NCBI RefSeq assembly: GCF_024721315.2 | Contig: NZ_JANFAK020000014.1 | Coordinates: forward strand, 1 to 64,000 | Source: Streptomyces sp. Isolate_45 | Lineage (GTDB): Bacteria > Actinomycetota > Actinomycetes > Streptomycetales > Streptomycetaceae | Length of the DNA: 64,000 bases | Reading direction: 5' to 3' | In this document: positions 1 through 64,000 of the stretch, piece after piece | Numbering within the stretch: the stretch's first letter is position 1 | Layout of the letters: every line of letters starts with the position of its first letter | Notes under the pieces: model-generated | Told to the model about the DNA's origin: nothing | The model's input: the letters and a program-made list of their open reading frames with translations, nothing else | The model's database searches: none | Made by a program: the position numbers and the translations under genes

Positions 1-73
1 CCGACGTCGCCGAGGCGGTGCCCCGCAGGCCGGCCGGCCAGGCCAGAGTGACCCGCAGGCCCCCACCACCGGC

Positions 74-171
<98 letters not shown>

Positions 172-232
172 ACCGCCGTGTTCACGGTGTCGCGGCGCCG
201 GGGCGGCGGTTGCGCCGGGGCGGCGGGGCGGC

Positions 233-272
233 GGTGCTGCGGTGCTGCGGTGCTGCGGTGCTGCGGTGCTGC
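233..272. repeat. Five tandem copies of an 8-bp unit (ggtgctgc)
   Basis: Five perfect copies of ggtgctgc end two bases before the stop codon of the minus-strand ATPase gene. Because the unit is 8 bp, changes in copy number would not alter that protein, which stops just outside. Slipped-strand expansion is the likely origin. The closeness of the G/C homopolymer to the left makes the local assembly doubtful. Confidence 0.85.
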
Positions 273-274
273 GG

Positions 275-790
275 TCAGGACACCTTCAGCAGCGCGTCGT
301 CGCGCCACTTCAGCATCTTGTCGAAGCTCACCACGGCTCCCCGACCCGGCCGGTTGCGGAAGCGGACGTGGTCGGCGAGTTCCTCGATCAGGTGCAGGCC
401 CCGGCCGTGCTCGGCCAGGGAGGGTCTGCGACGGGCCACCGTCGCGGCCGGGAACCCCGGGCCGGAATCGGACACTTCGATGCGGCAGCGGTCCCCGTCC
501 AGATAGGCCGTGACGTGGTACGCCCCGGTCCCGTCCGGATCGTCGGAACCATCCCCGTCACCGCCGCCGGAACCGTCCGGGGCGTCGATGCCGGAGGAGC
601 CGCAGCGGGGGCCCGCCCCGCGGCCGCCGTGCTCCACCGCGTTCGCACACGCCTCGGTCAGTGCCACCGACAGGTCGAAAGAGATGTCCGGGTCCACCCC
701 CGCGGTCTCCATCGTCCCCAGCAGCAGTCGCCTGGCGAGCGGCACGCTCGCAGCTTCGCGCCTCAAGTGGAGAGACCACCAGATGCTCAT
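275..790 (-). CDS. RsbW-like ATP-binding protein (anti-sigma / serine kinase family)
   Basis: This 171-residue protein has a single GHKL (HATPase_c) domain, like the many small RsbW/SpoIIAB-type kinases of Streptomyces. These bind anti-anti-sigma factors or sigma factors. Visible motifs are the N-box around E46-N50 (EACAN), the D-x-G-x-G motif at DSGPG (108-112) and the glycine loop HGRGLHLI (128-135). A low-complexity Gly/Asp insert (about 60-90) separates the N-box from the strand carrying DSGPG. The ATG start at 788-790 has no clear Shine-Dalgarno, but a TAGGTA-like -10 lies a few bases upstream, which suggests a leaderless transcript. No sigma factor or antagonist is adjacent, so the partner is unknown. 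The family call is firm and the role is inferred. Confidence 0.85.
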   Translation of the reverse strand: MSIWWSLHLRREAASVPLARRLLLGTMETAGVDPDISFDLSVALTEACANAVEHGGRGAGPRCGSSGIDAPDGSGGGDGDGSDDPDGTGAYHVTAYLDGDRCRIEVSDSGPGFPAATVARRRPSLAEHGRGLHLIEELADHVRFRNRPGRGAVVSFDKMLKWRDDALLKVS

Positions 791-1048
791 ACGGTTACCT
801 ATTGCCGCCCAGGGTGGGCCGTAAGCCCCCCATGGCCGGCGGAGCCCTCATTCGGCCGATGCGGCACTCCCGGGAAGCCGTGTACGCCGGTGCCGTCGGG
901 CGGCACGGGAGAGCCCTTCGCCGATCCATGCGCCGATCCCCGCGCCGGCCCCTTCGCTGACCTCGGCCTGACCGGAGGCCGGAACTCAAAGGTCCCTTAC
1001 GCACCTGCCGTATGCAGGGCCTAAGCGCAGTGCGATGATGGCCCGGCC

Positions 1049-1861
1049 ATGACTGCCCCCCACACGACGCGCACCGGAGCCGGGCTCCGGACCACCCGGG
1101 CCGCGGTGTTCGCCGCGGTCTGCGTCGTGCTGTCCGCGGTGGGTCACGTCGTGGCATCCTGCGCCTCCGTGCCGTGGTGGGCGCTGGTCTCCGCCTTCGT
1201 CGCCGTGTTCGCGGTCGCGGCCCCGCTCTCCGGACGTCGGCGTTCGCCGGGTGGCATCGCCGCCGCGCTCGCCCTCGGCCAGGTCGGGCTGCACACCCTA
1301 TTCGGCCTCGGCCAGCACGGCGAAGGCGCCGCACGGGCGACGGCCGCGGACTCCGACACCTCCCTCGCGGCGCTCGCCGCCCGACTGGTCTGCGGGGGCA
1401 ACTCCGTACCGCTCAGCCCGGCCGACGCCCGGAGGATCCTGGAGACCGCCGGCCTCGACCCGGCCGCCCTGACCGAACAGGCCGCCGCACAGGGCCACGC
1501 GGCGCACGAGCACCTGGCGGACGCCGCCGGGCAGCAGGCGACCGGGCTGTTCAGCCCGGCCATGCTCGCCGGGCACCTGCTGGCCGCGCTGGTGGCCGGC
1601 TGGCTGCTGGGCCGGGGGGACGCCGCTCTGGTCCGGCTCCTCGAACTGTCCCGGCTCTCCGCCGAAGCCGACCCCGTACGTCCGCTGCGCGCCGCGCTGG
1701 CCTTCGTACGCGCCCTCGCCGCCGGAATCCCGGGCGCACCCGTCCGTACCCGGCGCACCGGACGCGGCTCTGCCGCGCCGACGGTGGCGACCGGCCGCGA
1801 AGCTCTCCAGCACACGGTGATCAGGCGCGGGCCACCCACGGCACTCGCCCTCGCAGCCTGA
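1049..1861 (+). CDS. Hypothetical multi-pass membrane protein of the copper module
   Basis: The 270-residue product has hydrophobic segments at about 18-37, 43-60 and 69-88, and another near 165-183. The C-terminal 80 residues are Arg-rich and probably cytoplasmic. Two cysteines lie near the outer segments, and the central loop holds a His-containing stretch (HAAHEHL). That could bind metal, though this is a guess. The gene runs in the same direction as the YcnI, Sco and PCuAC genes and ends 110 bp before the first of them, which is the main reason to tie it to copper handling. I do not recognise the family. The start is ATG at 1049, with no strong ribosome-binding site. The 258 bp upstream (791-1048) contain no gene that I can see. 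Confidence 0.7.
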   Translation: MTAPHTTRTGAGLRTTRAAVFAAVCVVLSAVGHVVASCASVPWWALVSAFVAVFAVAAPLSGRRRSPGGIAAALALGQVGLHTLFGLGQHGEGAARATAADSDTSLAALAARLVCGGNSVPLSPADARRILETAGLDPAALTEQAAAQGHAAHEHLADAAGQQATGLFSPAMLAGHLLAALVAGWLLGRGDAALVRLLELSRLSAEADPVRPLRAALAFVRALAAGIPGAPVRTRRTGRGSAAPTVATGREALQHTVIRRGPPTALALAA

Positions 1862-1971
1862 CGCGGCACCCACGCCCCCGGAGCAGACAGCCACGGGAGC
1901 ACCGGTGCCGCGACCTCCGCGCGCGCCCGTGTGCGGAGCCGTCACCCCTGCTTCCGTGGAGTGTTTCTGCC

Positions 1972-2700
1972 GTGAAGACCTCTCGCGTCTCCTTCGCCGC
2001 CGCCCTCGCCGCCGGCACCGTCCTCGTCCTGTCCGCTCCCGCCTTCGCGCACGTCGGCGTACAGCCCGGCGAAGCCACCAAGGGCGGCTACGCGACGATC
2101 AACTTCAAGGTCCCCAACGAGCGCGACAATGCGTCGACCACCCAGCTGGAGGTCAGCTTCCCGATCGACCAGCCGCTCACGTCCGTCATGCCGCAGGACA
2201 TCCCCGGTTGGACCGTGAGCGTCGAGAAGAGCAAGCTCGACAAGCCGCTCACCGTGCACGGCAAGCAGATCAACGAGGCCGTCACCAAGGTGACCTGGTC
2301 CGGCGGCAAGATCGAGCCCGGCAAGTTCCAGCAGTTCCCGGTCTCCGTCGGCAAGCTTCCGGAGAACGCCGACCAGATGGTCTTCAAGGCGATCCAGACG
2401 TACGACAACAACGAGGTCGTCCGCTGGATCGAGGAGGCCAAGGAAGGCGCCCCGGAGCCGCAGACCCCCGCGCCCGTGCTGAAGCTGACCGCCGCCAAGG
2501 GCGACGACCACCACGACGCAGGCGACAAGAAGACCGACGACGCGAAGGCCTCCGGCAAGGACGACAAGGCGGCCGGCGACCACCACGACGAGGCCGCCAA
2601 GGCCTCCGACACGACCGCCCGGGCCCTCGGCATCGCGGGCATCGTCATCGGACTCGGTGGTGTCGCCTTCGGAATCGCCTCTCGTCGGCGCGCTTCCTGA
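1972..2700 (+). CDS. YcnI-family copper-binding protein (DUF1775)
   Basis: YcnI proteins bind Cu(II) outside the cytoplasmic membrane through a mono-histidine brace at the mature N-terminus. Here a signal peptide (about 1-26, ending SAPAFA) is followed directly by HVGVQPGEA, so the mature protein would begin with the His that completes the brace. The beta-rich DUF1775 domain follows to about residue 165. Then comes a linker rich in Asp, Lys and His (HHDAGDK, HHDEAAK), one C-terminal membrane helix (about 217-236) and a short Arg tail, so it is tethered to the membrane. I chose the GTG at 1972 because it gives a proper signal peptide; the frame is open much further upstream. The Sco gene follows after 70 bp. 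Confidence 0.9.
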   Translation: MKTSRVSFAAALAAGTVLVLSAPAFAHVGVQPGEATKGGYATINFKVPNERDNASTTQLEVSFPIDQPLTSVMPQDIPGWTVSVEKSKLDKPLTVHGKQINEAVTKVTWSGGKIEPGKFQQFPVSVGKLPENADQMVFKAIQTYDNNEVVRWIEEAKEGAPEPQTPAPVLKLTAAKGDDHHDAGDKKTDDAKASGKDDKAAGDHHDEAAKASDTTARALGIAGIVIGLGGVAFGIASRRRAS

Positions 2701-2770
2701 CCCGTCGCGGACGCAGGCCGTGTCATTTCGAGAACATCCGCACCTTCCCCGATCACAGGGACATTCCTCC

Positions 2771-3424
2771 ATGCGCACCACACGTGTGACGGTCGCCGCC
2801 CTCGCGGTGGCGACCGCCCTCGCCCTCACCGCTTGCGGCGGTGAAAAGGCCGAGAACACCGGCTCGGTCACCCAGATCACCGGTGAGAAGAAGGCCGGGG
2901 CCGCGACGGTCCTCGACCGCCCCTTCGACAAGCCCGAGCTCGTCCTGACGGACACCACCGGCCGGCCGTGGAACCTGCGCGAGCAGACCAAGGGCAAGCC
3001 GACGCTCATCTACTTCGGCTACACCAAGTGCCCGGACGTCTGCCCTCTGACGATGAGCAACATCGCCGTCGCCAAGAAGGCACTCCCCAAGGCCGACCAG
3101 GACAACCTCCGGGTCGTCTTCGTCACCACGGACCCCGAACGGGACACTCCCGAGTCGCTCGGCTCGTGGCTCAAGGCCCAGGATCCGTCCTTCATCGGAC
3201 TGACCGGGGACTTCGCCACCATCCAGGCCGCCGCACGGTCGCTCGGCATCGGCATCGAGGCCGCCAAGAAGGAGGCCAACGGAGACGTCGTCTCCATGCA
3301 CGGTGCCCAGGTCATCGCGTTCTCGCCCAAGACCGACGAGGGCTACGCCCTCTACGGCGAGGGCACCACCGTCGATGACTACACCAAGGACATGCCGAAG
3401 CTCGTCAAGGGACTGAACCCGTGA
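2771..3424 (+). CDS. sco: Sco/SenC-type copper chaperone lipoprotein
   Basis: Sco proteins have a thioredoxin fold and deliver copper to the CuA site of cytochrome c oxidase, or act as thiol reductants. The 217-residue product has a lipobox ending in C22 (LTAC), the copper-binding CPDVC motif at C87-C91, and the third ligand His near residue 177 (SMHGAQ). All three conserved ligands are present. The start is ATG at 2771; an in-frame upstream ATG at 2657 lies inside the preceding gene and would spoil the signal peptide. Its stop overlaps the start of the PCuAC chaperone gene, so the two are translationally coupled. That matches the known partnership in Streptomyces lividans, where the extracytoplasmic chaperone hands copper to Sco. 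Confidence 0.95.
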   Translation: MRTTRVTVAALAVATALALTACGGEKAENTGSVTQITGEKKAGAATVLDRPFDKPELVLTDTTGRPWNLREQTKGKPTLIYFGYTKCPDVCPLTMSNIAVAKKALPKADQDNLRVVFVTTDPERDTPESLGSWLKAQDPSFIGLTGDFATIQAAARSLGIGIEAAKKEANGDVVSMHGAQVIAFSPKTDEGYALYGEGTTVDDYTKDMPKLVKGLNP

Positions 3425-3909
3425 ACCACCGCACCACCCGTACCCTCGCCGCCCTCTCCCTGACGGCCGCGCTCGCCATATCCGGCTGCTCGTCCGACTC
3501 CTCCGAGTCCTCGGGGGCCGACGGAGCCAAGCCCGAGCTGACGGTCAGCGGGGCCTTCATGCCGGAACCGGTCAACGCCGAGATGGCCGGCGCGTTCATG
3601 GTCATCAAGAACGGGTCGAAGACCGCGGACAAGCTGACCGGCGTCACCAGCCCCCTCTCGGACGATGTTCAGATCCACGAGACCAAGGACCAGAAGATGC
3701 GGCAGGTCCAGTCGATGGACGTGCCCGCCAACGGCGAGCTGAAGCTGACTCGGGGCGGCAACCACGTCATGTTCATGGGCCTCAAGAGCAAGCCGGCCGT
3801 CGGGGACAAGATCACCGTCGAGCTCCGGTTCGAAAAGGCCGACCCGGTCAAGGTCGAGGTCGACGTGAAAGAGCGGACCTACAACGCACAGAACTCCAAC
3901 GCCCACTGA
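3421..3909 (+). CDS. ecuC: PCuAC-family extracytoplasmic copper chaperone (DUF461)
   Basis: This is a 162-residue lipoprotein (lipobox ending at C23, AISGC) with the PCuAC fold, which binds Cu(I) through Met and His side chains. The ligand pattern is visible: Met in AFMPEP, then Met in AEMAGAFM, the histidine in QIHETKD, and a terminal NHVMFMG block. The GTG start at 3421 overlaps the stop of the Sco gene, and an MRQVQSMDV segment sits where the family carries its second Met cluster. In the S. lividans pathway this protein takes extracellular copper and passes it to Sco. The CopC-CopD gene starts 22 bp downstream. The symbol rests on gene order and family, not on a database match. Confidence 0.9.
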   Translation: MNHRTTRTLAALSLTAALAISGCSSDSSESSGADGAKPELTVSGAFMPEPVNAEMAGAFMVIKNGSKTADKLTGVTSPLSDDVQIHETKDQKMRQVQSMDVPANGELKLTRGGNHVMFMGLKSKPAVGDKITVELRFEKADPVKVEVDVKERTYNAQNSNAH

Positions 3910-3931
3910 CGGACCGAGGAACTGACACGCC

Positions 3932-5992
3932 ATGACGGCCACCGCCCCCGCCCCTTCCCCAGCCCGGGTCCGCATCACGGCACTCCTGCCGCGGCTCGCG
4001 CTGGTCCTCGCAGCCCTGCTGGCAACACTGTTCACCGCGGCCGCACCGGCCACGGCACACGCCGCACTCACCGCGAGCGACCCGCAGGACGGGGCGGTGG
4101 TCGCCACGGCACCCGCCCAGGTCACCCTCTCCTTCTCGGAGCAGGTCGCCATGGGCGACGACTCCATCCGCGTCATGGACCCTCAGGGCAGACGAGTGGA
4201 CACCGGCGAGCTCCGCGACATGTGCAGCGGCTCGGTCATCCGGTACGGCACCGCGCTGCACGCCGGCCTGCCCAACGGCACCTACACCGTCGCCTGGCAG
4301 GCCGTGTCCGCCGACAGCCACCCGATCTCCGGCGCCTTCACCTTCTCCATCGGCGCCCCCTCGGCCACCGCCGTCTCCCTGCCCACCCAACAGGCGGGCG
4401 GCGGACCCGTCGGCATCGCCTACGGGATCGCCCGGTACGCCGCCTACGCCGGGTTCACCGTCCTCGTCGGTGGCGCCGCCTTCATCCTGATGTGCTGGCG
4501 CCGCGGGTCCGCGGAACGGTCGCTGCAGAAGCTCGTCCTGCGCGGCTGGGTCACCCTCACCGCGGCAACCCTGGCGATGCTGGCGCTCCGCAACCCGTAC
4601 ACGGGCTCGGGCAAGTTCGCCGACGTCTTCGACCTCGACGGGCTGCGAGCCGTGCTGGAGACCAAGACCGGCGCCTCGTTCGTCTCCCGGCTGCTGCTCC
4701 TCGGCGCCGCCGCGCTGTTCGTCGCCGTGCTCTTCGGGGCGTACGCACGCCATCAGCAGGCGTCGGGTTCCGGGGAAGAGGATCAGGCCGGGGAGGACAC
4801 CAAGCAGACGAGCGACCTGGCCTTCGGGCTCGGCATCGGTGGAGCCGTCGTGGCCGCCGGCATCGCCGCGACCTGGGCCCTGTCCGAGCACGCCTCCACC
4901 GGCATCCAGCCCGGCATCGCGATGCCGGCCGACATCCTCCACCTGCTGGCCGTCGCCGCCTGGCTCGGCGGTCTCACCGCACTGCTGGTCGCCCTGTACA
5001 AGGTGCCGGACATCGAGCGGGACGCCGTCCGGCGCTTCTCCAAGGTCGCCTTCGTCAGCGTCGTGGTCCTCGTCGTCACCGGCGTCTACCAGTCCTGGCG
5101 TCAGCTCGGCAGCTGGTCGGCCCTCACCGGCACCAGCTACGGCCGACTGCTGATCATCAAGGTGGGGCTGGTCGCCGTACTCCTCGGCATCGCCTACCTC
5201 TCACGGGAGTGGACCGCCCGACTCGCGGACGGGCAGGCCACGGCCACCGCCGACGAGCCGATCGGGGCCCTCACGGGGAAGGCCGTTTCACGTGAAACGG
5301 CGAGCGATGTTTCACGTGGAACGAGCCCGGCGGCCTCTCCGGAAGCGACCAGTGACGTTCCGCGGGGAACGAGCAGCGATGTTTCACGTGAAACGCACGC
5401 AGCCCCCGAAGCCGCCGACCCGCGGCGGGCCGCCCAGCTCGCCCGTCAGCACGCCGCTCGTGAGAAGGCGCGCGAGCACCAGGTGCGCGACGCCGACCCC
5501 GTCCGGGGCGGCCTGCGTCGGTCCGTTCTCGCCGAGGCGGCGGTGGCCGTGGCCCTGCTCGCCGTCACCACCGTCCTGACCAGCACGGAGCCGGGACGCG
5601 CCGTGGAGCAGGAGGCGGGCAGGGGATCGGCCTCCACCGCAGTGCCCAACCGGCCCATCAAGATCACCCTGCCCTTCGAAACCGGCGGCCAGAACGGCAA
5701 GGGCGCCGTACGGCTGGAGCTCGACCCGGGCCGGGTCGGCGCCAACACCCTCCACCTGTGGGCGGAGGACCTGGGCGGCAGGCCCCTCGACCTGCCGGAG
5801 ATCAAGGTCTCCTTCACCCTCCCCGCCAAGGAGATCGGCCCGCTGCCGCTCGTCCCGGACCGTTCCGGTCCCGGACACTGGACCGCGTCCGGGGTACAGC
5901 TGCCGCTGACGGGTGAATGGCGCATCGACGTGACCGTCCGCACCTCCGACATCGACCAGACGACCGTCCAGAAGAACGTGAAGATCGGCTGA
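3932..5992 (+). CDS. CopC-CopD fusion copper transport protein with parS-encoded linker
   Basis: This is a 686-residue membrane protein of the YcnJ type. A signal peptide ends at about residue 42, and the mature protein would start HAALTASDPQDG, so His1 of the CopC Cu(II) site is in place. The CopC domain runs to about 145. The CopD membrane region with about eight helices covers 165-430. A hydrophilic linker (452-510) follows, then one more helix (about 530-548) and a C-terminal beta-rich domain (560-686). The linker holds five 8-residue repeats (VSRETASD, VSRGTSPA and variants), each encoded by a parS site or a decayed copy (5285-5404). The family imports copper across the cytoplasmic membrane or passes it to periplasmic enzymes. 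The DyP peroxidase gene starts 5 bp after its stop, so the two are co-transcribed. Confidence 0.93.
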   Translation: MTATAPAPSPARVRITALLPRLALVLAALLATLFTAAAPATAHAALTASDPQDGAVVATAPAQVTLSFSEQVAMGDDSIRVMDPQGRRVDTGELRDMCSGSVIRYGTALHAGLPNGTYTVAWQAVSADSHPISGAFTFSIGAPSATAVSLPTQQAGGGPVGIAYGIARYAAYAGFTVLVGGAAFILMCWRRGSAERSLQKLVLRGWVTLTAATLAMLALRNPYTGSGKFADVFDLDGLRAVLETKTGASFVSRLLLLGAAALFVAVLFGAYARHQQASGSGEEDQAGEDTKQTSDLAFGLGIGGAVVAAGIAATWALSEHASTGIQPGIAMPADILHLLAVAAWLGGLTALLVALYKVPDIERDAVRRFSKVAFVSVVVLVVTGVYQSWRQLGSWSALTGTSYGRLLIIKVGLVAVLLGIAYLSREWTARLADGQATATADEPIGALTGKAVSRETASDVSRGTSPAASPEATSDVPRGTSSDVSRETHAAPEAADPRRAAQLARQHAAREKAREHQVRDADPVRGGLRRSVLAEAAVAVALLAVTTVLTSTEPGRAVEQEAGRGSASTAVPNRPIKITLPFETGGQNGKGAVRLELDPGRVGANTLHLWAEDLGGRPLDLPEIKVSFTLPAKEIGPLPLVPDRSGPGHWTASGVQLPLTGEWRIDVTVRTSDIDQTTVQKNVKIG
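5285..5404. repeat. Five-unit 24-bp array of parS and parS-like sites inside the CopC-CopD gene
   Basis: Perfect parS 14-mers lie at 5285-5298 and 5381-5394, and the one-base variant gtttcacgtggaac lies at 5309-5322. Decayed copies sit at 5333 and 5357 (gttccgcggggaac). All five start exactly 24 bp apart, and each unit encodes eight residues beginning VSRET, VSRGT, ASPEA, VPRGT or VSRET. ParB binds parS near the origin to build the segregation complex. The exact 24-bp phase and the parallel amino-acid repeat show that the array arose by tandem duplication of one unit within the reading frame. Confidence 0.93.
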
Positions 5993-5997
5993 GCAGC

Positions 5998-7281
5998 GTG
6001 ACCGACAGCATCCGGAGCAACCCGGACATCGAGATTTCCCGGCGCAGGCTGCTGGGCACCGTGGGCGCCGCCGGCGCCGCCGGACTCGCCCTCGGCGCCA
6101 CGGGCGGGGCCCTTGCCCACGCCTCCGTCGCCGACTCCCCGGCCGGTGCCCCCGGCGCGGCCGGGACGCTCGCCTCCCTGGGCGCCACCGAGGTGGCCTT
6201 CCACGGGGACCACCAGGCCGGGATCACCACCCCGCTCCAGGCCAAGGGCCATGTCCTCGCCTTCGACCTGGCGCCCGGCGCCGGCCGTACCGAGGCCGCC
6301 GCGCTGCTGCGCCGCTGGTCGGACACCGCGCGGCAACTGATGGCGGGTGCGGCCGCCCCGACCGCCGACACCGGGATCGCCCTCGACGCGGGCCCGTCCT
6401 CCCTCACGCTGACCTTCGGGTTCGGGCATTCCTTCTTCGAGCGCACCGGCCTGACCGCCCGCCGCCCCGCGGCCCTCGATCCGCTGCCGGACTTCTCCTC
6501 GGACCGGCTCGATGCCCAGCGCAGCAACGGCGACCTGTGGGTCCAGATCGGCGCGGACGACGGACTCGTCGCGTTCCACGCCCTACGGGCCGTGCAGAAG
6601 GACGCCGGGGACGCGGCGCGCGTGCGCTGGCAGATGAACGGCTTCAACCGGTCCCCGGGCGCCACCGCGAAGCCGATGACAGCACGGAACCTGATGGGCC
6701 AGGTCGACGGCACCGGGAACCCGAAGCCCTCGGAGCCCGACTTCGACAAGCGGATCTTCGTGCCGGATACCGGCCCGGGGCCCACCGAGCACGCCTGGAT
6801 GGCCGGGGGGTCGTACGCCGTCGTGCGCCGGATCCGGATGCTGCTCGACGACTGGGAGAAGCAGTCCTTGGGCGACCAGGAGCGGGTCATCGGCCGGAGG
6901 AAGGCCGATGGGGCCCCGCTGACCGGTGGCACCGAGACCACGGAGATGGCCCTGGACAAGATCGGCGGCGACGGCAAGCCCGTCATCGCCTCCAATGCCC
7001 ACGCCCGGATCTCGGCGCCGGAGCAGAACGGCGGGGCCGCCATGCTGCGGCGGCCGTTCTCCTTCCACGACGGGATCGCCCCCGACGGCGCTCCGGACGC
7101 CGGGTTGCTGTTCATCTGCTGGCAGGCCGATCCGCTGCGCGGCTTCGTCCCCGTTCAGCGCAAGCTCGACCGGGGGGACGCCCTGTCCGCGTTCATCCGG
7201 CACGAGTCCAGCGGGCTGTACGCCGTGCCGCCGGGCCCGCGTGCCGGGGAGTACGTCGGACAGCGGCTGCTCGAAGGGTGA
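5998..7281 (+). CDS. dtpA: Dye-decolourising peroxidase, Tat-exported (DtpA/EfeB family)
   Basis: The 427-residue protein starts with a twin-arginine signal (SRRRLLGTVG, about residues 15-24) followed by a hydrophobic Ala/Gly stretch, so it is exported folded with its haem. The DyP signature GQVDGTGNP, with the distal catalytic Asp, lies near residue 236. The proximal haem His is in NAHARIS at about 334, and the conserved RRPFSFHDG block follows. The GTG at 5998 gives the signal peptide directly and sits 5 bp after the preceding stop. In S. lividans the DyP peroxidase of this copper cluster is needed for maturation of the copper radical oxidase GlxA and for development on glucose. The neighbours here are the same, so I use that name. 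EfeB-type iron uptake is less likely because no efeU or efeO is present. Confidence 0.9.
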   Translation: MTDSIRSNPDIEISRRRLLGTVGAAGAAGLALGATGGALAHASVADSPAGAPGAAGTLASLGATEVAFHGDHQAGITTPLQAKGHVLAFDLAPGAGRTEAAALLRRWSDTARQLMAGAAAPTADTGIALDAGPSSLTLTFGFGHSFFERTGLTARRPAALDPLPDFSSDRLDAQRSNGDLWVQIGADDGLVAFHALRAVQKDAGDAARVRWQMNGFNRSPGATAKPMTARNLMGQVDGTGNPKPSEPDFDKRIFVPDTGPGPTEHAWMAGGSYAVVRRIRMLLDDWEKQSLGDQERVIGRRKADGAPLTGGTETTEMALDKIGGDGKPVIASNAHARISAPEQNGGAAMLRRPFSFHDGIAPDGAPDAGLLFICWQADPLRGFVPVQRKLDRGDALSAFIRHESSGLYAVPPGPRAGEYVGQRLLEG

Positions 7282-7323
7282 ACGGCCCCGCGGCGGCGGC
7301 CTCCCCGGCATTAGGCTGACCGC

Positions 7324-8259
7324 ATGTCGGCCACCCGCTTCACCTATCTCGGTCCCGAGGGCACGTTCACCGAAGCCGCCCTCCGTACGCTGCCGGAAGC
7401 CGCCACCCGGGAGCTCGTCCCGATGGTGTCGGTCCCCGCGGCCCTCGATGCCGTACGGAACGGCGAAGCGGCGGCGGCCCTGGTGCCGATCGAGAACTCG
7501 GTGGAGGGCGGGGTCACCGCCACCCTCGACGAGCTGGCCTCGGGCGAGCCGCTGATGATCTACCGCGAGGTACTGCTGCCGATCGCGTTCGCGCTGCTCG
7601 TACGGCCCGGGACCAAGCTGTCGGACGTCAAGACCGTCACCGGGCACCCCGTCGCGCAGCCGCAGGTGCGGAACTGGCTGCGGACCCACCTGCCCGACGC
7701 GGTGTGGGAGTCGGCCGCGTCCAACGCCGACGGCGCCCGGCTGGTGCAGGAGGGTCGCTTCGACGCTGCCTTCGCGGGTGAGTTCGCCGCCGTCACGTAC
7801 GGACTGGAGGCGCTGGTCAAGGAGATCCACGACGCGGAGAACGCCGAGACCCGGTTCGTACTCGTCGGTCGGCCCGCCCGGCCGGCCGCGCCGACCGGTG
7901 CCGACAAGACGTCCGTGGTGCTGTGGCTCGGCGACGACCACCCGGGTGCGCTGCTGGAGCTGCTCCAGGAGTTCGCGGTCCGGGGTGTGAACCTGATGCT
8001 CATCCAGTCCCGGCCGACCGGCCAGGGAATCGGCAACTACTGCTTCGCGGTCGACGCCGAAGGACATATTTCCGACCGCCGGGTGAGCGAGGCCCTGATG
8101 GGCCTGAAGCGGACCTGCCCCCAGGTCCGCTTCCTCGGTTCCTACCCGCGGGCCGGTGTCGCTCTCAGTGAGGTGCGCGCGGCACGGCCGGGAACCTCCG
8201 ACGGCGACTTCACCGCGGCGTCGGACTGGCTGGCGCGCTGCCTCGACGGTCGCGCGTAG
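7324..8259 (+). CDS. pheA: Prephenate dehydratase
   Basis: The enzyme converts prephenate to phenylpyruvate in phenylalanine synthesis. It is monofunctional here, with no chorismate mutase domain. The 311-residue sequence opens with FTYLGPEGTFTEAAL. It has the conserved ETRFVLVGRP (Thr-Arg-Phe active-site motif) near residue 180 and a C-terminal ACT domain from about 198 with IQSRPTGQGIGNY, where phenylalanine binds as feedback inhibitor. The ATG at 7324 is preceded by TAGGCT about 7 bases upstream and has no Shine-Dalgarno, so a leaderless mRNA is likely. It shares strand with serS but is separated from it by a 526-bp gap rich in DnaA-box sequences. Confidence 0.97.
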   Translation: MSATRFTYLGPEGTFTEAALRTLPEAATRELVPMVSVPAALDAVRNGEAAAALVPIENSVEGGVTATLDELASGEPLMIYREVLLPIAFALLVRPGTKLSDVKTVTGHPVAQPQVRNWLRTHLPDAVWESAASNADGARLVQEGRFDAAFAGEFAAVTYGLEALVKEIHDAENAETRFVLVGRPARPAAPTGADKTSVVLWLGDDHPGALLELLQEFAVRGVNLMLIQSRPTGQGIGNYCFAVDAEGHISDRRVSEALMGLKRTCPQVRFLGSYPRAGVALSEVRAARPGTSDGDFTAASDWLARCLDGRA

Positions 8260-8785
8260 GACACCGTCCACTGTCCACAGAGTTATCCACAGGCCGGGAT
8301 GGGGGCCTGGGGACAAGTCGACACGGCGACGCGACAAGGTCGACAAATCACTCGGGGGCTCAGGTTTCGCGCTGGGGAGCGATAGGTGAACGCTGTCACC
8401 CCCGTATCCGCGATCAACTCTTTGGAGCGAGCCATTCCCACCCGAATGAGCGTGTGAGGGCGGTTTGAACCCTGATGGACCCCGCCCCGGCGCCGATCCC
8501 TATTGATCTAATTCCGTGTCCACAGATGCGGCGCACAGCCTGTGGATAAGCCGCCCTCACGGAGAATTCCTGTGGACAAGGAACCCCCTCCGACGCTGCT
8601 CAGGACCAGCCCCGCGACCGGCACCGTGCCCCATTTCAGCGAATGGCACCGGTTTTATCCACTCCCTGCCCCACCCCGCTTCGGGTTGCCGGACAAGAGA
8701 TTTCCATTCGTACCAATTGGGACATACTGACACGCAGCGTGATATCGGTGTGATCCCAGGAAGGCCGGCCCGGTAGCCTGGAGGG
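8260..8785. promoter_or_regulatory. 526-bp intergenic region with DnaA-box cluster
   Basis: This gap holds no gene that I can support. It contains four sequences matching the Streptomyces DnaA box (YYVTCCACA): ctgtccaca at 8271-8279, ttatccaca at 8283-8291, and on the other strand tgtggataa at 8541-8549 and tgtggacaa at 8571-8579. Near matches lie at 8516 and 8655. The first pair overlaps the end of the pheA transcription unit. The second pair lies about 210 bp upstream of serS. Just before serS, TAGCCT at 8774-8779 is a plausible -10 element. The spacing is unlike oriC, so I read the region as a DnaA-binding regulatory or titration site. Confidence 0.6.
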
Positions 8786-10063
8786 GTGATTGACCTTCGG
8801 CTGCTCCGTGATGACCCTGACCGTGTCCGCGCCTCGCAGCGCGCCCGTGGAGAGGACGTCGGCCTCGTCGACGCACTGCTCTCCGCCGACGAGCGCCGCA
8901 GGTCCTCCGGCATGCGCTTCGACGAACTGCGCAATGAGCAGAAGTCGCTCGGCAAGCTCATCCCCAAGGCCTCCCCGGAGGAGCGGGCCGAGCTGCTGAC
9001 CAAGGCCGAGCAGCTCAAGCAGGACGTCAAGGCCGCCGAGGCCGAGCAGAACGAGGCCGACGAAGCGGCCAAGAAGCTCCTGCTCCAGCTGGGCAACATC
9101 GTCCACAGCGACGTCCCGGTCGGCGGCGAGGAGGACTTCACCGTCCTGGAGACGCACGGCACGATCCGCGACTTCGGTGCCGAGGGCTTCGAGCCGAAGG
9201 ACCACCTCGAACTCGGCGAATCGCTCGGCGCCATCGACGTCGAGCGCGGCGCCAAGGTGTCGGGTTCGCGCTTCTACTACCTGACCGGCGTCGGCGCGCT
9301 GCTGGAACTCGCCCTGGTCAACGCCGCGATCGCGCAGGCCACCGAGGCGGGCTTCATCCCGATGCTGACGCCGGCGCTGGTCCGCCCGCGCGCCATGGAG
9401 GGCACCGGCTTCCTCGGCCAGGCCGCGGAGAACGTGTACCACCTGGAGAAGGACGACTACTACCTGGTCGGCACCTCCGAGGTCCCGCTCGCCGCGTACC
9501 ACATGGACGAGATCATCGACGCGGACAAGCTGCCGCTGCGGTACGCCGGTTTCTCCCCGTGCTTCCGCCGCGAGGCCGGTACGTACGGCAAGGACACCCG
9601 GGGCATCTTCCGCGTCCACCAGTTCGACAAGGTCGAGATGTTCTCGTACGTCGCGCCGGAGGAGGCCGAGGCCGAGCACAAGCGGCTCCTCGACTGGGAG
9701 AAGCAGTGGCTGACCAGCCTGGAGCTGCCGTTCCAGGTCATCGACGTCGCCACGGGCGACCTGGGCTCGTCTGCCTCGCGCAAGTTCGACTGCGAGGCCT
9801 GGATCCCCACCCAGGGCAAGTACCGCGAGCTGACCTCCGCGTCGAACTGCGACGGCTTCCAGGCCCGCCGCCTGTCGATCCGCTACCGCGAGGGCAAGAA
9901 GACCGCGCCGCTGTCGACGCTCAACGGCACGCTGTGCGCCGTACCGCGCACGATCGTCGCGATCCTGGAGAACCACCAGCAGGCCGACGGTTCGGTACGG
10001 GTACCTCCGGTGCTCCGCCCCTACCTCGGCGGCCGCGAGTTCCTGGAGCCGATCGCCAAGTGA
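8786..10063 (+). CDS. serS: Seryl-tRNA synthetase
   Basis: This cytoplasmic class II aminoacyl-tRNA synthetase charges tRNA-Ser (and tRNA-Sec where present). It is 425 residues, the usual bacterial length. The N-terminal 100 residues form the long coiled-coil arm that grips the tRNA extra arm ([20 protein letters not shown]). Motif 2 is visible as [18 protein letters not shown], followed by [12 protein letters not shown]. Motif 3 is [16 protein letters not shown] near the C-terminus. The GTG at 8786 follows TAGCCT by only 7 bases and is probably leaderless. The stop overlaps the start of the next gene by 4 bases. Confidence 0.98.
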
Positions 10064-10872
10064 GCCCGGCCCCGTTCCCGTACAAGCTCGTCGCGACGGA
10101 CCTCGACGGCACGCTGCTGCGTGACGACGACACCGTCTCGGAGCGCACCCGTGAGGCGCTCGCCGCGGCCACCGCGGCGGGCGCGGCTCACATCATCGTC
10201 ACCGGCCGGGCCGTGCCCTGGACCCGCCACGTGCTCGACGACCTCGGCTACAAGGGGATCGCCGTGTGCGGGCAGGGCGCACAGGTCTACGACGCGGGGG
10301 CGCACCGGCTGTTGACCTCGGTGACCCTGGACCGGCAGCTGGCCGGCCTGGCGCTGTCGAAGATAGAGGCAGAGGTGGGTCCGCTGGCCTTGGCGGCCAG
10401 TCGGGACGGGGTGGACGGCGAAGTGCTGTTCGGTCCTGGGTACCAGGTCCAGGAGGGCCTGCCGGCGCTCTACCTGGAGGACACGGCGGCGGTCTGGACC
10501 GCCCCGCTGAACAAGCTGTACATCCAGCACCCGGGGATGGGCGAGGACGAGCTCGTCAGGGTGGCCAGGGCGACGGTCGGCAGTCTCGTGGACATCGTGA
10601 TGGCGGGTCCCGGCATCGTGGAGATCCTGCCGCTCGGTCTGAGCAAGGCGACCGGCCTGTCGCTGGCCGCTCGACGGCTGGGCGTGAAGGCCGCGGACAC
10701 GATCGCCTTCGGTGACATGCCCAACGACATCCCGATGTTCGGATGGTCTGCTCACGGCGTGGCCATGGCGAACGCCCACCCGGAGCTCAAGGCCGTGGCC
10801 GACGAGGTGACGACCTCCAATCAGGAGGACGGCATCGCGGTGGTCCTGGAACGCCTCCTGGGCGCCGCGTAA
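10060..10872 (+). CDS. Cof-type HAD-superfamily phosphatase
   Basis: The 270-residue protein carries the four HAD motifs: [13 protein letters not shown] (motif I, nucleophile Asp near residue 13), IIVTGRAVP (motif II), a Lys in [10 protein letters not shown] (motif III) and [11 protein letters not shown] (motif IV). The insert between motifs II and III is of the large Cof cap type, so substrates are probably small phosphorylated metabolites such as sugar phosphates or cofactor phosphates. The GTG at 10060 overlaps the serS stop, so it is translated with serS. The strong hairpin 17 bases after its stop ends the unit. A second Cof-type paralogue lies at 27461. The substrate cannot be named from sequence. 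Confidence 0.88.
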
Positions 10873-10889
10873 CACACAGGACGTACGAG

Positions 10890-10943
10890 AGGTCCGGAGC
10901 AGCCCGCGCCGCAAGGCGCGCTCGAAGCGGCTGCCCCGGACCT
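10890..10943 (+). terminator. Rho-independent terminator after serS-HAD
   Basis: The arms aggtccggagcagcc (10890-10904) and ggctgccccggacct (10929-10943) pair along 14 of 15 positions and are followed by TTTTGTTG. A smaller hairpin (gcgcc gcaa ggcgc) sits inside the loop. It lies 17 bases past the stop codon of the HAD gene. Confidence 0.85.
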
Positions 10944-11065
10944 TTTGTTGCTCCCCGCACCGCTCACTCTGCCCCGGGGCGAAGCCGCGTACCAGCGATT
11001 TTCCCCGCGTACGTCATGGGTGCGGTAACTCCGCGCGTCCGGGGGAGGGGACCGGCCCTCGGCAT

Positions 11066-11125
11066 GTTTCACGTGAAACAGGGGTCGTGTTCCACGCGGA
11101 ACGCGGGTCATGTTTCACGTGAAAC
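11066..11125. other. parS cluster: two perfect sites and one decayed site, 23-bp spacing
   Basis: Perfect gtttcacgtgaaac copies lie at 11066-11079 and 11112-11125. Between them, gttccacgcggaac at 11089-11102 is a decayed copy in exact 23-bp phase. The right-hand site overlaps the last codons of the rhomboid-like gene and encodes its terminal VSRET. Confidence 0.92.
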
Positions 11126-11743
11126 GGGGTGGCGGGTGAGCGGCCAGGCAAGCAGTCCGACGGCGAGCGAGATGGCGTGGCCGAGGTCGGTGAAACTGCC
11201 GTCGCTGAGCAGCGGGACGCCGAAGAAGGCGACCGCGCCGGCGAGGTAGAACCATCTCCAGGGATGGGGCAGCCGGTAGGTGAGCACGCCCACGGAGGCT
11301 GCCAGGCCGTAGCTGACGCCGATGTCGACGACGTGGGTCATGCTGTGCGGCGCGCGGTGGTCCTGAATGGCCATCAGGAGGACCTTCTGGCTGACCAAGG
11401 TCGCCGTGATGTGGGCGGTCGCGACGATCAGGAGCCAGCGCACGGTGCCGAGCCAGCGCTCGACGGGGGCGTGGAAGCACTCGAAGAGCAGGGCGTAGAG
11501 GGCGAGCGATGCCGGGTTCTCGATCCAGAACGCGCTGCTGAGCAAGGCGCGGATGGGGTGCTGGACGAGTTCGTGGATGTTGCTGCTGTTGCGGTGGAGC
11601 AGCACGTGTTCGACCCGGTCCGGGGCGATCACGACGATGACGCTGGTGACGGCGATGATCAGCAGCCAGATGTGCGTCCCGGGGGAGGACCGTATCCAGG
11701 ACCGCAAGGGTCTGGACGGCTCCGGCCCGGTGTGCTCGATCAT
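11108..11743 (-). CDS. Rhomboid-like membrane protein, probably catalytically inactive
   Basis: The 211-residue protein has about six hydrophobic segments (for example WLLIIAVTSVIVVIA at 26-40 and WFYLAGAVAFFGVPLL near 172), arranged as in rhomboid proteins. Where an active rhomboid carries GxSG, this one has GVSYGLAASVG. The C-terminal HAISLAVGLL resembles the second catalytic helix. The serine-site change makes protease activity doubtful. The last five residues, VSRET, are encoded by a parS site, so the ParB-binding sequence dictates the C-terminus. The ATG is at 11741-11743. It is separated from the ABC permease gene to its right by 84 bp on the same strand. Confidence 0.72.
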   Translation of the reverse strand: MIEHTGPEPSRPLRSWIRSSPGTHIWLLIIAVTSVIVVIAPDRVEHVLLHRNSSNIHELVQHPIRALLSSAFWIENPASLALYALLFECFHAPVERWLGTVRWLLIVATAHITATLVSQKVLLMAIQDHRAPHSMTHVVDIGVSYGLAASVGVLTYRLPHPWRWFYLAGAVAFFGVPLLSDGSFTDLGHAISLAVGLLAWPLTRHPVSRET

Positions 11744-11827
11744 GCCCCGATGATCCCGCGCGAAGCTGTGCCCCGCCCGGCCGGTGGGCCGGGCGGGGCA
11801 CGGGGCGAACAGCCTGTCGGGGTGGGC

Positions 11828-12547
11828 CTACTCCTCGCCGGCCAGAGTGAGGCGGCGCAGCTTCTGGCCCGCGTAGGCGGTGGCGCCGACGGTGACCACG
11901 AGGAGCAGGATCACGGCGGTGGGCAGGCCCACAGTGGCGTCGACGTACCCCGGTCCGGCGACCTTCTCGGCCAGGGACAGGGACCACTGCTGGACGCTGA
12001 GGGTCTTCGCTCCGGAGACGAGGCTGCCGAAGAGGGACTCCCAGATCAGGGCGTAGACGAGGCCGAAGACAACCGCGTGCCGGCTGACGGTGCCCAGCAG
12101 CAGGAACAGCGCGCTGTAGGCGATCGAGGCGACGAGGGCGGCGACGGTGTAGGCGACGGCGATCTGCTGGCCGTTGCCGTTGAGGATGAAGCCGGCGATC
12201 AGTGTGGGGATCGCGGAGAAGGCCATCGTGACGGAGATCGCGACGATCAGCTTGGTCAGGATGATCGTGGGTCGCTTCACCGGCTTGGAGAGCAGGTAGA
12301 CGATCGAGCCGTCGTCGATCTCGGGACCGATGGCTCCGGTGCCGGCGATGACGCCGATCAGCGGGACCATCGTCGCCAGGGCGAAGCCGCCGAGCAGATC
12401 GGCGGCGACCTTGTCGTCCACCCCGGTGAAGGCGCGGACCGCGACGGAGATGACGATCAGCAGGGCGGGCAGCGCGAAGAGGATCAGCGCGCGGCGGCGG
12501 CCGAGCAGGGCCCGGTAGGTGAGCCGGGCAACGGTGGGGTTGTACAT
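11828..12547 (-). CDS. ABC-2 type transporter permease
   Basis: This is a 239-residue integral membrane subunit with six predicted helices (first ALILFALPALLIVISVAVRAF, next DLLGGFALATMVPLIGVIAG). The soluble segment DDGSIVYLLSKPVKRPTIIL is typical of ABC-2 permeases of the Nat/YhfP type. I set the start at MYNPTVARL (ATG at 12545-12547) because a GGAG lies a few bases upstream; a longer open frame would run into the neighbouring gene. It lies 10 bp downstream of its ATPase gene and works with it. The substrate is unknown. Confidence 0.88.
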   Translation of the reverse strand: MYNPTVARLTYRALLGRRRALILFALPALLIVISVAVRAFTGVDDKVAADLLGGFALATMVPLIGVIAGTGAIGPEIDDGSIVYLLSKPVKRPTIILTKLIVAISVTMAFSAIPTLIAGFILNGNGQQIAVAYTVAALVASIAYSALFLLLGTVSRHAVVFGLVYALIWESLFGSLVSGAKTLSVQQWSLSLAEKVAGPGYVDATVGLPTAVILLLVVTVGATAYAGQKLRRLTLAGEE

Positions 12548-12557
12548 GCCAGCTCCT

Positions 12558-13469
12558 TCAGGCCGTGACGAGGTAGGAGAAGACCGACTCAAGGGACTCG
12601 TCGGAGGGCGAGACCGTGAGAAGCCGGATGCCGTGCGCCCGGGCCACCTGCGGCAGCAGCTCGGTGAAGCGTCCGAAGTCGACGGCCTGGATGCGCAGGG
12701 CGCCCTCCTTGAGGTCGACCTCGATGCCGGCCGTGGAGGGGTCGGCGATCAGGGCGGCGGCGAGGGCCCGGTCGTCGGAGGAACGGACCAGGTAGCGGTG
12801 CGGGCGGTCCGTCATCAGGCGGCGGATCCGACGGAAGTCGCCGGAGGCGGCGTGCCGCCCGGCGACGACCACCTCGATGTGCGAGGCGAGCTGCTCGACC
12901 TCCTCCAGGATGTGGGAGGAGAACAGGACGGTGCGGCCCTCGTCGCCCATGCGTCGCAGCAGGTCCATGAGCTGCATGCGCTGTCGCGGGTCCATGCCGT
13001 TGAACGGCTCGTCGAGGAGCAGCACGGACGGGTCGTGGACGAGCGCCGAAGCCATCTTCACGCGCTGGCGCATGCCCTTGGAGTAGGTGGCGATCTTGCG
13101 GTCCTGGGCGTACTCCATCTCGACGGTGGCGAGCGCGCGCTGGGCGGCCGCGTCGTCGAGTCCGTGCAGTTCGGCGTTGGCCACCACGAACTCGCGGCCG
13201 GTGAGGAAGTCGTACATGGCCTCGCGCTCGGGCACGACGCCGATCTGCTTGTAGACCTGCTCGTTGCGCCAGATCGGCGCGCCGTCGAGGGTGACGGTGC
13301 CCGTGGAGGGGGCCAGGAAGCCGCCCATCATGTTGATGAGGGTGGACTTGCCGGCGCCGTTGGGGCCCAGCAGGCCGGTCACACCGGGGCCGATGCGCAT
13401 GGTGACGTCGTTGACGGCGACGACGTTGCCGAACCAGCGGGAGGTGTGGTCGATGTCGATGACGGTCAC
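12558..13469 (-). CDS. ABC transporter ATP-binding protein
   Basis: The 303-residue ATPase has Walker A GPNGAGKSTLI (about 34-44), signature YSKGMRQRVKMA (about 129-140) and Walker B VLLLDEPFNGMD. The C-terminal 90 residues form the substrate-independent extension usual in the CcmA/NatA group. The signature begins SKGM rather than SGGQ, as is common for ABC-2 exporters. The GTG start at 13467-13469 overlaps the stop of the upstream permease by 4 bases. This makes a permease-ATPase-permease run with one more ATPase upstream. Confidence 0.92.
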   Translation of the reverse strand: MTVIDIDHTSRWFGNVVAVNDVTMRIGPGVTGLLGPNGAGKSTLINMMGGFLAPSTGTVTLDGAPIWRNEQVYKQIGVVPEREAMYDFLTGREFVVANAELHGLDDAAAQRALATVEMEYAQDRKIATYSKGMRQRVKMASALVHDPSVLLLDEPFNGMDPRQRMQLMDLLRRMGDEGRTVLFSSHILEEVEQLASHIEVVVAGRHAASGDFRRIRRLMTDRPHRYLVRSSDDRALAAALIADPSTAGIEVDLKEGALRIQAVDFGRFTELLPQVARAHGIRLLTVSPSDESLESVFSYLVTA

Positions 13470-14353
13470 AGCCCGGCCTTCCGGTAGCGGGCCATCAGGG
13501 CGGCGTAGGAGCCGGCGATGAGGCCGAGGACGACGAGCAGGTAGACGACGCCGACGGCGGCCGAGGGGCCGTCACCGCCGGGGAAGGCTGAGGTGGCATC
13601 GAGGAACGCGGTCTGCACGCCGTCGATCAGGGTGATCGGGGAGAACAGGCCCATCCACTCGATGGCGCCGGTGTTGCCCGTCGAGTAGGCAACGGCCTGG
13701 ATGGTGGAGACGGCGCCGTAGGGAATGAGCAGCAGGCCGATCACGGCGGCGACGCCGAACCCGCGGCGCGGGGTGAGCGCGGCCATGACCAGGCCGAGGC
13801 CCGCGAAGAGCAGCGACAGCAGCAGTACCGACACCAGTCCCTGCCCGAATCCCTTGGTCTGGTCACCGAAGTCGAACTTCGCCAGCAGCGAGCCGATCCA
13901 CATGATCAGCAGCGGGGTGGCGGTGAGGATGAAGAGGGCCGAGGCCATGGCCGCGTACTTGGCCACCACGTAGTCGACGCGCTCGATGGGCCGCGAGAAG
14001 TACAGCGGCACGGTCTTGAAGCGCAGGTCTCGGGAGACCGACTGGGGCGCCTGCGACGCGAGGTAGAGCCCGATGATCACCTGGGTGGTCAGGGCGTACG
14101 TCGTGTACTTGATCGGCAGGTCGGTGGAGCCGGGAACGGCGATGGCCACCGCGACGATGATCAGCGCGGGTACGCACATCACCGCGAAGAGGATCATCGG
14201 CAGCACCTTGGACTTGGCGGAACGCCCGAGGCCGTACGCGCCCCGCAGGGACTGCGAGAAGAGCGACTTGCGGGCGTAGGCGCGGCCGAGCCGGGGGCCG
14301 TCGTAGGACCGGTAGCCGATGTTGTGGATCTGGGTCGAGGTGTCAGGCGCCAT
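13466..14353 (-). CDS. ABC-2 type transporter permease
   Basis: This 295-residue protein has six hydrophobic helices. The first begins VLPMILFAVMCVPALIIVAV, and later ones include LVSVLLLSLLFAGLGLVMAAL. The cytoplasmic N-terminus begins MAPDTSTQIHNIGYRSYDGP, a start seen often in actinobacterial ABC-2 permeases that pair with a CcmA-type ATPase. Its start overlaps the end of the 14343-15407 ATPase gene by 11 bp, so the two are translationally coupled. The unit therefore contains two ATPase/permease pairs, which may form one heteromeric exporter or two related ones. Confidence 0.9.
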   Translation of the reverse strand: MAPDTSTQIHNIGYRSYDGPRLGRAYARKSLFSQSLRGAYGLGRSAKSKVLPMILFAVMCVPALIIVAVAIAVPGSTDLPIKYTTYALTTQVIIGLYLASQAPQSVSRDLRFKTVPLYFSRPIERVDYVVAKYAAMASALFILTATPLLIMWIGSLLAKFDFGDQTKGFGQGLVSVLLLSLLFAGLGLVMAALTPRRGFGVAAVIGLLLIPYGAVSTIQAVAYSTGNTGAIEWMGLFSPITLIDGVQTAFLDATSAFPGGDGPSAAVGVVYLLVVLGLIAGSYAALMARYRKAGL

Positions 14354-15407
14354 CGGAACCGGCTCCCTTCTGCTGGACGAGGTTCTGGGCGGGGGGCTGG
14401 GCGGAGGGCAGGGCGGAGGACGGGCCCTGCTGCTGAACGGGCGGCTGGGCCTGCTGCTGGGCTAGCCGGTCACTGTCGCGGAAGACCTCCGCGATGTGGT
14501 GGCGGCGCTGCTCCATGCGGACCAGGCCGATGCCGAGGTCGGCGACGGTGTCGCGGACCGTGTCGTACGTCTCCTCGCCCGTGGCCTCCACCAGGAGGAT
14601 GTGGCCGGCGCCGGGCAGGCCCTGCTCCTCGCCCACGTGCAGGGTGATGCCCGCCGCCACGAGGGCCTTGCGCAGGGCGGCGGTGCCGTCCGGGTGCGCG
14701 TCGGAGTCGGTGACCTCGACCGCGAGGGTGGTGGTGGTCTGCGTGAAGTCGCTGGTGGAGCTGGAACGCAGCAGCTTGCCGCCGTCGACGACCACCACGT
14801 GGTCGCAGGTCCGCTCCAGCTCTCCGAGCAGGTGGGAGGTGACCAGCACCGAGATGCCGAAGTCGGTGTGGATGCGCCGGATCAGGCCGAGCATCTCGTC
14901 CCGGCCCACGGGGTCGAGGCCGTTCGTCGGCTCGTCGAGGAGCACCAGCTGCGGGTCGTGGACGAGTGCCTGCGCCAGCTTGACGCGTTGCTTCATGCCG
15001 GTGGAGTAGCCGCCGATGGGGCGGTAGCGCTCCTCGTACAGCCCGACGTGGCGCAGGGTGTCGGCCGTCCGCTCGCGTGCCGCGGTCGGCGGGAGCCCGG
15101 ACATGCGGGCCATGTGGACGACGAACTCGGTTGCCGAGACGTCGGGTGGCAGGCAGTCGTGTTCGGGCATGTAGCCGACGCGCTCACGGATGGCGCTGCC
15201 ATGCGTGGCGACGTCGAGTCCGAGTACGGCGGCACGGCCCTCGGTGGCGGGGGACAGTCCGAGCAGGATCTTGATCAGCGTGGACTTGCCGGCTCCGTTG
15301 GCGCCCACGAGCCCGGTCACGCCGGGTCCGATGTCCAGGGAGAGCCGGTCGAGGGCGGTCACTCGGGGGTACCGCTTGCTCAGGCTTTCGGTCGCGATGA
15401 CAGTCAC
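14343..15407 (-). CDS. ABC transporter ATP-binding protein with Gln/Pro-rich tail
   Basis: This is a 354-residue ATPase. Walker A is GANGAGKSTLIK (about 36-47), the signature STGMKQRVKLAQ is near 141, and Walker B is LVLLDEPTNGLDP. The region 225-310 is the usual regulatory extension. The last 45 residues are rich in Gln, Pro and Ala (AQQQAQPPVQQQ), probably disordered and unusual for the family. It is the first gene of a four-gene minus-strand unit, and the ATPase at 12558 is a paralogue. The GTG start is at 15405-15407. A single consensus DnaA box lies 123 bp upstream. Confidence 0.92.
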   Translation of the reverse strand: MTVIATESLSKRYPRVTALDRLSLDIGPGVTGLVGANGAGKSTLIKILLGLSPATEGRAAVLGLDVATHGSAIRERVGYMPEHDCLPPDVSATEFVVHMARMSGLPPTAARERTADTLRHVGLYEERYRPIGGYSTGMKQRVKLAQALVHDPQLVLLDEPTNGLDPVGRDEMLGLIRRIHTDFGISVLVTSHLLGELERTCDHVVVVDGGKLLRSSSTSDFTQTTTTLAVEVTDSDAHPDGTAALRKALVAAGITLHVGEEQGLPGAGHILLVEATGEETYDTVRDTVADLGIGLVRMEQRRHHIAEVFRDSDRLAQQQAQPPVQQQGPSSALPSAQPPAQNLVQQKGAGSDGA

Positions 15408-15529
15408 GGCTTCGACGTTAGTGCCGTTGTCCGCGCGGATCGTCAGACCTGGAGCGGGAACCCGTATCCGCCTTGAGGACTACGACGGCGCACGAACCCT
15501 GACCGAAGGCTGACGCGAACCGGACAAGT

Positions 15530-15538
15530 TTGTCCACA
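15530..15538 (+). promoter_or_regulatory. Consensus DnaA box
   Basis: TTGTCCACA is the preferred Streptomyces DnaA 9-mer. It sits in the divergent gap between the ABC ATPase gene and the M24 peptidase gene, where it could touch both promoters. The inverted context ggacaagtttgtcc gives it a partial palindrome. It is a single site with no cluster around it. Confidence 0.5.
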
Positions 15539-15633
15539 GGTCCGTGCACGACCCTTGACGTGACCTCCGGTCATTGTCACATTCATCAGTGTCAAGTTAC
15601 GGGCGCGTACGGCTATGAGGACGGACGGCTGGT

Positions 15634-16503
15634 ATGGCTGGGGACACGAAGCAACGCACCGCGCGGCCCGCCGGGCGGCTCTCCGCCGAGCTGCGCGGCT
15701 TCCAGGAGGTGCAGCGCCTCGCCTACGAGTGCGCCGAGACCGTCGCGGCCCAGTTGCGGCCGGGCGTGACCGAGCGCGAGGCGGCGCGGATGCAGCGCGA
15801 CTGGCTGCGCGAACGCGGCGTACGGGATTGGTTCCACCTGCCGTTCGCCTGGTTCGGGGACCGCACCGCCTTCACGGGCTTCAGGGTTCCCCTCCAGTTC
15901 TTCCCGACGAACCGGCGGCTGGAGCCGGGCATGCCGTTCATCCTCGACATGGCGCCGGTCCACCGGGGCTACGCGGCCGATGTCGGCTACTCCGGGAGCC
16001 TCGGCCTCAATCCGGTGCAGGACCGGCTGATGGCCGACCTGCGCCCGCACCGCGACCTGATCCTGGAGCAGGTGCGCGAGCGCCGCTCCCTGCGCGAGAT
16101 CTACGAGAACGTCGAACGGCTGATGACGCGCCAGGGGTACGCCAACCGGCACCGGGCCTACCCCTTCGGGGTGATCGCGCACAAAATAGACCGGGTCGAG
16201 CAGCGGCGCTGGTCGCCGACCGCGTTCGGATTCGGCACCCAGTCCCTCAAGGGGCTCGCCTCCGACGTCCTGCGCGGGCACCGGGACGGCTGGTCCCCGC
16301 TGTGGAGCCCCTACCGGTTCTCCGACCACGTGCCGCAGCCCGGCCTGTGGGCGGTGGAGCCGCACCTGGGCTTCCGGGGCACCGGCGCGAAGTTCGAGGA
16401 GATCCTGGTGGTCACCGATTCCCGGGACCCCGAGGAGAGCGCGTACTGGCTCGACGACGACCTGCCGCACGTGCGGCGCTGGGCTGAGGAGAAGGCGGGA
16501 TGA
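15634..16503 (+). CDS. M24-family (aminopeptidase P / creatinase fold) metallohydrolase
   Basis: The 289-residue protein has the pita-bread fold of methionine and proline aminopeptidases. All five metal-ligand positions seem present: D105 and D116 (LDMAPVHRGYAADVGY), H183 (GVIAHKID), E242 (AVEPHLGF) and a Glu at 255-256 (KFEEILVVT). It lacks the N-terminal creatinase domain, so it is a single-domain form like methionine aminopeptidase, but the sequence is too divergent for that enzyme. The gene overlaps the next by 4 bases (ATGA), so the pair is co-translated, and its product may act on a substrate related to the hydrolase-SDR fusion. Its true substrate is unknown. Confidence 0.82.
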   Translation: MAGDTKQRTARPAGRLSAELRGFQEVQRLAYECAETVAAQLRPGVTEREAARMQRDWLRERGVRDWFHLPFAWFGDRTAFTGFRVPLQFFPTNRRLEPGMPFILDMAPVHRGYAADVGYSGSLGLNPVQDRLMADLRPHRDLILEQVRERRSLREIYENVERLMTRQGYANRHRAYPFGVIAHKIDRVEQRRWSPTAFGFGTQSLKGLASDVLRGHRDGWSPLWSPYRFSDHVPQPGLWAVEPHLGFRGTGAKFEEILVVTDSRDPEESAYWLDDDLPHVRRWAEEKAG

Positions 16504-18281
16504 GCGGGATGAGCGGTACGGCACTGGCGGGCGCGCGGGAACGCCGGGTCAGCACGGGCGGCATCGAGCTGTGCGTCGTCGAACTCGGTGACACGGACCG
16601 ACCGACGGTGGTCCTCGTGCACGGCTACCCGGACAGCAAGGAGGTCTGGTCGGAGGTCGCCGAACGCCTCGCGACCCGCTTCCACGTGGTGCTGTACGAC
16701 GTACGGGGCCACGGGCGGTCCACGGCGCCGGTCCCGCTGCGCGGCGGCTTCACCCTGGAGAAGCTGACCGACGACTTCCTGGCCGTGGCGGACGCGGTCA
16801 GCCCCGACCGGCCGGTGCACCTGGTCGGCCACGACTGGGGCTCCGTACAGGGCTGGGAGTTCGCCACGGTCGCCCGCACCGAGGGGCGGATCGCCTCCTT
16901 CACCTCCATGTCCGGGCCCTCGCTCGACCACCTCGGACACTGGATCAAGAAGCGGGTCGCGCGTCCCACCCCGCGCCGGGCCGCCCAGCTGCTGCACCAG
17001 GGTTCGAAGTCCTGGTACATCTACTTGCTGCACACGCCGGTCCTGCCGGAACTCCTCTGGCGCGGGCCGCTCGGCAAGCAATGGCCGAAGCTCCTCCGGC
17101 GCGCGGAGAACCTCCCCATCGGTTCCTACCCGACGGACTCCCTGCCCTCCGACGCCGCGCACGGTGCCTGGCTGTACCGCGACAACGTCCGTGGACGCGT
17201 GCGCGTGCCCCGGAACGACGCCTACGCGCACGTTCCGGTGCAGCTGATCACGCCGACCCGGGACGACTTCCTCTCCGAGCGGCTCTACGACGACCTGGAG
17301 CTGTGGGCTCCGGACCTCTTGCGACGCACCCTGCCGGCGAAGCACTGGATACCGCGCACCCGGCCAGACCAGGTCTCGGCGTGGATCTCGGAGTTCGTGA
17401 CCGCCCGGGAGGAGCCGGCAACGCGCGCTCCGGAGCAGAAGGCTCCGGGTAGGTACGCGGACCGGTTCGGCGGACAGCTGGTGCTCGTCACCGGCGCGGC
17501 CAGCGGCATCGGACGGGCCACGGCCTTCGCATTCGCCGAGGCCGGGGCCCGGGTGGTGGCCGTGGACCGGGACGGCGAGGGCGCGGCGCGCACCGCCGAG
17601 ATGGCCCGCCTCGTCGGCGCCCCCGAGGCCTGGGGCGAATGCGTCGACGTGAGCGACGAGCAGGCGATGGAGAAGCTCGCCGCGAAGGTCGCCGCCGAGT
17701 ACGGAATCGTGGACGTGCTGGTCAACAACGCGGGGATCGGGCTGTCGGGGCCCTTCCTGGAGACCACGGCCGAGGACTGGAAGAAGGTCCTCGACGTCAA
17801 CCTGTGGGGTGTCATCCACGGCTGCCGGATCTTCGGTAAGCAGATGGCCGAGCGCGGCCAGGGCGGGCACATCGTCAACACCGCGTCCGCGGCGGCCTAC
17901 CTGCCCTCCCGCACCCTGCCCGCGTACAGCACCTCCAAGGCGGCGGTCCTGATGCTCAGCGAGTGCCTGCGCGCCGAGCTGGCCTCGCAGTCGATCGGGG
18001 TCTCCGCGATCTGCCCGGGCATCGTCAACACCAACATCGCCGCCACCTCGCGGTTCGCCGGGGTGGACACGGCCGAGGAGAAGCGCCGCCAGGAACGCTC
18101 CTCGCGGATGTACGGGCTGCGCAACTTCCCGCCGGAGAAGGTCGCCGACGCGATCGTGCTGGCCGTGGTGAAGAACCAGGCGGTCGTGCCCGTCACGCCG
18201 GAGTCCAAGGGCGCCCTGTGGATGTCCCGCTTCGCACCGCGCACGCTGCGGCGGATCGCGAGGCTGGAACCCCGGCTGTGA
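16500..18281 (+). CDS. Alpha/beta-hydrolase - short-chain dehydrogenase fusion
   Basis: This is a 593-residue two-domain enzyme. Residues 1-305 are an alpha/beta hydrolase with VHGYPDSKEVW and nucleophile elbow GHDWGS (D112). An Asp nucleophile followed by Trp points to the epoxide hydrolase / haloalkane dehalogenase branch rather than an esterase. Residues 320-593 are a classical SDR: cofactor loop TGAASGIG (about 329-336), VNNAGIGLSG, and catalytic Y476-K480 (YSTSK). Such fusions are known in actinobacteria and are usually annotated SDR family oxidoreductase. Both active sites look intact, so the protein could open an epoxide or ester and then oxidise the alcohol. The downstream short ORF and MerR gene follow on the same strand. 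Confidence 0.9.
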   Translation: MSGMSGTALAGARERRVSTGGIELCVVELGDTDRPTVVLVHGYPDSKEVWSEVAERLATRFHVVLYDVRGHGRSTAPVPLRGGFTLEKLTDDFLAVADAVSPDRPVHLVGHDWGSVQGWEFATVARTEGRIASFTSMSGPSLDHLGHWIKKRVARPTPRRAAQLLHQGSKSWYIYLLHTPVLPELLWRGPLGKQWPKLLRRAENLPIGSYPTDSLPSDAAHGAWLYRDNVRGRVRVPRNDAYAHVPVQLITPTRDDFLSERLYDDLELWAPDLLRRTLPAKHWIPRTRPDQVSAWISEFVTAREEPATRAPEQKAPGRYADRFGGQLVLVTGAASGIGRATAFAFAEAGARVVAVDRDGEGAARTAEMARLVGAPEAWGECVDVSDEQAMEKLAAKVAAEYGIVDVLVNNAGIGLSGPFLETTAEDWKKVLDVNLWGVIHGCRIFGKQMAERGQGGHIVNTASAAAYLPSRTLPAYSTSKAAVLMLSECLRAELASQSIGVSAICPGIVNTNIAATSRFAGVDTAEEKRRQERSSRMYGLRNFPPEKVADAIVLAVVKNQAVVPVTPESKGALWMSRFAPRTLRRIARLEPRL

Positions 18282-18445
18282 ACCAGGCGGGCGGAGCCGA
18301 CCCCGGCACGGCCATGTCCCCCTACTTCCGACGGTCGTACCATCCCTCGCAGGAGGGCTCGCTGCGCACGGCGGTCGAGTACCTGGCGGCGTCTCCTGCC
18401 GCCCGGACCGCGGCGGGCGCGGTCGGCCGAGCCGTCATGTCGTAG
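18278..18445 (+). CDS. Short ORF, possible C-terminal remnant of a metal-dependent hydrolase
   Basis: The 55-codon frame starts at a GTG that overlaps the SDR stop by 4 bases and ends 10 bases before the MerR start. Codon choice is normal for the window. The product ends PYFRRSYHPSQEGSLRTAVEY and then AASPAARTAAGAVGRAVMS. From memory, the stretch YFRRSYHPSxEGS followed by a short Ala-rich tail resembles the C-terminus of the PF10118 metal-dependent hydrolases that often lie between an SDR and a MerR gene in other streptomycetes. If so, most of that gene has been deleted here. It could also be a genuine small protein. I cannot decide from the sequence alone. Confidence 0.45.
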   Translation: MNQAGGADPGTAMSPYFRRSYHPSQEGSLRTAVEYLAASPAARTAAGAVGRAVMS

Positions 18446-18455
18446 GGAGCCGGGA

Positions 18456-19370
18456 TTGTCCGATCAGGCGGTGGCCGAGTACCGGATCGAGGATCTGGCC
18501 CACCACAGCGGTGCGACGGTACGCACCATCCGGGCGTACCAGGACCGCGGTCTGCTCCCGAAACCGGAGCGCCGCGGCCGGTCCAACGTGTACCGGGACA
18601 CGCACCTGGCACGGCTGCGCCAGATCGCGGACCTGCTGGACCGCGGCTACACCCTGGCCTCCATCAAGGAGCTGCTGGAGGCCTGGGACGCGGGGCGCGG
18701 ACTGGGCGGCGTACTGGGCCTGGTCGCCGAGGTGCACGGGCCGTGGACCGATGAGGAGGCGGCCCGGATCAGCCGGGCCGACCTGGACGAACGGTTCGGC
18801 GGCAGGCCCGACGAAGAGGCCGTGGACGAGGCCTGCGAGCTGGGCGTGCTGGAGCGGATGCCGGGCCGCCCGGACGAGTTCCTGGTGCCATCGCCGCAGG
18901 AACTCGCGGTGGCGGCCGAGTTGTACGCGGCCGGTGTGCCGCTGGTGGCGATCACCGGGCACCTGCGCGAGCTGCGCGGGCAGGTCGAGCACATCGCCTC
19001 GCGCTTCCTGGAGTTCACCACGGAGCACGTCTTCGCCCGCTACCTCGGGGAGGTGCCGCCCACGGACGCCGACGCGGCCGAGGCGGCGACGATGGTGCGG
19101 AGACTGCGGCCGCTGGCCCAACAGACGGTGGACGCCGAACTCGCGCGGGCGATGAGGCTGTTCGCCACCCGGCACCTCCAACGGCACCTGGGCGCCACCG
19201 GTACCGCCCAGCCGTCGGGACCGACGCCGGTCGCCCTACCGGCGGACACCGTACGGGCGGTGCAGGACCTGGTGGGTACCGATCACGTGGCGGAGTTCGT
19301 CCGGGCGGCGACGGAGCGGGAGCTCCAAGCCCGGACGATGAACGATCTGGCCCGCCGGGGCGGCCGGTAA
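18456..19370 (+). CDS. MerR-family transcriptional regulator
   Basis: The 304-residue protein begins with the MerR winged-helix domain: YRIEDLAHHSGATVRTIRAYQDRGLLP (about 9-35), then NVYRDTHLARLRQIADLLDRGYTLASIKELL. The long C-terminal part (about 100-304) has no recognisable ligand-binding fold and no Cys pair for metal, so the signal is probably organic. I took the TTG at 18456 as start because a GGGAG lies 7 bases upstream and it gives the family N-terminus. It is the last gene of the M24 - fusion - short ORF unit and probably controls it. Confidence 0.9.
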   Translation: MSDQAVAEYRIEDLAHHSGATVRTIRAYQDRGLLPKPERRGRSNVYRDTHLARLRQIADLLDRGYTLASIKELLEAWDAGRGLGGVLGLVAEVHGPWTDEEAARISRADLDERFGGRPDEEAVDEACELGVLERMPGRPDEFLVPSPQELAVAAELYAAGVPLVAITGHLRELRGQVEHIASRFLEFTTEHVFARYLGEVPPTDADAAEAATMVRRLRPLAQQTVDAELARAMRLFATRHLQRHLGATGTAQPSGPTPVALPADTVRAVQDLVGTDHVAEFVRAATERELQARTMNDLARRGGR

Positions 19371-19381
19371 TGCTCGATCAG

Positions 19382-19461
19382 TAGTCCACAGGGCAAATGG
19401 CTCAACCGTCTCCCAAAATCACCCAAAGGCCTGTGGACAAGTCTGCTTTTCCTGTGGGCAA
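19382..19461. promoter_or_regulatory. DnaA-box-like sequences between convergent merR and aquaporin genes
   Basis: One perfect minus-strand DnaA box (tgtggacaa, 19432-19440) is flanked by near matches tagtccaca (19382-19390) and tgtgggcaa (19453-19461). The genes on both sides end here, so this is not a promoter for either. That makes a role in DnaA titration or chance more likely than gene control. Confidence 0.4.
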
Positions 19462-19474
19462 TGTGGAAGGAACC

Positions 19475-20323
19475 TCAGACGACGGCCTCGTAGGCCGGCC
19501 CGGTGCGGGGTATATCGGCCACCAGCTCCTCCGCGTCGGAGGCCGGCCCGTCCTGAGCGCTCTCCCGCGCGTTGTCCCGCGCCCCTTCCTGCGGCCTTCC
19601 CTGCACGTTCACCGGCGCGATCTCCTGCGCGCCCGTGCGGCCCTCCCGTCCGTAGAGCAAGCTCGCGAGGCCCAGTCCGAGGGCGCCGCCGAGCAGTTGG
19701 GCCGCGACGAAGCCGGGCAGCGACTGCGGGGCGATGCCGGTGAAGGAGTCACTGAAGGCCCGCCCGACGGTGCCCGCCGGGTTGGCGAAGGAGCCCGAGG
19801 AGGTGAACCAGATCGCGGCCCCGATGTACGCGGCCACCGCGGCCGGGATCAGTTTCGCGCGGCCGATGCGGCCGAGCCCCTGGATGACCAGCACCAGCCC
19901 GGCGGTGGCGACGACCTCGCCGACCAGGAGGTGGCCGCCGTCGCGCACCTGTGTGGCGAGGGTTCCCGGGGTCCTCCCGAACATCGCCTCGGCGATGACG
20001 GCGCCACCGATCGCCCCCGCGATCTGGGCCCCCGCGTAGGACAGGGCTTCCTTGCCGTCGAGACCGTCGCGACCGGAACGGCGCGCCCACCAGGCGGTGA
20101 GGGTGACGACCGGGTTGAGGTGGGCGCCGGACAGCGGCCCGAAGAGCGTGATGATCAGCCCGAGGCCGATGGCCGAGACGATCGAGTTGGCCACAAGGGC
20201 GACACCGGTGTCGCGACTGAGGGCTTCCGCCTGGATCCCCGAGCCGATCACCACCATGAGCAGTGCCGCGGTACCGATGAGTTCGGCTGCCGCGCGCCGC
20301 AGCAGCGAAGCCTCGTACGTCAT
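19475..20323 (-). CDS. Aquaporin / glycerol facilitator (MIP family)
   Basis: The 282-residue protein has six membrane helices in two inverted halves. The two pore motifs are GAHLNPVVT (NPV in place of NPA in the first half) and SSGSFANPAGTVGRAF in the second. The first-half change is common in actinobacterial members. The last 60 residues are hydrophilic and low in complexity (QERAQDGPASDAEEL type). It conducts water, glycerol or other small neutral solutes across the cytoplasmic membrane. The ATG at 20321-20323 follows a good GGAGGGAG ribosome-binding site. It is divergent from kptA, with a 131-bp shared promoter region. Confidence 0.9.
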   Translation of the reverse strand: MTYEASLLRRAAAELIGTAALLMVVIGSGIQAEALSRDTGVALVANSIVSAIGLGLIITLFGPLSGAHLNPVVTLTAWWARRSGRDGLDGKEALSYAGAQIAGAIGGAVIAEAMFGRTPGTLATQVRDGGHLLVGEVVATAGLVLVIQGLGRIGRAKLIPAAVAAYIGAAIWFTSSGSFANPAGTVGRAFSDSFTGIAPQSLPGFVAAQLLGGALGLGLASLLYGREGRTGAQEIAPVNVQGRPQEGARDNARESAQDGPASDAEELVADIPRTGPAYEAVV

Positions 20324-20454
20324 GTTTTCTCCCTCCGGGTCACCGTCCAGCGGAAAATGTATTCCGTATCTTGGAAGAGCGATAGAGGTGGTCCACCCGT
20401 CGGCACCGGCGAAAATCCCTGCCGGAGACCCGCCCGACCCGGCACGCTGGGGAC

Positions 20455-20994
20455 ATGGATGAAAGACGCACCGTGAAGGTGTCCAAATACGTCTCGAAAC
20501 ACCTGCGGCACCAGCCGGAACGGATCGGACTGACGCTCGATCCCCAGGGCTGGGTCGAGATCGACGACCTGCTCGACGCGGCCGCGGCCCACGGATTCCA
20601 CGTCAGCCGGGCCGAGCTCGACCACGTGGTCGCCTCCAACGACAAGCAGCGCTTCGCCGTCGTCGGCACCCGCATCCGGGCCAGCCAGGGCCACACCGTC
20701 GCCATCGACCTGGACCTGCCCGAGGCCGAACCCCCGGCGTACCTCTACCACGGCACCGTGGCCTCGGCCCTGGACTCGATCCGCTCCGAGGGCCTGCGCC
20801 CGATGGCCCGCCACCACGTGCACCTGTCGCCCGACCGGGAGACCGCGACCCGGGTGGGCGCGCGCAGGGGGCGGCCGGTGGTCCTCGCCGTCGACGCCGG
20901 GGCCATGCGCGCCGCCGGCCACGTGTTCCGGATCAGTGCCAACGGGGTGTGGCTGGCGGACGCGGTACCCCCGCGGTTCCTGCGGTTCTCGTAG
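20455..20994 (+). CDS. kptA: RNA 2'-phosphotransferase KptA/Tpt1
   Basis: KptA removes the internal 2'-phosphate left by fungal-type tRNA ligation, transferring it to NAD+ with release of nicotinamide. The 179-residue protein matches the family along its length: KYVSKHLRHQPERIGLTLDPQGWV (RNA-binding half), then YHGTVASALDSIRSEGL and HHVHLSPDRETA (NAD+-binding half, with the conserved Arg-His-His region). Streptomycetes have no known 2'-phosphorylated RNA, so the bacterial role is open. It may instead be ADP-ribosyl chemistry on RNA ends. Its stop lies 147 bp before the HSP90-like gene on the same strand. Confidence 0.92.
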   Translation: MDERRTVKVSKYVSKHLRHQPERIGLTLDPQGWVEIDDLLDAAAAHGFHVSRAELDHVVASNDKQRFAVVGTRIRASQGHTVAIDLDLPEAEPPAYLYHGTVASALDSIRSEGLRPMARHHVHLSPDRETATRVGARRGRPVVLAVDAGAMRAAGHVFRISANGVWLADAVPPRFLRFS

Positions 20995-21140
20995 GAACCA
21001 CGGCGGACGACTCACAGGGCGGACAATTCACAGAGGAATTGTCGGATCATCCCCCTACTCTGTTCCTCACTCCGGGATCCGTGAGGGGGGGTACCTCGCG
21101 ATCGCCGACCATCCCATGCGAGCAAGCGAGGTGACGCCTC

Positions 21141-23114
21141 ATGACGTCCACACCCCGGCCCCCGTCCCCCTCCCCGTCTCCTTCCCAGTCCCCGTCTCCT
21201 TCCCAGTCCCCGTCTCCTTCCCAGTCCCCGTCTCCTTCGCCGTCCCAGTCGTCGCTCTCGTCCTCGTCCTCGTCCTCCGATGAAGAGGCCGCCGTCAACA
21301 GCTTCCAGGTCGACCTGCGCGGCCTGGTCGACCTGCTGTCGCACCACCTCTACTCCAGCCCGCGCGTCTACGTCCGCGAACTCCTGCAGAACGCCGTCGA
21401 CGCCGTCACCGCCCGCCAGGCCCACGAGCCCGGCGCGCGGGTCCACATCCGGCTGTCGGCCACCGCCGGACGGGTCACCATCGAGGACTCCGGCATCGGC
21501 CTGACCGCCGCGGAGGCCCACTCCCTCCTCGCCACCATCGGCCGCAGCTCCAAGCGCGGCGGCGAGCACGGCCTGGAAACCACCCGCCAGGAATTCCTCG
21601 GCCAGTTCGGCATCGGGCTGCTCGCCTGCTTCGTCGTCGCCCGGCAGATCCGCGTCGTCACCCGCTCCGCGCGCGACCCCGAGGCGGCGCCCGTCGAATG
21701 GTTGGCCACCGACGACGGTTCCTACACCGTCCGCGAACTCGCCCACGACGCCCGCCCGGAGCCCGGAACCACCGTCCACCTGGAGGGTCGTCCCGGCTCC
21801 GAGGAATGGACCGAGCCCGCCAAGGTCGAACGACTCGCCCGTGACTACGGCTCCCTGCTCCCCTACGACATCACCTTCGACGACGGCGAGGGCGGTGCGC
21901 CCCGCCCGGTCACCGACCGGCCCGCCGTGTGGGACCGCCCCTTCCCCACCCCCGCCGCCCGCCGCGTCGCACTCGCCGGCCAGTGCGCGCGGCTCTTCGG
22001 CTTCACCCCGCTCGACACCATCGACCTCGACCTGCCGGTGGCCGGAGTGCGCGGAGTCGCGTACGTCCTGCCCGAAGCGACCAGCCCCGCCCACCGGGCC
22101 GGACACCGCGTCCACCTCAAGGGCATGTTGCTCACCGACCAGGCCTCCAACCTGCTGCCCGACTGGGCGTTCTTCGTCCGCGTCGTCCTGGACACGGACA
22201 CGCTGCGGCCCACGGCCTCCCGCGAGAACCTGTACGACGACGAGACGCTGGCCGCCGTACGCGAAGCACTCGGCGGCCGCATCCGGGCCTGGCTGACCGA
22301 GCTCGCCGCGAGCGAACCGGAGCGTCTGGCCGCCTTCCTGCGCGTCCACCACCTCGGGGTGAAGTCCCTCGCCCGGCACGACGCCGAGCTGCTCGGGCTG
22401 ATGCTGCCGTGGCTGCCGTTCGAGACCAGCGACGGCTCGATGAGCCTGGAGGAGTTCGCGGCGGCCCACAGCGACATCCACTTCACGCCCACCGTGGAGG
22501 AGTTCCGCCAGATCGCCCCGATCGCCGCGGCCCACGGCCTGGGCGTCATCAACGCCGGCTACACCTACGACGCGGACCTGCTCGCCCTGCTCCCCTCCGT
22601 ACGACCCGACCTCAAGGTCACCGAGCTCGACGCCGGCGCCGTCACCGAGCGCCTCGACCCCGTCCCCACCGACGTCGAGCTGTCCCTCGCCGCCTTCCTG
22701 TCCACCGCCCGCACCCGCCTGGAGCCCCAGGCCTGCGACGTGGTGCTGCGCGCCTTCCAGCCCGTCTCCGTCCCCGCCCTCTACCTCGACGACCGGCAGG
22801 CCCGTCAGGAGCGCGACCGCACGGCCGCGCTCGACAACGCCGACAGCCTGTGGAGCGGCATCCTCGGCTCGCTGCGCGGTTCGGGACCGCGCGCCCGCCT
22901 GGTCCTCAACCACAACAACCCGCTGATCCGAAGGATCGCGGGACTGCCCGACGCGACCCTGACCGGCACCGCCGTCGAATCCCTCTACGGGCAGGCGCTG
23001 CTGATGTCCCAGCGACCGCTGCGGCCCGCCGACTCCACCCTGCTCAACCGGGCCTTCCTCGGGCTCCTGGAATGGGCGACCCACTCCGTCGAGAACCCGA
23101 AGGACGCCCAGTGA
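21141..23114 (+). CDS. HSP90-family ATPase with Ser/Pro-repeat N-terminus
   Basis: The 657-residue protein keeps the HSP90 GHKL ATPase signatures: VYVRELLQNAVDAV (about 76-89), EDSGIGLT (about 115-122), and GQFGIGLLACF (about 154-164). The middle domain follows, with a short, diverged C-terminal dimerisation part. It is more compact than E. coli HtpG and too different from ordinary htpG to carry that name. The first 45 residues are almost all Ser, Pro and Gln, encoded by three perfect 18-bp repeats (21184-21237), and precede the catalytic fold directly, as a disordered tail. A GAGG at 21128-21131 lies about 10 bases before the ATG. Its stop overlaps the start of the 1031-residue TPR gene, so the two are made as a pair. 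Confidence 0.88.
   Translation: MTSTPRPPSPSPSPSQSPSPSQSPSPSQSPSPSPSQSSLSSSSSSSDEEAAVNSFQVDLRGLVDLLSHHLYSSPRVYVRELLQNAVDAVTARQAHEPGARVHIRLSATAGRVTIEDSGIGLTAAEAHSLLATIGRSSKRGGEHGLETTRQEFLGQFGIGLLACFVVARQIRVVTRSARDPEAAPVEWLATDDGSYTVRELAHDARPEPGTTVHLEGRPGSEEWTEPAKVERLARDYGSLLPYDITFDDGEGGAPRPVTDRPAVWDRPFPTPAARRVALAGQCARLFGFTPLDTIDLDLPVAGVRGVAYVLPEATSPAHRAGHRVHLKGMLLTDQASNLLPDWAFFVRVVLDTDTLRPTASRENLYDDETLAAVREALGGRIRAWLTELAASEPERLAAFLRVHHLGVKSLARHDAELLGLMLPWLPFETSDGSMSLEEFAAAHSDIHFTPTVEEFRQIAPIAAAHGLGVINAGYTYDADLLALLPSVRPDLKVTELDAGAVTERLDPVPTDVELSLAAFLSTARTRLEPQACDVVLRAFQPVSVPALYLDDRQARQERDRTAALDNADSLWSGILGSLRGSGPRARLVLNHNNPLIRRIAGLPDATLTGTAVESLYGQALLMSQRPLRPADSTLLNRAFLGLLEWATHSVENPKDAQ
21184..21237 (+). 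repeat. Three perfect 18-bp direct repeats coding for a Ser/Pro/Gln tract
   Basis: The unit cccagtccccgtctcctt occurs at 21184, 21202 and 21220 with no mismatch. Half copies flank it on both sides (cgtctcctt ending at 21183, and cgtcccagtcg after 21240). Each unit encodes six residues of the pattern SPSQSP. Perfect identity within codons that could vary points to recent slippage. Confidence 0.9.
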
Positions 23115-26100
23115 ACGGCATGACGGCCGAAGAGATCCGGCAGGCGCTGTACGAGAACCACGGCGTGCCGCAGGGCGCCGCGCGCAACGCGCAGGCCGAG
23201 GCGTTGACCGCCGCCGCCGAGGCCTGCGGCGACCCCGACGTGTTCCGCCAGGCCCTGATCACCCAGATCGACGCCTACGAGTACAGCTCCGAGCGCAGCC
23301 GCATGGTGGTCCCCTTCGCCCGCCTCCTCCAGGAGTACGACCGCGACCCCGGGGCCTTCGACGCGAGCGACGCCCACTCCCTCTTCTGGCGGTTCAAGTG
23401 GGTGTCGGGGCAGATCATCAGCACGCCCGACGTCCCCATCGCGGCCGTCACCGGCTACCTCGACGACATGGAGAAGCGCTACCGGATCGCCGGGTACGGC
23501 GAGCGCGCCGTACGGCAGTCCGAGTACTTCCTCGCGGACGCCATCGGGGACGACGAGCGTGCCGAACGGGCCATGGCCCGGTGGCGGGCGGCCGACCGCG
23601 ACGCGATGAGCGACTGCCACGCCTGCGAGACGAACTCCCAGGGCTCCTACTGGGCGGGCAAGGGCGAGGACGCCAAGGCGATCGAGGTCTGGGAACCCGT
23701 CCTGAACGGCGGCCAGACCTGCATGGAGGAGCCGCACCGGGTCCTCGCCCGGTCGCTGCGCCCGTTGCTGCGCCTCGGCCGCAACGACGACGCCCGCGCC
23801 CACCACCTGCGCGGGTACCGCATGGCACGCGGCAAGGAGGGGCTGCTGCGGGCGATCGGTCAGCACATCGAGTTCTGCGCCCTCACCGGCAACGAGGCGC
23901 GCGGCGTGGAAATCCTCGCCGAACACGGCACCCACCTGCGCCCCCTCGCGGACGTCGAGACGCAGATGGACTTCTACGGCGGGGTCCTCGTCCTGCTGCG
24001 GCGGCTGTCCGAACTCGGGCACGGCGCCGACCCGACGGTGCCCTTCGCGGGCGCCGCCCGCACCGTCGACGAGCTGCACGGGATCCTGCACGCCGAGGCC
24101 CTGCACATCGCGGAACGCTTCGACGTCCGCAACGGCACCACCCGCGTCTCGGAGCGGTTCCTCACCCGGATCGCACAGACGCCGCTGGTCGACGTCCTGC
24201 CGCTCGGCGTGCGCAGTGCCGCGCTGCCGCAGCCGACCCCTGCCTCGACCTCCCGGTCGACGCACCCGTCCGCCCCCGCGGCTGCCCGCTCGACCGGCGC
24301 TCCCGCCGCGGAGGCGTTCGCCGAGCTGGTGGAGCGGGCCCGGGACGCGCGGGAACTGGGGCACCCGGGCTCGGACGCGCTGTGGGACGCGGTGGCCGTA
24401 CGGGCGGACGCGCTCCCCGCGTCGGAGGTGGAACCCCTGGTCGCCGCGGACGTGGCCGACCACCACGCCCTGATCGCGGCGCGGGCGGGCACCGCGGACG
24501 CGGGCCCGCTCCTGACCGCGGCCCGGGACGCGTACCGGGCGTTGGGGCACGCCTCCCGCGCGGCCCTCGCGGAGCTCCGGCTGGCGAGCGTCGCCGCACA
24601 GGCCGGAGCGGAACCGGCGGAGGTACGGTCCCTGCTGACGACGGCCGCCCGGTCCGCCGGAGCCCTGGATCCGGCCGACCCGCGGCGGACCCGCCGGATC
24701 GCCCTCGCGGAACTCGCCGCGATCCGCCTGGAGCCGTACCTGCGGTCCGTCGAGGCTGCGCGGGAACACGCGGACGACACGGCCGACCACGGCCACGGCC
24801 ACGATCACGATCACGACGCCGGTACCGCGCTGCTCGCGTCCGCGCTGGCAGACTTCGTCACCGTGCACGAGGAGACCGACGCCTCCGGGAAGGAGCTGTC
24901 GGACGTGATCTCGGAAGCCGAGGAACTGCTGGGCCGGGTGGCGCTCTCCCAGGGCGACACCGACCACGCGCTGGCCCTGCTGAATGCCTCCGCCGCCCGG
25001 TCCGTCCAGGCGGCCCGGCCTTGGCTGGCACTGGATCCCCTGGTCCTGCGGGCCGGGGTACTGAGGTCACTGGACCGGGTCGAGGAGGCGGAGGAAGCGG
25101 CGCGGGAGGCGCTGGAGCATGCCGCCGAGGTGACGGACCCCGAGCAACAGGGCATCGTACGGCTGACGCTGGCCGACGTCCTGCTGCGCCGGCCGGGTGG
25201 GGCGGCGGAGGCCGCCGAGCACTCCCTGACAGCGGCGCACTGGTTCGACCAGGCCGGCCTGACCGCCGACGGCGGGGCGCAGGCCCGGCTGCTGCTGGCC
25301 CGCGCCTACGCGCAGGACGGCCGCAACGCCGACGCGGCGGAGGTGCTCCAGTCGACGCTGCCCGATCTGCTGGAGCACGGCGAGGGTCAGGCCGTGGCGG
25401 CCCGGGAGTTCCTGGGCGACCTGCTGCGGGAACTGCGCGAGTCCCGGCCCGCGGCGGAGCAGTACCTGTTGGCGGCCGAGCTGGTCAAGGAATGGGAGGA
25501 TCCGCGGCCGCAGGCGGGCTTCGCCCAGTCCGCCGCCGACTGCCTCTCCGACGCCGGGCTGGTGGAAGAGGCCGTCGCCGCTTACCGCCGGTCGCTGGAA
25601 CTGCACCGGCAGGCCGGCGGGGCCGTGATCGCCGAAGTCCGGATCCTGCGTTCGCTGGCCTGGCTGGGCCTTCGCGAGCGGGTCGACGAGACCTCGGTGG
25701 CGGCAGCCCGGGTCCGGATGGACGAGGCGGCCGGAATCCTGGAGGAGGCTCTGGTCGCCGATCCGCAGGCCCCCGAGCTGCGCTCCGAGCTGGCGCAGAC
25801 CTGGCACCAGATCGCGCAGGTCCTGGACCGGCAGGTCAGCGCGCAGGAACAGGACGAAGAGGGCGCGGCCGAGGACGGCGCGGAGGACCGGGGCGACGCG
25901 CAGGAGGGGGCGTCCGAGGGCCCCGGCCGGTTGAGTGCGGACCGGATCGAGGCCCTGAGGCTGGAGGAGGTCGCCCTGTGGGAGCGGGCCGCCGCCCTCT
26001 ACGCCGAGCTGGGCACCGACTACCTGCAGGGCCGTTTCCAGTGCCTGAACAACGCCGCCTGGACCGAGCAGGAACTGGGACGTCCGGAAGCCGGCGCCGC

Positions 26101-26206
26101 ACGGATCTCGGCGCTGGTCGAGGAGATCAAGGCACTGCCCGCGGAGGTCGTCCCGGAGTGGCTGCTGCCGCAGGCGGAACGGACCGTGGCGAACCTGACG
26201 TCCTGA
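23111..26206 (+). CDS. Large TPR-repeat protein paired with HSP90-like ATPase
   Basis: This is a 1031-residue protein made largely of helix-turn-helix TPR-like repeats: alanine-rich 34-residue units, for example around 610-1000 (DHALALLNASAARSV, EAAREALEHAAEV, AAEQYLLAAELVKEW). The first 360 residues form a separate helical domain with conserved Cys (SDCHACETNSQG) that I do not recognise. A Pro/Ser/Thr linker lies near 375-395, and a His-rich patch (HGHGHDHDHD) lies near 560-572. GTG at 23111 overlaps the HSP90 stop; ATG at 23120 is an in-frame alternative. TPR proteins are classical HSP90 co-chaperones in eukaryotes, so a co-chaperone or adaptor role is the natural inference. A perfect 19-bp hairpin ends the unit. 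Confidence 0.85.
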   Translation: MNGMTAEEIRQALYENHGVPQGAARNAQAEALTAAAEACGDPDVFRQALITQIDAYEYSSERSRMVVPFARLLQEYDRDPGAFDASDAHSLFWRFKWVSGQIISTPDVPIAAVTGYLDDMEKRYRIAGYGERAVRQSEYFLADAIGDDERAERAMARWRAADRDAMSDCHACETNSQGSYWAGKGEDAKAIEVWEPVLNGGQTCMEEPHRVLARSLRPLLRLGRNDDARAHHLRGYRMARGKEGLLRAIGQHIEFCALTGNEARGVEILAEHGTHLRPLADVETQMDFYGGVLVLLRRLSELGHGADPTVPFAGAARTVDELHGILHAEALHIAERFDVRNGTTRVSERFLTRIAQTPLVDVLPLGVRSAALPQPTPASTSRSTHPSAPAAARSTGAPAAEAFAELVERARDARELGHPGSDALWDAVAVRADALPASEVEPLVAADVADHHALIAARAGTADAGPLLTAARDAYRALGHASRAALAELRLASVAAQAGAEPAEVRSLLTTAARSAGALDPADPRRTRRIALAELAAIRLEPYLRSVEAAREHADDTADHGHGHDHDHDAGTALLASALADFVTVHEETDASGKELSDVISEAEELLGRVALSQGDTDHALALLNASAARSVQAARPWLALDPLVLRAGVLRSLDRVEEAEEAAREALEHAAEVTDPEQQGIVRLTLADVLLRRPGGAAEAAEHSLTAAHWFDQAGLTADGGAQARLLLARAYAQDGRNADAAEVLQSTLPDLLEHGEGQAVAAREFLGDLLRELRESRPAAEQYLLAAELVKEWEDPRPQAGFAQSAADCLSDAGLVEEAVAAYRRSLELHRQAGGAVIAEVRILRSLAWLGLRERVDETSVAAARVRMDEAAGILEEALVADPQAPELRSELAQTWHQIAQVLDRQVSAQEQDEEGAAEDGAEDRGDAQEGASEGPGRLSADRIEALRLEEVALWERAAALYAELGTDYLQGRFQCLNNAAWTEQELGRPEAGAARISALVEEIKALPAEVVPEWLLPQAERTVANLTS

Positions 26207-26236
26207 CGCCCGGTGCGGGGCGTCAGGACGTCAGGT
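26193..26236. terminator. Perfect 19-bp hairpin overlapping the TPR stop codon
   Basis: Bases 26193-26211 are exactly complementary to 26218-26236, with a 6-base loop (ggtgcg). The left arm contains the stop codon of the TPR gene. There is no U-run, but the stem is strong enough to stop transcription. Direct repeats of gacgtcc/acgtcctc follow to about 26300. Confidence 0.85.
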
Positions 26237-26317
26237 GCGGGATGCCCAGACGCGCGGTGCGGGCCGCCCAGACGTCCTCACGTCCTCACGTCCTGACGCG
26301 AGACGCCTGACGCCGCA

Positions 26318-26363
26318 CCGGCCCCGGTCCGGACCGCTTCGCGCGGTACCGGACCGGGGCCGG
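26318..26363. terminator. Nested hairpin between convergent genes
   Basis: The outer arms ccggccccggtccgg (26318-26332) and ccggaccggggccgg (26349-26363) are perfect complements. Inside them, accgc/gcggt pair around ttcgc, so the stem is continuous with one bulge. It lies between the ends of the TPR gene and the LLM oxidoreductase gene and can serve both. Confidence 0.85.
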
Positions 26364-26395
26364 GCCGGTGCGGGGGCGTGTCGGTGTGCCGTCGG

Positions 26396-27298
26396 TCAGG
26401 CGTCCAGCTGCGCGAGCGCCTCGGTGGCGATCTGCTCGAAGACGGCCTCGTCCGCGGCGAAGTCCGAGTCGGGGATCGGTGCGTGGATGACGAGCTCGGT
26501 GAACCCCAGCTCACGGTGGCGGCCCGCGAAGTCGACGAAGGCGTCCACGGATTCCAGCATCGTGCTGCGCTCCGGGGTGAAGCCGGTCAGCAGCACCTTC
26601 TCGATGCTCTCGGACTCCCGCCCGATCTCCGCCAGAGCCTTCTCCAGCTTGCCCACCTGACCGCGGAGCGCCTCCAGCGACTGCTCTGGCGTGCCCTCGA
26701 ACACCTTCGGGTCACCGGCCGTCACCCAGGCCTGGCCCAGGCTCGCGGCGAGCTTCACCCCGCGCGGGCCGGTCGCGGCCACGGCGAAGGGAAGCCGGGG
26801 GCGCTGGACGCACCCGGGAATGTTGCGGGCCTCCTCGGCGGAGTAGAAGGTCCCGTGGTGAGTGACCGCGCCCTCGGTCAGCAGCCGGTCAAGCAGCGGT
26901 ACGAACTCCGCGAAGCGGTCGGCCCGCTCCCGGGGAGACCACTGCTCCTGCCCCAGCGCGACCGCGTCGAAGCCGTTGCCGCCGGCGCCGATACCCAGGG
27001 TGATGCGCCCACCGGAGATGTCATCCAGCGTCATGAGGTCCTTGGCGAGGGTCACCGGATGCCGGAAGTTCGGCGAGGTGACCAGCGTGCCCAGGCGGAT
27101 CGACTCGGTGGCGGCGGCCGCCGCGGTCAGGGTGGGCACCGCACCGAACCACGGGCCGTCGCGGAAGGTCCGCCAGCTCAGGTGGTCGTAGGTGTAGGCG
27201 GTGTGGAACCCGAGCCGCTCGGCCCGCTGCCACTGGTCGCGGCCGCCTTCATGCCAGCCGCGGACCGGGAGGATCACAGTGCTCAGACGCAAACTCAT
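26396..27298 (-). CDS. LLM-class flavin-dependent oxidoreductase
   Basis: The 300-residue TIM-barrel protein belongs to the luciferase-like family, probably the F420-dependent branch common in actinobacteria. Visible landmarks are YTYDHLSWRTF near the N-terminus, the long conserved RIRLGTLVTSPNFRHPV-type strand (SIRLGTLVTSPNFRHPVTLA), GRITLGIGAGGNGFDAVALG and GPRGVKLAASLGQAW. The start MSLRLST (ATG at 27296-27298) gives the usual N-terminus; longer versions would read into the parS-containing gap. It is transcribed towards the hairpin at 26318. Substrate and cofactor (F420 or FMN) cannot be told apart here. Confidence 0.88.
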   Translation of the reverse strand: MSLRLSTVILPVRGWHEGGRDQWQRAERLGFHTAYTYDHLSWRTFRDGPWFGAVPTLTAAAAATESIRLGTLVTSPNFRHPVTLAKDLMTLDDISGGRITLGIGAGGNGFDAVALGQEQWSPRERADRFAEFVPLLDRLLTEGAVTHHGTFYSAEEARNIPGCVQRPRLPFAVAATGPRGVKLAASLGQAWVTAGDPKVFEGTPEQSLEALRGQVGKLEKALAEIGRESESIEKVLLTGFTPERSTMLESVDAFVDFAGRHRELGFTELVIHAPIPDSDFAADEAVFEQIATEALAQLDA

Positions 27299-27378
27299 GC
27301 GTTCGAGCCTACGGCGACGCGTGCACCAACCGCACATCACGCACCGCCCGCCCCACCTCGAACCCGGGCGGGGTCCGC

Positions 27379-27425
27379 GTTTCACGTGAAACACCGGCGG
27401 AAAGTTCGTCGGTTTCACGTGAAAC
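27379..27425. other. Two perfect parS sites
   Basis: gtttcacgtgaaac occurs at 27379-27392 and 27412-27425, 33 bp apart. They lie in the divergent gap between the LLM and HAD phosphatase genes, so ParB binding could overlap both promoters. Confidence 0.93.
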
Positions 27426-27460
27426 ATCTCCAGCCGAACATGGTCGGACGGTAGGTGCAC

Positions 27461-28345
27461 ATGGGCGAAGATGGGTCCGTGACCTCGGCTCCCCAGCGCC
27501 CGGACGGGCCAACCCCAGCGACCCGGCTCATCGCCACCGATCTCGACGGCACCTTGCTGCGCGACGACAAATCCGTGTCGCCCCGCACGATCGCCGCCCT
27601 CGCCGCCGCCGAGGAAGCCGGGATCGAGGTCTTCTTCGTCACGGGCCGCCCGGCCCGCTGGATGGGCGTGGTCAGCGATCACGTGCACGGCCACGGTCTG
27701 GCGATCTGCGCGAACGGCGCCGCCGTCGTGGATCTTCGCGCCGGAGGAGAGTTCATCCAGGTCCGGGCACTGCCCCGGGCCACCGCTCTGACAGTGGTGA
27801 ACACCCTGCGCGCCGCCGCGCCCGGTACGTCCTTCGCCGTCGAGCTGACCACCGGCATCAACTACGAGCCGACGTACCCCCCGTTCTTCCAGGACCCGGG
27901 CGCCGCCGTGGCCACCGCCGAGAAGCTCTTGCGCGAGGAACTCGACGGCAGCTCGGCGCCGGTGCTGAAGGTGCTCGCACACCATGCCGAACTGGGTCCG
28001 GACGAGTTCCTGGCCCTGGCGCGCTCGGCTGCCGGCGCCTACGCGTCGATCACGCGCTCCAGCCCGACCTCCCTGCTGGAGGTCAGCGGGCTCGGCATCT
28101 CCAAGGCCAGCACCTTGGCGCTGTGCTGTGCCGAGCGCGGCATCACTCCCGCCGAGGTCGTCGCCTTCGGGGACATGCCGAACGACGTGGAGATGCTCCG
28201 CTGGGCGGGTACCTCGTACGCCATGGGCAACGCCCACCCGGATGTGATCGCCGCCGCGTCCGGCCGGACGGTCGCCAACAACGAGGACGGGGTCGCCGTG
28301 GTCATCGAGCGCATCCTCGCCGAACGCGCGACGCACCGGAACTAA
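27461..28345 (+). CDS. Cof-type HAD-superfamily phosphatase
   Basis: This 294-residue paralogue of the serS-linked phosphatase has [17 protein letters not shown] (motif I), FFVTGRPARWM (motif II), LGISKASTLALC (motif III Lys) and [13 protein letters not shown] (motif IV), with a type IIB cap between II and III. Small-molecule phosphates are the expected substrates. The ATG at 27461 is preceded by TAGGTG about 4 bases upstream, suggesting a leaderless transcript. In-frame GTGs at 27455 and 27479 are alternatives; the latter gives a product beginning VTSAPQRPDG. It is divergent from the LLM gene, and its end lies 20 bases from the histidine kinase stop, tail to tail. Confidence 0.85.
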   Translation: MGEDGSVTSAPQRPDGPTPATRLIATDLDGTLLRDDKSVSPRTIAALAAAEEAGIEVFFVTGRPARWMGVVSDHVHGHGLAICANGAAVVDLRAGGEFIQVRALPRATALTVVNTLRAAAPGTSFAVELTTGINYEPTYPPFFQDPGAAVATAEKLLREELDGSSAPVLKVLAHHAELGPDEFLALARSAAGAYASITRSSPTSLLEVSGLGISKASTLALCCAERGITPAEVVAFGDMPNDVEMLRWAGTSYAMGNAHPDVIAAASGRTVANNEDGVAVVIERILAERATHRN

Positions 28346-28365
28346 CGCCTCGAAACTCCGTCGCG

Positions 28366-30102
28366 TCAGAGCGGGGCCTCCCACACGAGGGTGGTCCCGC
28401 CCCCGTCCTCCCCGATGCCCGGACCGTACGAGCTCGCGCCGCCCAACGACTCGGCCCGTCGACGCAGGTTCCGCAGTCCGCTGCGGCGGCCACCCTCCGG
28501 AATGCCCACCCCGTCGTCGGCGACCTCCAGCCGTACTGCGGGGCGCCCGTCGGCCAGGGTGACGGTCGAGTCGAGGACCACCTCGATCCGGGACGCCTCC
28601 GAGTGTCGGAACGCGTTGGACAGGGCCTCGCGCAGGGCGGCGATCAGGTTCTTGCCGACGAGTTCGCCGACGACCGCGTCGATCGGGCCGAGGAAGCGGT
28701 GGGCCGGCTTGAAGCCCAGCGGCACGGCGGCCATGTTGATCTCCCGTAGCACCCGGGTGCGCAGGCCGGACGGGGCCTCCGCCGGTCCCTGCTGGAGCGC
28801 GAAGATCGCGGTGCGGATCTCCTGGATCGTCACGTCCAGCTCGTCCACGGCCTTGCCCACTCCGTCGCGGACCTCCGGGACGATCGACCTGCGCTGCGCG
28901 CCTTCCAGCATCATCCCCGTCGCGAACAGCCGCTGGATCACGAGGTCGTGCAGGTCACGGGCGATCCGGTCGCGGTCCTCGAACACCGCGAGACGCTCCC
29001 GGTCACGCTGCGCCTCGGCCATCATCAGCGCCAGGGCAGCCTGCGAGGCGAACTGCGTGGCCAGGGTCCGCTCCGCTTCGGTGAACGGCCTCTGGCCACG
29101 GGCGCGCGGGGTCACCAGCGCGCCCAGCACCCGCCCGCCGCTGTGCAGCGGCAGCATCATGCACGGGCCGTACTGGCTGGTCAGCCTGCCGATCATGCGG
29201 GGGTCACCGGCCGCGTCATCGACGAACACCGGCTCGCCCTCCAGCAGTCGTCCCACCACCGGGCTTTCGGCGGGGATCACCACGCCCAGCGAGGTGGCCG
29301 GGTTCTCGGCCGAGACGGCGACGATCTCCATCCCGCCCTCCTCCGCCGGCAGCATCACGATCCCGGCGGCGGAGTCGGCCAGCCTGCGGGCCTGTTCGGC
29401 CACGACCGAGAGGGCGTCGTCCGCGTCCCCGCCGGAGAGGAGGGCAGTGGTGACGGCCACCGAACCGTCGATCCACCGCTCGCGCTGGGTGGCGGCCTCG
29501 TACAGGCGGGCGTTGCCGATCGCGATGCCCGCCTCGGTGGCCAGTACCCGGACCATGTGGACGTCGTAGTCGTTGAAGTCGACGCCGCCGTTCTTCTCGG
29601 CGAGGTACAGATTGCCGAAGATCTCCCCCTGCACCCGGATCGGGACGCCGAGGAAGGTCTTCATGGGCGGATGGTGCGCCGGGAAACCCGCCGACCGCGG
29701 GTCCTTCGTCAGGTCGGCGAGCTGGACCGTGTCGGGATGCGAGATGAGCGCGCCGAGCAGACCCCGCTTGCCGTCCGGGCGGTGTCCGATCCTCCGGGCC
29801 GTTTCCTTGCTGATGCCGAAGGTGACGAAGTCCGAGAGACCGCGTCCCTCCGTGTCGACGACCCCGATCGCGGCGTACCGGGCGTCCGCGAGCTCGGCAG
29901 CCGTCTCGCAGATCCGGTCGAGCGTGGAGTGCAGTTCGAGACCGGTACCGACCGAGCGCATGGCCTCCAGCAGTTGCGGCACCCGAGCGGTCAGCTCGGT
30001 GGACAGCCCCTGCAGACTCCGGGTGGCCTGGGTGGCGGCCTCCAGCGGGTCCGGTGTTCCGCGGGTCGGTTCCGGTGTTTCCTGAGACTCCTGGGCTGAC
30101 AT
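28366..30102 (-). CDS. Sensor histidine kinase with two GAF domains (DevS-like)
   Basis: The 578-residue protein has two GAF domains (about 50-200 and 212-355), a HisKA_3 dimerisation segment with phospho-acceptor His in RDLHDLVIQRLFATGM (about 382), and an HATPase domain ending in DDGVGIPEGG and SGLRNLRRRAESLGG. It has the layout of the Mycobacterium redox/oxygen sensor DevS (DosS), but I cannot confirm the haem-binding His. There is no membrane segment, so it senses a cytoplasmic signal. No response regulator is adjacent. Start MSAQES (ATG at 30100-30102) is chosen over an upstream ATG at 30162. The divergent cyd cluster next to it makes a link with respiration attractive but unproven. Confidence 0.9.
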   Translation of the reverse strand: MSAQESQETPEPTRGTPDPLEAATQATRSLQGLSTELTARVPQLLEAMRSVGTGLELHSTLDRICETAAELADARYAAIGVVDTEGRGLSDFVTFGISKETARRIGHRPDGKRGLLGALISHPDTVQLADLTKDPRSAGFPAHHPPMKTFLGVPIRVQGEIFGNLYLAEKNGGVDFNDYDVHMVRVLATEAGIAIGNARLYEAATQRERWIDGSVAVTTALLSGGDADDALSVVAEQARRLADSAAGIVMLPAEEGGMEIVAVSAENPATSLGVVIPAESPVVGRLLEGEPVFVDDAAGDPRMIGRLTSQYGPCMMLPLHSGGRVLGALVTPRARGQRPFTEAERTLATQFASQAALALMMAEAQRDRERLAVFEDRDRIARDLHDLVIQRLFATGMMLEGAQRRSIVPEVRDGVGKAVDELDVTIQEIRTAIFALQQGPAEAPSGLRTRVLREINMAAVPLGFKPAHRFLGPIDAVVGELVGKNLIAALREALSNAFRHSEASRIEVVLDSTVTLADGRPAVRLEVADDGVGIPEGGRRSGLRNLRRRAESLGGASSYGPGIGEDGGGTTLVWEAPL

Positions 30103-30228
30103 GCCCTTGAGCCTAGTTAGTCCCCTTTGGTGGGGAAAGTCGCAGCGTTCGGAACGCGCCAAGCGGTCAGCGTCGGACCGGCGTCAGACGGGCACCGGAC
30201 CGGCGCCGGCGAAGCCGCCGGAACCGCC

Positions 30229-33200
30229 TCAGCCGCGACCGGCCCGCAATCCGTCGGCTTCCCGCTCCCGGTCCAGGAGCGTGCGCAGCGGTCCTTCGAC
30301 GCCGGCCAGCTCCGCGTACGCGCCGCGCTGTACGACGGCCCCCCGGTCCAGGACCAGCACCTCGTCGACGGCCTCCAGTCCGGCGAGCCGGTGCGTGATC
30401 AGTACGGTGGTCCGGCCCTCGGTCGCGGCCAGCAGGTCCGCGGTCAAGGCGTCCGCGGTCGCGAGGTCCAGGTGCTCGGCGGGCTCGTCCAGGACCAGCA
30501 CCGGGAAGTCCGCGAGCAGCGCCCGGGCCAGGGCCAACCGCTGTCGCTGACCGCCCGAGATCCGCTCCCCGTGTTCACCGACCAGGGTGTCCGGACCGTC
30601 CGGAAGCCCGTCGACCCACTCCAGCAGCCGGGCCGCCGCCAATGCCTCGCGCAGTTCGGCCTCGCTCGCCCCGGTACGGGCGAGCCGCAGGTTCTCACGT
30701 ACGGAACTGTCGAACAGGTGGGCGTCCTGGGCGCACAGTCCCACCGTGCGGCGGACGTCGTCGCCGTCGAGGGCCCGTACGTCGATCCCGCCCAGGGTGT
30801 ACGTACCGTCGCTCGGGTCCAGGAACCGCAGCAGCACCTGCGCCAGCGTGGTCTTGCCCGAACCGGAGGGCCCGACCACGGCGATGCGCCGGCCCGCTTC
30901 CAGCGTCAGGTCCATCCCGTGCAGGGCGTCCCGTTCCTGCCCGGGGTGGCGTGCGGCGAGGCCGGTCAGTCGCAGGGGGAAGGGCGAGGCCGGTGCCGCC
31001 AGGGGTTCGGCCGGTTCGATCACGGGCACCGGGGCGTCGAGGACCTCGTAGACCCGCTCTGCGCTCCGACGGACACGCTGGCGGTACTGGACCGCGAGCG
31101 GAAGTCCGCTGACCGCCTCGAACGCGGCGAGGGGGGTCAGTACGACCACCGCCATGGCCACCCCGGAAAGCCGTCCCCCGGCGACGGCGGCGGCACCGGC
31201 GAGCGCGGCGAACACCACGGTCAGCCCGCAGACCAGCGCGGACAGCCCGCCGCCGAGCCCGGTGGCGAAGGCGCCGCGCGAGGCGATCCGGGTCAGTGCC
31301 CCGTCGCTCTCCCGCACCCGGCCCTTGCGCCCGGCCAGGGCCCCGGCGACGGTGAGTTCGGCCGTACCCGTGAGCAGATCGGCGGCCCGGGTGGCGAGCT
31401 CGCCCCGTGCCGGCGCCAGCCGCCGCTCCGCGCGCCGCGCGCAGGCACCGCTGATCAGCGGCACGACGACGCCGGCCGCGAGCAGGCCCACCGCCAGGAC
31501 CGCGCCGGCCTCGGGCAGCAGCCAGGCGGTGAACGCCACCGAGCCGGTTCCGACGAGCACCGCGGTGCCGACCGGGAGCAGCCAACGCAGCCAATAGTCC
31601 TGAAGGGCGTCGGCGTCGGCCACGAGCCGGGACAGCAGGTCCCCGCGCCGCTGCTCGCGCAGCCCGGCGGGGGCGATCAGCTCCAGCCGGCGGTACACGG
31701 AGACCCGCAGGTCGGCCAGCATCCGCAGGACGGCGTCGTGCGAGACGAGCCGCTCGGCGTAGCGGAACACGGCCCGGCCCAGACCGAAGGCCCGCGTCGC
31801 CGTGACGGCGACCATCAGGTAGAGCACCGGCGGCTGTTCGGAGGCACGCGAGATGAGCCACCCGGACACGGCCAACAACCCGACGCCGCACCCGACGGCG
31901 AGTGCCCCGAGCAGCAGCCCGAGCCGGAACCGTCCCTGCCAGGCGGCGGCCGCGGCCCGCACCCGGCTCAGCGGATCGCCGCCACCCGTCCTGGTAGGGC
32001 CCCCCGCTGCGACCCGTTCGGAGGTGGGCCCGAGGATCCATTCCCCGGGGTCCGCCACCGGTGCCTGGGCCCGCGGCGGCGCGGCCTCGGACCCCGCGAT
32101 CCCGGCGGCCGGGGCCACGGACCCGGCGGCAGGGCCAGCAGGCCCCGCAGTCCCGGGAGTGCCCTCACCTACCGCCACCACCCGGTCGGCCACGGCCAGC
32201 AGCGCCGGGCGGTGCACCACCAGCAGCACGGTCCGGCCCACCGCGAGGCGGCGTACGGCGTCCACGACGGCCGCCTCCGTCTCCCCGTCGAGGGCCGCCG
32301 TCGGTTCGTCCAGCAGCAGCACCGGACGGTCGGCGAGGAACGCCCGTGCCAGTGCGAGGCGCTGCCGCTGTCCCGCCGACAGGCCGACGCCGCCCTCACC
32401 CAGCGACGTACGGATCCCGCCCGGCAGCGCGGCCACGAACTCCCAGGCCCCGGCGTCCCGGAGCGCCGATTCCACGTCCTCGTCGCAGGCCCCGGGCCGA
32501 GCCAGCCGTACGTTCTCGGCGATGCTCCCCGCGAAGAGGTGCGGCCGCTGCGGCACCCACGCGATCCTCTCCCGCCACTCTTCCAGGGACAGCTCCGCCT
32601 GGTCGACGGCGCCGATCCGCACCCGTCCGGCCGTCGGCGTGACGAAGCCCAGCAGCACGTTCAGCAGCGTGGACTTGCCCGCGCCGCTGGGCCCGGTGAG
32701 GGCGACGCACTCGCCGGGCTCCACCACCAGGGACACGGGACCGGGCGAGCTCGCGCTCCGGCCCTCGTAGCGCACCTCGACTCCGTCGAACTCGATCCGC
32801 AGCCCCGAGTCCGGCACCCGGACGCCGCCGCCCGTCGCGGGCGGCTCGGTCTCCAGCACCTCGAAGATCTCTTCCGCCGCGGCCAGGCCCTCGGCGGCCG
32901 CGTGGTACTGAGCCCCCACCTGCCGCAGGGGCAGGTAGGCCTCCGGCGCCAGGATCAGGATGACCAGTCCGGTGTAGAGGTCGAGTTCGCCGTGGACGAG
33001 CCGCATGCCGATGGTCACCGCGACGAGGGCGACCGACAGCGTGGCGAGCAGTTCCAGCGCGAACGAGGAGAGGAAGGCGATGCGCAGCGTGCGCATCGTG
33101 GCTTGGCGGTAGTCATCGGTGATCTTGCGGATCGACTCGGCCTGGGCCTTGGCCCGTCCGAAGACCTTCAGCGTCGGAAGTCCGGCCACCACGTCCAGGA

Positions 33201-33798
33201 AGTGTCCCGACAGCCGCGACAGCAGCCGCCACTGTCGGTCCATCCGGGACTGGGTGGCCATGCCGATCAGGATCATGAAGAGGGGGATCAGCGGCAGGGT
33301 GACCACGATGATGGCCGCCGATACCCAGTCCTCCGTGACGATCCGGGCGAGGACCGCCACCGGTACGACGACGGCGAGCCCGAGCTGGGGCAGGTAGCGG
33401 GCGAAGTAGTCGTCGAGGGCGTCCACTCCCCGGGTGGCCAGGGCCACCAGCGACCCGGTCCGCCGGCTGTCGGTGGCGCCGGGCCCCAGGTCGGCTGCGC
33501 GGTCCAGCAGCCGCACCCGCAGCTCGGACTTGACCGCCGCCCCGGCACGGTGCGCGGCCAGTTCCGTGAGCCAGGCGACCAGACCGCGTCCGAGGGCCAC
33601 CGCTGCGAGGAGGAGCAGCGGGATGCGCAGCTCACCGGCGCCGAGCCCCTGTTCGAAAGCGCCGACCACGATCTCGGCGATGAGCATCGCCTGACCGACG
33701 ACCAGCCCCGCTCCGGCGAGCCCGAGGAGCACCACCGCTCCCAGGAAGAGGCGGGTGGATCGGGCGTACCGCAGCAGGCGCGGGTCGATCGGTTTCAC
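30229..33798 (-). CDS. cydCD: CydD-CydC fusion, ABC exporter for thiols needed for cytochrome bd
   Basis: This 1189-residue polypeptide fuses the CydD and CydC halves, each with six helices and an ATPase, as in Streptomyces. Walker A motifs are GPSGAGKSTLLN (about 370) and GPSGSGKTTLAQ (about 975). Signatures are LSAGQRQRLALARAF and ISGGQRQRLALARAL. A low-complexity AAGPAGP linker joins the halves near 555-610. It exports reduced thiols (glutathione and cysteine in E. coli) needed to assemble the bd oxidase haem sites. The ATG at 33807 lies next to GAGGAG with no spacing, and its codons 2-5 (FHVK) come from a parS site. The GTG at 33796-33798 sits 9 bases after GAGGAG, so I prefer it. It is last in the cydA-cydB-cydCD unit. 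Confidence 0.95.
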   Translation of the reverse strand: MKPIDPRLLRYARSTRLFLGAVVLLGLAGAGLVVGQAMLIAEIVVGAFEQGLGAGELRIPLLLLAAVALGRGLVAWLTELAAHRAGAAVKSELRVRLLDRAADLGPGATDSRRTGSLVALATRGVDALDDYFARYLPQLGLAVVVPVAVLARIVTEDWVSAAIIVVTLPLIPLFMILIGMATQSRMDRQWRLLSRLSGHFLDVVAGLPTLKVFGRAKAQAESIRKITDDYRQATMRTLRIAFLSSFALELLATLSVALVAVTIGMRLVHGELDLYTGLVILILAPEAYLPLRQVGAQYHAAAEGLAAAEEIFEVLETEPPATGGGVRVPDSGLRIEFDGVEVRYEGRSASSPGPVSLVVEPGECVALTGPSGAGKSTLLNVLLGFVTPTAGRVRIGAVDQAELSLEEWRERIAWVPQRPHLFAGSIAENVRLARPGACDEDVESALRDAGAWEFVAALPGGIRTSLGEGGVGLSAGQRQRLALARAFLADRPVLLLDEPTAALDGETEAAVVDAVRRLAVGRTVLLVVHRPALLAVADRVVAVGEGTPGTAGPAGPAAGSVAPAAGIAGSEAAPPRAQAPVADPGEWILGPTSERVAAGGPTRTGGGDPLSRVRAAAAAWQGRFRLGLLLGALAVGCGVGLLAVSGWLISRASEQPPVLYLMVAVTATRAFGLGRAVFRYAERLVSHDAVLRMLADLRVSVYRRLELIAPAGLREQRRGDLLSRLVADADALQDYWLRWLLPVGTAVLVGTGSVAFTAWLLPEAGAVLAVGLLAAGVVVPLISGACARRAERRLAPARGELATRAADLLTGTAELTVAGALAGRKGRVRESDGALTRIASRGAFATGLGGGLSALVCGLTVVFAALAGAAAVAGGRLSGVAMAVVVLTPLAAFEAVSGLPLAVQYRQRVRRSAERVYEVLDAPVPVIEPAEPLAAPASPFPLRLTGLAARHPGQERDALHGMDLTLEAGRRIAVVGPSGSGKTTLAQVLLRFLDPSDGTYTLGGIDVRALDGDDVRRTVGLCAQDAHLFDSSVRENLRLARTGASEAELREALAAARLLEWVDGLPDGPDTLVGEHGERISGGQRQRLALARALLADFPVLVLDEPAEHLDLATADALTADLLAATEGRTTVLITHRLAGLEAVDEVLVLDRGAVVQRGAYAELAGVEGPLRTLLDREREADGLRAGRG

Positions 33799-33805
33799 GT
33801 GAAAC
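33792..33805. other. parS site overlapping the cydCD start
   Basis: A perfect gtttcacgtgaaac sits across the start of cydCD and in the gap to cydB. ParB bound here could block ribosome access only indirectly, by affecting transcription, since the site is DNA. It is the only lone parS in the window. Confidence 0.92.
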
Positions 33806-33858
33806 ATCTCCTCGGCAGGGTCGAGCAGGAGAGTCGGGCATCGGAGGGAGCGGGTGCC

Positions 33859-34860
33859 TCAGTGCGCGTCGACGATGTGCTGCGTACCGATCCGCTTGCG
33901 GAACACCCAGTAGGTCCACCCCTGGTAGAGCAGGACGAGCGGGGTGGCCACCGCGGCGCACCAGGTCATGATCTTCAGGGTGTACGGGCTGGACGAGGCG
34001 TTGGTGACCGTGAGGTTCCAGGCGTCGTTCAGCGACGACGGCATGACGTTCGGGAAGAGCGTCAGGAACAGCATCGCGACGGCGGCCGCGATGGTGACCC
34101 CCGAGAGCGCGAAGGACCAGCCCTCACGACCCGCCAGGTTGAAGCCCAGGGCCCCGACCAGCGCGAGTACCGCGACGGCCATCGCGATCAGGCTCCAGCC
34201 GTCACCGCGCGAGACCTGCGTCCAGATCAGGAAGACGAGGGCCAGCACCGCGGTGACCACGCCCAGCCGGGTGGCCAGCGTGCGCGACCGCTCCCGGATG
34301 TCACCGACCGTCTTGAGCGAGGTGAACACCGCGCCGTGGAAGGTGAACAGGGTGAGGGTGACCAGACCGCCGAGGATCGAGTAGACGTTGAGCAGGTCGA
34401 GGAAGGTGCCGACGTACTCCATGTCCTGGTCGATCTTCACTCCGCGCACGATGTTGGCGAAGGCCACGCCCCACAGGAACGCGGGGATCAGCGAGGTCCA
34501 GAAGATCGCGTGTTCCCAGTTGGTCTGCCACTTGTCCTCCGGCCGCTTGTGCCGGTACTCGAAGGCGACGCCCCGGATGATGAGGCAGACCAGGATGATC
34601 AGCAACGGCAGGTAGAAGCCGGAGAAGAGCGTGGCGTACCACTCGGGGAATGCGGCGAAGGTCGCGCCGCCGGCGGTGAGCAGCCACACCTCGTTGCCGT
34701 CCCAGACGGGCCCGATCGTGTTGATCAGGACCCGCTTCTCGGTGCGGTCACGGGCGAGCAGCTTGGTGAGTACGCCGACTCCGAAGTCGAAGCCCTCCAG
34801 GAAGAAGTAGCCGATCCACAGGACGGCGATGAGGACGAACCAGACGTCGTGGAGTTGCAT
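33859..34860 (-). CDS. cydB: Cytochrome d ubiquinol oxidase subunit II
   Basis: The 333-residue membrane subunit of cytochrome bd oxidase (CydB) has eight to nine helices. It opens MQLHDVWFVLIAVLWIGYFFLEGFD, with the family motif FDFGVG, and has the conserved WDGNEVWLL block. It packs against CydA and lacks haem. In Streptomyces bd oxidase works beside the aa3 branch and is induced when oxygen is low or NADH/NAD+ rises. It lies 18 bp downstream of cydA and 53 bp upstream of cydCD, so one transcript is likely. Confidence 0.97.
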   Translation of the reverse strand: MQLHDVWFVLIAVLWIGYFFLEGFDFGVGVLTKLLARDRTEKRVLINTIGPVWDGNEVWLLTAGGATFAAFPEWYATLFSGFYLPLLIILVCLIIRGVAFEYRHKRPEDKWQTNWEHAIFWTSLIPAFLWGVAFANIVRGVKIDQDMEYVGTFLDLLNVYSILGGLVTLTLFTFHGAVFTSLKTVGDIRERSRTLATRLGVVTAVLALVFLIWTQVSRGDGWSLIAMAVAVLALVGALGFNLAGREGWSFALSGVTIAAAVAMLFLTLFPNVMPSSLNDAWNLTVTNASSSPYTLKIMTWCAAVATPLVLLYQGWTYWVFRKRIGTQHIVDAH

Positions 34861-34878
34861 GGGGTGGTCTCCGCTGTC

Positions 34879-36384
34879 TCAGTACGAGAAGGCCATCGGA
34901 CGGTCGGGGTTCTTGTCGTCCCCGCCGATCTTCGTCGGCGGGTTCAGGTCGGCCTCGGTGAGTTCGGGGGGGCCGAGCTTGACGTACTTCACGAGCAGCT
35001 TGACTTCGATCACCGCGAGGACGGCGTACAGCAGGGTGAAGCCGATCATCGAGGTGAGTACCTCGGCCTGGGTGACGTTCGGCGAGACGGCGTCCCGGGT
35101 GCGCAGGACCCCGTAGACGACCCAGGGCTGACGGCCCATCTCGGTGAATATCCAGCCCCAGGAATTGGCTATGAGCGGGAAGCACATGGTCCAGAGCGCG
35201 ACGATCCAGTACAGGTTGGCGAAGCGCGGGCTCAGGGCCTTCTTGAAGAGGACCAGGTTCGGCACCTCGTCCGGTCCGGTGCGCAGCCCCCGCGGCAGCA
35301 GGAACTTCTTGCGGGTCAACCAGAGCCCCACGACACCGATGGCGAGCGAGGCCATGCCGAAGCCGATCATCCAGCGGAAGCCCCAGTAGGCGACGGGGAT
35401 GTTGGGCCGGTAGTCGCCCGGTCCGAACTTCTCCTGCTGGGCCTTGTTGACGTCGTTGATGCCCGGGACGAACGAGGTGAAGTCGTCGTTGGCCAGGAAG
35501 GACAGCAGCCCGGGGATCTCGATCGCGACCTTGTTGTGGCCCTTGTCGACGTCGCCGTAGGCGAAGACGGAGAAGGGGGCCGGTGCCTCGCCGTCCCACA
35601 GGGCCTCGGCGGCGGCCATCTTCATCGGCTGCTGCTTGTACATCACCTTGCCGAGCAGGTCGCCGCTGATGGCGGTGCCCATACCGGCAATGATCATGAC
35701 GATGAGGCCGAGGCGCAGCGAGCTCCTCATGACCGGCACGTGCTTCTTGCGCGCCAGGTGGAACGCGGCGATGCCGGCCATGAACGCGCCGCCGACCAGG
35801 AAGGCCGCCGTGATCGTGTGGAAGAACTGGGTCAGCGCGGTGTTCTGGGTGAGAACCAGCCAGAAATCGGTGAGCTCGGCCCGTCCGCGCTCCTCGTTGA
35901 TCCGGTAGCCGACGGGGTGCTGCATCCAGGAGTTGGCCGCGAGGATGAAGTAGGCGGACAGGATGGTGCCGATCGACACCATCCATATGCAGGCGAGGTG
36001 GATCCTCTTGGGCAGCTTGTCCCAGCCGAAGATCCACAGGCCGATGAAGGTGGACTCGAAGAAGAAGGCGATCAGCGCCTCGAAGGCCAGGGGCGCCCCG
36101 AAGACGTCGCCGACGAAGCGCGAGTAGTCGGACCAGTTCATGCCGAACTGGAACTCCTGGACGATGCCGGTGACGACACCCATCGCGATGTTGATCAGGA
36201 AGAGCTTGCCCCAGAACTTGGTGGCCCTGAGGTACTTCTCGTTCTCGCTCCGGACCCATGCGGTCTGCAGGCCGGCGGTGAGCGCGGCGAGCGAGATCGT
36301 CAAGGGAACGAACAGGAAGTGGTAGACGGTGGTGATGCCGAACTGCCATCGCGCCAGCGTCTCCGGCGCCAAAGCTAGGTCCAC
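34879..36384 (-). CDS. cydA: Cytochrome d ubiquinol oxidase subunit I
   Basis: CydA carries haems b558, b595 and d and oxidises menaquinol. The 501-residue protein begins DLALAPETLARWQFGITTVYHF, with the proximal His (about residue 22) in the family position. It has a short Q-loop, as in Gram-positive enzymes, and the GRQPWVVYGVLRT block near 395. The ATG at 36382-36384 follows a weak ribosome-binding site. The Rex operator centred about 95 bp upstream is the expected control point. Confidence 0.97.
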   Translation of the reverse strand: MDLALAPETLARWQFGITTVYHFLFVPLTISLAALTAGLQTAWVRSENEKYLRATKFWGKLFLINIAMGVVTGIVQEFQFGMNWSDYSRFVGDVFGAPLAFEALIAFFFESTFIGLWIFGWDKLPKRIHLACIWMVSIGTILSAYFILAANSWMQHPVGYRINEERGRAELTDFWLVLTQNTALTQFFHTITAAFLVGGAFMAGIAAFHLARKKHVPVMRSSLRLGLIVMIIAGMGTAISGDLLGKVMYKQQPMKMAAAEALWDGEAPAPFSVFAYGDVDKGHNKVAIEIPGLLSFLANDDFTSFVPGINDVNKAQQEKFGPGDYRPNIPVAYWGFRWMIGFGMASLAIGVVGLWLTRKKFLLPRGLRTGPDEVPNLVLFKKALSPRFANLYWIVALWTMCFPLIANSWGWIFTEMGRQPWVVYGVLRTRDAVSPNVTQAEVLTSMIGFTLLYAVLAVIEVKLLVKYVKLGPPELTEADLNPPTKIGGDDKNPDRPMAFSY

Positions 36385-36468
36385 GTCCTCGTCTCCTTCG
36401 GGTCACCGTGGTCACACCGGCAGTCTGCCGTTTGTGTCCCACTCAATTCGGGAGGAAGCGGGACACGC

Positions 36469-36486
36469 TTGTGAACGCGTTCACAT
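36469..36486. promoter_or_regulatory. Rex operator (ROP) upstream of cydA
   Basis: The sequence ttgtgaacgcgttcacat matches the Rex consensus TTGTGAAnnnnTTCACAA at all positions but the last. Further half-site bases (ttcacaagc) follow at 36486-36494. Rex is the NADH/NAD+-sensing repressor of cyd genes in S. coelicolor, where a ROP controls the cydABCD unit. It lies in the divergent gap between cydA and the cyclophilin-like gene. Confidence 0.88.
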
Positions 36487-36564
36487 TCACAAGCATTATG
36501 GCGCACGGGTTCGGAAGCCCGTACGGCGGGGTCCCCCTAGCCAAGACATTCAACAGATTGTTGA

Positions 36565-36942
36565 ATGCGGCGCATGCAGATACGAATCTCCTGGCCCTCC
36601 GGCCAGCTCACCGCGACCCTCGACGAGACCCCGACCAGCAAGGCCCTGGTCGAGGCCCTCCCGATCTCCGCCTCCGCCAACACGTGGGGCGAGGAGGTCT
36701 ACTTCGACACCGGGGTGTCAGTGGCCCTGGAACACGACGCCCAGCAGGTCGTCGCCCCGGGCACCATCGCGTTCTGGACCGAGGGCGACGCGCTCGCGCT
36801 GCCCTACGGTCCGACGCCCATCTCGCGCGGAGGCGAGAGCCGCCTGGCGAGCCCGTGCAACGTCCTCGGCTCGTTCGACGGCGACCCCCGCCTGCTGTCC
36901 ACCGTCCGCGACGGCGACCCCATCCGCGTGGAGCTCGTGTAA
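36565..36942 (+). CDS. Cyclophilin-like fold protein
   Basis: The 125-residue protein fits the bacterial cyclophilin-like family (PF04126 / TM1367 type): a short beta-barrel with ALVEALPISASANTWGEEVYFDT and PGTIAFWTEGDALALPYGPTP. It lacks the catalytic Arg of true cyclophilins, so peptidyl-prolyl isomerase activity is not expected. The start is uncertain: ATG at 36565, or at 36574 (MQIRISWPSG), which gives the family N-terminus. It is transcribed away from cydA. Function is unknown. Confidence 0.75.
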   Translation: MRRMQIRISWPSGQLTATLDETPTSKALVEALPISASANTWGEEVYFDTGVSVALEHDAQQVVAPGTIAFWTEGDALALPYGPTPISRGGESRLASPCNVLGSFDGDPRLLSTVRDGDPIRVELV

Positions 36943-37014
36943 CCAACCCCGCGGGGGCCGCCGTCGGGCGCCGCCACCCCGGGCCACGGCCTCTCGGCCG
37001 CTCCCGGGCGATGA

Positions 37015-38097
37015 CTACAGCTCCTTGAAGAACGCCTCCGCCGTGTGCAGGAAGAGGTCGTTCGCCTCGGTCTCACCGATCGTGACCCGCAGGCCCTCAC
37101 CCGCGAAGGGCCGGACCACCACACCGGCCTTCTCGCAGGCCGCCGCGAACTCGGCGGTCCGCTCCCCCAGCCGCATCCACACGAAATTGGCCTGGGTGTC
37201 CGGGACGACCGTCCAGCCCTGGGCGAGCAGCGTGCCGTGCACCCGCGCGCGCTCGCCCACCAGCGAACCGACCCGGCCCATCAGCTCGTCCTCCGCCCTC
37301 AACGAAGCGACCGCGGCGTCCTGGGCGAGCTGGCTGACGCCGAAGGGGACCGCCGTCTTGCGCAGCGCGGCCGCCACCGGCTCGTGCGCGACCGCGAATC
37401 CGACCCGCAGACCGGCCAGCCCGTACGCCTTCGAGAACGTACGCAGCACCGCGACGTTCGGGCGGTCGCGGTAGAGCTCGATGCCGTCGGGGACGTCGGC
37501 GTCGCGGACGAACTCGCGGTATGCCTCGTCCAGCACCACCAGGATGTCCGAGGGCACCCGGTCCAGGAAGCGTTCCAGCTCGGCCCGGCGCACCGCGGTA
37601 CCGGTGGGGTTGTTGGGGTTGCACACGAAGATCAGACGCGTCCGGTCCGTGATGGCCGCGGCCATGGCGTCCAGGTCGTGCACGTCGCCGTCGGTGAGGG
37701 GCACCTGGACCGACGTCGCACCCGAGATCTGCGTGATGATCGGGTAGGCCTCGAAGGACCGCCAGGCGTAGATGACCTCGTCGCCGGGGCCCGCCGTCGA
37801 CTGGATCAGCGACTGGGCCACTCCGACGGAACCGGTGCCCGTGGCGATGTGCTCGACCGGCACCCCGAACCGGTCGGCCAGCTCGTTCACCAGGCCCGTG
37901 CAGGCCATGTCCGGGTAACGGTTGAACCGACCCGCGGCCGCGACCGCGCTCTCCAGGACACCCGGCAGCGGCGGGTACGGGTTCTCGTTCGAGGACAGCT
38001 TGAACGCCACGGGCCCGCCGGTGGCAGCGGGCTTTCCGGGCTTGTAGGTGGGAATGCCGTCCAGCTCGGCGCGCAGCTTCGGGCTCTTCTCGCTCAC
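37015..38097 (-). CDS. hisC: Histidinol-phosphate / aromatic aminotransferase
   Basis: The 360-residue type I PLP aminotransferase has [15 protein letters not shown] near the N-terminus, the PLP Lys in [15 protein letters not shown] (about 222) and [12 protein letters not shown]-type [13 protein letters not shown]. It transfers the amino group to imidazole acetol phosphate in histidine synthesis. Sequences of this kind in Streptomyces outside the his operon may also act on aromatic keto acids. GTG at 38095-38097 follows GAGGAGG with good spacing, and I chose it over the ATG at 38142. No his gene is beside it, so the histidine role is by family only. Confidence 0.88.
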
Positions 38098-38459
38098 CGC
38101 AGGTCCTCCTCGACCGTCCCGTCGACGGCACCGTCGACTCAATACTGCTCACCTTATGAGGATTCCGCCGATCCGAGAATGGCGGGCGCCCGGAACACCG
38201 GGGGAGCGCGCGCATATATGCGCGCGCCGGTGGCCTGCGCCGTGGCGCGCGTCCCTCGTGCAGGTGAGTTGCGACCGGTCCGGGGCGGCCCCGTTTTGGC
38301 ATGCTCGTACCCGTCGACAAGCGGCACCCTCACCCACATCGACAAATGACCTTCGTTTCCAAGGTCATTGGGGGTGGCGAAACATGCAGAATCGTGCCTG
38401 TCAACGAGTGCATATGCATCCGGACCACCCACCCCACCGAGCCCTACTATCGGCTCGCC
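38098..38459. promoter_or_regulatory. 362-bp divergent gap between hisC and lacI-type regulator
   Basis: No gene is supported here. It contains a 22-bp perfect palindrome of strictly alternating purine and pyrimidine (38206-38227, g-c steps around catatatg) and an inverted repeat aatgacctt / aaggtcatt (38345-38353 and 38361-38369). It also has the 10-bp palindrome tgcatatgca (38409-38418), 42 bases before the regulator start. The last two are plausible operators for the adjacent LacI-type protein. TACTAT at about 38446 is a candidate -10 for a leaderless regulator mRNA. Confidence 0.55.
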
Positions 38460-39575
38460 ATGACAGCAGCAGGGAAGCATCAGGTGAGCCGGGCCGAGAC
38501 CACCCGGCGAGTCGGCGGCCGACAGGGCCGGGCCGGCATCAGAGACGTGGCCGCCGCAGCGGGCGTCTCCATCACAACCGTCTCCGACGCGCTCAATGGC
38601 AAGGGGCGGCTGCCGGACGCCACCCGCCGCCACGTCCGCGAGGTCGCCGACCGGCTGGGCTATCGCCCTTCCGCGGCCGCCCGCACCCTCCGTACCGGCA
38701 AGTCGGGCCTCATCGGCCTGACCGTGACGACGTACGGGGATGAACCTTTCACCTTCACCGAATTCGCGTACTTCGCGGAGATGGCACGGGCCGCCACCTC
38801 CGCCGCGCTCGCCCGTGGGTACGCCCTCGTCATCCTGCCCGCCACCTCACGACACGACGTCTGGTCCAACGTGGCCCTCGACGGCACCGTCGTGATCGAC
38901 CCGTCCGACCACGACCCCGTGGTCAGCGAGCTGGTCCGTCAGGGACTCCCCGTGGTCTCCGACGGCCGACCGGCCGGCACCCTCCCCGTCACCGCCTGGG
39001 TCGACAACGACCACGAAGCGGCCGTACTCGGCCTCCTCGACCACCTCGCAGCCGCCGGCGCCCGCCGCATCGGGCTGCTGACCGGCACCACCACCGACAC
39101 CTACACCCGACTCTCCACCACCGCCTACCTCAGCTGGTGCGAACGCGTCGGCCAGGACCCCGTCTACGAGTCCTACCCCGCCCACGACCCGTGCGCCGGG
39201 GCCGTGGCCGCCGACCGACTGCTCGCCCGGCCCGACCGGCCCGATGCCGTGTACGGACTCTTCGACCCCAACGGCACCGACCTCCTCGCCGCGGCCCGGC
39301 GCTACGGCCTGCGCGTCCCGGAGGACCTGCTCCTCGTGTGCTGCAGCGAATCCACCGTCTACGCCAGTACCGAACCGCCCATCACGACGCTCTCCCTCAA
39401 ACCGCGCCGCATCGGCACCGCCGTCGTGCAGTTGCTCATCGACGCGATCGAAGGGGTCGACACCGGACGCCCCGTAGAACAGGTCGTTCCGACCGAACTC
39501 ATCATCCGTACCTCCTCGCAGCGCAGGACGCCCCGAACCACCGTCAGCCCACCCCGTTCACCGGCCCAGGACTGA
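38460..39575 (+). CDS. LacI-family transcriptional regulator
   Basis: The 371-residue protein starts with a short Arg-rich tail and then the LacI HTH: GIRDVAAAAGVSITTVSDAL (about 27-46), followed by LGYRPSAAARTL at the hinge. Residues 80-345 form a periplasmic-binding-protein fold with the C-terminal effector domain (LLVCCSESTVYASTEPPITTL). The S/T-rich extension at the end is probably disordered. ATG at 38460 follows TACTAT by about 9 bases with no Shine-Dalgarno. No sugar uptake gene is adjacent, so its effector and targets are unknown. Autoregulation through the palindromes upstream is likely. Confidence 0.9.
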   Translation: MTAAGKHQVSRAETTRRVGGRQGRAGIRDVAAAAGVSITTVSDALNGKGRLPDATRRHVREVADRLGYRPSAAARTLRTGKSGLIGLTVTTYGDEPFTFTEFAYFAEMARAATSAALARGYALVILPATSRHDVWSNVALDGTVVIDPSDHDPVVSELVRQGLPVVSDGRPAGTLPVTAWVDNDHEAAVLGLLDHLAAAGARRIGLLTGTTTDTYTRLSTTAYLSWCERVGQDPVYESYPAHDPCAGAVAADRLLARPDRPDAVYGLFDPNGTDLLAAARRYGLRVPEDLLLVCCSESTVYASTEPPITTLSLKPRRIGTAVVQLLIDAIEGVDTGRPVEQVVPTELIIRTSSQRRTPRTTVSPPRSPAQD

Positions 39576-39805
39576 CCTCCGGACCACGGCACGGCGGGGT
39601 CGACGACCCCGCCCAGGATTTCAGCAACACCGATATCGGGCTAAAACAGTAGGAACAACCGGCTCCGGCCAGGATTCACCACCCCTGGTGCGTCACAGAG
39701 CGCGAGCCGCATTCCTATGATGGGCGCACGACATCACGGACCCTCCGACCCGGAGGTCAGGAGGGTCCGCAGGTGTACGGCAGCGCGACGGTGGTGGAGG
39801 GGTCG

Positions 39806-41062
39806 ATGACTCAGGGGGCCGGTCAGGGACCCGCGATGCGGACGGACACGCTGCGGGACTTCCGGGTGCCGGTCAGCGAACCCGCGCCGCGCGAAGCGTC
39901 CACCGGCCTGCCCGGGGACGCCCCCGGGTACGGCGGGCATCCCGCGTACTACGGCGGGGCGCCAACGCCCGTGCCACCGGTGCCCGGATACGTGCCGGGA
40001 CAGCCCGAGTACCTCGGCTCCACCCCCACGGCCCGTCCCGCGCCGGAAACCGTTCCGCACCAGCGCACGGCCACCGCCAGGGCCGACGCCCCCGCACCCG
40101 AGCCGGGCGACGACGAACCCGACGACGGCTACACGCCCACGCAGCGGGACCTGCCCGTCATCGGACGCGGCGCACAGGGCGGCCCCGGCGACACCGTCCA
40201 GGTCCAGTACGTCCCCCAGGAGGCCCAGGCCACCGGTCCGGGTCCGCTGTACGTGGTGGGCGACGTCCACGGGTACCTCGACGAACTGGTCACCGAGCTC
40301 CAGGCGCAGGACCTCATCGACGCCGACCGGCGATGGTCCGCCGGCAACGCGCGGCTCTGGTTCCTCGGCGACTTCACCGACCGCGGGCCCGACGGCATCG
40401 GCGTGATCGACCTCGTCATGCGACTCTCCGCCGAGGCCGCCGCGGCCGGCGGCTACTGCAAGGCCCTCATGGGCAACCACGAACTGCTGCTGATCGGCGC
40501 CAAGCGGTTCGGCGACACTCCCGTCCACTCGGGGGCGGGCACCGCCACCTTCCAGGCCGCCTGGCTGCTCAACGGCGGCCAGCGCACCGACATGGAACGT
40601 CTTGAGGACGTACACCTGCAGTGGATGTGCCGGCTGGACGCGGCCACGCTGGAGGACGGACACCTGCTCCTGCACTCCGACACCACCGCGTACCTCGACT
40701 ACGGCGACTCCATCGAGGACGTCAACGACACCATTCACGAACTCCTCAACCGCAACGACGCCGACATCACCTGGGACCTGTTCCGCAAGTTCACCAAGCG
40801 GTTCGCCTTCCGCGACGAGGAGACCGGCCCCCACGCCGTACGGGAACTCCTCGGCACCTACGGCGGCGGACGCGTCGTCCACGGACACAGTCCCATCCCC
40901 TACCTGCTCGGCGAAGTCGGCACCGAGGACGGCGACGGGGCCCGCGGGCCGGAAGCCGTGGACGGGCCCCACGTGTACGCGGAGGGCCTGGCCATCGCCA
41001 TGGACGGCGGCGTCACCATGGCGGGCAAGTTGCTCGTCGTTCAACTACCTCTGCGCGACTGA
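39806..41062 (+). CDS. PPP-type metallophosphatase (Ser/Thr phosphatase-like)
   Basis: The 418-residue protein has the metallophosphoesterase motifs in order: GDVHGYLDE (about 151), FLGDFTDRGPDG (about 189), LMGNHELLL (about 222), and VHGHSPIPYL near 358. The GNHE and DxxDRG forms are those of the PPP Ser/Thr phosphatase family, but diadenosine tetraphosphate hydrolases share them. The first 120 residues are a disordered, Pro/Ala-rich segment with GYGGHPAYYGG, not found in most members, and probably a protein-binding tail. I chose ATG at 39806 because of GGAGGGG just upstream; a longer frame starts at 39773. A hairpin follows its stop. Confidence 0.88.
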   Translation: MTQGAGQGPAMRTDTLRDFRVPVSEPAPREASTGLPGDAPGYGGHPAYYGGAPTPVPPVPGYVPGQPEYLGSTPTARPAPETVPHQRTATARADAPAPEPGDDEPDDGYTPTQRDLPVIGRGAQGGPGDTVQVQYVPQEAQATGPGPLYVVGDVHGYLDELVTELQAQDLIDADRRWSAGNARLWFLGDFTDRGPDGIGVIDLVMRLSAEAAAAGGYCKALMGNHELLLIGAKRFGDTPVHSGAGTATFQAAWLLNGGQRTDMERLEDVHLQWMCRLDAATLEDGHLLLHSDTTAYLDYGDSIEDVNDTIHELLNRNDADITWDLFRKFTKRFAFRDEETGPHAVRELLGTYGGGRVVHGHSPIPYLLGEVGTEDGDGARGPEAVDGPHVYAEGLAIAMDGGVTMAGKLLVVQLPLRD

Positions 41063-41091
41063 GCGTTCTCGGAGCGGGGTATTTCGGCAAA

Positions 41092-41116
41092 GCCCCTGTC
41101 ACGGCGTGGCAGGGGC
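41092..41116 (+). terminator. Hairpin after the metallophosphatase gene
   Basis: gcccctgtca and tggcaggggc pair along ten positions (one G-T wobble) around cggcg. It lies 30 bases past the stop codon and has no U-run. Confidence 0.7.
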
Positions 41117-41211
41117 GCTCTACCATCGCTCTATCCGTAGCAGGCTCTCCTCCGTTTGTGCCGGCGCCCGGGGTCTACGCGGGCAAACCGGCTTGTACGG
41201 AGCATCGGGGG

Positions 41212-42024
41212 ATGCACATGACCAGCGCTCCGCACCTGCTGACCGAAGACCGGCCCGAGTTCGACCGGCTCCTGAACGAAACGCTGCGCGCGGCGGACGA
41301 ACGGCCCGAGCTCGCCACCCTGGGCGAGCGACTGAACGCCGAACAGCTGCGCACGATGGCACTGAACGCGATCGCGCTGCTGACCGCCGCGGCAGCCGCC
41401 GAGTACGACCACTACGTGAAGGTCCGTGAGGAACTCCGCGGCGAAGCCCGCTCGGCATCCGCCGGCAGGGGAGAGTACGCGACGGGCGACCGGGACGACG
41501 GAGCCGGTCTGAGCGCCGTCGTGGCCGTCCTCGCGCCCGTCCTGGCGGGCACCGCCATGCTGATCTTCCTGCTGGTGGGCTACAGCCTGAAGATGATCGA
41601 TCCCGAACCGGCCTTCGCGAGGACGATGCTGACGGCGGGCTGGCTGTTCGGGGCCCTCACCGTGGCCGCCCTGCTGTTCGCGGTCATCGGCCTGCTGGTG
41701 ACGGCCCTGCGCAACAGCTCGACGGAGGTGGCCGCGGCGGAGACCGTGGTGGTCCCCGAGGAGCTCTCACGGGCCCGGGAAGCCTGGCGCAACGCACTGC
41801 TGGAGCGGGGCATCATCCCGTTCCTGCGGGACGCCCTGGCCGACCCGAGCGCCGACGGCTATCCGACCCCTCGGACGCCGGGGGCCGGGCGCATCCCCCA
41901 ACTGGGATACACCCGGCCCGACTTCAGCAGTCCCGGATCACCGTCACAGGGACCCCGGCCCGGCTACGCGTCCCCCGACTTCACCAGCCCTGACTTCGGC
42001 GGCCCGGAACACGAACCGGATTGA
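41212..42024 (+). CDS. Two-TM protein with Pro/Gly/Ser-rich C-terminus, unknown function
   Basis: The 270-residue protein has a helical N-terminal region of about 95 residues that is rich in Glu and Leu. Two membrane helices follow (about 100-124, LSAVVAVLAPVLAGTAMLIF; and 137-165). The C-terminal 50 residues hold degenerate repeats (DFSSPGSPSQGPRP, ASPDFTSPDFGGPE). Both termini should be cytoplasmic. ATG at 41212 and 41218 are alternatives; the second has better spacing from the GGGGGA. I do not recognise the family. It sits between the metallophosphatase and the glycosyltransferase on the same strand, which suggests a cell-envelope context. Confidence 0.7.
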   Translation: MHMTSAPHLLTEDRPEFDRLLNETLRAADERPELATLGERLNAEQLRTMALNAIALLTAAAAAEYDHYVKVREELRGEARSASAGRGEYATGDRDDGAGLSAVVAVLAPVLAGTAMLIFLLVGYSLKMIDPEPAFARTMLTAGWLFGALTVAALLFAVIGLLVTALRNSSTEVAAAETVVVPEELSRAREAWRNALLERGIIPFLRDALADPSADGYPTPRTPGAGRIPQLGYTRPDFSSPGSPSQGPRPGYASPDFTSPDFGGPEHEPD

Positions 42025-42265
42025 GGAGGAACCGGTCGCGGCCCAGCGCCGGTTGAGGTCCTCGGCATCGAGCATGTGCCGGAACTTCCCGCGAACGGCG
42101 ACCGTGCTCGCGGCGTCCGCGCCCGCGCAGTACGACGACTCGTCCGGCCGTCAGCGGAACGGCGCATCCGGTGGGGCCAACTTGGCCGTCCGCGAGGGCC
42201 ACTCGGGTCCGCGCTCCGGCGTGCCTCGCCCGCCGGCACCAGCCCCGTCCCTAGGGTCAGCGGCC

Positions 42266-43417
42266 GTGAAGCCGACGATTTGCCTGTGCATGATCGTGAA
42301 GAACGAATCCGCCGTCATCGAGCGCTGCCTCAAGTCGGTACGGGGGCTCATCGACACCTGGGCCATCTCCGACACGGGATCCACGGACGGAACCCGGCAA
42401 CTGATCCGAACCGCCCTGGAAGGAATCCCCGGGGAACTCCACGAGGAACCATGGGTCGACTTCGGGCACAACCGCAGCCTCAACATCAGGCACGGTCTCG
42501 GCAAGGCCGACTACGTGCTGCTCCTCGACGCCGACCACGTCCTGCGCCCCCAAGGTCCGCTGCCCGCCCTCACCGCGGATTCGTACATGCTCCGCCACGA
42601 GGGCGCGACCGAGTACCGCATCAAGCGCCTGGTCCGTGCCGATCTCCCCTGGCGGTACGAAGGCGTCACCCACGAGTACCTGACCTGCGACCGTCGCGAC
42701 GAGAACGACCGGCGACCGGGCCTCCAGGAGAACCTCGACGCACTCGTCATCGAGGACTATGCCGACGGGGGCTCCCGACACGACAAGTTCGAGCGGGACG
42801 CGCGACTGCTCGGCGCTGAACTGCAGCGCGACCCCTCCAACACCCGGACCGTCTTCTACCTGGCGCAGACCCTGCGGGACATGGGCGACACCGCGCCCTC
42901 GATCAAGCTCTACGAACGCCGCGCCGGCATGGGCGGCTGGGGCGAGGAGGTCTACTACGCACTGCTCCAGGTCGGTGTCCTGCACGGCGAGTCCGGTGAC
43001 TGGCCGGCCGCGATGGACGCCCTCTCGCGAGCCTGGGACTCACGCCCCGGCAGGCTGGAAGCCTGCTACGAACTCGCCGCACGGCTCAGGATGCTCGGCC
43101 GGTACCACTCCGCCCATGCCGTCACCGCAGCCGTCCTGAACCGTCCGGCACCGGACGACCTGCTCTTCGTACAGCCCTGGGTGTACCGGTGGGGCCTTCT
43201 CTTCGAGCACTCGATCAACGCCTACTGGGTCGGCGACATGGGCGCCTCCCTCAGCGCCTGCGACCGGTTGCTCGCACTCCCCGACCTGCCGGAGGTGTAC
43301 CGGCGCCAGACGGAGGACAACCGGGCCTTCGCCGTCGCCGCCCTCCGTCGCTCGTCCCCGTCCGTTTCACGTGAAACACCCGCTCCCGTTTCACGTGAAA
43401 CGACCGCCCTCATGTGA
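42266..43417 (+). CDS. Glycosyltransferase family 2 with TPR-like C-terminus and parS-encoded tail
   Basis: The 383-residue cytoplasmic glycosyltransferase has CLCMIVKNESAVIERCL, SDTGSTDGTRQLI and YVLLLDADHVL, the GT-A fold metal and nucleotide-sugar sites (DxD-like LDADH). The C-terminal half contains TPR-like helices (AMDALSRAWDSRPGRLEACY). The tail VSRETPAPVSRETTALM is encoded by two parS sites 24 bp apart, the same 8-residue period as in the CopC-CopD linker. GTG at 42266 follows TAGGGT by 9 bases with no ribosome-binding site, so it is probably leaderless. The 241 bp between it and the previous gene hold nothing that I can call with confidence. Confidence 0.85.
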   Translation: MKPTICLCMIVKNESAVIERCLKSVRGLIDTWAISDTGSTDGTRQLIRTALEGIPGELHEEPWVDFGHNRSLNIRHGLGKADYVLLLDADHVLRPQGPLPALTADSYMLRHEGATEYRIKRLVRADLPWRYEGVTHEYLTCDRRDENDRRPGLQENLDALVIEDYADGGSRHDKFERDARLLGAELQRDPSNTRTVFYLAQTLRDMGDTAPSIKLYERRAGMGGWGEEVYYALLQVGVLHGESGDWPAAMDALSRAWDSRPGRLEACYELAARLRMLGRYHSAHAVTAAVLNRPAPDDLLFVQPWVYRWGLLFEHSINAYWVGDMGASLSACDRLLALPDLPEVYRRQTEDNRAFAVAALRRSSPSVSRETPAPVSRETTALM

Positions 43418-43469
43418 ACGACCGGCGCCGTTTCACGTGAAACGGACCACACCCCGTTTCACGTGAAAC
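43364..43469. other. parS cluster: four perfect sites
   Basis: Perfect parS copies lie at 43364-43377, 43388-43401, 43430-43443 and 43456-43469 (spacing 24, 42 and 26 bp). The first two code for the tail of the glycosyltransferase, and the other two lie in the gap before the end of the convergent aldo/keto reductase gene. Confidence 0.95.
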
Positions 43470-43483
43470 AACGGGGCCCGCGC

Positions 43484-44542
43484 CTAGGACGCGGCCGCCC
43501 GCTCGCCGAGCACCCGACGGCGCAGGCCGGCGTCCGCCAGAGCCGGCGGGCGCCAGACTCCGTCCGGCCGGTAGAGGTTCACGCCGGGCGCCACGATCTC
43601 GTCGATCCGGTCGAGCACCGAGTCTTCCAGGACCAGCCCGGCCCCCTTCACCAGCGACTCCATCTGCTCCATCGTCCGCGGCCCGATGATCACCGAGGTG
43701 ACGGCGGGGTGGGCGACGGGAAACGCCACGGCCAGCTCCGGCAGCGTGCAGCCGATCGAGTCGGCCAGCTCGACCAACTGCTCCACCGCCTCCAGCTTGG
43801 CGACGTTGCCCGGGATCGCCGGATCGAACCGTGCCGGGGTCAGTGCCGCCCGTCCCGAGGTCAGGTCGACGGGCCCCCCGAGCCGGTACTTCCCGCTCAG
43901 GAAGCCGGATGCGAGCGGACTCCAGGTCAGCACTCCCATTCCGTACCGGAGCGCGACCGGCAGGACGTCCGCCTCGATCCCCCGCGCGAGGATCGAGTAC
44001 GGCGGCTGTTCCGTACGGAACCGGGGCAGCGCCCGCCGGTCCGCCACGTGGTGTGCCTCGACGAGCTCCTCGGCCGGGAACGTCGAGCAACCAAAGGCAC
44101 GGATCTTGCCGGCCCTGACCAGGTCGCCGAGGACCGACAGGGTCTCTTCGACGTCGGTCGTGTGGTCCGGCCGGTGCACCTGGTAGAGGTCGATCCAGTC
44201 GGTGCCGAGCCTGCGCAGGCTGTCCTCCACCGCCCGTACGATCCACCGCCGGGAGTTGCCGCTGCGGTTACGGCCCTCTCCCATCCGGAAGTGGACCTTC
44301 GTGGCGAGCACGACGTCGTCGCGCCGCCCCTTGAGCGCCTTGCCGACGATCACCTCGGACTCACCGGCGGAGTACATGTCCGCCGTGTCTACGAAGTTGA
44401 TGCCCCGGTCGAGTGCGGCATGGATGATCCGCACGCACTCCTCGTGATCCGGGTTCCCCACCGCGCCGAACATCATCGTGCCCAGGCAGTGGGCACTCAC
44501 CTCGATGCCGGTGCCACCAAGATTTCGGTATCCCATGGTCAT
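43484..44542 (-). CDS. Aldo/keto reductase
   Basis: The 352-residue TIM-barrel NADPH-dependent reductase has NFVDTADMYSAGESE (catalytic Asp and Tyr), VLATKVHF (Lys) and DLYQVHRPD (His), which together form the AKR tetrad. NADPH-binding LTWSPLASGFLSGKY and SVIIGPRTMEQM are also present. It is close to the AKR11/YghZ-like group that acts on aldehydes and sugars. Start MTMGYRN (ATG at 44540-44542) or MGYRN (44536) are equivalent. Its substrate is unknown. The stop lies 15 bases from the last parS site. Confidence 0.92.
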   Translation of the reverse strand: MTMGYRNLGGTGIEVSAHCLGTMMFGAVGNPDHEECVRIIHAALDRGINFVDTADMYSAGESEVIVGKALKGRRDDVVLATKVHFRMGEGRNRSGNSRRWIVRAVEDSLRRLGTDWIDLYQVHRPDHTTDVEETLSVLGDLVRAGKIRAFGCSTFPAEELVEAHHVADRRALPRFRTEQPPYSILARGIEADVLPVALRYGMGVLTWSPLASGFLSGKYRLGGPVDLTSGRAALTPARFDPAIPGNVAKLEAVEQLVELADSIGCTLPELAVAFPVAHPAVTSVIIGPRTMEQMESLVKGAGLVLEDSVLDRIDEIVAPGVNLYRPDGVWRPPALADAGLRRRVLGERAAAS

Positions 44543-44698
44543 GCGGCCGCACTTTAGGACGTGGAGCGCACTCCAGGTCAAGGACCGCACTCGCGAACCA
44601 TCAGAATCCGAGCCCCTGCCCCGCAGGGCCCGGACACGGCGCTGCTCCCGGTCGGCGGAACCCCGCCGGCCGGGAGCAGCACTCCCCCCGAACGTGCG

Positions 44699-46616
<1,918 letters not shown>

Positions 46617-46696
46617 TGTGCAAAGGTGCCCCCACGCTAGCGTCATCTGTGGCGTGCTGAACAGTGGGCCCCCTCATCTCTTGCGATGATCTGCCG

Positions 46697-48088
46697 GTGA
46701 CGTCCTTGCCGCAGCCCCCCACCGAGCCCACCGAACCCACGGGTCACCACGACCACGAGCACGCGCCCCATGGTCATGCGGTCGTGCCCGCACAGGGCCA
46801 TTCCCACAGCCACAGCCACGGGCCGGCGGCCCCCGTGTCCAAGCACCTGCGCAAGGTCATCGCCGCGGTACTGATCCCCTTCGCGGTGGCCGTCTTCATC
46901 GGCATGGTGGTGCTGTGGCCGGGCGGCGCACCCGCCCACGAACGGACCGGCGTGGGATTCGACCGGCAGACCCAGCAGGGCCAAGTCGTCGCGCTCGAAA
47001 GCGTCGACTGCAAATCGGTGAACGCCTCGCAGGTGCCGTCGACGGGCGATCTCTCGACCCCGCAGGGCCGCGAGGCCAAGGCCGCGCAGACGGGGGACTG
47101 CAAGAAGGCCACCGTCGTGGTCGGCAGCGGCCCGGACAAGGGGCGCGCCTTCTTCGAGATCGTCCAGCCGGGCGCACCAAGGCAGTTGAAGCAGGGGCAG
47201 GAGGTGGTCGTCGCCCACGCGCCGGACGCCCCCCGGGACCTCCAGTACTCGGTGATCGACGTGAACCGCAAGCTCCCGATGGCCCTGCTGGCCGGCATCT
47301 TCGCCGTGGCGGTCGTCGTGGTCGGCCGACTGCGGGGCCTGTTCGCGCTCGTCGCCCTGGTGATCAGTTTCGCGATCCTGACCCTCTTCATCCTCCCGGC
47401 GATCCTGCAGGGCTCGAACCCCCTGGTCGTCGCGATCGTCGGAGCCAGCGCGATCATGCTGATCGCCCTCTACATGTGCCACGGGCTGACAGCCAGAACC
47501 TCGGTCGCCGTCCTCGGCACCCTGGTCTCGCTGCTGCTGATCGGCCTGTTGGGCTCGGTGTTCATCGACTGGGCGTTCCTGAGCGGCAACACAGATGACA
47601 ACACGGGCCTGATCCACGGCCTCTACCCCGACATCGACATGAGCGGTTTGCTGCTCGCAGGTGTGATCATCGGCTCGCTCGGCGTACTCGACGACGTGAC
47701 GGTCACCCAGACCTCCGCGGTGTGGGAACTCCACCAGGCCGACCCGAAGATGGGGCCGCGCGCCCTGTACCGGGCGGCGATCAGGATCGGCCGCGACCAC
47801 ATCGCGTCCGTGGTCAACACCCTCGTACTCGCCTATGCGGGCGCCGCGTTGCCGCTGCTCCTGCTGTTCTCGATCGCCAACAGCAGCATGGGGTCGGTGG
47901 CCAACAGCGAGTTGGTGGCGGAGGAGATCGTACGGACCCTCGTGGGCTCGATCGGACTCGTCGCGTCGGTTCCCGTGACCACGGCCCTGGCCGCGCTGGT
48001 GGTTTCCGCGGACCGGCCGGGCGCCCCGGCCGCCGCGGCGGCCACGGGACCGGTCCGCGGCGGCCGGGGCCGACGGCGCAAGCGCTGA
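46697..48088 (+). CDS. YibE/F-like membrane protein
   Basis: This 463-residue membrane protein has a cytoplasmic N-terminus rich in His (HHDHEHAPHGH, HSHSHSHG). A first helix (about 57-77) is followed by an extracytoplasmic domain and then about seven helices. The YibE/F family blocks are LRGLFALVALVISFAILTLFI and LLAGVIIGSLGVLDDVTVTQT, with the conserved GxLDDVTVTQ. Function is unknown; the His-rich tail suggests metal binding. GTG at 46697 follows GATGAT by about 6 bases and is probably leaderless. It is divergent from thiC. Its end lies 7 bases from the end of ssgA, tail to tail. Confidence 0.88.
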   Translation: MTSLPQPPTEPTEPTGHHDHEHAPHGHAVVPAQGHSHSHSHGPAAPVSKHLRKVIAAVLIPFAVAVFIGMVVLWPGGAPAHERTGVGFDRQTQQGQVVALESVDCKSVNASQVPSTGDLSTPQGREAKAAQTGDCKKATVVVGSGPDKGRAFFEIVQPGAPRQLKQGQEVVVAHAPDAPRDLQYSVIDVNRKLPMALLAGIFAVAVVVVGRLRGLFALVALVISFAILTLFILPAILQGSNPLVVAIVGASAIMLIALYMCHGLTARTSVAVLGTLVSLLLIGLLGSVFIDWAFLSGNTDDNTGLIHGLYPDIDMSGLLLAGVIIGSLGVLDDVTVTQTSAVWELHQADPKMGPRALYRAAIRIGRDHIASVVNTLVLAYAGAALPLLLLFSIANSSMGSVANSELVAEEIVRTLVGSIGLVASVPVTTALAALVVSADRPGAPAAAAATGPVRGGRGRRRKR

Positions 48089-48095
48089 GGTCGAC

Positions 48096-48545
48096 TCAGC
48101 CCGCGTTCTGTTCGTTCTGTCGGGCTTCGGCGAGGATCTTGTCGAGCGCCTCGTCGAGGTCTCCCTCGAAGTCGCCGAGGTTTCGCTCCTGACCGAGCGG
48201 AACAAGCCGGTCGGTCCGGTCGAGGAATGCGACGAGCGGTGCCGCGCCAGCGCGGAACAGGGCCCGATCCCCGCCGACCTGAAGGCGGATGTGGACGTCG
48301 GACAGCTCCTCGGGGTGGGTGGGGGCGATGTGCACGTCGCCGTCGCCGCAAGGCTTGTTGATGCCGTCGAGAAGCAACTCCCGGCCGAACGCCCAGGTCA
48401 CAGGCGCGTCTCCGGGAAGGTGGAAGGTGAGGCGTACTGCGTAGGGGTCACGAGCGTCGTACCGGAGTTCCACCGGGATCCGGAACGAGAGCTCCTCGGA
48501 AACGAGGAAGCTCATCATGACCTCTGCCTGTACCGACTCGCGCAT
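48096..48545 (-). CDS. ssgA: SsgA, activator of sporulation-specific cell division
   Basis: SsgA is the founding member of the SALP family and is specific to sporulating actinomycetes. It marks sites of septum formation and helps SsgB bring FtsZ to division sites in aerial hyphae. The 149-residue sequence matches it closely: MSFLVSEELSFRIPVELRY near the start, LPGDAPVTWAFGRELLLDG, and FLDRTDRLVPLGQE. It begins MRESVQAEVM; a shorter start at MSFLVSEE is equally plausible. Its upstream gap of 96 bp from ssgR contains the promoter that SsgR activates in S. coelicolor. Confidence 0.97.
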   Translation of the reverse strand: MRESVQAEVMMSFLVSEELSFRIPVELRYDARDPYAVRLTFHLPGDAPVTWAFGRELLLDGINKPCGDGDVHIAPTHPEELSDVHIRLQVGGDRALFRAGAAPLVAFLDRTDRLVPLGQERNLGDFEGDLDEALDKILAEARQNEQNAG

Positions 48546-48641
48546 TGCCTACCCCGCTGTAGTGGAAGTGGCCAGGAATGGTCCCCCAAGCCCTCTTGAC
48601 AAGAGTGGTGGAAGCGCTCGGAGATCACAAGGAGTGAGTTT

Positions 48642-49412
48642 TCAGATACTGATAGAGAACGAGAGGGTGCTCAACAGCGCGCCTACTTCACTCCGTAGCC
48701 GATCCACCGCATAGGGCAACCGACTTTGCTGGTGCGCGGGGAGCGAAATGGCCATGGTTGCGGCGGTATCGCCCGCTGTGATCGGGATGGCAGCACACAC
48801 CGTGCCCAGCGCGTACTCCTGACTCTCCGTAACCGGCTGCATCCGCTCCCACGAAACGATCCTCTGTTCCAGTGCGTGGAGGTCCCTCACGGTGTAGGGG
48901 GTGATCCCCTCGACCGGGTGACGGTCGTAGTGGTCCTTGCGCGCCTTCTCGTCGAGCTGGCCGAGCAAGCACTGGCCGATGGCGTGCGCGTGGCCGGTCG
49001 CCCGGAAATCGGCCCACTCCTCGCAGGCGGGGCCGGCCGGGCTGTCCGAGACGCCGACGACCTCGATCTCACCCTCGCGGTAGACCGCGAAGTAGACGGG
49101 CGCCCCGACCGCGTCGCGGAAGTGCGCGAGGGAGTCGAGGATCATGCTGCGACGTTTCTGCTGAAGTCCGCCACCCGCCAACCGCCCGGCAGCGGCCCCG
49201 AGGACGAAGACCCCTCCCTCCCGGCGCAGATAGCCCTCGTGCGTCAGGGTGCGCAGCAGGTGGTACGCCGTGGGGAGCGGGAGCCCGGCTTCGCGCGCGA
49301 GTTGTTTCGCCGGGGCTCCGTCACCGTGGGAGCCCGCCGCCTCCAGCAACCTCAGCGCTCTCTGCACCGAACCGATCAAAGTCGGCACACCGGCATTGTG
49401 AACCGAAGACAA
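48642..49412 (-). CDS. ssgR: SsgR, IclR-family activator of ssgA
   Basis: The 256-residue protein has an IclR N-terminal helix-turn-helix (APAKQLAREAGLPLPTAYHL, about 34-53) and an effector domain (about 75-250) with a conserved Cys. In S. coelicolor, SsgR activates ssgA transcription during development independently of the whi genes. The position directly upstream of ssgA on the same strand is the same. I use the TTG at 49410-49412 as start, preceded by GGGGGTGAG. The neighbouring gap 49413-49667 holds two GC hairpins (from 49433) but no gene that I can see. Confidence 0.95.
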   Translation of the reverse strand: MSSVHNAGVPTLIGSVQRALRLLEAAGSHGDGAPAKQLAREAGLPLPTAYHLLRTLTHEGYLRREGGVFVLGAAAGRLAGGGLQQKRRSMILDSLAHFRDAVGAPVYFAVYREGEIEVVGVSDSPAGPACEEWADFRATGHAHAIGQCLLGQLDEKARKDHYDRHPVEGITPYTVRDLHALEQRIVSWERMQPVTESQEYALGTVCAAIPITAGDTAATMAISLPAHQQSRLPYAVDRLRSEVGALLSTLSFSISI

Positions 49413-49667
49413 AGCTCACCCCCAGGCGTGGCGGCGGGCCTGGGGGGCCCGCCCTGCGGGGGCCGCCCCCGCGTGTGCCGTGGCTCCTGGGGGTGTTGCT
49501 CGGATGCTCCGGATCTGATCGCCCGTCCGGAGCGGAGTACCAGCTGACGGTGCCCAGGGGAGCGACACAGATTGCGACCCTATCCGCCGATTCCAGCGCT
49601 GTGGGCGTTTTGCCGTGCCGCGTTCCCCCGCATGGGTCAATCCCGTACCGCCCGGGTTGCGGGTTTC

Positions 49668-49904
49668 CTACCACTCTCCGGAGGAGGAAGAGGAGGACTT
49701 CGAGCCGCTGCCGCTGAACTTCTTGACCACGAAGATCAGACCGCCGACGAGGGCGACGAAGAGCAGCAGCTTGAAGACGAGGCCGATCAGCGTGCCGATG
49801 ATGCTGGTGATCACCCCGCCGAACACGAAGATGGCCAGCACCGGAACGGCGATCCACTTGACCCACCAGGGCATGCCCGCGAATATCGCTCGGATCCCGT
49901 CCAT
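49668..49904 (-). CDS. DUF5326-family small membrane protein
   Basis: This 78-residue protein has two adjacent membrane helices (about 15-32 and 38-60), a Lys-Lys and a Ser-rich tail (GSGSKSSSSSSGEW). It is the short DUF5326 family of streptomycetes, often next to ssgR. Its function is unknown. ATG at 49902-49904 follows a good GGAAGAGG. Confidence 0.8.
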   Translation of the reverse strand: MDGIRAIFAGMPWWVKWIAVPVLAIFVFGGVITSIIGTLIGLVFKLLLFVALVGGLIFVVKKFSGSGSKSSSSSSGEW

Positions 49905-50072
49905 GTCTTCTACCTCTTCCTCGTCCGTGACTTCCTGGTCCCGATGCTAGGAGCCACCGGCCACGGCCGGGGGCCGGAGAGCCCCCGGAACCCCCTGATC
50001 CGCCCCCTAGGGGGACCGGGGGGCGACCCCCGGGAAGAAGGGCCCCGGGAAGAGGGCCCCGGCCCCGCGCCC

Positions 50073-50390
50073 TCAGCCCTCCGGCGGGGAGAACACCACC
50101 AGCACCTTCAACGGCTCGGTGATGTGGTGGAACTTGTGCGGCACCCCGGCCGGTACGTAGACGACGCTGCCGTTGGCCACCACCGTCGTCTCCTCCCCGA
50201 CCGTGATCGAAGCCCGACCGCTGACCACGAAGTACACCTCGTCCTGCCGGTGCGGCTGCTGCGGATCGCTCTGACCCGCTTCCAGGGCGTACAGCCCCGC
50301 CGACATGTTCCGTTCCCGCAGGAATTGCAGGTAGGCGCCATCGTTGGCCGCCCTCTCCGCCTCGAGCTCATCCAGCCGGAAGGCCTTCAT
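50073..50390 (-). CDS. Cupin-domain protein
   Basis: This 105-residue single-domain cupin has the two motif blocks PHRQDEVYFVVSGRA and VYVPAGVPHKFHHI. His and Glu metal ligands are visible in both, so a metal (Fe, Mn or Zn) is likely bound. Start MKAFRLDELE (ATG at 50388-50390) gives the whole fold; upstream sequence overlaps the next gene's promoter. Its role is unknown. It is divergent from the holin-like gene. Confidence 0.85.
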   Translation of the reverse strand: MKAFRLDELEAERAANDGAYLQFLRERNMSAGLYALEAGQSDPQQPHRQDEVYFVVSGRASITVGEETTVVANGSVVYVPAGVPHKFHHITEPLKVLVVFSPPEG

Positions 50391-50477
50391 CGTTGCTGTG
50401 CTCCTCGTTCGCCGCTGCCGCGGGATCCGCTGATCTGCTGATGTCCCACCAGGATCTTCTCTGCCACGATCAGACAC

Positions 50478-50858
50478 ATGACGAATTTCGTAGTCAAGAC
50501 GCTCGCCAACGCGGCGGCCCTGGCCGTGGCCATCTGGCTGCTCGCCGGCATCACGCTCGACGACGGCAGCAGCACCGGCCGACGAGCCGCCACACTGATC
50601 CTGGTGGCGCTGGTCTTCGGCCTGGTCAACTTCATCGTGAAGCCCGTGGTGAAGCTGCTTTCCCTCCCCTTGTTCATTCTCACCCTCGGCCTGTTCACCC
50701 TGGTCGTGAACGCTTTGATGCTGCTCCTGACCTCCTGGCTGGCGAAGCAATTCGACCTCAGCTTCCACGTGGACAACTTCTGGACCGCGATCCTCGGCGG
50801 TCTGATCATCTCCATCGTCTCCTGGGCCGTGAACCTGGCCCTGCCCGACAAGAACTGA
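50478..50858 (+). CDS. Phage holin family (PF04020) membrane protein
   Basis: The 126-residue protein has four hydrophobic helices (for example AATLILVALVFGLVNFIVKP and LPLFILTLGLFTLVVNALML), with the PF04020 block VNFIVKPVVKLLSLPLFILT. Despite the family name, it is a chromosomal membrane protein of unknown role found widely in bacteria, and no phage genes surround it. The ptpA gene starts 10 bp after its stop. Confidence 0.88.
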   Translation: MTNFVVKTLANAAALAVAIWLLAGITLDDGSSTGRRAATLILVALVFGLVNFIVKPVVKLLSLPLFILTLGLFTLVVNALMLLLTSWLAKQFDLSFHVDNFWTAILGGLIISIVSWAVNLALPDKN

Positions 50859-50868
50859 CCGGCCGACG

Positions 50869-51372
50869 ATGTACCGCGTATGTTTCGTCTGCACGGGCAA
50901 CATCTGCCGCTCTCCCATGGCCGAGTCGGTCTTCCGCGCCCACGTCACCGAGGCCGGACTGGACGACCGGGTCGAGGTGGACAGCGCCGGCACCGGCGGT
51001 TGGCACGAGGGCGACGGCGCCGACCGGCGCACCGTGGCCGTGCTGGAGGCCGCCGGGTACGCGCAGGATCACCGGGCCCGACAGTTCCGGGCCTCCTGGT
51101 TCGACCGCCTCGACCTCGTCATCGCGCTCGACACCGGCCACCTGAATGACCTGCGTGCCCTCGCACCGACCCCCGAGGCCGCTGCCAGGATCCGGCTGCT
51201 GCGCTCGTACGACCCCGCGGCCGGGCCGGGGCACCTACCGGACGCGATGGACGTACCGGACCCTTACTACGGCTCCCTCGACGGGTTCGAGGAATGCCTG
51301 GAGCTGGTCGAGGCCGCGAGCCCCGGCCTGCTGGACGCGGTACGCACCGCGGTGAAGGAGCACACCCCGTGA
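50869..51372 (+). CDS. ptpA: Low-molecular-weight protein tyrosine phosphatase
   Basis: The 167-residue enzyme has the P-loop CTGNICRS (C9-S16) and the acid motif DPYYGS near residue 130. PtpA of S. coelicolor dephosphorylates tyrosine and affects antibiotic production. The position between a holin-like gene and a Cys/Met-metabolism gene matches my memory of that chromosome. GTG of the next gene overlaps the stop by 4 bases. Confidence 0.95.
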   Translation: MYRVCFVCTGNICRSPMAESVFRAHVTEAGLDDRVEVDSAGTGGWHEGDGADRRTVAVLEAAGYAQDHRARQFRASWFDRLDLVIALDTGHLNDLRALAPTPEAAARIRLLRSYDPAAGPGHLPDAMDVPDPYYGSLDGFEECLELVEAASPGLLDAVRTAVKEHTP

Positions 51373-52535
51373 ACGACCACCCCGCCGGCGAAAGCGCCAC
51401 GACGGACCGGTACGGCGAGGGCACCCGGGCCGTGCGCGCCGGATTCCCCGAAGCCGTCAAGAACGAACCGACCCTGCCCGGTCCCGTGTTCGCCGCACAC
51501 TTCCACCTCCCCGGAGACGTGACGGGTCCGTACACCTACGGCCGCGACAGCAACCCGACGTGGACCCTGTTGGAACGCGCCATCGGCGAACTGGAGGCAC
51601 CCGGGGCGCAGGACGTGGAGACCGTCGTCTTCGCCTCCGGCATGGCGGCGATCTCCGCCGTCCTCCTCTCCCAGGCCCGCACCGGCGACACCGTCGTCCT
51701 GCCCGACGACGGCTACCAGGCGCTGCCGCTGCTCCGGGAGCAACTGGAGGCGTACGGGATCCTGGTGCGCACGGCCCCGACCGGCGGCGACGCCCAGCTG
51801 ACGGTCCTCGACGGAGCCCGACTGCTGTGGATCGAAACCCCCTCCAACCCGGGGCTCGACGTGTGCGACGTGCGCCGTCTCGTGGAGGCCGCGCACGACG
51901 GCGGCACCCTGGTCGCCGTCGACAACACCCTCGCCACCCCGCTCGGGCAGCGACCGCTGGAACTCGGCGCGGACTTCTCCGTGGCGAGCGGCACCAAGGG
52001 ACTCACCGGCCACGGAGACCTCCTGCTCGGCTACGTCGTCTGCCGGGACCCGGCGCTCGCCGCGGGCGTCCGCCGCTGGCGCAAGATCGTCGGGGCCATC
52101 CCCGGGCCCATGGAGGCCTGGCTCGCCCACCGCTCGCTGGCCACCATCCAGCTGCGCGCCCAACGCCAGTGGGGAAACGCCCTCGCGGTCGCCGAAGCCC
52201 TCACCGACCGCGCCGAGGTGAGCGGCCTTCGCTACCCGGGCCTGCCTTCGGACGCGGCCCACAAGACAGCGGCCCGGCAGATGTCCGGATTCGGCTCGGT
52301 GGTCTCCTTCACGCTGCCGGACCGCGCGCACGCGGAACGCTTCATGGCCGCCCTGCACCTGGTCGAGGACGCCACGAGCTTCGGCGGAGTGCGCTCCACG
52401 GCGGAGCGGCGCGGCCGCTGGGGCGGCGATGCCGTGCCAGCGGGCTTCATCCGTTTCTCCGCCGGCGCCGAGGATCCCGAGGATCTGGTCGCCGATGTGC
52501 TGCGGGCCCTTGACCACGCGGGCTCCGGGGCCTGA
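51369..52535 (+). CDS. Cys/Met-metabolism PLP-dependent lyase (cystathionine gamma-lyase family)
   Basis: The 388-residue PLP enzyme has the family pattern [13 protein letters not shown], a Cys/Met-type [16 protein letters not shown] and the PLP Lys in [14 protein letters not shown]. It cleaves or forms C-S bonds in cysteine and methionine metabolism, and may be a cystathionine gamma-lyase. GTG at 51369 overlaps the ptpA stop by 4 bases, so the two are co-translated. A hairpin follows the stop by 9 bases. Confidence 0.9.
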
Positions 52536-52544
52536 ACGACACGT

Positions 52545-52584
52545 GAAACGGTCCGAGCCTCCCCCCGGTGACTCGGACCGTTTC
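52545..52584 (+). terminator. Perfect 13-bp hairpin after the PLP enzyme gene
   Basis: gaaacggtccgag (52545-52557) and ctcggaccgtttc (52572-52584) are exact complements around a 14-base loop. The left arm is joined to the sequence cacgtgaaac, half of a parS site (52540-52549). Confidence 0.85.
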
Positions 52585-52710
52585 CTGGGTTCCACAAGTG
52601 AAGAACCACACGAACAAGGCTAATTGACCCTGCGTCAGAGTCCAATCACGGTAACGACAGGGGCCTATCGGCATATTTATAGTTGAAGGCCCCCACCGGA
52701 AGGGGCCGCC

Positions 52711-53607
52711 ATGGACCTTGCCCTGCTGCGCACCTTCGTCGCCGTCCACCGGGCCGGCTCGTTCACCCGGGCCGCCACCCTCCTCGGACTGTCCCAGCCC
52801 GCGGTCACCTCGCAGATCCGAGCCCTGGAACGCCAGCTGGGCCGCCCCCTGTTCGACCGCCGCGCCCGCGGTGTCACGCCCACCGCGATCGGCGACGAAC
52901 TGGCCCACAAGGCGGCCCCGCACCTGGACGCCCTACTACGGATCACCGAGACCGAGCGCGAATCCGCAGGCTCCTCACGCACCCTGCACCTCGCCGGACC
53001 ACCCGAGTTCCTCTCCCTGCGGGTGCTCCCCGCCCTCGCGCCCCTCGTCGTCCAGGGTCAGACCCTGCGCACCGCCTTCACCTCCGATGCGCGGACGACC
53101 CTCGAGGGACTGGGTGCCGGACAACACGACCTCGTCGTCACGGCGGCCCGGCCGCGCGGCGGGCTGTTCACGGCCTCCGTCCTGTGCGACGAGGAGCTGG
53201 TGCTGGTCGCGGCGCCCTACTGGGCCGCTCTGGTCGACCCCGCCCACCTGCGCGACAAGGGCCCCGGCGCCCTGGACGGAATCCCCGTCGTCGAGGTGCA
53301 CGCGAGCCTGCCGCTCGTGACCCGCTACTGGGCCGCCCTCTTCGACTCCGCCCCGGAGCCGGCCGCCACCGTCGTCGCACCGGATCTGCGCGCCGTGCTG
53401 GAATGCGTCCGAGCCGGAGCCGGGCTCGCCGTGCTGCCCCGCTACCTGTGCCGGGACGCCCTCGACGGCGGTCGGATCGTAGCCCTGCTGGAGCCTCCCG
53501 TACCGCCACTGCGGACCTGGTTCCTCGCCGTACGGGCCGGAAGCCTCGCCCTCGCCCACCTCGACCGCGCCCACGACATGCTGTTGCGCGCCGCCACGCA
53601 CTGGTGA
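52711..53607 (+). CDS. LysR-family transcriptional regulator
   Basis: This 298-residue LysR-type protein starts with the HTH (LLRTFVAVHRAGSFTRAATLLGLSQPAVTSQIRALE, about 5-40), and a periplasmic-binding-like effector domain fills the rest (about 90-290). It is the only LysR gene in the window. No divergent target gene is present; the gene upstream runs in the same direction and is ended by the hairpin at 52545. GGAAGGGG a few bases before the ATG is the ribosome-binding site. Confidence 0.92.
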   Translation: MDLALLRTFVAVHRAGSFTRAATLLGLSQPAVTSQIRALERQLGRPLFDRRARGVTPTAIGDELAHKAAPHLDALLRITETERESAGSSRTLHLAGPPEFLSLRVLPALAPLVVQGQTLRTAFTSDARTTLEGLGAGQHDLVVTAARPRGGLFTASVLCDEELVLVAAPYWAALVDPAHLRDKGPGALDGIPVVEVHASLPLVTRYWAALFDSAPEPAATVVAPDLRAVLECVRAGAGLAVLPRYLCRDALDGGRIVALLEPPVPPLRTWFLAVRAGSLALAHLDRAHDMLLRAATHW

Positions 53608-53667
53608 GCCCCCTGTTTTCGGCCTGTGGTGCGTTTCAGACGGGTTGTACCGGGCCACTCTTCTCCC

Positions 53668-54147
53668 ATGACCGAACGCCCCGTGGTCAAACGCACCGCC
53701 CGCGCGATCCTGCTCGACGGTGACGACCTGATCCTCATCAAGCGCACCAAGCCCGGCGTCGACCCGTACTGGCTCACCCCGGGCGGCGGGGTCGAGCCCT
53801 CGGACGACACCGTCGTGGACGCCCTCCACCGCGAGGTCCACGAAGAACTGGGCGCCAAGATCACCGATGTGGTGCCCTGTTTCGTCGACACGGTCGAGCA
53901 CATCGCCTCCGGGGGAGTGACCGGCGTGAAGGTGCAGCACTTCTTCGTCTGCCACCTCGAATCGATGGACCTCGCACAACGCCACGGCCCCGAGATCGAC
54001 GAGCCCGAGGGCGAGTACGAGATCGTCCGCGTGCCCTTCAGTCGGGTCGGGATCGCCGCGGTCCACCTCGTACCGCTGTCCTTGCGGCACTACCTCGACG
54101 GGAACATCGAGGGGGTGCGCGCCATGCACGCCCCCGACCTGGGCTGA
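53668..54147 (+). CDS. NUDIX hydrolase
   Basis: This 159-residue protein has the NUDIX helix GVEPSDDTVVDALHREVHEELGA. The RExxEExG part is intact. The first Glu of the classical Gx5Ex7 spacing is replaced by Asp. The substrate is probably a nucleoside diphosphate derivative. I chose the ATG at 53668 (MTERPVVKRTARAILLDG) over an upstream ATG because it gives the family N-terminus. It is convergent with the flavohaemoglobin gene, with a small GC hairpin at 54151-54166 between. Confidence 0.9.
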   Translation: MTERPVVKRTARAILLDGDDLILIKRTKPGVDPYWLTPGGGVEPSDDTVVDALHREVHEELGAKITDVVPCFVDTVEHIASGGVTGVKVQHFFVCHLESMDLAQRHGPEIDEPEGEYEIVRVPFSRVGIAAVHLVPLSLRHYLDGNIEGVRAMHAPDLG

Positions 54148-54150
54148 GCA

Positions 54151-54166
54151 CGCCGGGGAGCCGGCG
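54151..54166. terminator. Short GC hairpin between NUDIX and flavohaemoglobin genes
   Basis: cgccgg and ccggcg pair around ggag. It is a weak candidate that would stop both convergent transcripts. Confidence 0.4.
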
Positions 54167-54180
54167 GGCCCGTACCGGTC

Positions 54181-55365
54181 TCAGCCGGCGACGCCCGCCA
54201 GCTCCTCGAACGCGTCGTAGCGGATCCGCTCCCCGGGAATGCCGATCCGCTTGAGGGCGTCCACACCGCTGCGGATCATCGCCGGTGGCCCGGACACGAA
54301 GGCGTCGTACGAACTCCAGGGCCCGTGCTCACCGACCGCCTGCGGCAACTGGCCGTCCAGGCCCCCTCCCACCACCGGGCGCACCGACAGCCACGGATGG
54401 GAACGCTGCAACCCCATCAGGGTGTCCTTGTCGTAGAGGTCGTTGTCACTTCGCGCCCCGAAGAAAACCTCCATGGGCCGCCGCTCGCCGTGCTCGGCGA
54501 CGTCCTCGATCAATGCCTTGATGGGGGCGATGCCGGTACCGCCCCCCAGGCACAACATGCCGTTGTCCGTCGTGTGGTCCACCACCATCGACCCCGCCGG
54601 AGGGCCGAGCCGCAGCACGTCGCCCGGCTGTGCGTGCCGTACGAGGGCGTTGGAGACCCACCCCGCCGGGACGGCCTTGATGTGAAAGGAGAGGAGGCCG
54701 TCGGCGCGCGGCGCCGAGGCGAAGGAGTAGTGCCGCCAGACCCGTGGCCACCACGGGGTCTCCAGGCTCGTGTACTGGCCCGCCAGGAAGGGGTACGGCT
54801 GGTCGGGGCGGACCGTCAGCACCGCGATGTCCGAGGTCCGCAGGTCGTGCGAAACGACTTCCGCGTGCCACCACGCGGGGGCCTTCACCTCGTCCTCGGC
54901 CGCCGCGTCGATCATGATCTGGGAGATGGCCGTGTACGCGCGCACCCAGGCCGCCTGGGTCTCGGGCCCCCAGGTGAACTCCGCGTACCGGGCCAGGGCG
55001 CCGATCAGGGCCTCGCCCACGGCCGGATAGTGGCCGGCCATGGTTCCGTACTTGCGGTGTCCCGTGCCCAGTCGGCGGAGGTACGGGACGAGGACGTCCG
55101 GGGCGTCGATGTGCTCGGCCGCGGTCAACAGTGCCTTCAGCAGCCTGTCGCGCTGGACGTCCATGGAGGCGGGGAACATTCCCCGCACATCGGGGTGCCC
55201 GGTGAAGACCAGGGCGTAGAAGTACGAGGTGACTTTGTCGGCGACGGGTGCGATCTCGGCGAGGGTCCGGTGGATGAGCACCGAATCCGGTGAGGGCTCT
55301 TTCGCACCGCCCCCGGAGGGTATCCGGCCCGTCGGTCTGGCCGATCTGATTGGCGGAGCGTCCAT
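54181..55365 (-). CDS. Flavohaemoglobin-like globin / FAD-NAD reductase fusion
   Basis: The 394-residue protein has an N-terminal globin (about 25-160) with the proximal His in RLGTGHRKYG (about 104). A ferredoxin-reductase module follows, with FAD-binding RHYSFASAP and NAD-binding GGGTGIAPIKAL. Flavohaemoglobins detoxify nitric oxide to nitrate. The first 25 residues are disordered (RSARPTGRIPSGGGAKE). ATG at 55363-55365 follows GCGAGG with good spacing; an upstream ATG at 55386 would add a few residues. Confidence 0.92.
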   Translation of the reverse strand: MDAPPIRSARPTGRIPSGGGAKEPSPDSVLIHRTLAEIAPVADKVTSYFYALVFTGHPDVRGMFPASMDVQRDRLLKALLTAAEHIDAPDVLVPYLRRLGTGHRKYGTMAGHYPAVGEALIGALARYAEFTWGPETQAAWVRAYTAISQIMIDAAAEDEVKAPAWWHAEVVSHDLRTSDIAVLTVRPDQPYPFLAGQYTSLETPWWPRVWRHYSFASAPRADGLLSFHIKAVPAGWVSNALVRHAQPGDVLRLGPPAGSMVVDHTTDNGMLCLGGGTGIAPIKALIEDVAEHGERRPMEVFFGARSDNDLYDKDTLMGLQRSHPWLSVRPVVGGGLDGQLPQAVGEHGPWSSYDAFVSGPPAMIRSGVDALKRIGIPGERIRYDAFEELAGVAG

Positions 55366-55506
55366 GCGGTGCCTCGCTTCGAGCATCTCGGTCGGTGTGC
55401 ACGCGCCACGGCCTCGAATCCGTGGTTCCGGGTTTCACAGCGTGCCGGCCGACCAAGAGCACTGCGGGGGAATGGGAAAAATCTGCGTTTCGAACCCTCT
55501 TTCCCC

Positions 55507-56157
55507 TTAAGATGCCTCGACTTCCGGGCGGGTCACCCCCACGAGCTGGTATGCCTCACGGAGGTCGCGACCCTCGTAGACGTACGTCGCCCGCTCGGCC
55601 AGGTACGGACGGGCATTCACCGCCACCGACCTCGGAACGGCATCGAAGAGAACCGCGTCGGTCAGGGAGTCCCCGTAGGCCACGCAGTCGCCCCGACTCA
55701 CTCCGAACCGTGCGCACAGCTGGTCGGCGATGCCCACCTTGCCCTCGGGCGTCAGGATCCCCGCCAGGTCGACGGGCCGGGTGAAGGGCACCGCGGGGAA
55801 CACCGAGCCGTGCGCGGCGTGGGCACCCCATTCGAGCAACAGCTCGACGAAGAACGAAGGGGACAGCGAGATGACCGCGCAGTAGTCGCCGCGCTCGCGG
55901 ATCTCCTGCCAGACGTCCCGGATGCCCGCCAGCCACGGAGCACCGTCGAACGCCGCCCGAACGTGTGCGGGCGTCAGCTCCGACCACAGCTCCCGCACCG
56001 CCATCGAGAACTGGTGGGGGCTGATCTCCCTCGCGGCGAAGGACCGCTCCAGTTCGGCAATCTCGATGCCCACGCCGAGCTGCCGGGAAATCTCGACCGG
56101 CGCGGCCGAGCCGAACATCAGGGTCCCGTCGAGATCGAAGAGGTGCAGCATCGTCAT
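55507..56157 (-). CDS. HAD-IB family phosphatase
   Basis: The 216-residue protein has the HAD motif LFDLDGTLMFGSA (I), SLSPSFFVELL (II) and YGDSLTDAVLF (IV). The SerB-like fold with a helical cap puts it in the HAD-IB group (phosphoserine phosphatase-like). The substrate is unknown. Start MTMLHLFDLD (ATG at 56155-56157) excludes a longer frame that would code through the parS cluster directly upstream. It is divergent from the GNAT gene. Confidence 0.85.
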   Translation of the reverse strand: MTMLHLFDLDGTLMFGSAAPVEISRQLGVGIEIAELERSFAAREISPHQFSMAVRELWSELTPAHVRAAFDGAPWLAGIRDVWQEIRERGDYCAVISLSPSFFVELLLEWGAHAAHGSVFPAVPFTRPVDLAGILTPEGKVGIADQLCARFGVSRGDCVAYGDSLTDAVLFDAVPRSVAVNARPYLAERATYVYEGRDLREAYQLVGVTRPEVEAS

Positions 56158-56179
56158 AGCCGTCGAGGCTAGCCGCTCC

Positions 56180-56319
56180 GTTTCACGTGAAACAGCGTGT
56201 TTCACGTGAAACGCCGTGAGTCCACGTGAGGAACGGCTGTGTTTCACGTGAAACCAGCGGCGTTTCACGTGAAACGTGGCTGCCGTGCCCCACCTTCGAT
56301 GGGCGGTTTCACGTGAAAC
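56180..56319. other. parS cluster: five perfect sites plus a decayed copy
   Basis: Perfect parS 14-mers lie at 56180-56193, 56199-56212, 56241-56254, 56262-56275 and 56306-56319. A decayed copy (gtccacgtgaggaac) is near 56220. This is the densest non-coding group in the window, spanning the promoter gap between the HAD-IB and GNAT genes. Confidence 0.95.
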
Positions 56320-56384
56320 ACCGACGTCACCCGCCGCGCCATATCCTCTGGACTCCCACCCGGCCCGTGATCCAGTCTGGGCAG

Positions 56385-57272
56385 GTGACACCACCACCGC
56401 TCACCGACCTGCCGATCAGCTTGCTCACCACGGATGATCTCCGGCACTGCGCCGATCTGTCCGAGGACCGTGGCTGGCCCCGCGAGGACCACAAGTGGGG
56501 GCTCCTCCTCGCGGCCGGGGACGCCTATGGCATCAAGGCCCCCGACGGAGAGGGACTTGCCGCCGCCTGCGTCGTCACCCGCTACGGCCCAAGCCGGGCC
56601 AACCCGGACCTCGCCGCCCTCGGCATGGTCCTCGTCGCGGAGCGGTACGCCCGCAGGGGACTGGGCCGCCGACTGATGACACACGTGTGCGACGAGGTCC
56701 TGACGGGCATCCCCCTGACCCTGCACGCCACGCCGTACGGCCGCCCCCTGTACGAGGAGCTCGGTTTCGACACCACGGGCCGTGCGGAGATGCTCGTGGG
56801 TGCCTTCCGCCCCGCCGGAGACGGTCCGGTCCCGGGCGACGAAGCCGTCCGCCCGGCCACATCCAGGGACATCCCGGCCATCATCCGTCTGGACACCGAG
56901 GTGTTCGGCGCCGACCGCACCCACCTGATCACCCGCCTACCCGCCTTCGCCGACCGGCTGCTCGTCATCGAGGACGATCGGGGCGAGCTCGTCGGGTACG
57001 CCGCCATCTGGCCCAACATGCAGACCCATGTCGTGGGCCCGTTGATCGCGCGCGACACCGTCGGCGCCCAGGCACTCGTGACCGCGCTGGCCGCCACCAC
57101 CGACCGACCCCTGCGCACCGACGTCGACGTACGCCACGAGGAACTTCTCGCCTGGCTCAAGGAACGAGGTCTCGAATCCGTGGCGTTCAACGCCGTCATG
57201 ACCCGGGACATCCCCCACCTGCCCGGCGACTGGACCCGCCGCTGGGCCCCGCTGACCGTCGCAGCCGGCTGA
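56385..57272 (+). CDS. Tandem GNAT acetyltransferase
   Basis: The 295-residue protein has a complete GNAT fold at the N-terminus, with the acetyl-CoA loop in RYARRGLGRRLMTHV (about 88-102). A second GNAT-like unit covers residues 150-290 (RPATSRDIPAIIRLDTEVFGADR). This two-unit form is known for some bacterial acetyltransferases such as Eis. The first 10 residues are Pro-rich. GTG at 56385 was chosen because upstream codons run through parS sites. Its stop lies 18 bases before the next GNAT gene. Confidence 0.85.
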   Translation: MTPPPLTDLPISLLTTDDLRHCADLSEDRGWPREDHKWGLLLAAGDAYGIKAPDGEGLAAACVVTRYGPSRANPDLAALGMVLVAERYARRGLGRRLMTHVCDEVLTGIPLTLHATPYGRPLYEELGFDTTGRAEMLVGAFRPAGDGPVPGDEAVRPATSRDIPAIIRLDTEVFGADRTHLITRLPAFADRLLVIEDDRGELVGYAAIWPNMQTHVVGPLIARDTVGAQALVTALAATTDRPLRTDVDVRHEELLAWLKERGLESVAFNAVMTRDIPHLPGDWTRRWAPLTVAAG

Positions 57273-57290
57273 GAGAAGGAAGAGCGCACC

Positions 57291-57752
57291 ATGACCGAAA
57301 CCCACGACCTGAGGATCCGCCCCGCCACCGAGGCGGATCTGCCGGCCATCGTCGAGATGCTCGCCGACGACCCGCTCGGCGCCACCCGGGAATCCCCGGA
57401 CGACCTCGCCCCGTACGTAGCGGCCCTCAAGCGCCTGAGCGAAGACCCCAACCAGCACGTCGTCGTCGCCGTCCGTGGTGAGCGCGTGGTGGGCACCCTC
57501 CAGCTCACGTTCGTACCGGGACTCTCCCGCATGGGGGCCACCCGGTCGATCATCGAAGGCGTCCGCGTGCACTCCGACGAGCGGGGCAGCGGCCTCGGCA
57601 CCCGTTTCATCGAGTGGGCGATCGACCGGTCCCGCCAGGAGGGCTGTCAGTTGGTCCAGCTCACCTCGGACGTGACGCGCACCGACGCCCACCGCTTCTA
57701 CGAGCGGCTCGGCTTCACCGCCTCCCACGTCGGCTTCAAGTTCCAACTCTGA
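57291..57752 (+). CDS. GNAT acetyltransferase
   Basis: This 153-residue single-domain GNAT has acetyl-CoA-binding VRVHSDERGSGLGTRFIEW (about 84-102), and the ending VTRTDAHRFYERLGFTASHVG is typical of small-molecule N-acetyltransferases. ATG at 57291 follows GAGAAGGAAGAG with good spacing. It is probably co-transcribed with the tandem GNAT gene. Its substrate is unknown. Confidence 0.9.
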   Translation: MTETHDLRIRPATEADLPAIVEMLADDPLGATRESPDDLAPYVAALKRLSEDPNQHVVVAVRGERVVGTLQLTFVPGLSRMGATRSIIEGVRVHSDERGSGLGTRFIEWAIDRSRQEGCQLVQLTSDVTRTDAHRFYERLGFTASHVGFKFQL

Positions 57753-57879
57753 GCGATCCGGTAGGCCGGACCCCGTCGGCGGCGACCCGGTATGCCATCG
57801 GGAGGACGAGCCCCGGCCTCCCGATCATGACCGGCGTCGGGCGCCGCCACCGGCCACCGCACCGGCACCGGCACCGGCC

Positions 57880-59265
57880 TCAGCCGATGCCCCGCCAGCC
57901 CTGGGGGTCCACCCCTCCGGGCACCGGGGCCTGGGCGTCGTAGGGCTCCCGCGTGAACACGAACGACGCCAGGTCGAGGTGGCTCACCGAGCCGTCCTCC
58001 CGGCGAACGGCCCGCAGCGTCTCGCCCGCGTAGTAGCCGGAGAGACCGGTCCACGTCCCGTCCGGCTCCGCGCGGAAGCGAGCCGCCCGCCCGGTGGCCC
58101 CCACCGGGCCCAGCTGCAGGCAACCGTCGTACGTGAGCCGCAGCAGCTGCGGCGAAGTCCCCCAGTACCAGGGCCCGGTCAGCTCCAACGGCACCCGGTC
58201 GGCTTCCCCGGTCGGCCGCCACGGCTCGGGAAAACGCGGTTCCGCGTCGGCGACGATCCGCACCAGGTCGACGGCCACGGTCATCGGCGGCAGCCCGGAC
58301 GTGCAGTTCGCCAGGACGACGGCGGCCACGTCGTCGTCCTCGCTCAGCCACAGGCCGGCGACGAACCCCGGGAGGGAGCCGCTGTGCCCGACCAGCCGGC
58401 GCGCGCCATCCGTCGCCAGCTGAACACCGAGCCCGTACCCGGAATCCGCGAAGCCGGGCTCCGGCGGCGCGGCCGGCGCACGCATCTCCCGTACGGTCGC
58501 GGCGCTCAGCACCCGGTCGTCACCGCGGAGCAGGAAGTCGGCGAAGCGCGCCAGGTCCCTTGTCGTGGACCACAGTTGCCCGGCAGCCGCCATCAGCCCG
58601 AGGTCTTCCAGCGGTTCGGGCATCATCACGTCGGCCCACGGGTGCACCGCCCAACCGCCCGCGTGCGGGGCCTGCGGCTGCCCGCTCGTACGGCTCAGGC
58701 CGAGCGGCTCCAACACCTCGGCCCGCAGGACGTCCTCCCACGGCCTCCCCCGCAGCGCCTCGACCAGCGAACCCAGCAGCGTGTAGCCGGGGTTGGAGTA
58801 GTGGAACCGGCGGCCGGGGGTGTGCCTGAACGGCTCGTCCCCGAGTACGTCGGCGAGTTCGGGCCGGAGCGCCGCCGGGCTCCGCTCCCACCACGCGCCG
58901 GGGGTCTCGGCGGCCAGCCCGCCCGTATGGGCCAGCAGCTGGGCGACGGTCACCTCGCCGACGCCCGTTCCGGGCAGGTGCTTCTCCAGCGGGTCCGACA
59001 GGTCGAGCAGCCCCTCGTCCCGCAACCGCAGCACCAGAACGGCGGTGAAGGTCTTGGTGATCGAGCCGATCCGGTACTGCACGTTTCCGTCCGGTCCGTG
59101 CCCTTCCACGGAGGTACGGGACCCTTCCCAGACCACCTCGCCACCACGGACGACCGCCGCCACCACGGAGGGGGCCCGTCCCTCGCTCTGCGCGACGGCG
59201 ATCCGGTGCCGCAGCGCGCGCCGGGTTTCGGGGAGCAGTTCCAGGTCTTCAGAGAGCGCGTCCAT
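57880..59265 (-). CDS. Class C beta-lactamase / D-alanyl-D-alanine carboxypeptidase-like serine hydrolase
   Basis: The 461-residue protein has the active-site SITK (Ser near residue 72), the YSNPGY motif near 162, and HSGSLPG near 298 in place of KTG. There is no signal peptide, so it is probably intracellular, unlike a true beta-lactamase. The last 110 residues form an extra beta-rich domain. ATG at 59263-59265 follows TACCTA a few bases upstream, so a leaderless mRNA is likely. Its function is unknown. Confidence 0.88.
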   Translation of the reverse strand: MDALSEDLELLPETRRALRHRIAVAQSEGRAPSVVAAVVRGGEVVWEGSRTSVEGHGPDGNVQYRIGSITKTFTAVLVLRLRDEGLLDLSDPLEKHLPGTGVGEVTVAQLLAHTGGLAAETPGAWWERSPAALRPELADVLGDEPFRHTPGRRFHYSNPGYTLLGSLVEALRGRPWEDVLRAEVLEPLGLSRTSGQPQAPHAGGWAVHPWADVMMPEPLEDLGLMAAAGQLWSTTRDLARFADFLLRGDDRVLSAATVREMRAPAAPPEPGFADSGYGLGVQLATDGARRLVGHSGSLPGFVAGLWLSEDDDVAAVVLANCTSGLPPMTVAVDLVRIVADAEPRFPEPWRPTGEADRVPLELTGPWYWGTSPQLLRLTYDGCLQLGPVGATGRAARFRAEPDGTWTGLSGYYAGETLRAVRREDGSVSHLDLASFVFTREPYDAQAPVPGGVDPQGWRGIG

Positions 59266-59341
59266 GATCAGTAGGTACCACACCCACGTGACCGACGGCC
59301 TCTCGATTCCCACCGCCGCCGGACTCCCGGTCGCCCCGGTC

Positions 59342-60823
59342 CTACGTGTTGGCCATGTCCACGAAGCGGGAGTAGTGGCCCTGGAACGCGACGGTGATGG
59401 TGGCCGTGGGGCCGTTTCGGTGCTTGGCCACGATCAGGTCCGCCTCGCCCGCGCGGGGGGATTCCTTCTCGTACGCGTCCTCGCGGTGCAGCAGGATCAC
59501 CATGTCGGCGTCCTGCTCGATGGAGCCCGATTCACGGAGGTCGGAGACCATCGGCTTCTTGTCGGTGCGCTGCTCGGGACCACGGTTCAGCTGGGAGAGC
59601 GCGATCACCGGAACCTCCAGCTCCTTGGCCAGCAGCTTCAGGTTTCGGGACATGTCCGAGACTTCCTGCTGGCGGCTCTCCGGACGGCGCGAGCCACCCG
59701 ACTGCATCAGCTGGAGGTAGTCGATGACGACGAGGGAGAGGTCACTGCGCTGCTTGAGGCGGCGGCACTTGGCCCGGATCTCCATCATCGACAGGTTCGG
59801 GGAGTCGTCGATGTACAGCGGCGCGGCCGAGACGTCGGGCATCCGGCGCGCGAGCCGGGTCCAGTCGTCGTCGGTCATCGTTCCCGAACGCATGTGGTGC
59901 AACGCCACGCGGGCCTCCGCCGAGAGCAGGCGCATGGCGATCTCGTTGCGGCCCATTTCGAGGGAGAAGATGACGCTGGGCAGATTGGCCTTGATGGAGC
60001 AGGCACGTGCGAAGTCCAGGGCGAGCGTGGACTTTCCCATCGCGGGACGCGCGGCGATGACGATCATCTGGCCCGGGTGGAGGCCGTTGGTCAGGGAGTC
60101 CAGGTCGGTGAACCCGGTCGGTACGCCCGACATCTGGCCGCTGCGCGACCCGATCGCCTCGATCTCGTCGAGGGCGCCCTCCATGATGTCGCCCAGCGGC
60201 AGGTAGTCCTCGGAGGTCCGCTGCTCGGTGACGGCGTAGATCTCGGCCTGGGCGCTGTTGACGATCTCGTCGACATCGCCGTCCGCCGCGTACCCCATCT
60301 GCGTGATCTTCGTACCGGCGGCGACGAGGCGCCGCAGGACGGCTCTCTCGTGGACGATCTCCGCGTAGTACTCGGCGTTCGCCGCGGTGGGCACGGACTG
60401 GACCAGCGTGTGCAGGTAGGAGGCACCGCCGACCTTGCTGATCTCGCCGCGCCGGGTCAGCTCCGCGCCGACGGTGATCGGGTCGGCCGGCTCGCCCTTG
60501 GCGTACAGGTCGAGGATGGCCTGGTAGATCGTCTCGTGCGAGGGACGGTAGAAGTCGTGGCCCTTGAGGACCTCGACCACGTCGGCGATGGCGTCCTTGG
60601 AGAGCAGCATGCCGCCGAGCACCGACTGCTCGGCATCGAGGTCCTGCGGCGGAACCCGTTCGAAGCCGCCCCCACCGCCGTCCCAGGAGCCGCCCTCACG
60701 GCCGTCGTCGTCCCGCTTGTCCCCGCGGCCACGGCCTTCGCTGTTACGGCGCGGACGGGCGGGCAGACGGTCACTGGGACCGCTGTCGGCCCAGGGGTCG
60801 TCCATGGGCTCGGGCATGTTCAC
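59342..60823 (-). CDS. dnaB: Replicative DNA helicase
   Basis: DnaB is the ring helicase of the replisome. The 493-residue protein has an N-terminal disordered Arg/Gly-rich stretch of about 55 residues that E. coli DnaB lacks. The N-terminal domain follows (QDLDAEQSVLGGMLLSKDAI), and then the RecA-like domain with Walker A ARPAMGKSTLAL (about 228-239) and VVIDYLQLMQSGGS. GTG at 60821-60823 follows GGAGGAGG. It is divergent from the MATE gene, with a 434-bp gap full of DnaA boxes. Confidence 0.97.
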   Translation of the reverse strand: MNMPEPMDDPWADSGPSDRLPARPRRNSEGRGRGDKRDDDGREGGSWDGGGGGFERVPPQDLDAEQSVLGGMLLSKDAIADVVEVLKGHDFYRPSHETIYQAILDLYAKGEPADPITVGAELTRRGEISKVGGASYLHTLVQSVPTAANAEYYAEIVHERAVLRRLVAAGTKITQMGYAADGDVDEIVNSAQAEIYAVTEQRTSEDYLPLGDIMEGALDEIEAIGSRSGQMSGVPTGFTDLDSLTNGLHPGQMIVIAARPAMGKSTLALDFARACSIKANLPSVIFSLEMGRNEIAMRLLSAEARVALHHMRSGTMTDDDWTRLARRMPDVSAAPLYIDDSPNLSMMEIRAKCRRLKQRSDLSLVVIDYLQLMQSGGSRRPESRQQEVSDMSRNLKLLAKELEVPVIALSQLNRGPEQRTDKKPMVSDLRESGSIEQDADMVILLHREDAYEKESPRAGEADLIVAKHRNGPTATITVAFQGHYSRFVDMANT

Positions 60824-61257
60824 CGGGCCGCCTCCTCCCGTCCGCTACGCGGACCTCGCCGTGCCATTCTTTCTACGACACGGCTCTGACATTTGGGGCA
60901 CCCGGATCGGCTCTCGGCGCGTCGGGCAACGCCCAACGGTAGGGCCGCGAGCGACGTCAGCCAATCTTGTTATCCACAGGCTGTGTGGATGAGATGTGGA
61001 CGACGGCGCCAATGCTGTGGGTAAGTGGTCGGAAGCTGTGTACGGACCGGGGGATGACGCTGTGGACAAAATCACCCGACCCTCCCCGACACCTATGCTG
61101 ACCTGCGATTTCCCCACATCGCGAAGCTGGGGGAGAAAATTCTTGGCCACTGTCTCAAGATCGCCTCCAATGGGGTGTGAAGAACCCGCAAGTCAACGCC
61201 TTGGTAAGGATCCAAGGGCACTTGCATCCATTACCTGTGGAAGATTAGATTGAGCGC
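60824..61257. promoter_or_regulatory. dnaB-MATE divergent gap with DnaA-box cluster
   Basis: No gene is supported here. It has four matches to the DnaA consensus: ttatccaca (60970-60978), tgtggatga (60984-60992), tgtggacga (60995-61003) and tgtggacaa (61061-61069). Near matches lie at 61016 and 61239. The first three are within 34 bp, 150 bases before dnaB. TAGATT at 61246 is a -10 candidate for the MATE gene. DnaA may regulate dnaB from here. Confidence 0.65.
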
Positions 61258-62595
61258 ATGACACAGGCCCCCACAGCTATGAAGGCTGCCCCGAGACGGC
61301 ACGACCGCGAGATCCTCGCCCTCGCCGTCCCCGCCTTCGGCGCCCTCGTGGCCGAACCGCTGTTCGTGATGGCCGACAGCGCCATCGTGGGGCACCTCGG
61401 CACCCCCCAGCTGGCCGGCCTCGGCATCGCCGCCGCGCTCCTCATGACCGGGGTGAGCGTCTTCGTCTTCCTCGCCTACGCCACCACCGCGGCGGTGGCC
61501 CGGCGCGTCGGCGCCGGCGACCTACCGGCCGCCATCCGGCAGGGCATGGACGGGATCTGGCTCGCGCTCCTGCTCGGAACGGTCGTGGCCGCCGCGATCC
61601 TGCCCACCGCACCCGGGCTGGTGTCCCTCTTCGGAGCCTCCGACACCGTCGCCCCGTACGCGGTCACCTACCTGCGCATCTCCGCCCTCGGAATCCCGGC
61701 CATGCTCATGGTCCTGGCCGCCACCGGCGTCATCCGCGGGCTCCAGGACACCCGTACACCGCTCTACGTGGCCATCGGGGGCTTCGCCCTCAACGGCGTC
61801 CTCAACGTGGCCCTGGTGTACGGCGCCGGCCTCGGCATCGCCGGATCCGCCTGGGGCACGGTCATCGCCCAGTTCGCGATGGCGGCCGCCTATCTCTTCG
61901 TGGTGGTGCGCGGAGCACGGCGACACGGCGCCTCCCTGCGCCCCGACAAGGCCGGCATCCGGGCCTGCGCCCGGGCGGGCGCGCCCCTGCTGGTCCGGAC
62001 CCTGTCCCTGCGGGCCATCCTGATGATCGCGACCGCCGTCGCGGCCCGGCTCGGCGACGCCGACATCGCCGCCCACCAGATCCTGCTGTCCCTGTGGAGC
62101 CTGCTCGCCTTCGCCCTTGACGCGATCGCGATCGCCGGACAGGCCATCATCGGCCGCTACCTGGGCGCGGGGGACACCGAGGGCGCCAAGGCCGTCTGCC
62201 GTCGCATGGTCCAGTGGGGCGTCGTCTCGGGGATCGTCCTCGGCCTGCTGGTCATCGCGGCCCGCCCGGTCTTCATCCCGCTCTTCACCAGCGATCCCGT
62301 GGTCGAGGACGTCCTGCTGCCGGCCCTGATCGTCGTGGCCGTGTCCCAGCCGGTCTCCGGAATCGTCTTCGTCCTGGACGGGGTGCTGATGGGCGCGGGG
62401 GACGGGCCCTACCTGGCCCGGGCCATGCTGGTGACACTCGCCGTCTTCGCCCCGGCGGCGGTCCTGGTACCCGTTCTCGGAGGCGGCCTCACCGCCCTCT
62501 GGTGGGCGATGACACTGATGATGGTGGTCCGAATGATCACTCTCCAGCTGCGCGCCCGTTCCGGCCGGTGGCTGGTCGCCGGTGCCACCCGCTGA
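61258..62595 (+). CDS. MATE-family efflux transporter (DinF-like)
   Basis: The 445-residue transporter has twelve membrane helices in two similar halves (for example AVPAFGALVAEPLFVMADSA and VPVLGGGLTALWWAMTLMMV). The N-terminal ALVAEPLFVMADSAIVGHLG is typical of DinF/MATE proteins, which export drugs or metabolites with Na+ or H+. ATG at 61258 follows TAGATT by about 6 bases and is probably leaderless. A 32-bp perfect palindrome around a parS site follows its stop by 19 bases. Confidence 0.92.
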   Translation: MTQAPTAMKAAPRRHDREILALAVPAFGALVAEPLFVMADSAIVGHLGTPQLAGLGIAAALLMTGVSVFVFLAYATTAAVARRVGAGDLPAAIRQGMDGIWLALLLGTVVAAAILPTAPGLVSLFGASDTVAPYAVTYLRISALGIPAMLMVLAATGVIRGLQDTRTPLYVAIGGFALNGVLNVALVYGAGLGIAGSAWGTVIAQFAMAAAYLFVVVRGARRHGASLRPDKAGIRACARAGAPLLVRTLSLRAILMIATAVAARLGDADIAAHQILLSLWSLLAFALDAIAIAGQAIIGRYLGAGDTEGAKAVCRRMVQWGVVSGIVLGLLVIAARPVFIPLFTSDPVVEDVLLPALIVVAVSQPVSGIVFVLDGVLMGAGDGPYLARAMLVTLAVFAPAAVLVPVLGGGLTALWWAMTLMMVVRMITLQLRARSGRWLVAGATR

Positions 62596-62623
62596 CGGTC
62601 CACGGCCGGGCCTGCCGGTGACC

Positions 62624-62744
62624 GTTTCACGTGAAACGGTCACCGGGTCGTTCACGTGAAACACCCGCGGACCTCGTTTCACGTGAAACGCCGCCGGCGC
62701 CCTGGCGTCGTGGACACCTTCAGAAGCCTTGTTTCACGTGAAAC
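62624..62744. other. parS cluster: three perfect sites and a decayed copy
   Basis: Perfect parS copies lie at 62624-62637, 62676-62689 and 62731-62744, with a decayed one at 62649. The first is extended into a 32-bp perfect palindrome (62615-62646) that could also end the MATE transcript. The cluster lies between the convergent ends of the MATE and rplI genes. Confidence 0.95.
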
Positions 62745-62802
62745 AGCCTCCGTCACGACCGATCGCCCATGCCGCGCACCCAGTCCGGTGCCCGGGAACG
62801 AC

Positions 62803-62836
62803 GAAGGGCCGCACCCCCGGAGGGGTGCGGCCCTTC
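62803..62836. terminator. Rho-independent terminator after rplI
   Basis: gaagggccgcacccc and ggggtgcggcccttc pair exactly around a 4-base loop. On the minus strand it lies 12 bases past the rplI stop. Confidence 0.85.
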
Positions 62837-62848
62837 ATTGCGCTGCCC

Positions 62849-63295
62849 TTAGGCGGCGACGACCTCGATGCCCACGTTCGCGGCGACCTCGGCGTGCAGA
62901 CGCACGGAGACCTGGTACGAACCGAGGGTCTTGATCGGGGAGCCGAGCTCCACGCGACGCTTGTCGACCTTCGGGCCACCCGAAGCCTCGATCGCCGTGG
63001 CGATGTCGGCCGGCGTGACGGAACCGAAGAGACGGCCGGCGTCACCCGCGCGGGTGGCCAGACGGACCTTCACACCCTCGAGCTTGGCCTTGAACTCGTT
63101 GGCCTGCTCGATGGTCGCGATCTCGTGGATCTTGCGGGCGCGGCGGATCTGCGCCACGTCCTTCTCGCCACCCTTGGTCCAGCGGATCGCGAAACCACGC
63201 GGGACCAGGTAGTTGCGAGCGTAGCCGTCCTTGACGTCGACGACATCGCCGGCGGTGCCGAGGCCAGAGACCTCGTGGGTCAGGATGATCTTCAT
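62849..63295 (-). CDS. rplI: Ribosomal protein bL9
   Basis: L9 binds 23S rRNA. The 148-residue protein has the N-terminal signature [19 protein letters not shown], the long central helix ([13 protein letters not shown]) and the C-terminal RNA-binding domain. It follows rpsR by 18 bases in the usual ssb-rpsR-rplI order. Confidence 0.98.
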
Positions 63296-63313
63296 TGTTC
63301 GGTCACCCTTTCC

Positions 63314-63550
63314 TTATCGCGCGGTGGACGTGTAGGGCAGCAGTGCCATCTCACGGCTGTTCTTGACTGCCGTGGCGACGTCACGCTGGTGCTGCGTGCA
63401 GTTGCCGGTGACGCGGCGGGCACGGATCTTGCCGCGGTCGGAAATGAACTTCCGCAGCATGTTCGTGTCCTTGTAGTCCACGTAAGCGGTCTTGTCCTTG
63501 CAGAACGCGCAGACCTTCTTCTTAGGCTTGCGCACAGGCGGCTTCGCCAT
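63314..63550 (-). CDS. rpsR: Ribosomal protein bS18
   Basis: The 78-residue S18 has the conserved [19 protein letters not shown] block. It keeps CAFC and a third Cys, so it is the Cys-containing (zinc-binding type) paralogue, C+. Streptomycetes also have a C- form used when zinc is scarce. It lies 43 bases after ssb and 18 bases before rplI. Confidence 0.97.
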
Positions 63551-63593
63551 TGTGTCTCTCCTGTGTGATCAAGAAGTGGGGATGCGAGCTGCC

Positions 63594-64000
63594 CTAGAAG
63601 GGCGGCTCGTCCGAGTAGCCACCGCCGGAGCCGCCGGAGCCGCCGGAGCTTCCGCCCCAACCGCCCCCGCCGCCACCCTGCTGCTGGCCACCGGCAGCCG
63701 GCGCACTGGACGCCCACGGGTCGTCGGAGGGACCTCCGCCGCCCTGGGGCGCACCGCCGCCACCGGGGGCTCCGCCCCAGTTGCCGCCGCCACCCTGCTG
63801 CTGACCGCCGCCGCCGTATCCACCCTGGCCGCCGCGACCCGTGGTCTTGGTGACCTTGGCCGTGGCGGTCTTCAGGCTGGGGCCGACTTCCTCGACGTCC
63901 AGCTCGTAGACCGTGCGCTTGACACCCTCACGGTCCTCGTACGACCGCTGCTTCAGCCGGCCCTGCACGATGACGCGCATGCCCCGCTGAAGGGACTCGG
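63594..64000 (-). CDS. ssb: Single-stranded DNA-binding protein, 3' part (start beyond window)
   Basis: Only the end of the OB fold ([33 protein letters not shown]) and the long Gly/Gln-rich tail are present. The 70-residue tail is very rich in Gly and ends DEPPF, the acidic tip that recruits replication and repair proteins. The gene continues past base 64000, where it would start on the minus strand. In the usual Streptomyces order rpsF lies upstream. Confidence 0.95.

Follow-up and report, generated by a model that had tools for sequence, protein, structure and literature searches.

In-frame parS sites in the linker of a Streptomyces CopC-CopD membrane protein and a near-parS alternative in the adjacent efeB gene

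In Streptomyces sp. Isolate_45, copies of parS, the centromere sequence at which ParB is loaded, are written into the coding sequence of a membrane protein. The question raised by this locus is whether these copies are kept for the sake of the protein or for the sake of the DNA, or whether they have been carried along without any function.

A parS array in the copCD linker

The stretch of DNA that was analysed (the window) comprised positions 1-64,000 of contig NZ_JANFAK020000014.1 of this strain, and all positions given below are window positions. These 64,000 nucleotides contained 22 matches to parS (GTTTCACGTGAAAC) with three or fewer mismatches, 19 of which were perfect; the expected number was 0.95, and a total of 22 was reached in none of 100 shuffles. 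The copies in the copCD gene were located as follows.

3932..5992, + strand: copCD fusion, 686 aa (ORF; Pfam CopC, 2.8e-26, and CopD, 9.7e-19; AlphaFold2 model)
5285..5404, + strand: five in-frame 24-bp units in the copCD linker, residues 452-491
5285..5298, unstranded: unit 1, perfect parS (VSRET), 0 mismatches
5309..5322, unstranded: unit 2, parS-like (VSRGT), 1 mismatch, variant GTTTCACGTGGAAC
5333..5346, unstranded: unit 3, possibly a decayed parS (weak), 6 mismatches, P 0.005
5357..5370, unstranded: unit 4, decayed parS, 4 mismatches, P 0.00016
5381..5394, unstranded: unit 5, perfect parS (VSRET), 0 mismatches

The initial annotation had read this segment as five 24-bp parS repeats in a CopC-CopD membrane protein, encoding VSRETASD, VSRGTSPA, ASPEATSD, VPRGTSSD and VSRETHAA, respectively. 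The host protein was borne out by the presence of both Pfam domains in the 686-residue ORF, the five units were confirmed with the numbers of mismatches listed above, and the translations proved to be exact. The variant seen in unit 2 was also found elsewhere in the Isolate_45 genome, several times beside other parS.

It had also been proposed that the imperfect copies arose by duplication in place and have since decayed. The linker codons were shuffled 50,000 times, while the codons that spell parS in units 1, 2 and 5 were kept in place. Unit 4 was equalled at its own phase in 0.016% of these shuffles and unit 3 in 0.48%, and in none of the 50,000 were both equalled jointly in phase; the five-unit reading is therefore more than chance. 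Unit 4 is clearly the relic of a decayed parS, and for this unit the proposal is well supported; for unit 3, taken alone, the case is weak. A close relative sharing the five-unit array was not found among 100 genomes, 76 of which gave a match, the best identity over the linker region being 71%.

An AlphaFold2 model of CopCD, based on 31 aligned sequences (mean pLDDT 70, pTM 0.55), placed the CopC domain first, followed by the CopD membrane part, the disordered linker, the last membrane helix and a C-terminal beta domain. The pLDDT value was below 50 at all but one of residues 436-492, a segment that includes the array, and the linker is predicted to be disordered on the basis of this model. 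Seven long helices resembling membrane spans separate the CopC domain from the linker, which is followed by one more (residues 523-550); with the CopC domain outside, this number of helices should place the linker in the cytoplasm. The description of the array as centromere DNA inside a gene for an exported domain therefore holds for copCD as a gene, but the exported parts are the flanking domains and the linker itself would be cytoplasmic. Since it is predicted to be disordered, the linker would be expected to tolerate parS.

Conservation and codon usage of the linker site

Orthologues of copCD were obtained in two sets. The first consisted of 53 named loci, including L014 (Actinobacteria bacterium), and is skewed toward the clade of the window, since the scan was queried with peptides of the window's protein. 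The second was an even draw across the genus and comprised 61 genomes, including Isolate_45. Fifty-eight of these were used (50 fetched, seven from the search itself, and the Isolate_45 genome); G001, G010 and G050 were left out, as they had no usable orthologue spanning the linker. Removal of a second copy of the Isolate_45 gene and of four genes identical to others left 107 distinct genes. The ends of the linker were not located automatically in four genes, none of which has a linker site.

An alignment of copCD orthologues, which the initial annotation had suggested as a check, revealed a linker parS with no more than one mismatch in 37 of the 107 genes. The site was perfect in 36 genes and had one mismatch in L019; among the named loci it was present in 33 of 53. 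In a CopCD tree from which the linker had been removed, the genes with a linker site formed one clade (support 100; one change), and a parS in the linker has been kept by all 37 members. Due to this single origin, the 37 genes are not independent observations. One copy with no more than one mismatch was found in 26 genes, two copies in nine and three in two, including the gene in the window, and all 50 copies were in one reading frame.

The 13 spacings between these copies were 21, 24 (five times), 33, 45 (twice), 54, 66, 72 and 96 bases. The 24-bp spacing (5 of 13) was not shared by the relatives in general, and the five-unit array was found only in the Isolate_45 genome. Linker length ranged from 31 to 70 residues across the clade, and the offset of the site within the linker from 21 to 165 bases. 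Since the spacings, the linker length and the start of the site all vary, the conserved feature is one parS somewhere in the linker and not the 24-bp array. From these sequence comparisons, the array is best regarded as a local embellishment of a conserved single parS.

One explanation is that VSRET is conserved as a peptide of the cytoplasmic loop, such as a docking motif, and that the parS letters are incidental. An in-frame perfect parS, and hence VSRET, was indeed present in 36 of the 37 clade members, with VPRET in L019. However, no VSRET encoded by a sequence more than one mismatch away from the parS 14-mer was found in the 107 CopCD proteins. The nearest exceptions were VPRGT in the window and an additional ASRET in L002, which has three mismatches and accompanies two perfect copies. 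The comparison of orthologues that the initial annotation had offered as a way to refute its reading thus came out in favour of that reading. The variable start of the site within the linker also argues against a protein motif.

Codon usage gave a similar result. In the same genes, the background frequencies of the four parS codons were 2.8%, 1.3%, 8.5% and 20%, and the parS codon set was expected at approximately 6e-6 per copy. Aligning the 37 genes gave 366 near-invariant degenerate residues, 67 of which kept one identical codon; the only A- or T-ending codons among these 67 were GTT, TCA, CGT and GAA, the adjacent parS codons. The synonymous flanks also tracked the extended 16-bp parS (tGTTTCACGTGAAACa). 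Among the 47 perfect 14-mers in 36 clade genes, T was present at -1 in 45, A at +15 in 38, and both, giving the full 16-bp form, in 37. The Thr codon at parS was ACA in 38 of the 47 copies, whereas ACA accounted for 36 of 2072 Thr codons in the remainder of these genes, and the codon before parS was GAT in 35 of 47, compared to 79 of 1203 Asp codons elsewhere. The extended form was thus seen in the clade overall, but the two perfect copies in the window fell short of it; unit 1 is flanked by C and G, and there is a G at +15 of unit 5.

These data show that the linker parS is under selection as DNA, beyond the needs of the protein, and agree with the earlier suggestion that DNA-binding needs fix part of the protein. 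With rare codons spelling parS and its flanks in this way, we consider it extremely improbable that a docking peptide accounts for the site. A second explanation is a pause in translation between two membrane helices, caused by the codons that end in A or T, with the identity to parS being secondary. In its favour, GTT, TCA and ACA are seldom used in these genes, and the last membrane helix is encoded downstream of the site. However, many codon sets would serve for a pause and yet the exact palindrome has been kept, and both the related site in efeB and the parS at the end of a rhomboid-like gene (see below) are found without such a setting. The chance that a translational pause is the correct explanation appears very small. 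Both readings were rejected on the codon evidence.

It is also conceivable that the linker parS is a functionless, hitch-hiking repeat that has been carried along in one clade. A single origin would be expected in this case, and parS clusters are common in the Isolate_45 genome, which contains 43 perfect parS and seven with one mismatch; 26 of the perfect copies are on this 95-kb contig. Against this, the site has been kept by 37 of 37 clade members despite strong variation in the length and sequence of the linker, and most near-invariant residues elsewhere in the protein vary in codon. Retention by chance is therefore considered to be very unlikely.

The linker sites are very probably genuine parS of the chromosomal ParABS system, serving the loading of ParB-CTP, that were gained once in a tolerant coding region and have been kept as DNA. 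The parS would have arisen a single time, in frame, in the common ancestor of the clade to which S. lavendulae, S. virginiae and S. katrae belong, and would have been retained by selection on DNA while the surrounding linker changed freely. It would sometimes have been multiplied, probably by in-frame duplication, and Isolate_45 would now have five units, at least one of which is decaying. ParB-CTP clamps are reported to load at parS and to slide to neighbouring DNA (PMC12511625), and they would do so inside copCD at the linker parS. The linker site probably acts as one of the outlying ParB loading points, from which ParB would spread a few kb; a spread of 2.5-3 kb is reported for S. venezuelae (PMC12511625). 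As judged from sequence, ParB would be expected to bind the linker parS, and this binding may matter for segregation.

The near-parS site in efeB

The gene that follows copCD, and the place within it that is discussed below, were located as follows.

5998..7281, + strand: efeB (deferrochelatase/Dyp-type peroxidase), next gene after copCD
6198..6211, unstranded: place in Isolate_45 efeB that corresponds to the parS-like site of other species, here CTTCCACGGGGACC, 5 mismatches

A near-parS was found in efeB approximately 0.2-0.36 kb past the copCD stop, often in orthologues without a linker parS. It was present with no more than one mismatch in 38 of the 107 loci, as ATGTTTCACGGGAAACA in 32, as GTTCCACGTGAAAC in four and as a perfect parS in two. 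Of the three reading frames of parS, one is closed by TGA and two are open, giving VSRET, which is the frame read in the linker, and FHVK, the frame read in efeB. All 38 efeB sites read F-H-G/V-K, preceded by Met in 37, and in six of them Val replaces Gly, which restores the centre of the palindrome. Phe was encoded by TTT in 34 of the 38 sites and Lys by AAA in all 38; in the part of efeB further downstream, TTT made up 3 of 590 Phe codons and AAA 21 of 396 Lys codons. In the 67 other readable efeB loci, the place of Met was occupied by A, P, T, S, V, D or G and that of His by H, R, E, Q, D, Y or L, and Lys was never found at its place. The efeB near-parS is thus constrained at the DNA level, as would be expected of a parS variant, and it fixes M-F-H-G/V-K at positions that vary elsewhere.

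In a search of 392 Streptomyces genomes, the efeB-site pattern was found in 246 and the reversed pattern in none, and no genome row was seen with more than one match; the pattern was absent from the Isolate_45 genome in this search. The central mismatch of the common efeB form could lower its affinity for ParB. The half-sites GTTTCAC and GTTCCAC are reported to be bound by the ParBs of several species (PMC7022226), which makes binding of an efeB site with one mismatch plausible. In L061, which groups with the site-bearing L084, there is what looks like a decaying efeB site (GTTCCACGGGAGAC), with three mismatches and an AGA codon.

A linker site without an efeB site was present in 36 of the 107 orthologues, an efeB site without a linker site in 38, neither site in 31, and both in none; the efeB site could not be scored in two loci, L064 and L030, the latter with a linker site. 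The two sites therefore occurred together in none of the 74 site-bearing loci that could be scored for both. In the even draw of 58 genomes, seven had a linker site, 29 had an efeB site, 21 had neither and one was unscored. Since the linker clade represents one event, this mutual exclusion is not statistically independent.

We tentatively raise the possibility that copCD-efeB is an address for the loading of ParB that has been kept in a large part of the genus, that the site turns over between the genes, and that, where the linker copy arose, the one in efeB was lost. The linker and efeB positions are 0.8-1.1 kb apart across genomes, a distance that is within the ParB spreading range and fits one address whose site changed genes, and the two sites may do the same job. 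The CopCD tree required four changes of the efeB label, and parsimony allows two separate gains, with an ancestor of the linker clade that had no site. The EfeB tree, from which the motif columns had been removed, required five changes of the label and grouped the linker clade with ten other rows, all with an efeB site, in a grouping without a support value. From the spacing of parS clusters on the 95-kb contig (approximately 7 kb), the chance that a new cluster would land within 1 kb of a lost one is estimated at about 1 in 4.

Wider stretches, of approximately 19.5-20 kb, were available for 40 of the 61 drawn genomes; those of G008 (L161) and Isolate_45 (L181) were 15 kb. No parS with one mismatch or fewer was found in the 15-20 kb of the 20 genomes that had neither site. 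There were 13 genomes with an efeB site, of which 11 had no other parS in the stretch and two had another 5.7 kb upstream. In the seven genomes with a linker site, one or two further parS followed at a distance of 5.0-8.2 kb downstream, close to the rhomboid-like gene. This distribution would fit a shared address. A perfect parS was located 1306 bases past the copCD stop in L038, which has neither site and is one of 11 loci seen over shorter stretches; it is possibly a third position for the same address. With both sites absent from 31 of the 107 orthologues, the genus does not depend on a site at this address. Turnover at a shared address would rest on one event in one clade, the ancestor of which may or may not have had an efeB site, and for these reasons we regard it as possible but, on balance, doubtful.

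Alternatively, ParB might act at this locus mainly by tuning the transcription of copCD-efeB and not in segregation. The linker and efeB sites share one gene pair, and the ParB of Pseudomonas aeruginosa is reported to repress genes beside the intergenic sites parS3 and parS4 (PMC7022226). However, the site is in the middle of a gene and not at a promoter, and the same 31 orthologues have neither site. Local regulation is therefore considered unlikely, and the loading of ParB at genuine parS sites remains the preferred explanation.

Other parS copies and known parS systems

The next parS cluster in the window, and the gene beside it, were located as follows.

11066..11125, unstranded: next parS cluster; the parS at 11112 encodes the C-terminal VSRET of the rhomboid-like gene product
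11108-11743, - strand: rhomboid-like gene, parS at the 3' end

The rhomboid-like protein was identified in five of the seven linker genomes (L175, L177, L178, L179 and L181). It ends in VSRET in the window and in L178; in L177 and L179 the gene reads two parS in different frames (VSRET, then FHVKR) before its stop, and in L175 the parS starts only after the stop of the gene. Elsewhere in the window, a glycosyltransferase-2/TPR gene (42053-43417) has two in-frame VSRET at its end (VSRETPAPVSRETTALM, 43364-43401), with two more parS just beyond. The parS at 33792-33805 overlaps the predicted start of a cydDC fusion, the product of which would begin MFHVKP. Five perfect parS were found in 140 bases (56180-56319), upstream of and into a GNAT acetyltransferase ORF; since the longest ORF reads through three parS, the true start of this gene is probably further downstream. 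In the Isolate_45 genome as a whole, many neighbouring parS were 18-27 bases apart or approximately twice that distance (about two or four helix turns), and some were 32-35 or 54-55 bases apart. The in-gene spacings of 21 and 24 bases may be an in-frame version of this genome-wide spacing. The best ParB_N match in the genome was a parB-like gene (C55:87794-88072), which was taken as parB; it is on the same contig as copCD, approximately 82 kb from the linker site.

The copCD-efeB locus is a clean natural case of a bacterial centromere site whose sequence sets residues of unrelated proteins encoded by two adjacent genes, and it recurs in many species, with the efeB form in 246 of the 392 genomes searched. 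Because each state is specific to its clade and synonymous recoding could separate the two, it can be asked whether the cell requires a parS at a given address or merely enough parS. Conserved peptides in parS-rich regions, such as VSRET, FHVK and FHGK, can be the footprints of DNA sites and not protein motifs. If the site does turn over between the two genes, the centromere would dictate M-F-H-G/V-K in EfeB and VSRET in CopCD.

Twenty-three central parS and one near an end are reported for S. coelicolor (PMC4852455). For S. venezuelae, the same source reports 16 palindromes, with ChIP peaks almost all at parS, and a later report gives 17 bound sites (PMC12511625). In 20 closed streptomycete genomes, 11-65 parS were reported in each, 80% of which were to the right of oriC (PMC8743542). 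The copies described here resemble these chromosomal sites in having the same 14-16 bp palindrome and in being clustered in a parS-rich region with a parB-like gene. Unlike the parS of S. coelicolor and S. venezuelae, the copCD copies are deep in a coding gene and in frame. No description of the copCD or efeB sites was found in the titles and beginnings of abstracts among the listed matches of the literature searches; the site list of PMC8743542 may include some of them.

Intragenic parS are already known elsewhere, and what appears to be new here is the presence of the copCD linker copies and of the efeB alternative. Bacillus subtilis spo0J contains a parS. This site is likewise read as codons, but it is a single site in the parB gene itself, whereas copCD has an array in an unrelated membrane protein. 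In Caulobacter, parS within genes have been reported (PMC5815017), and there, as in copCD, centromere sites overlap coding sequence. In contrast to the Caulobacter sites, as far as these are described in that report, the copCD copies have been multiplied in frame in a loop predicted to be disordered, and in other genomes there is an alternative site in the adjacent gene.
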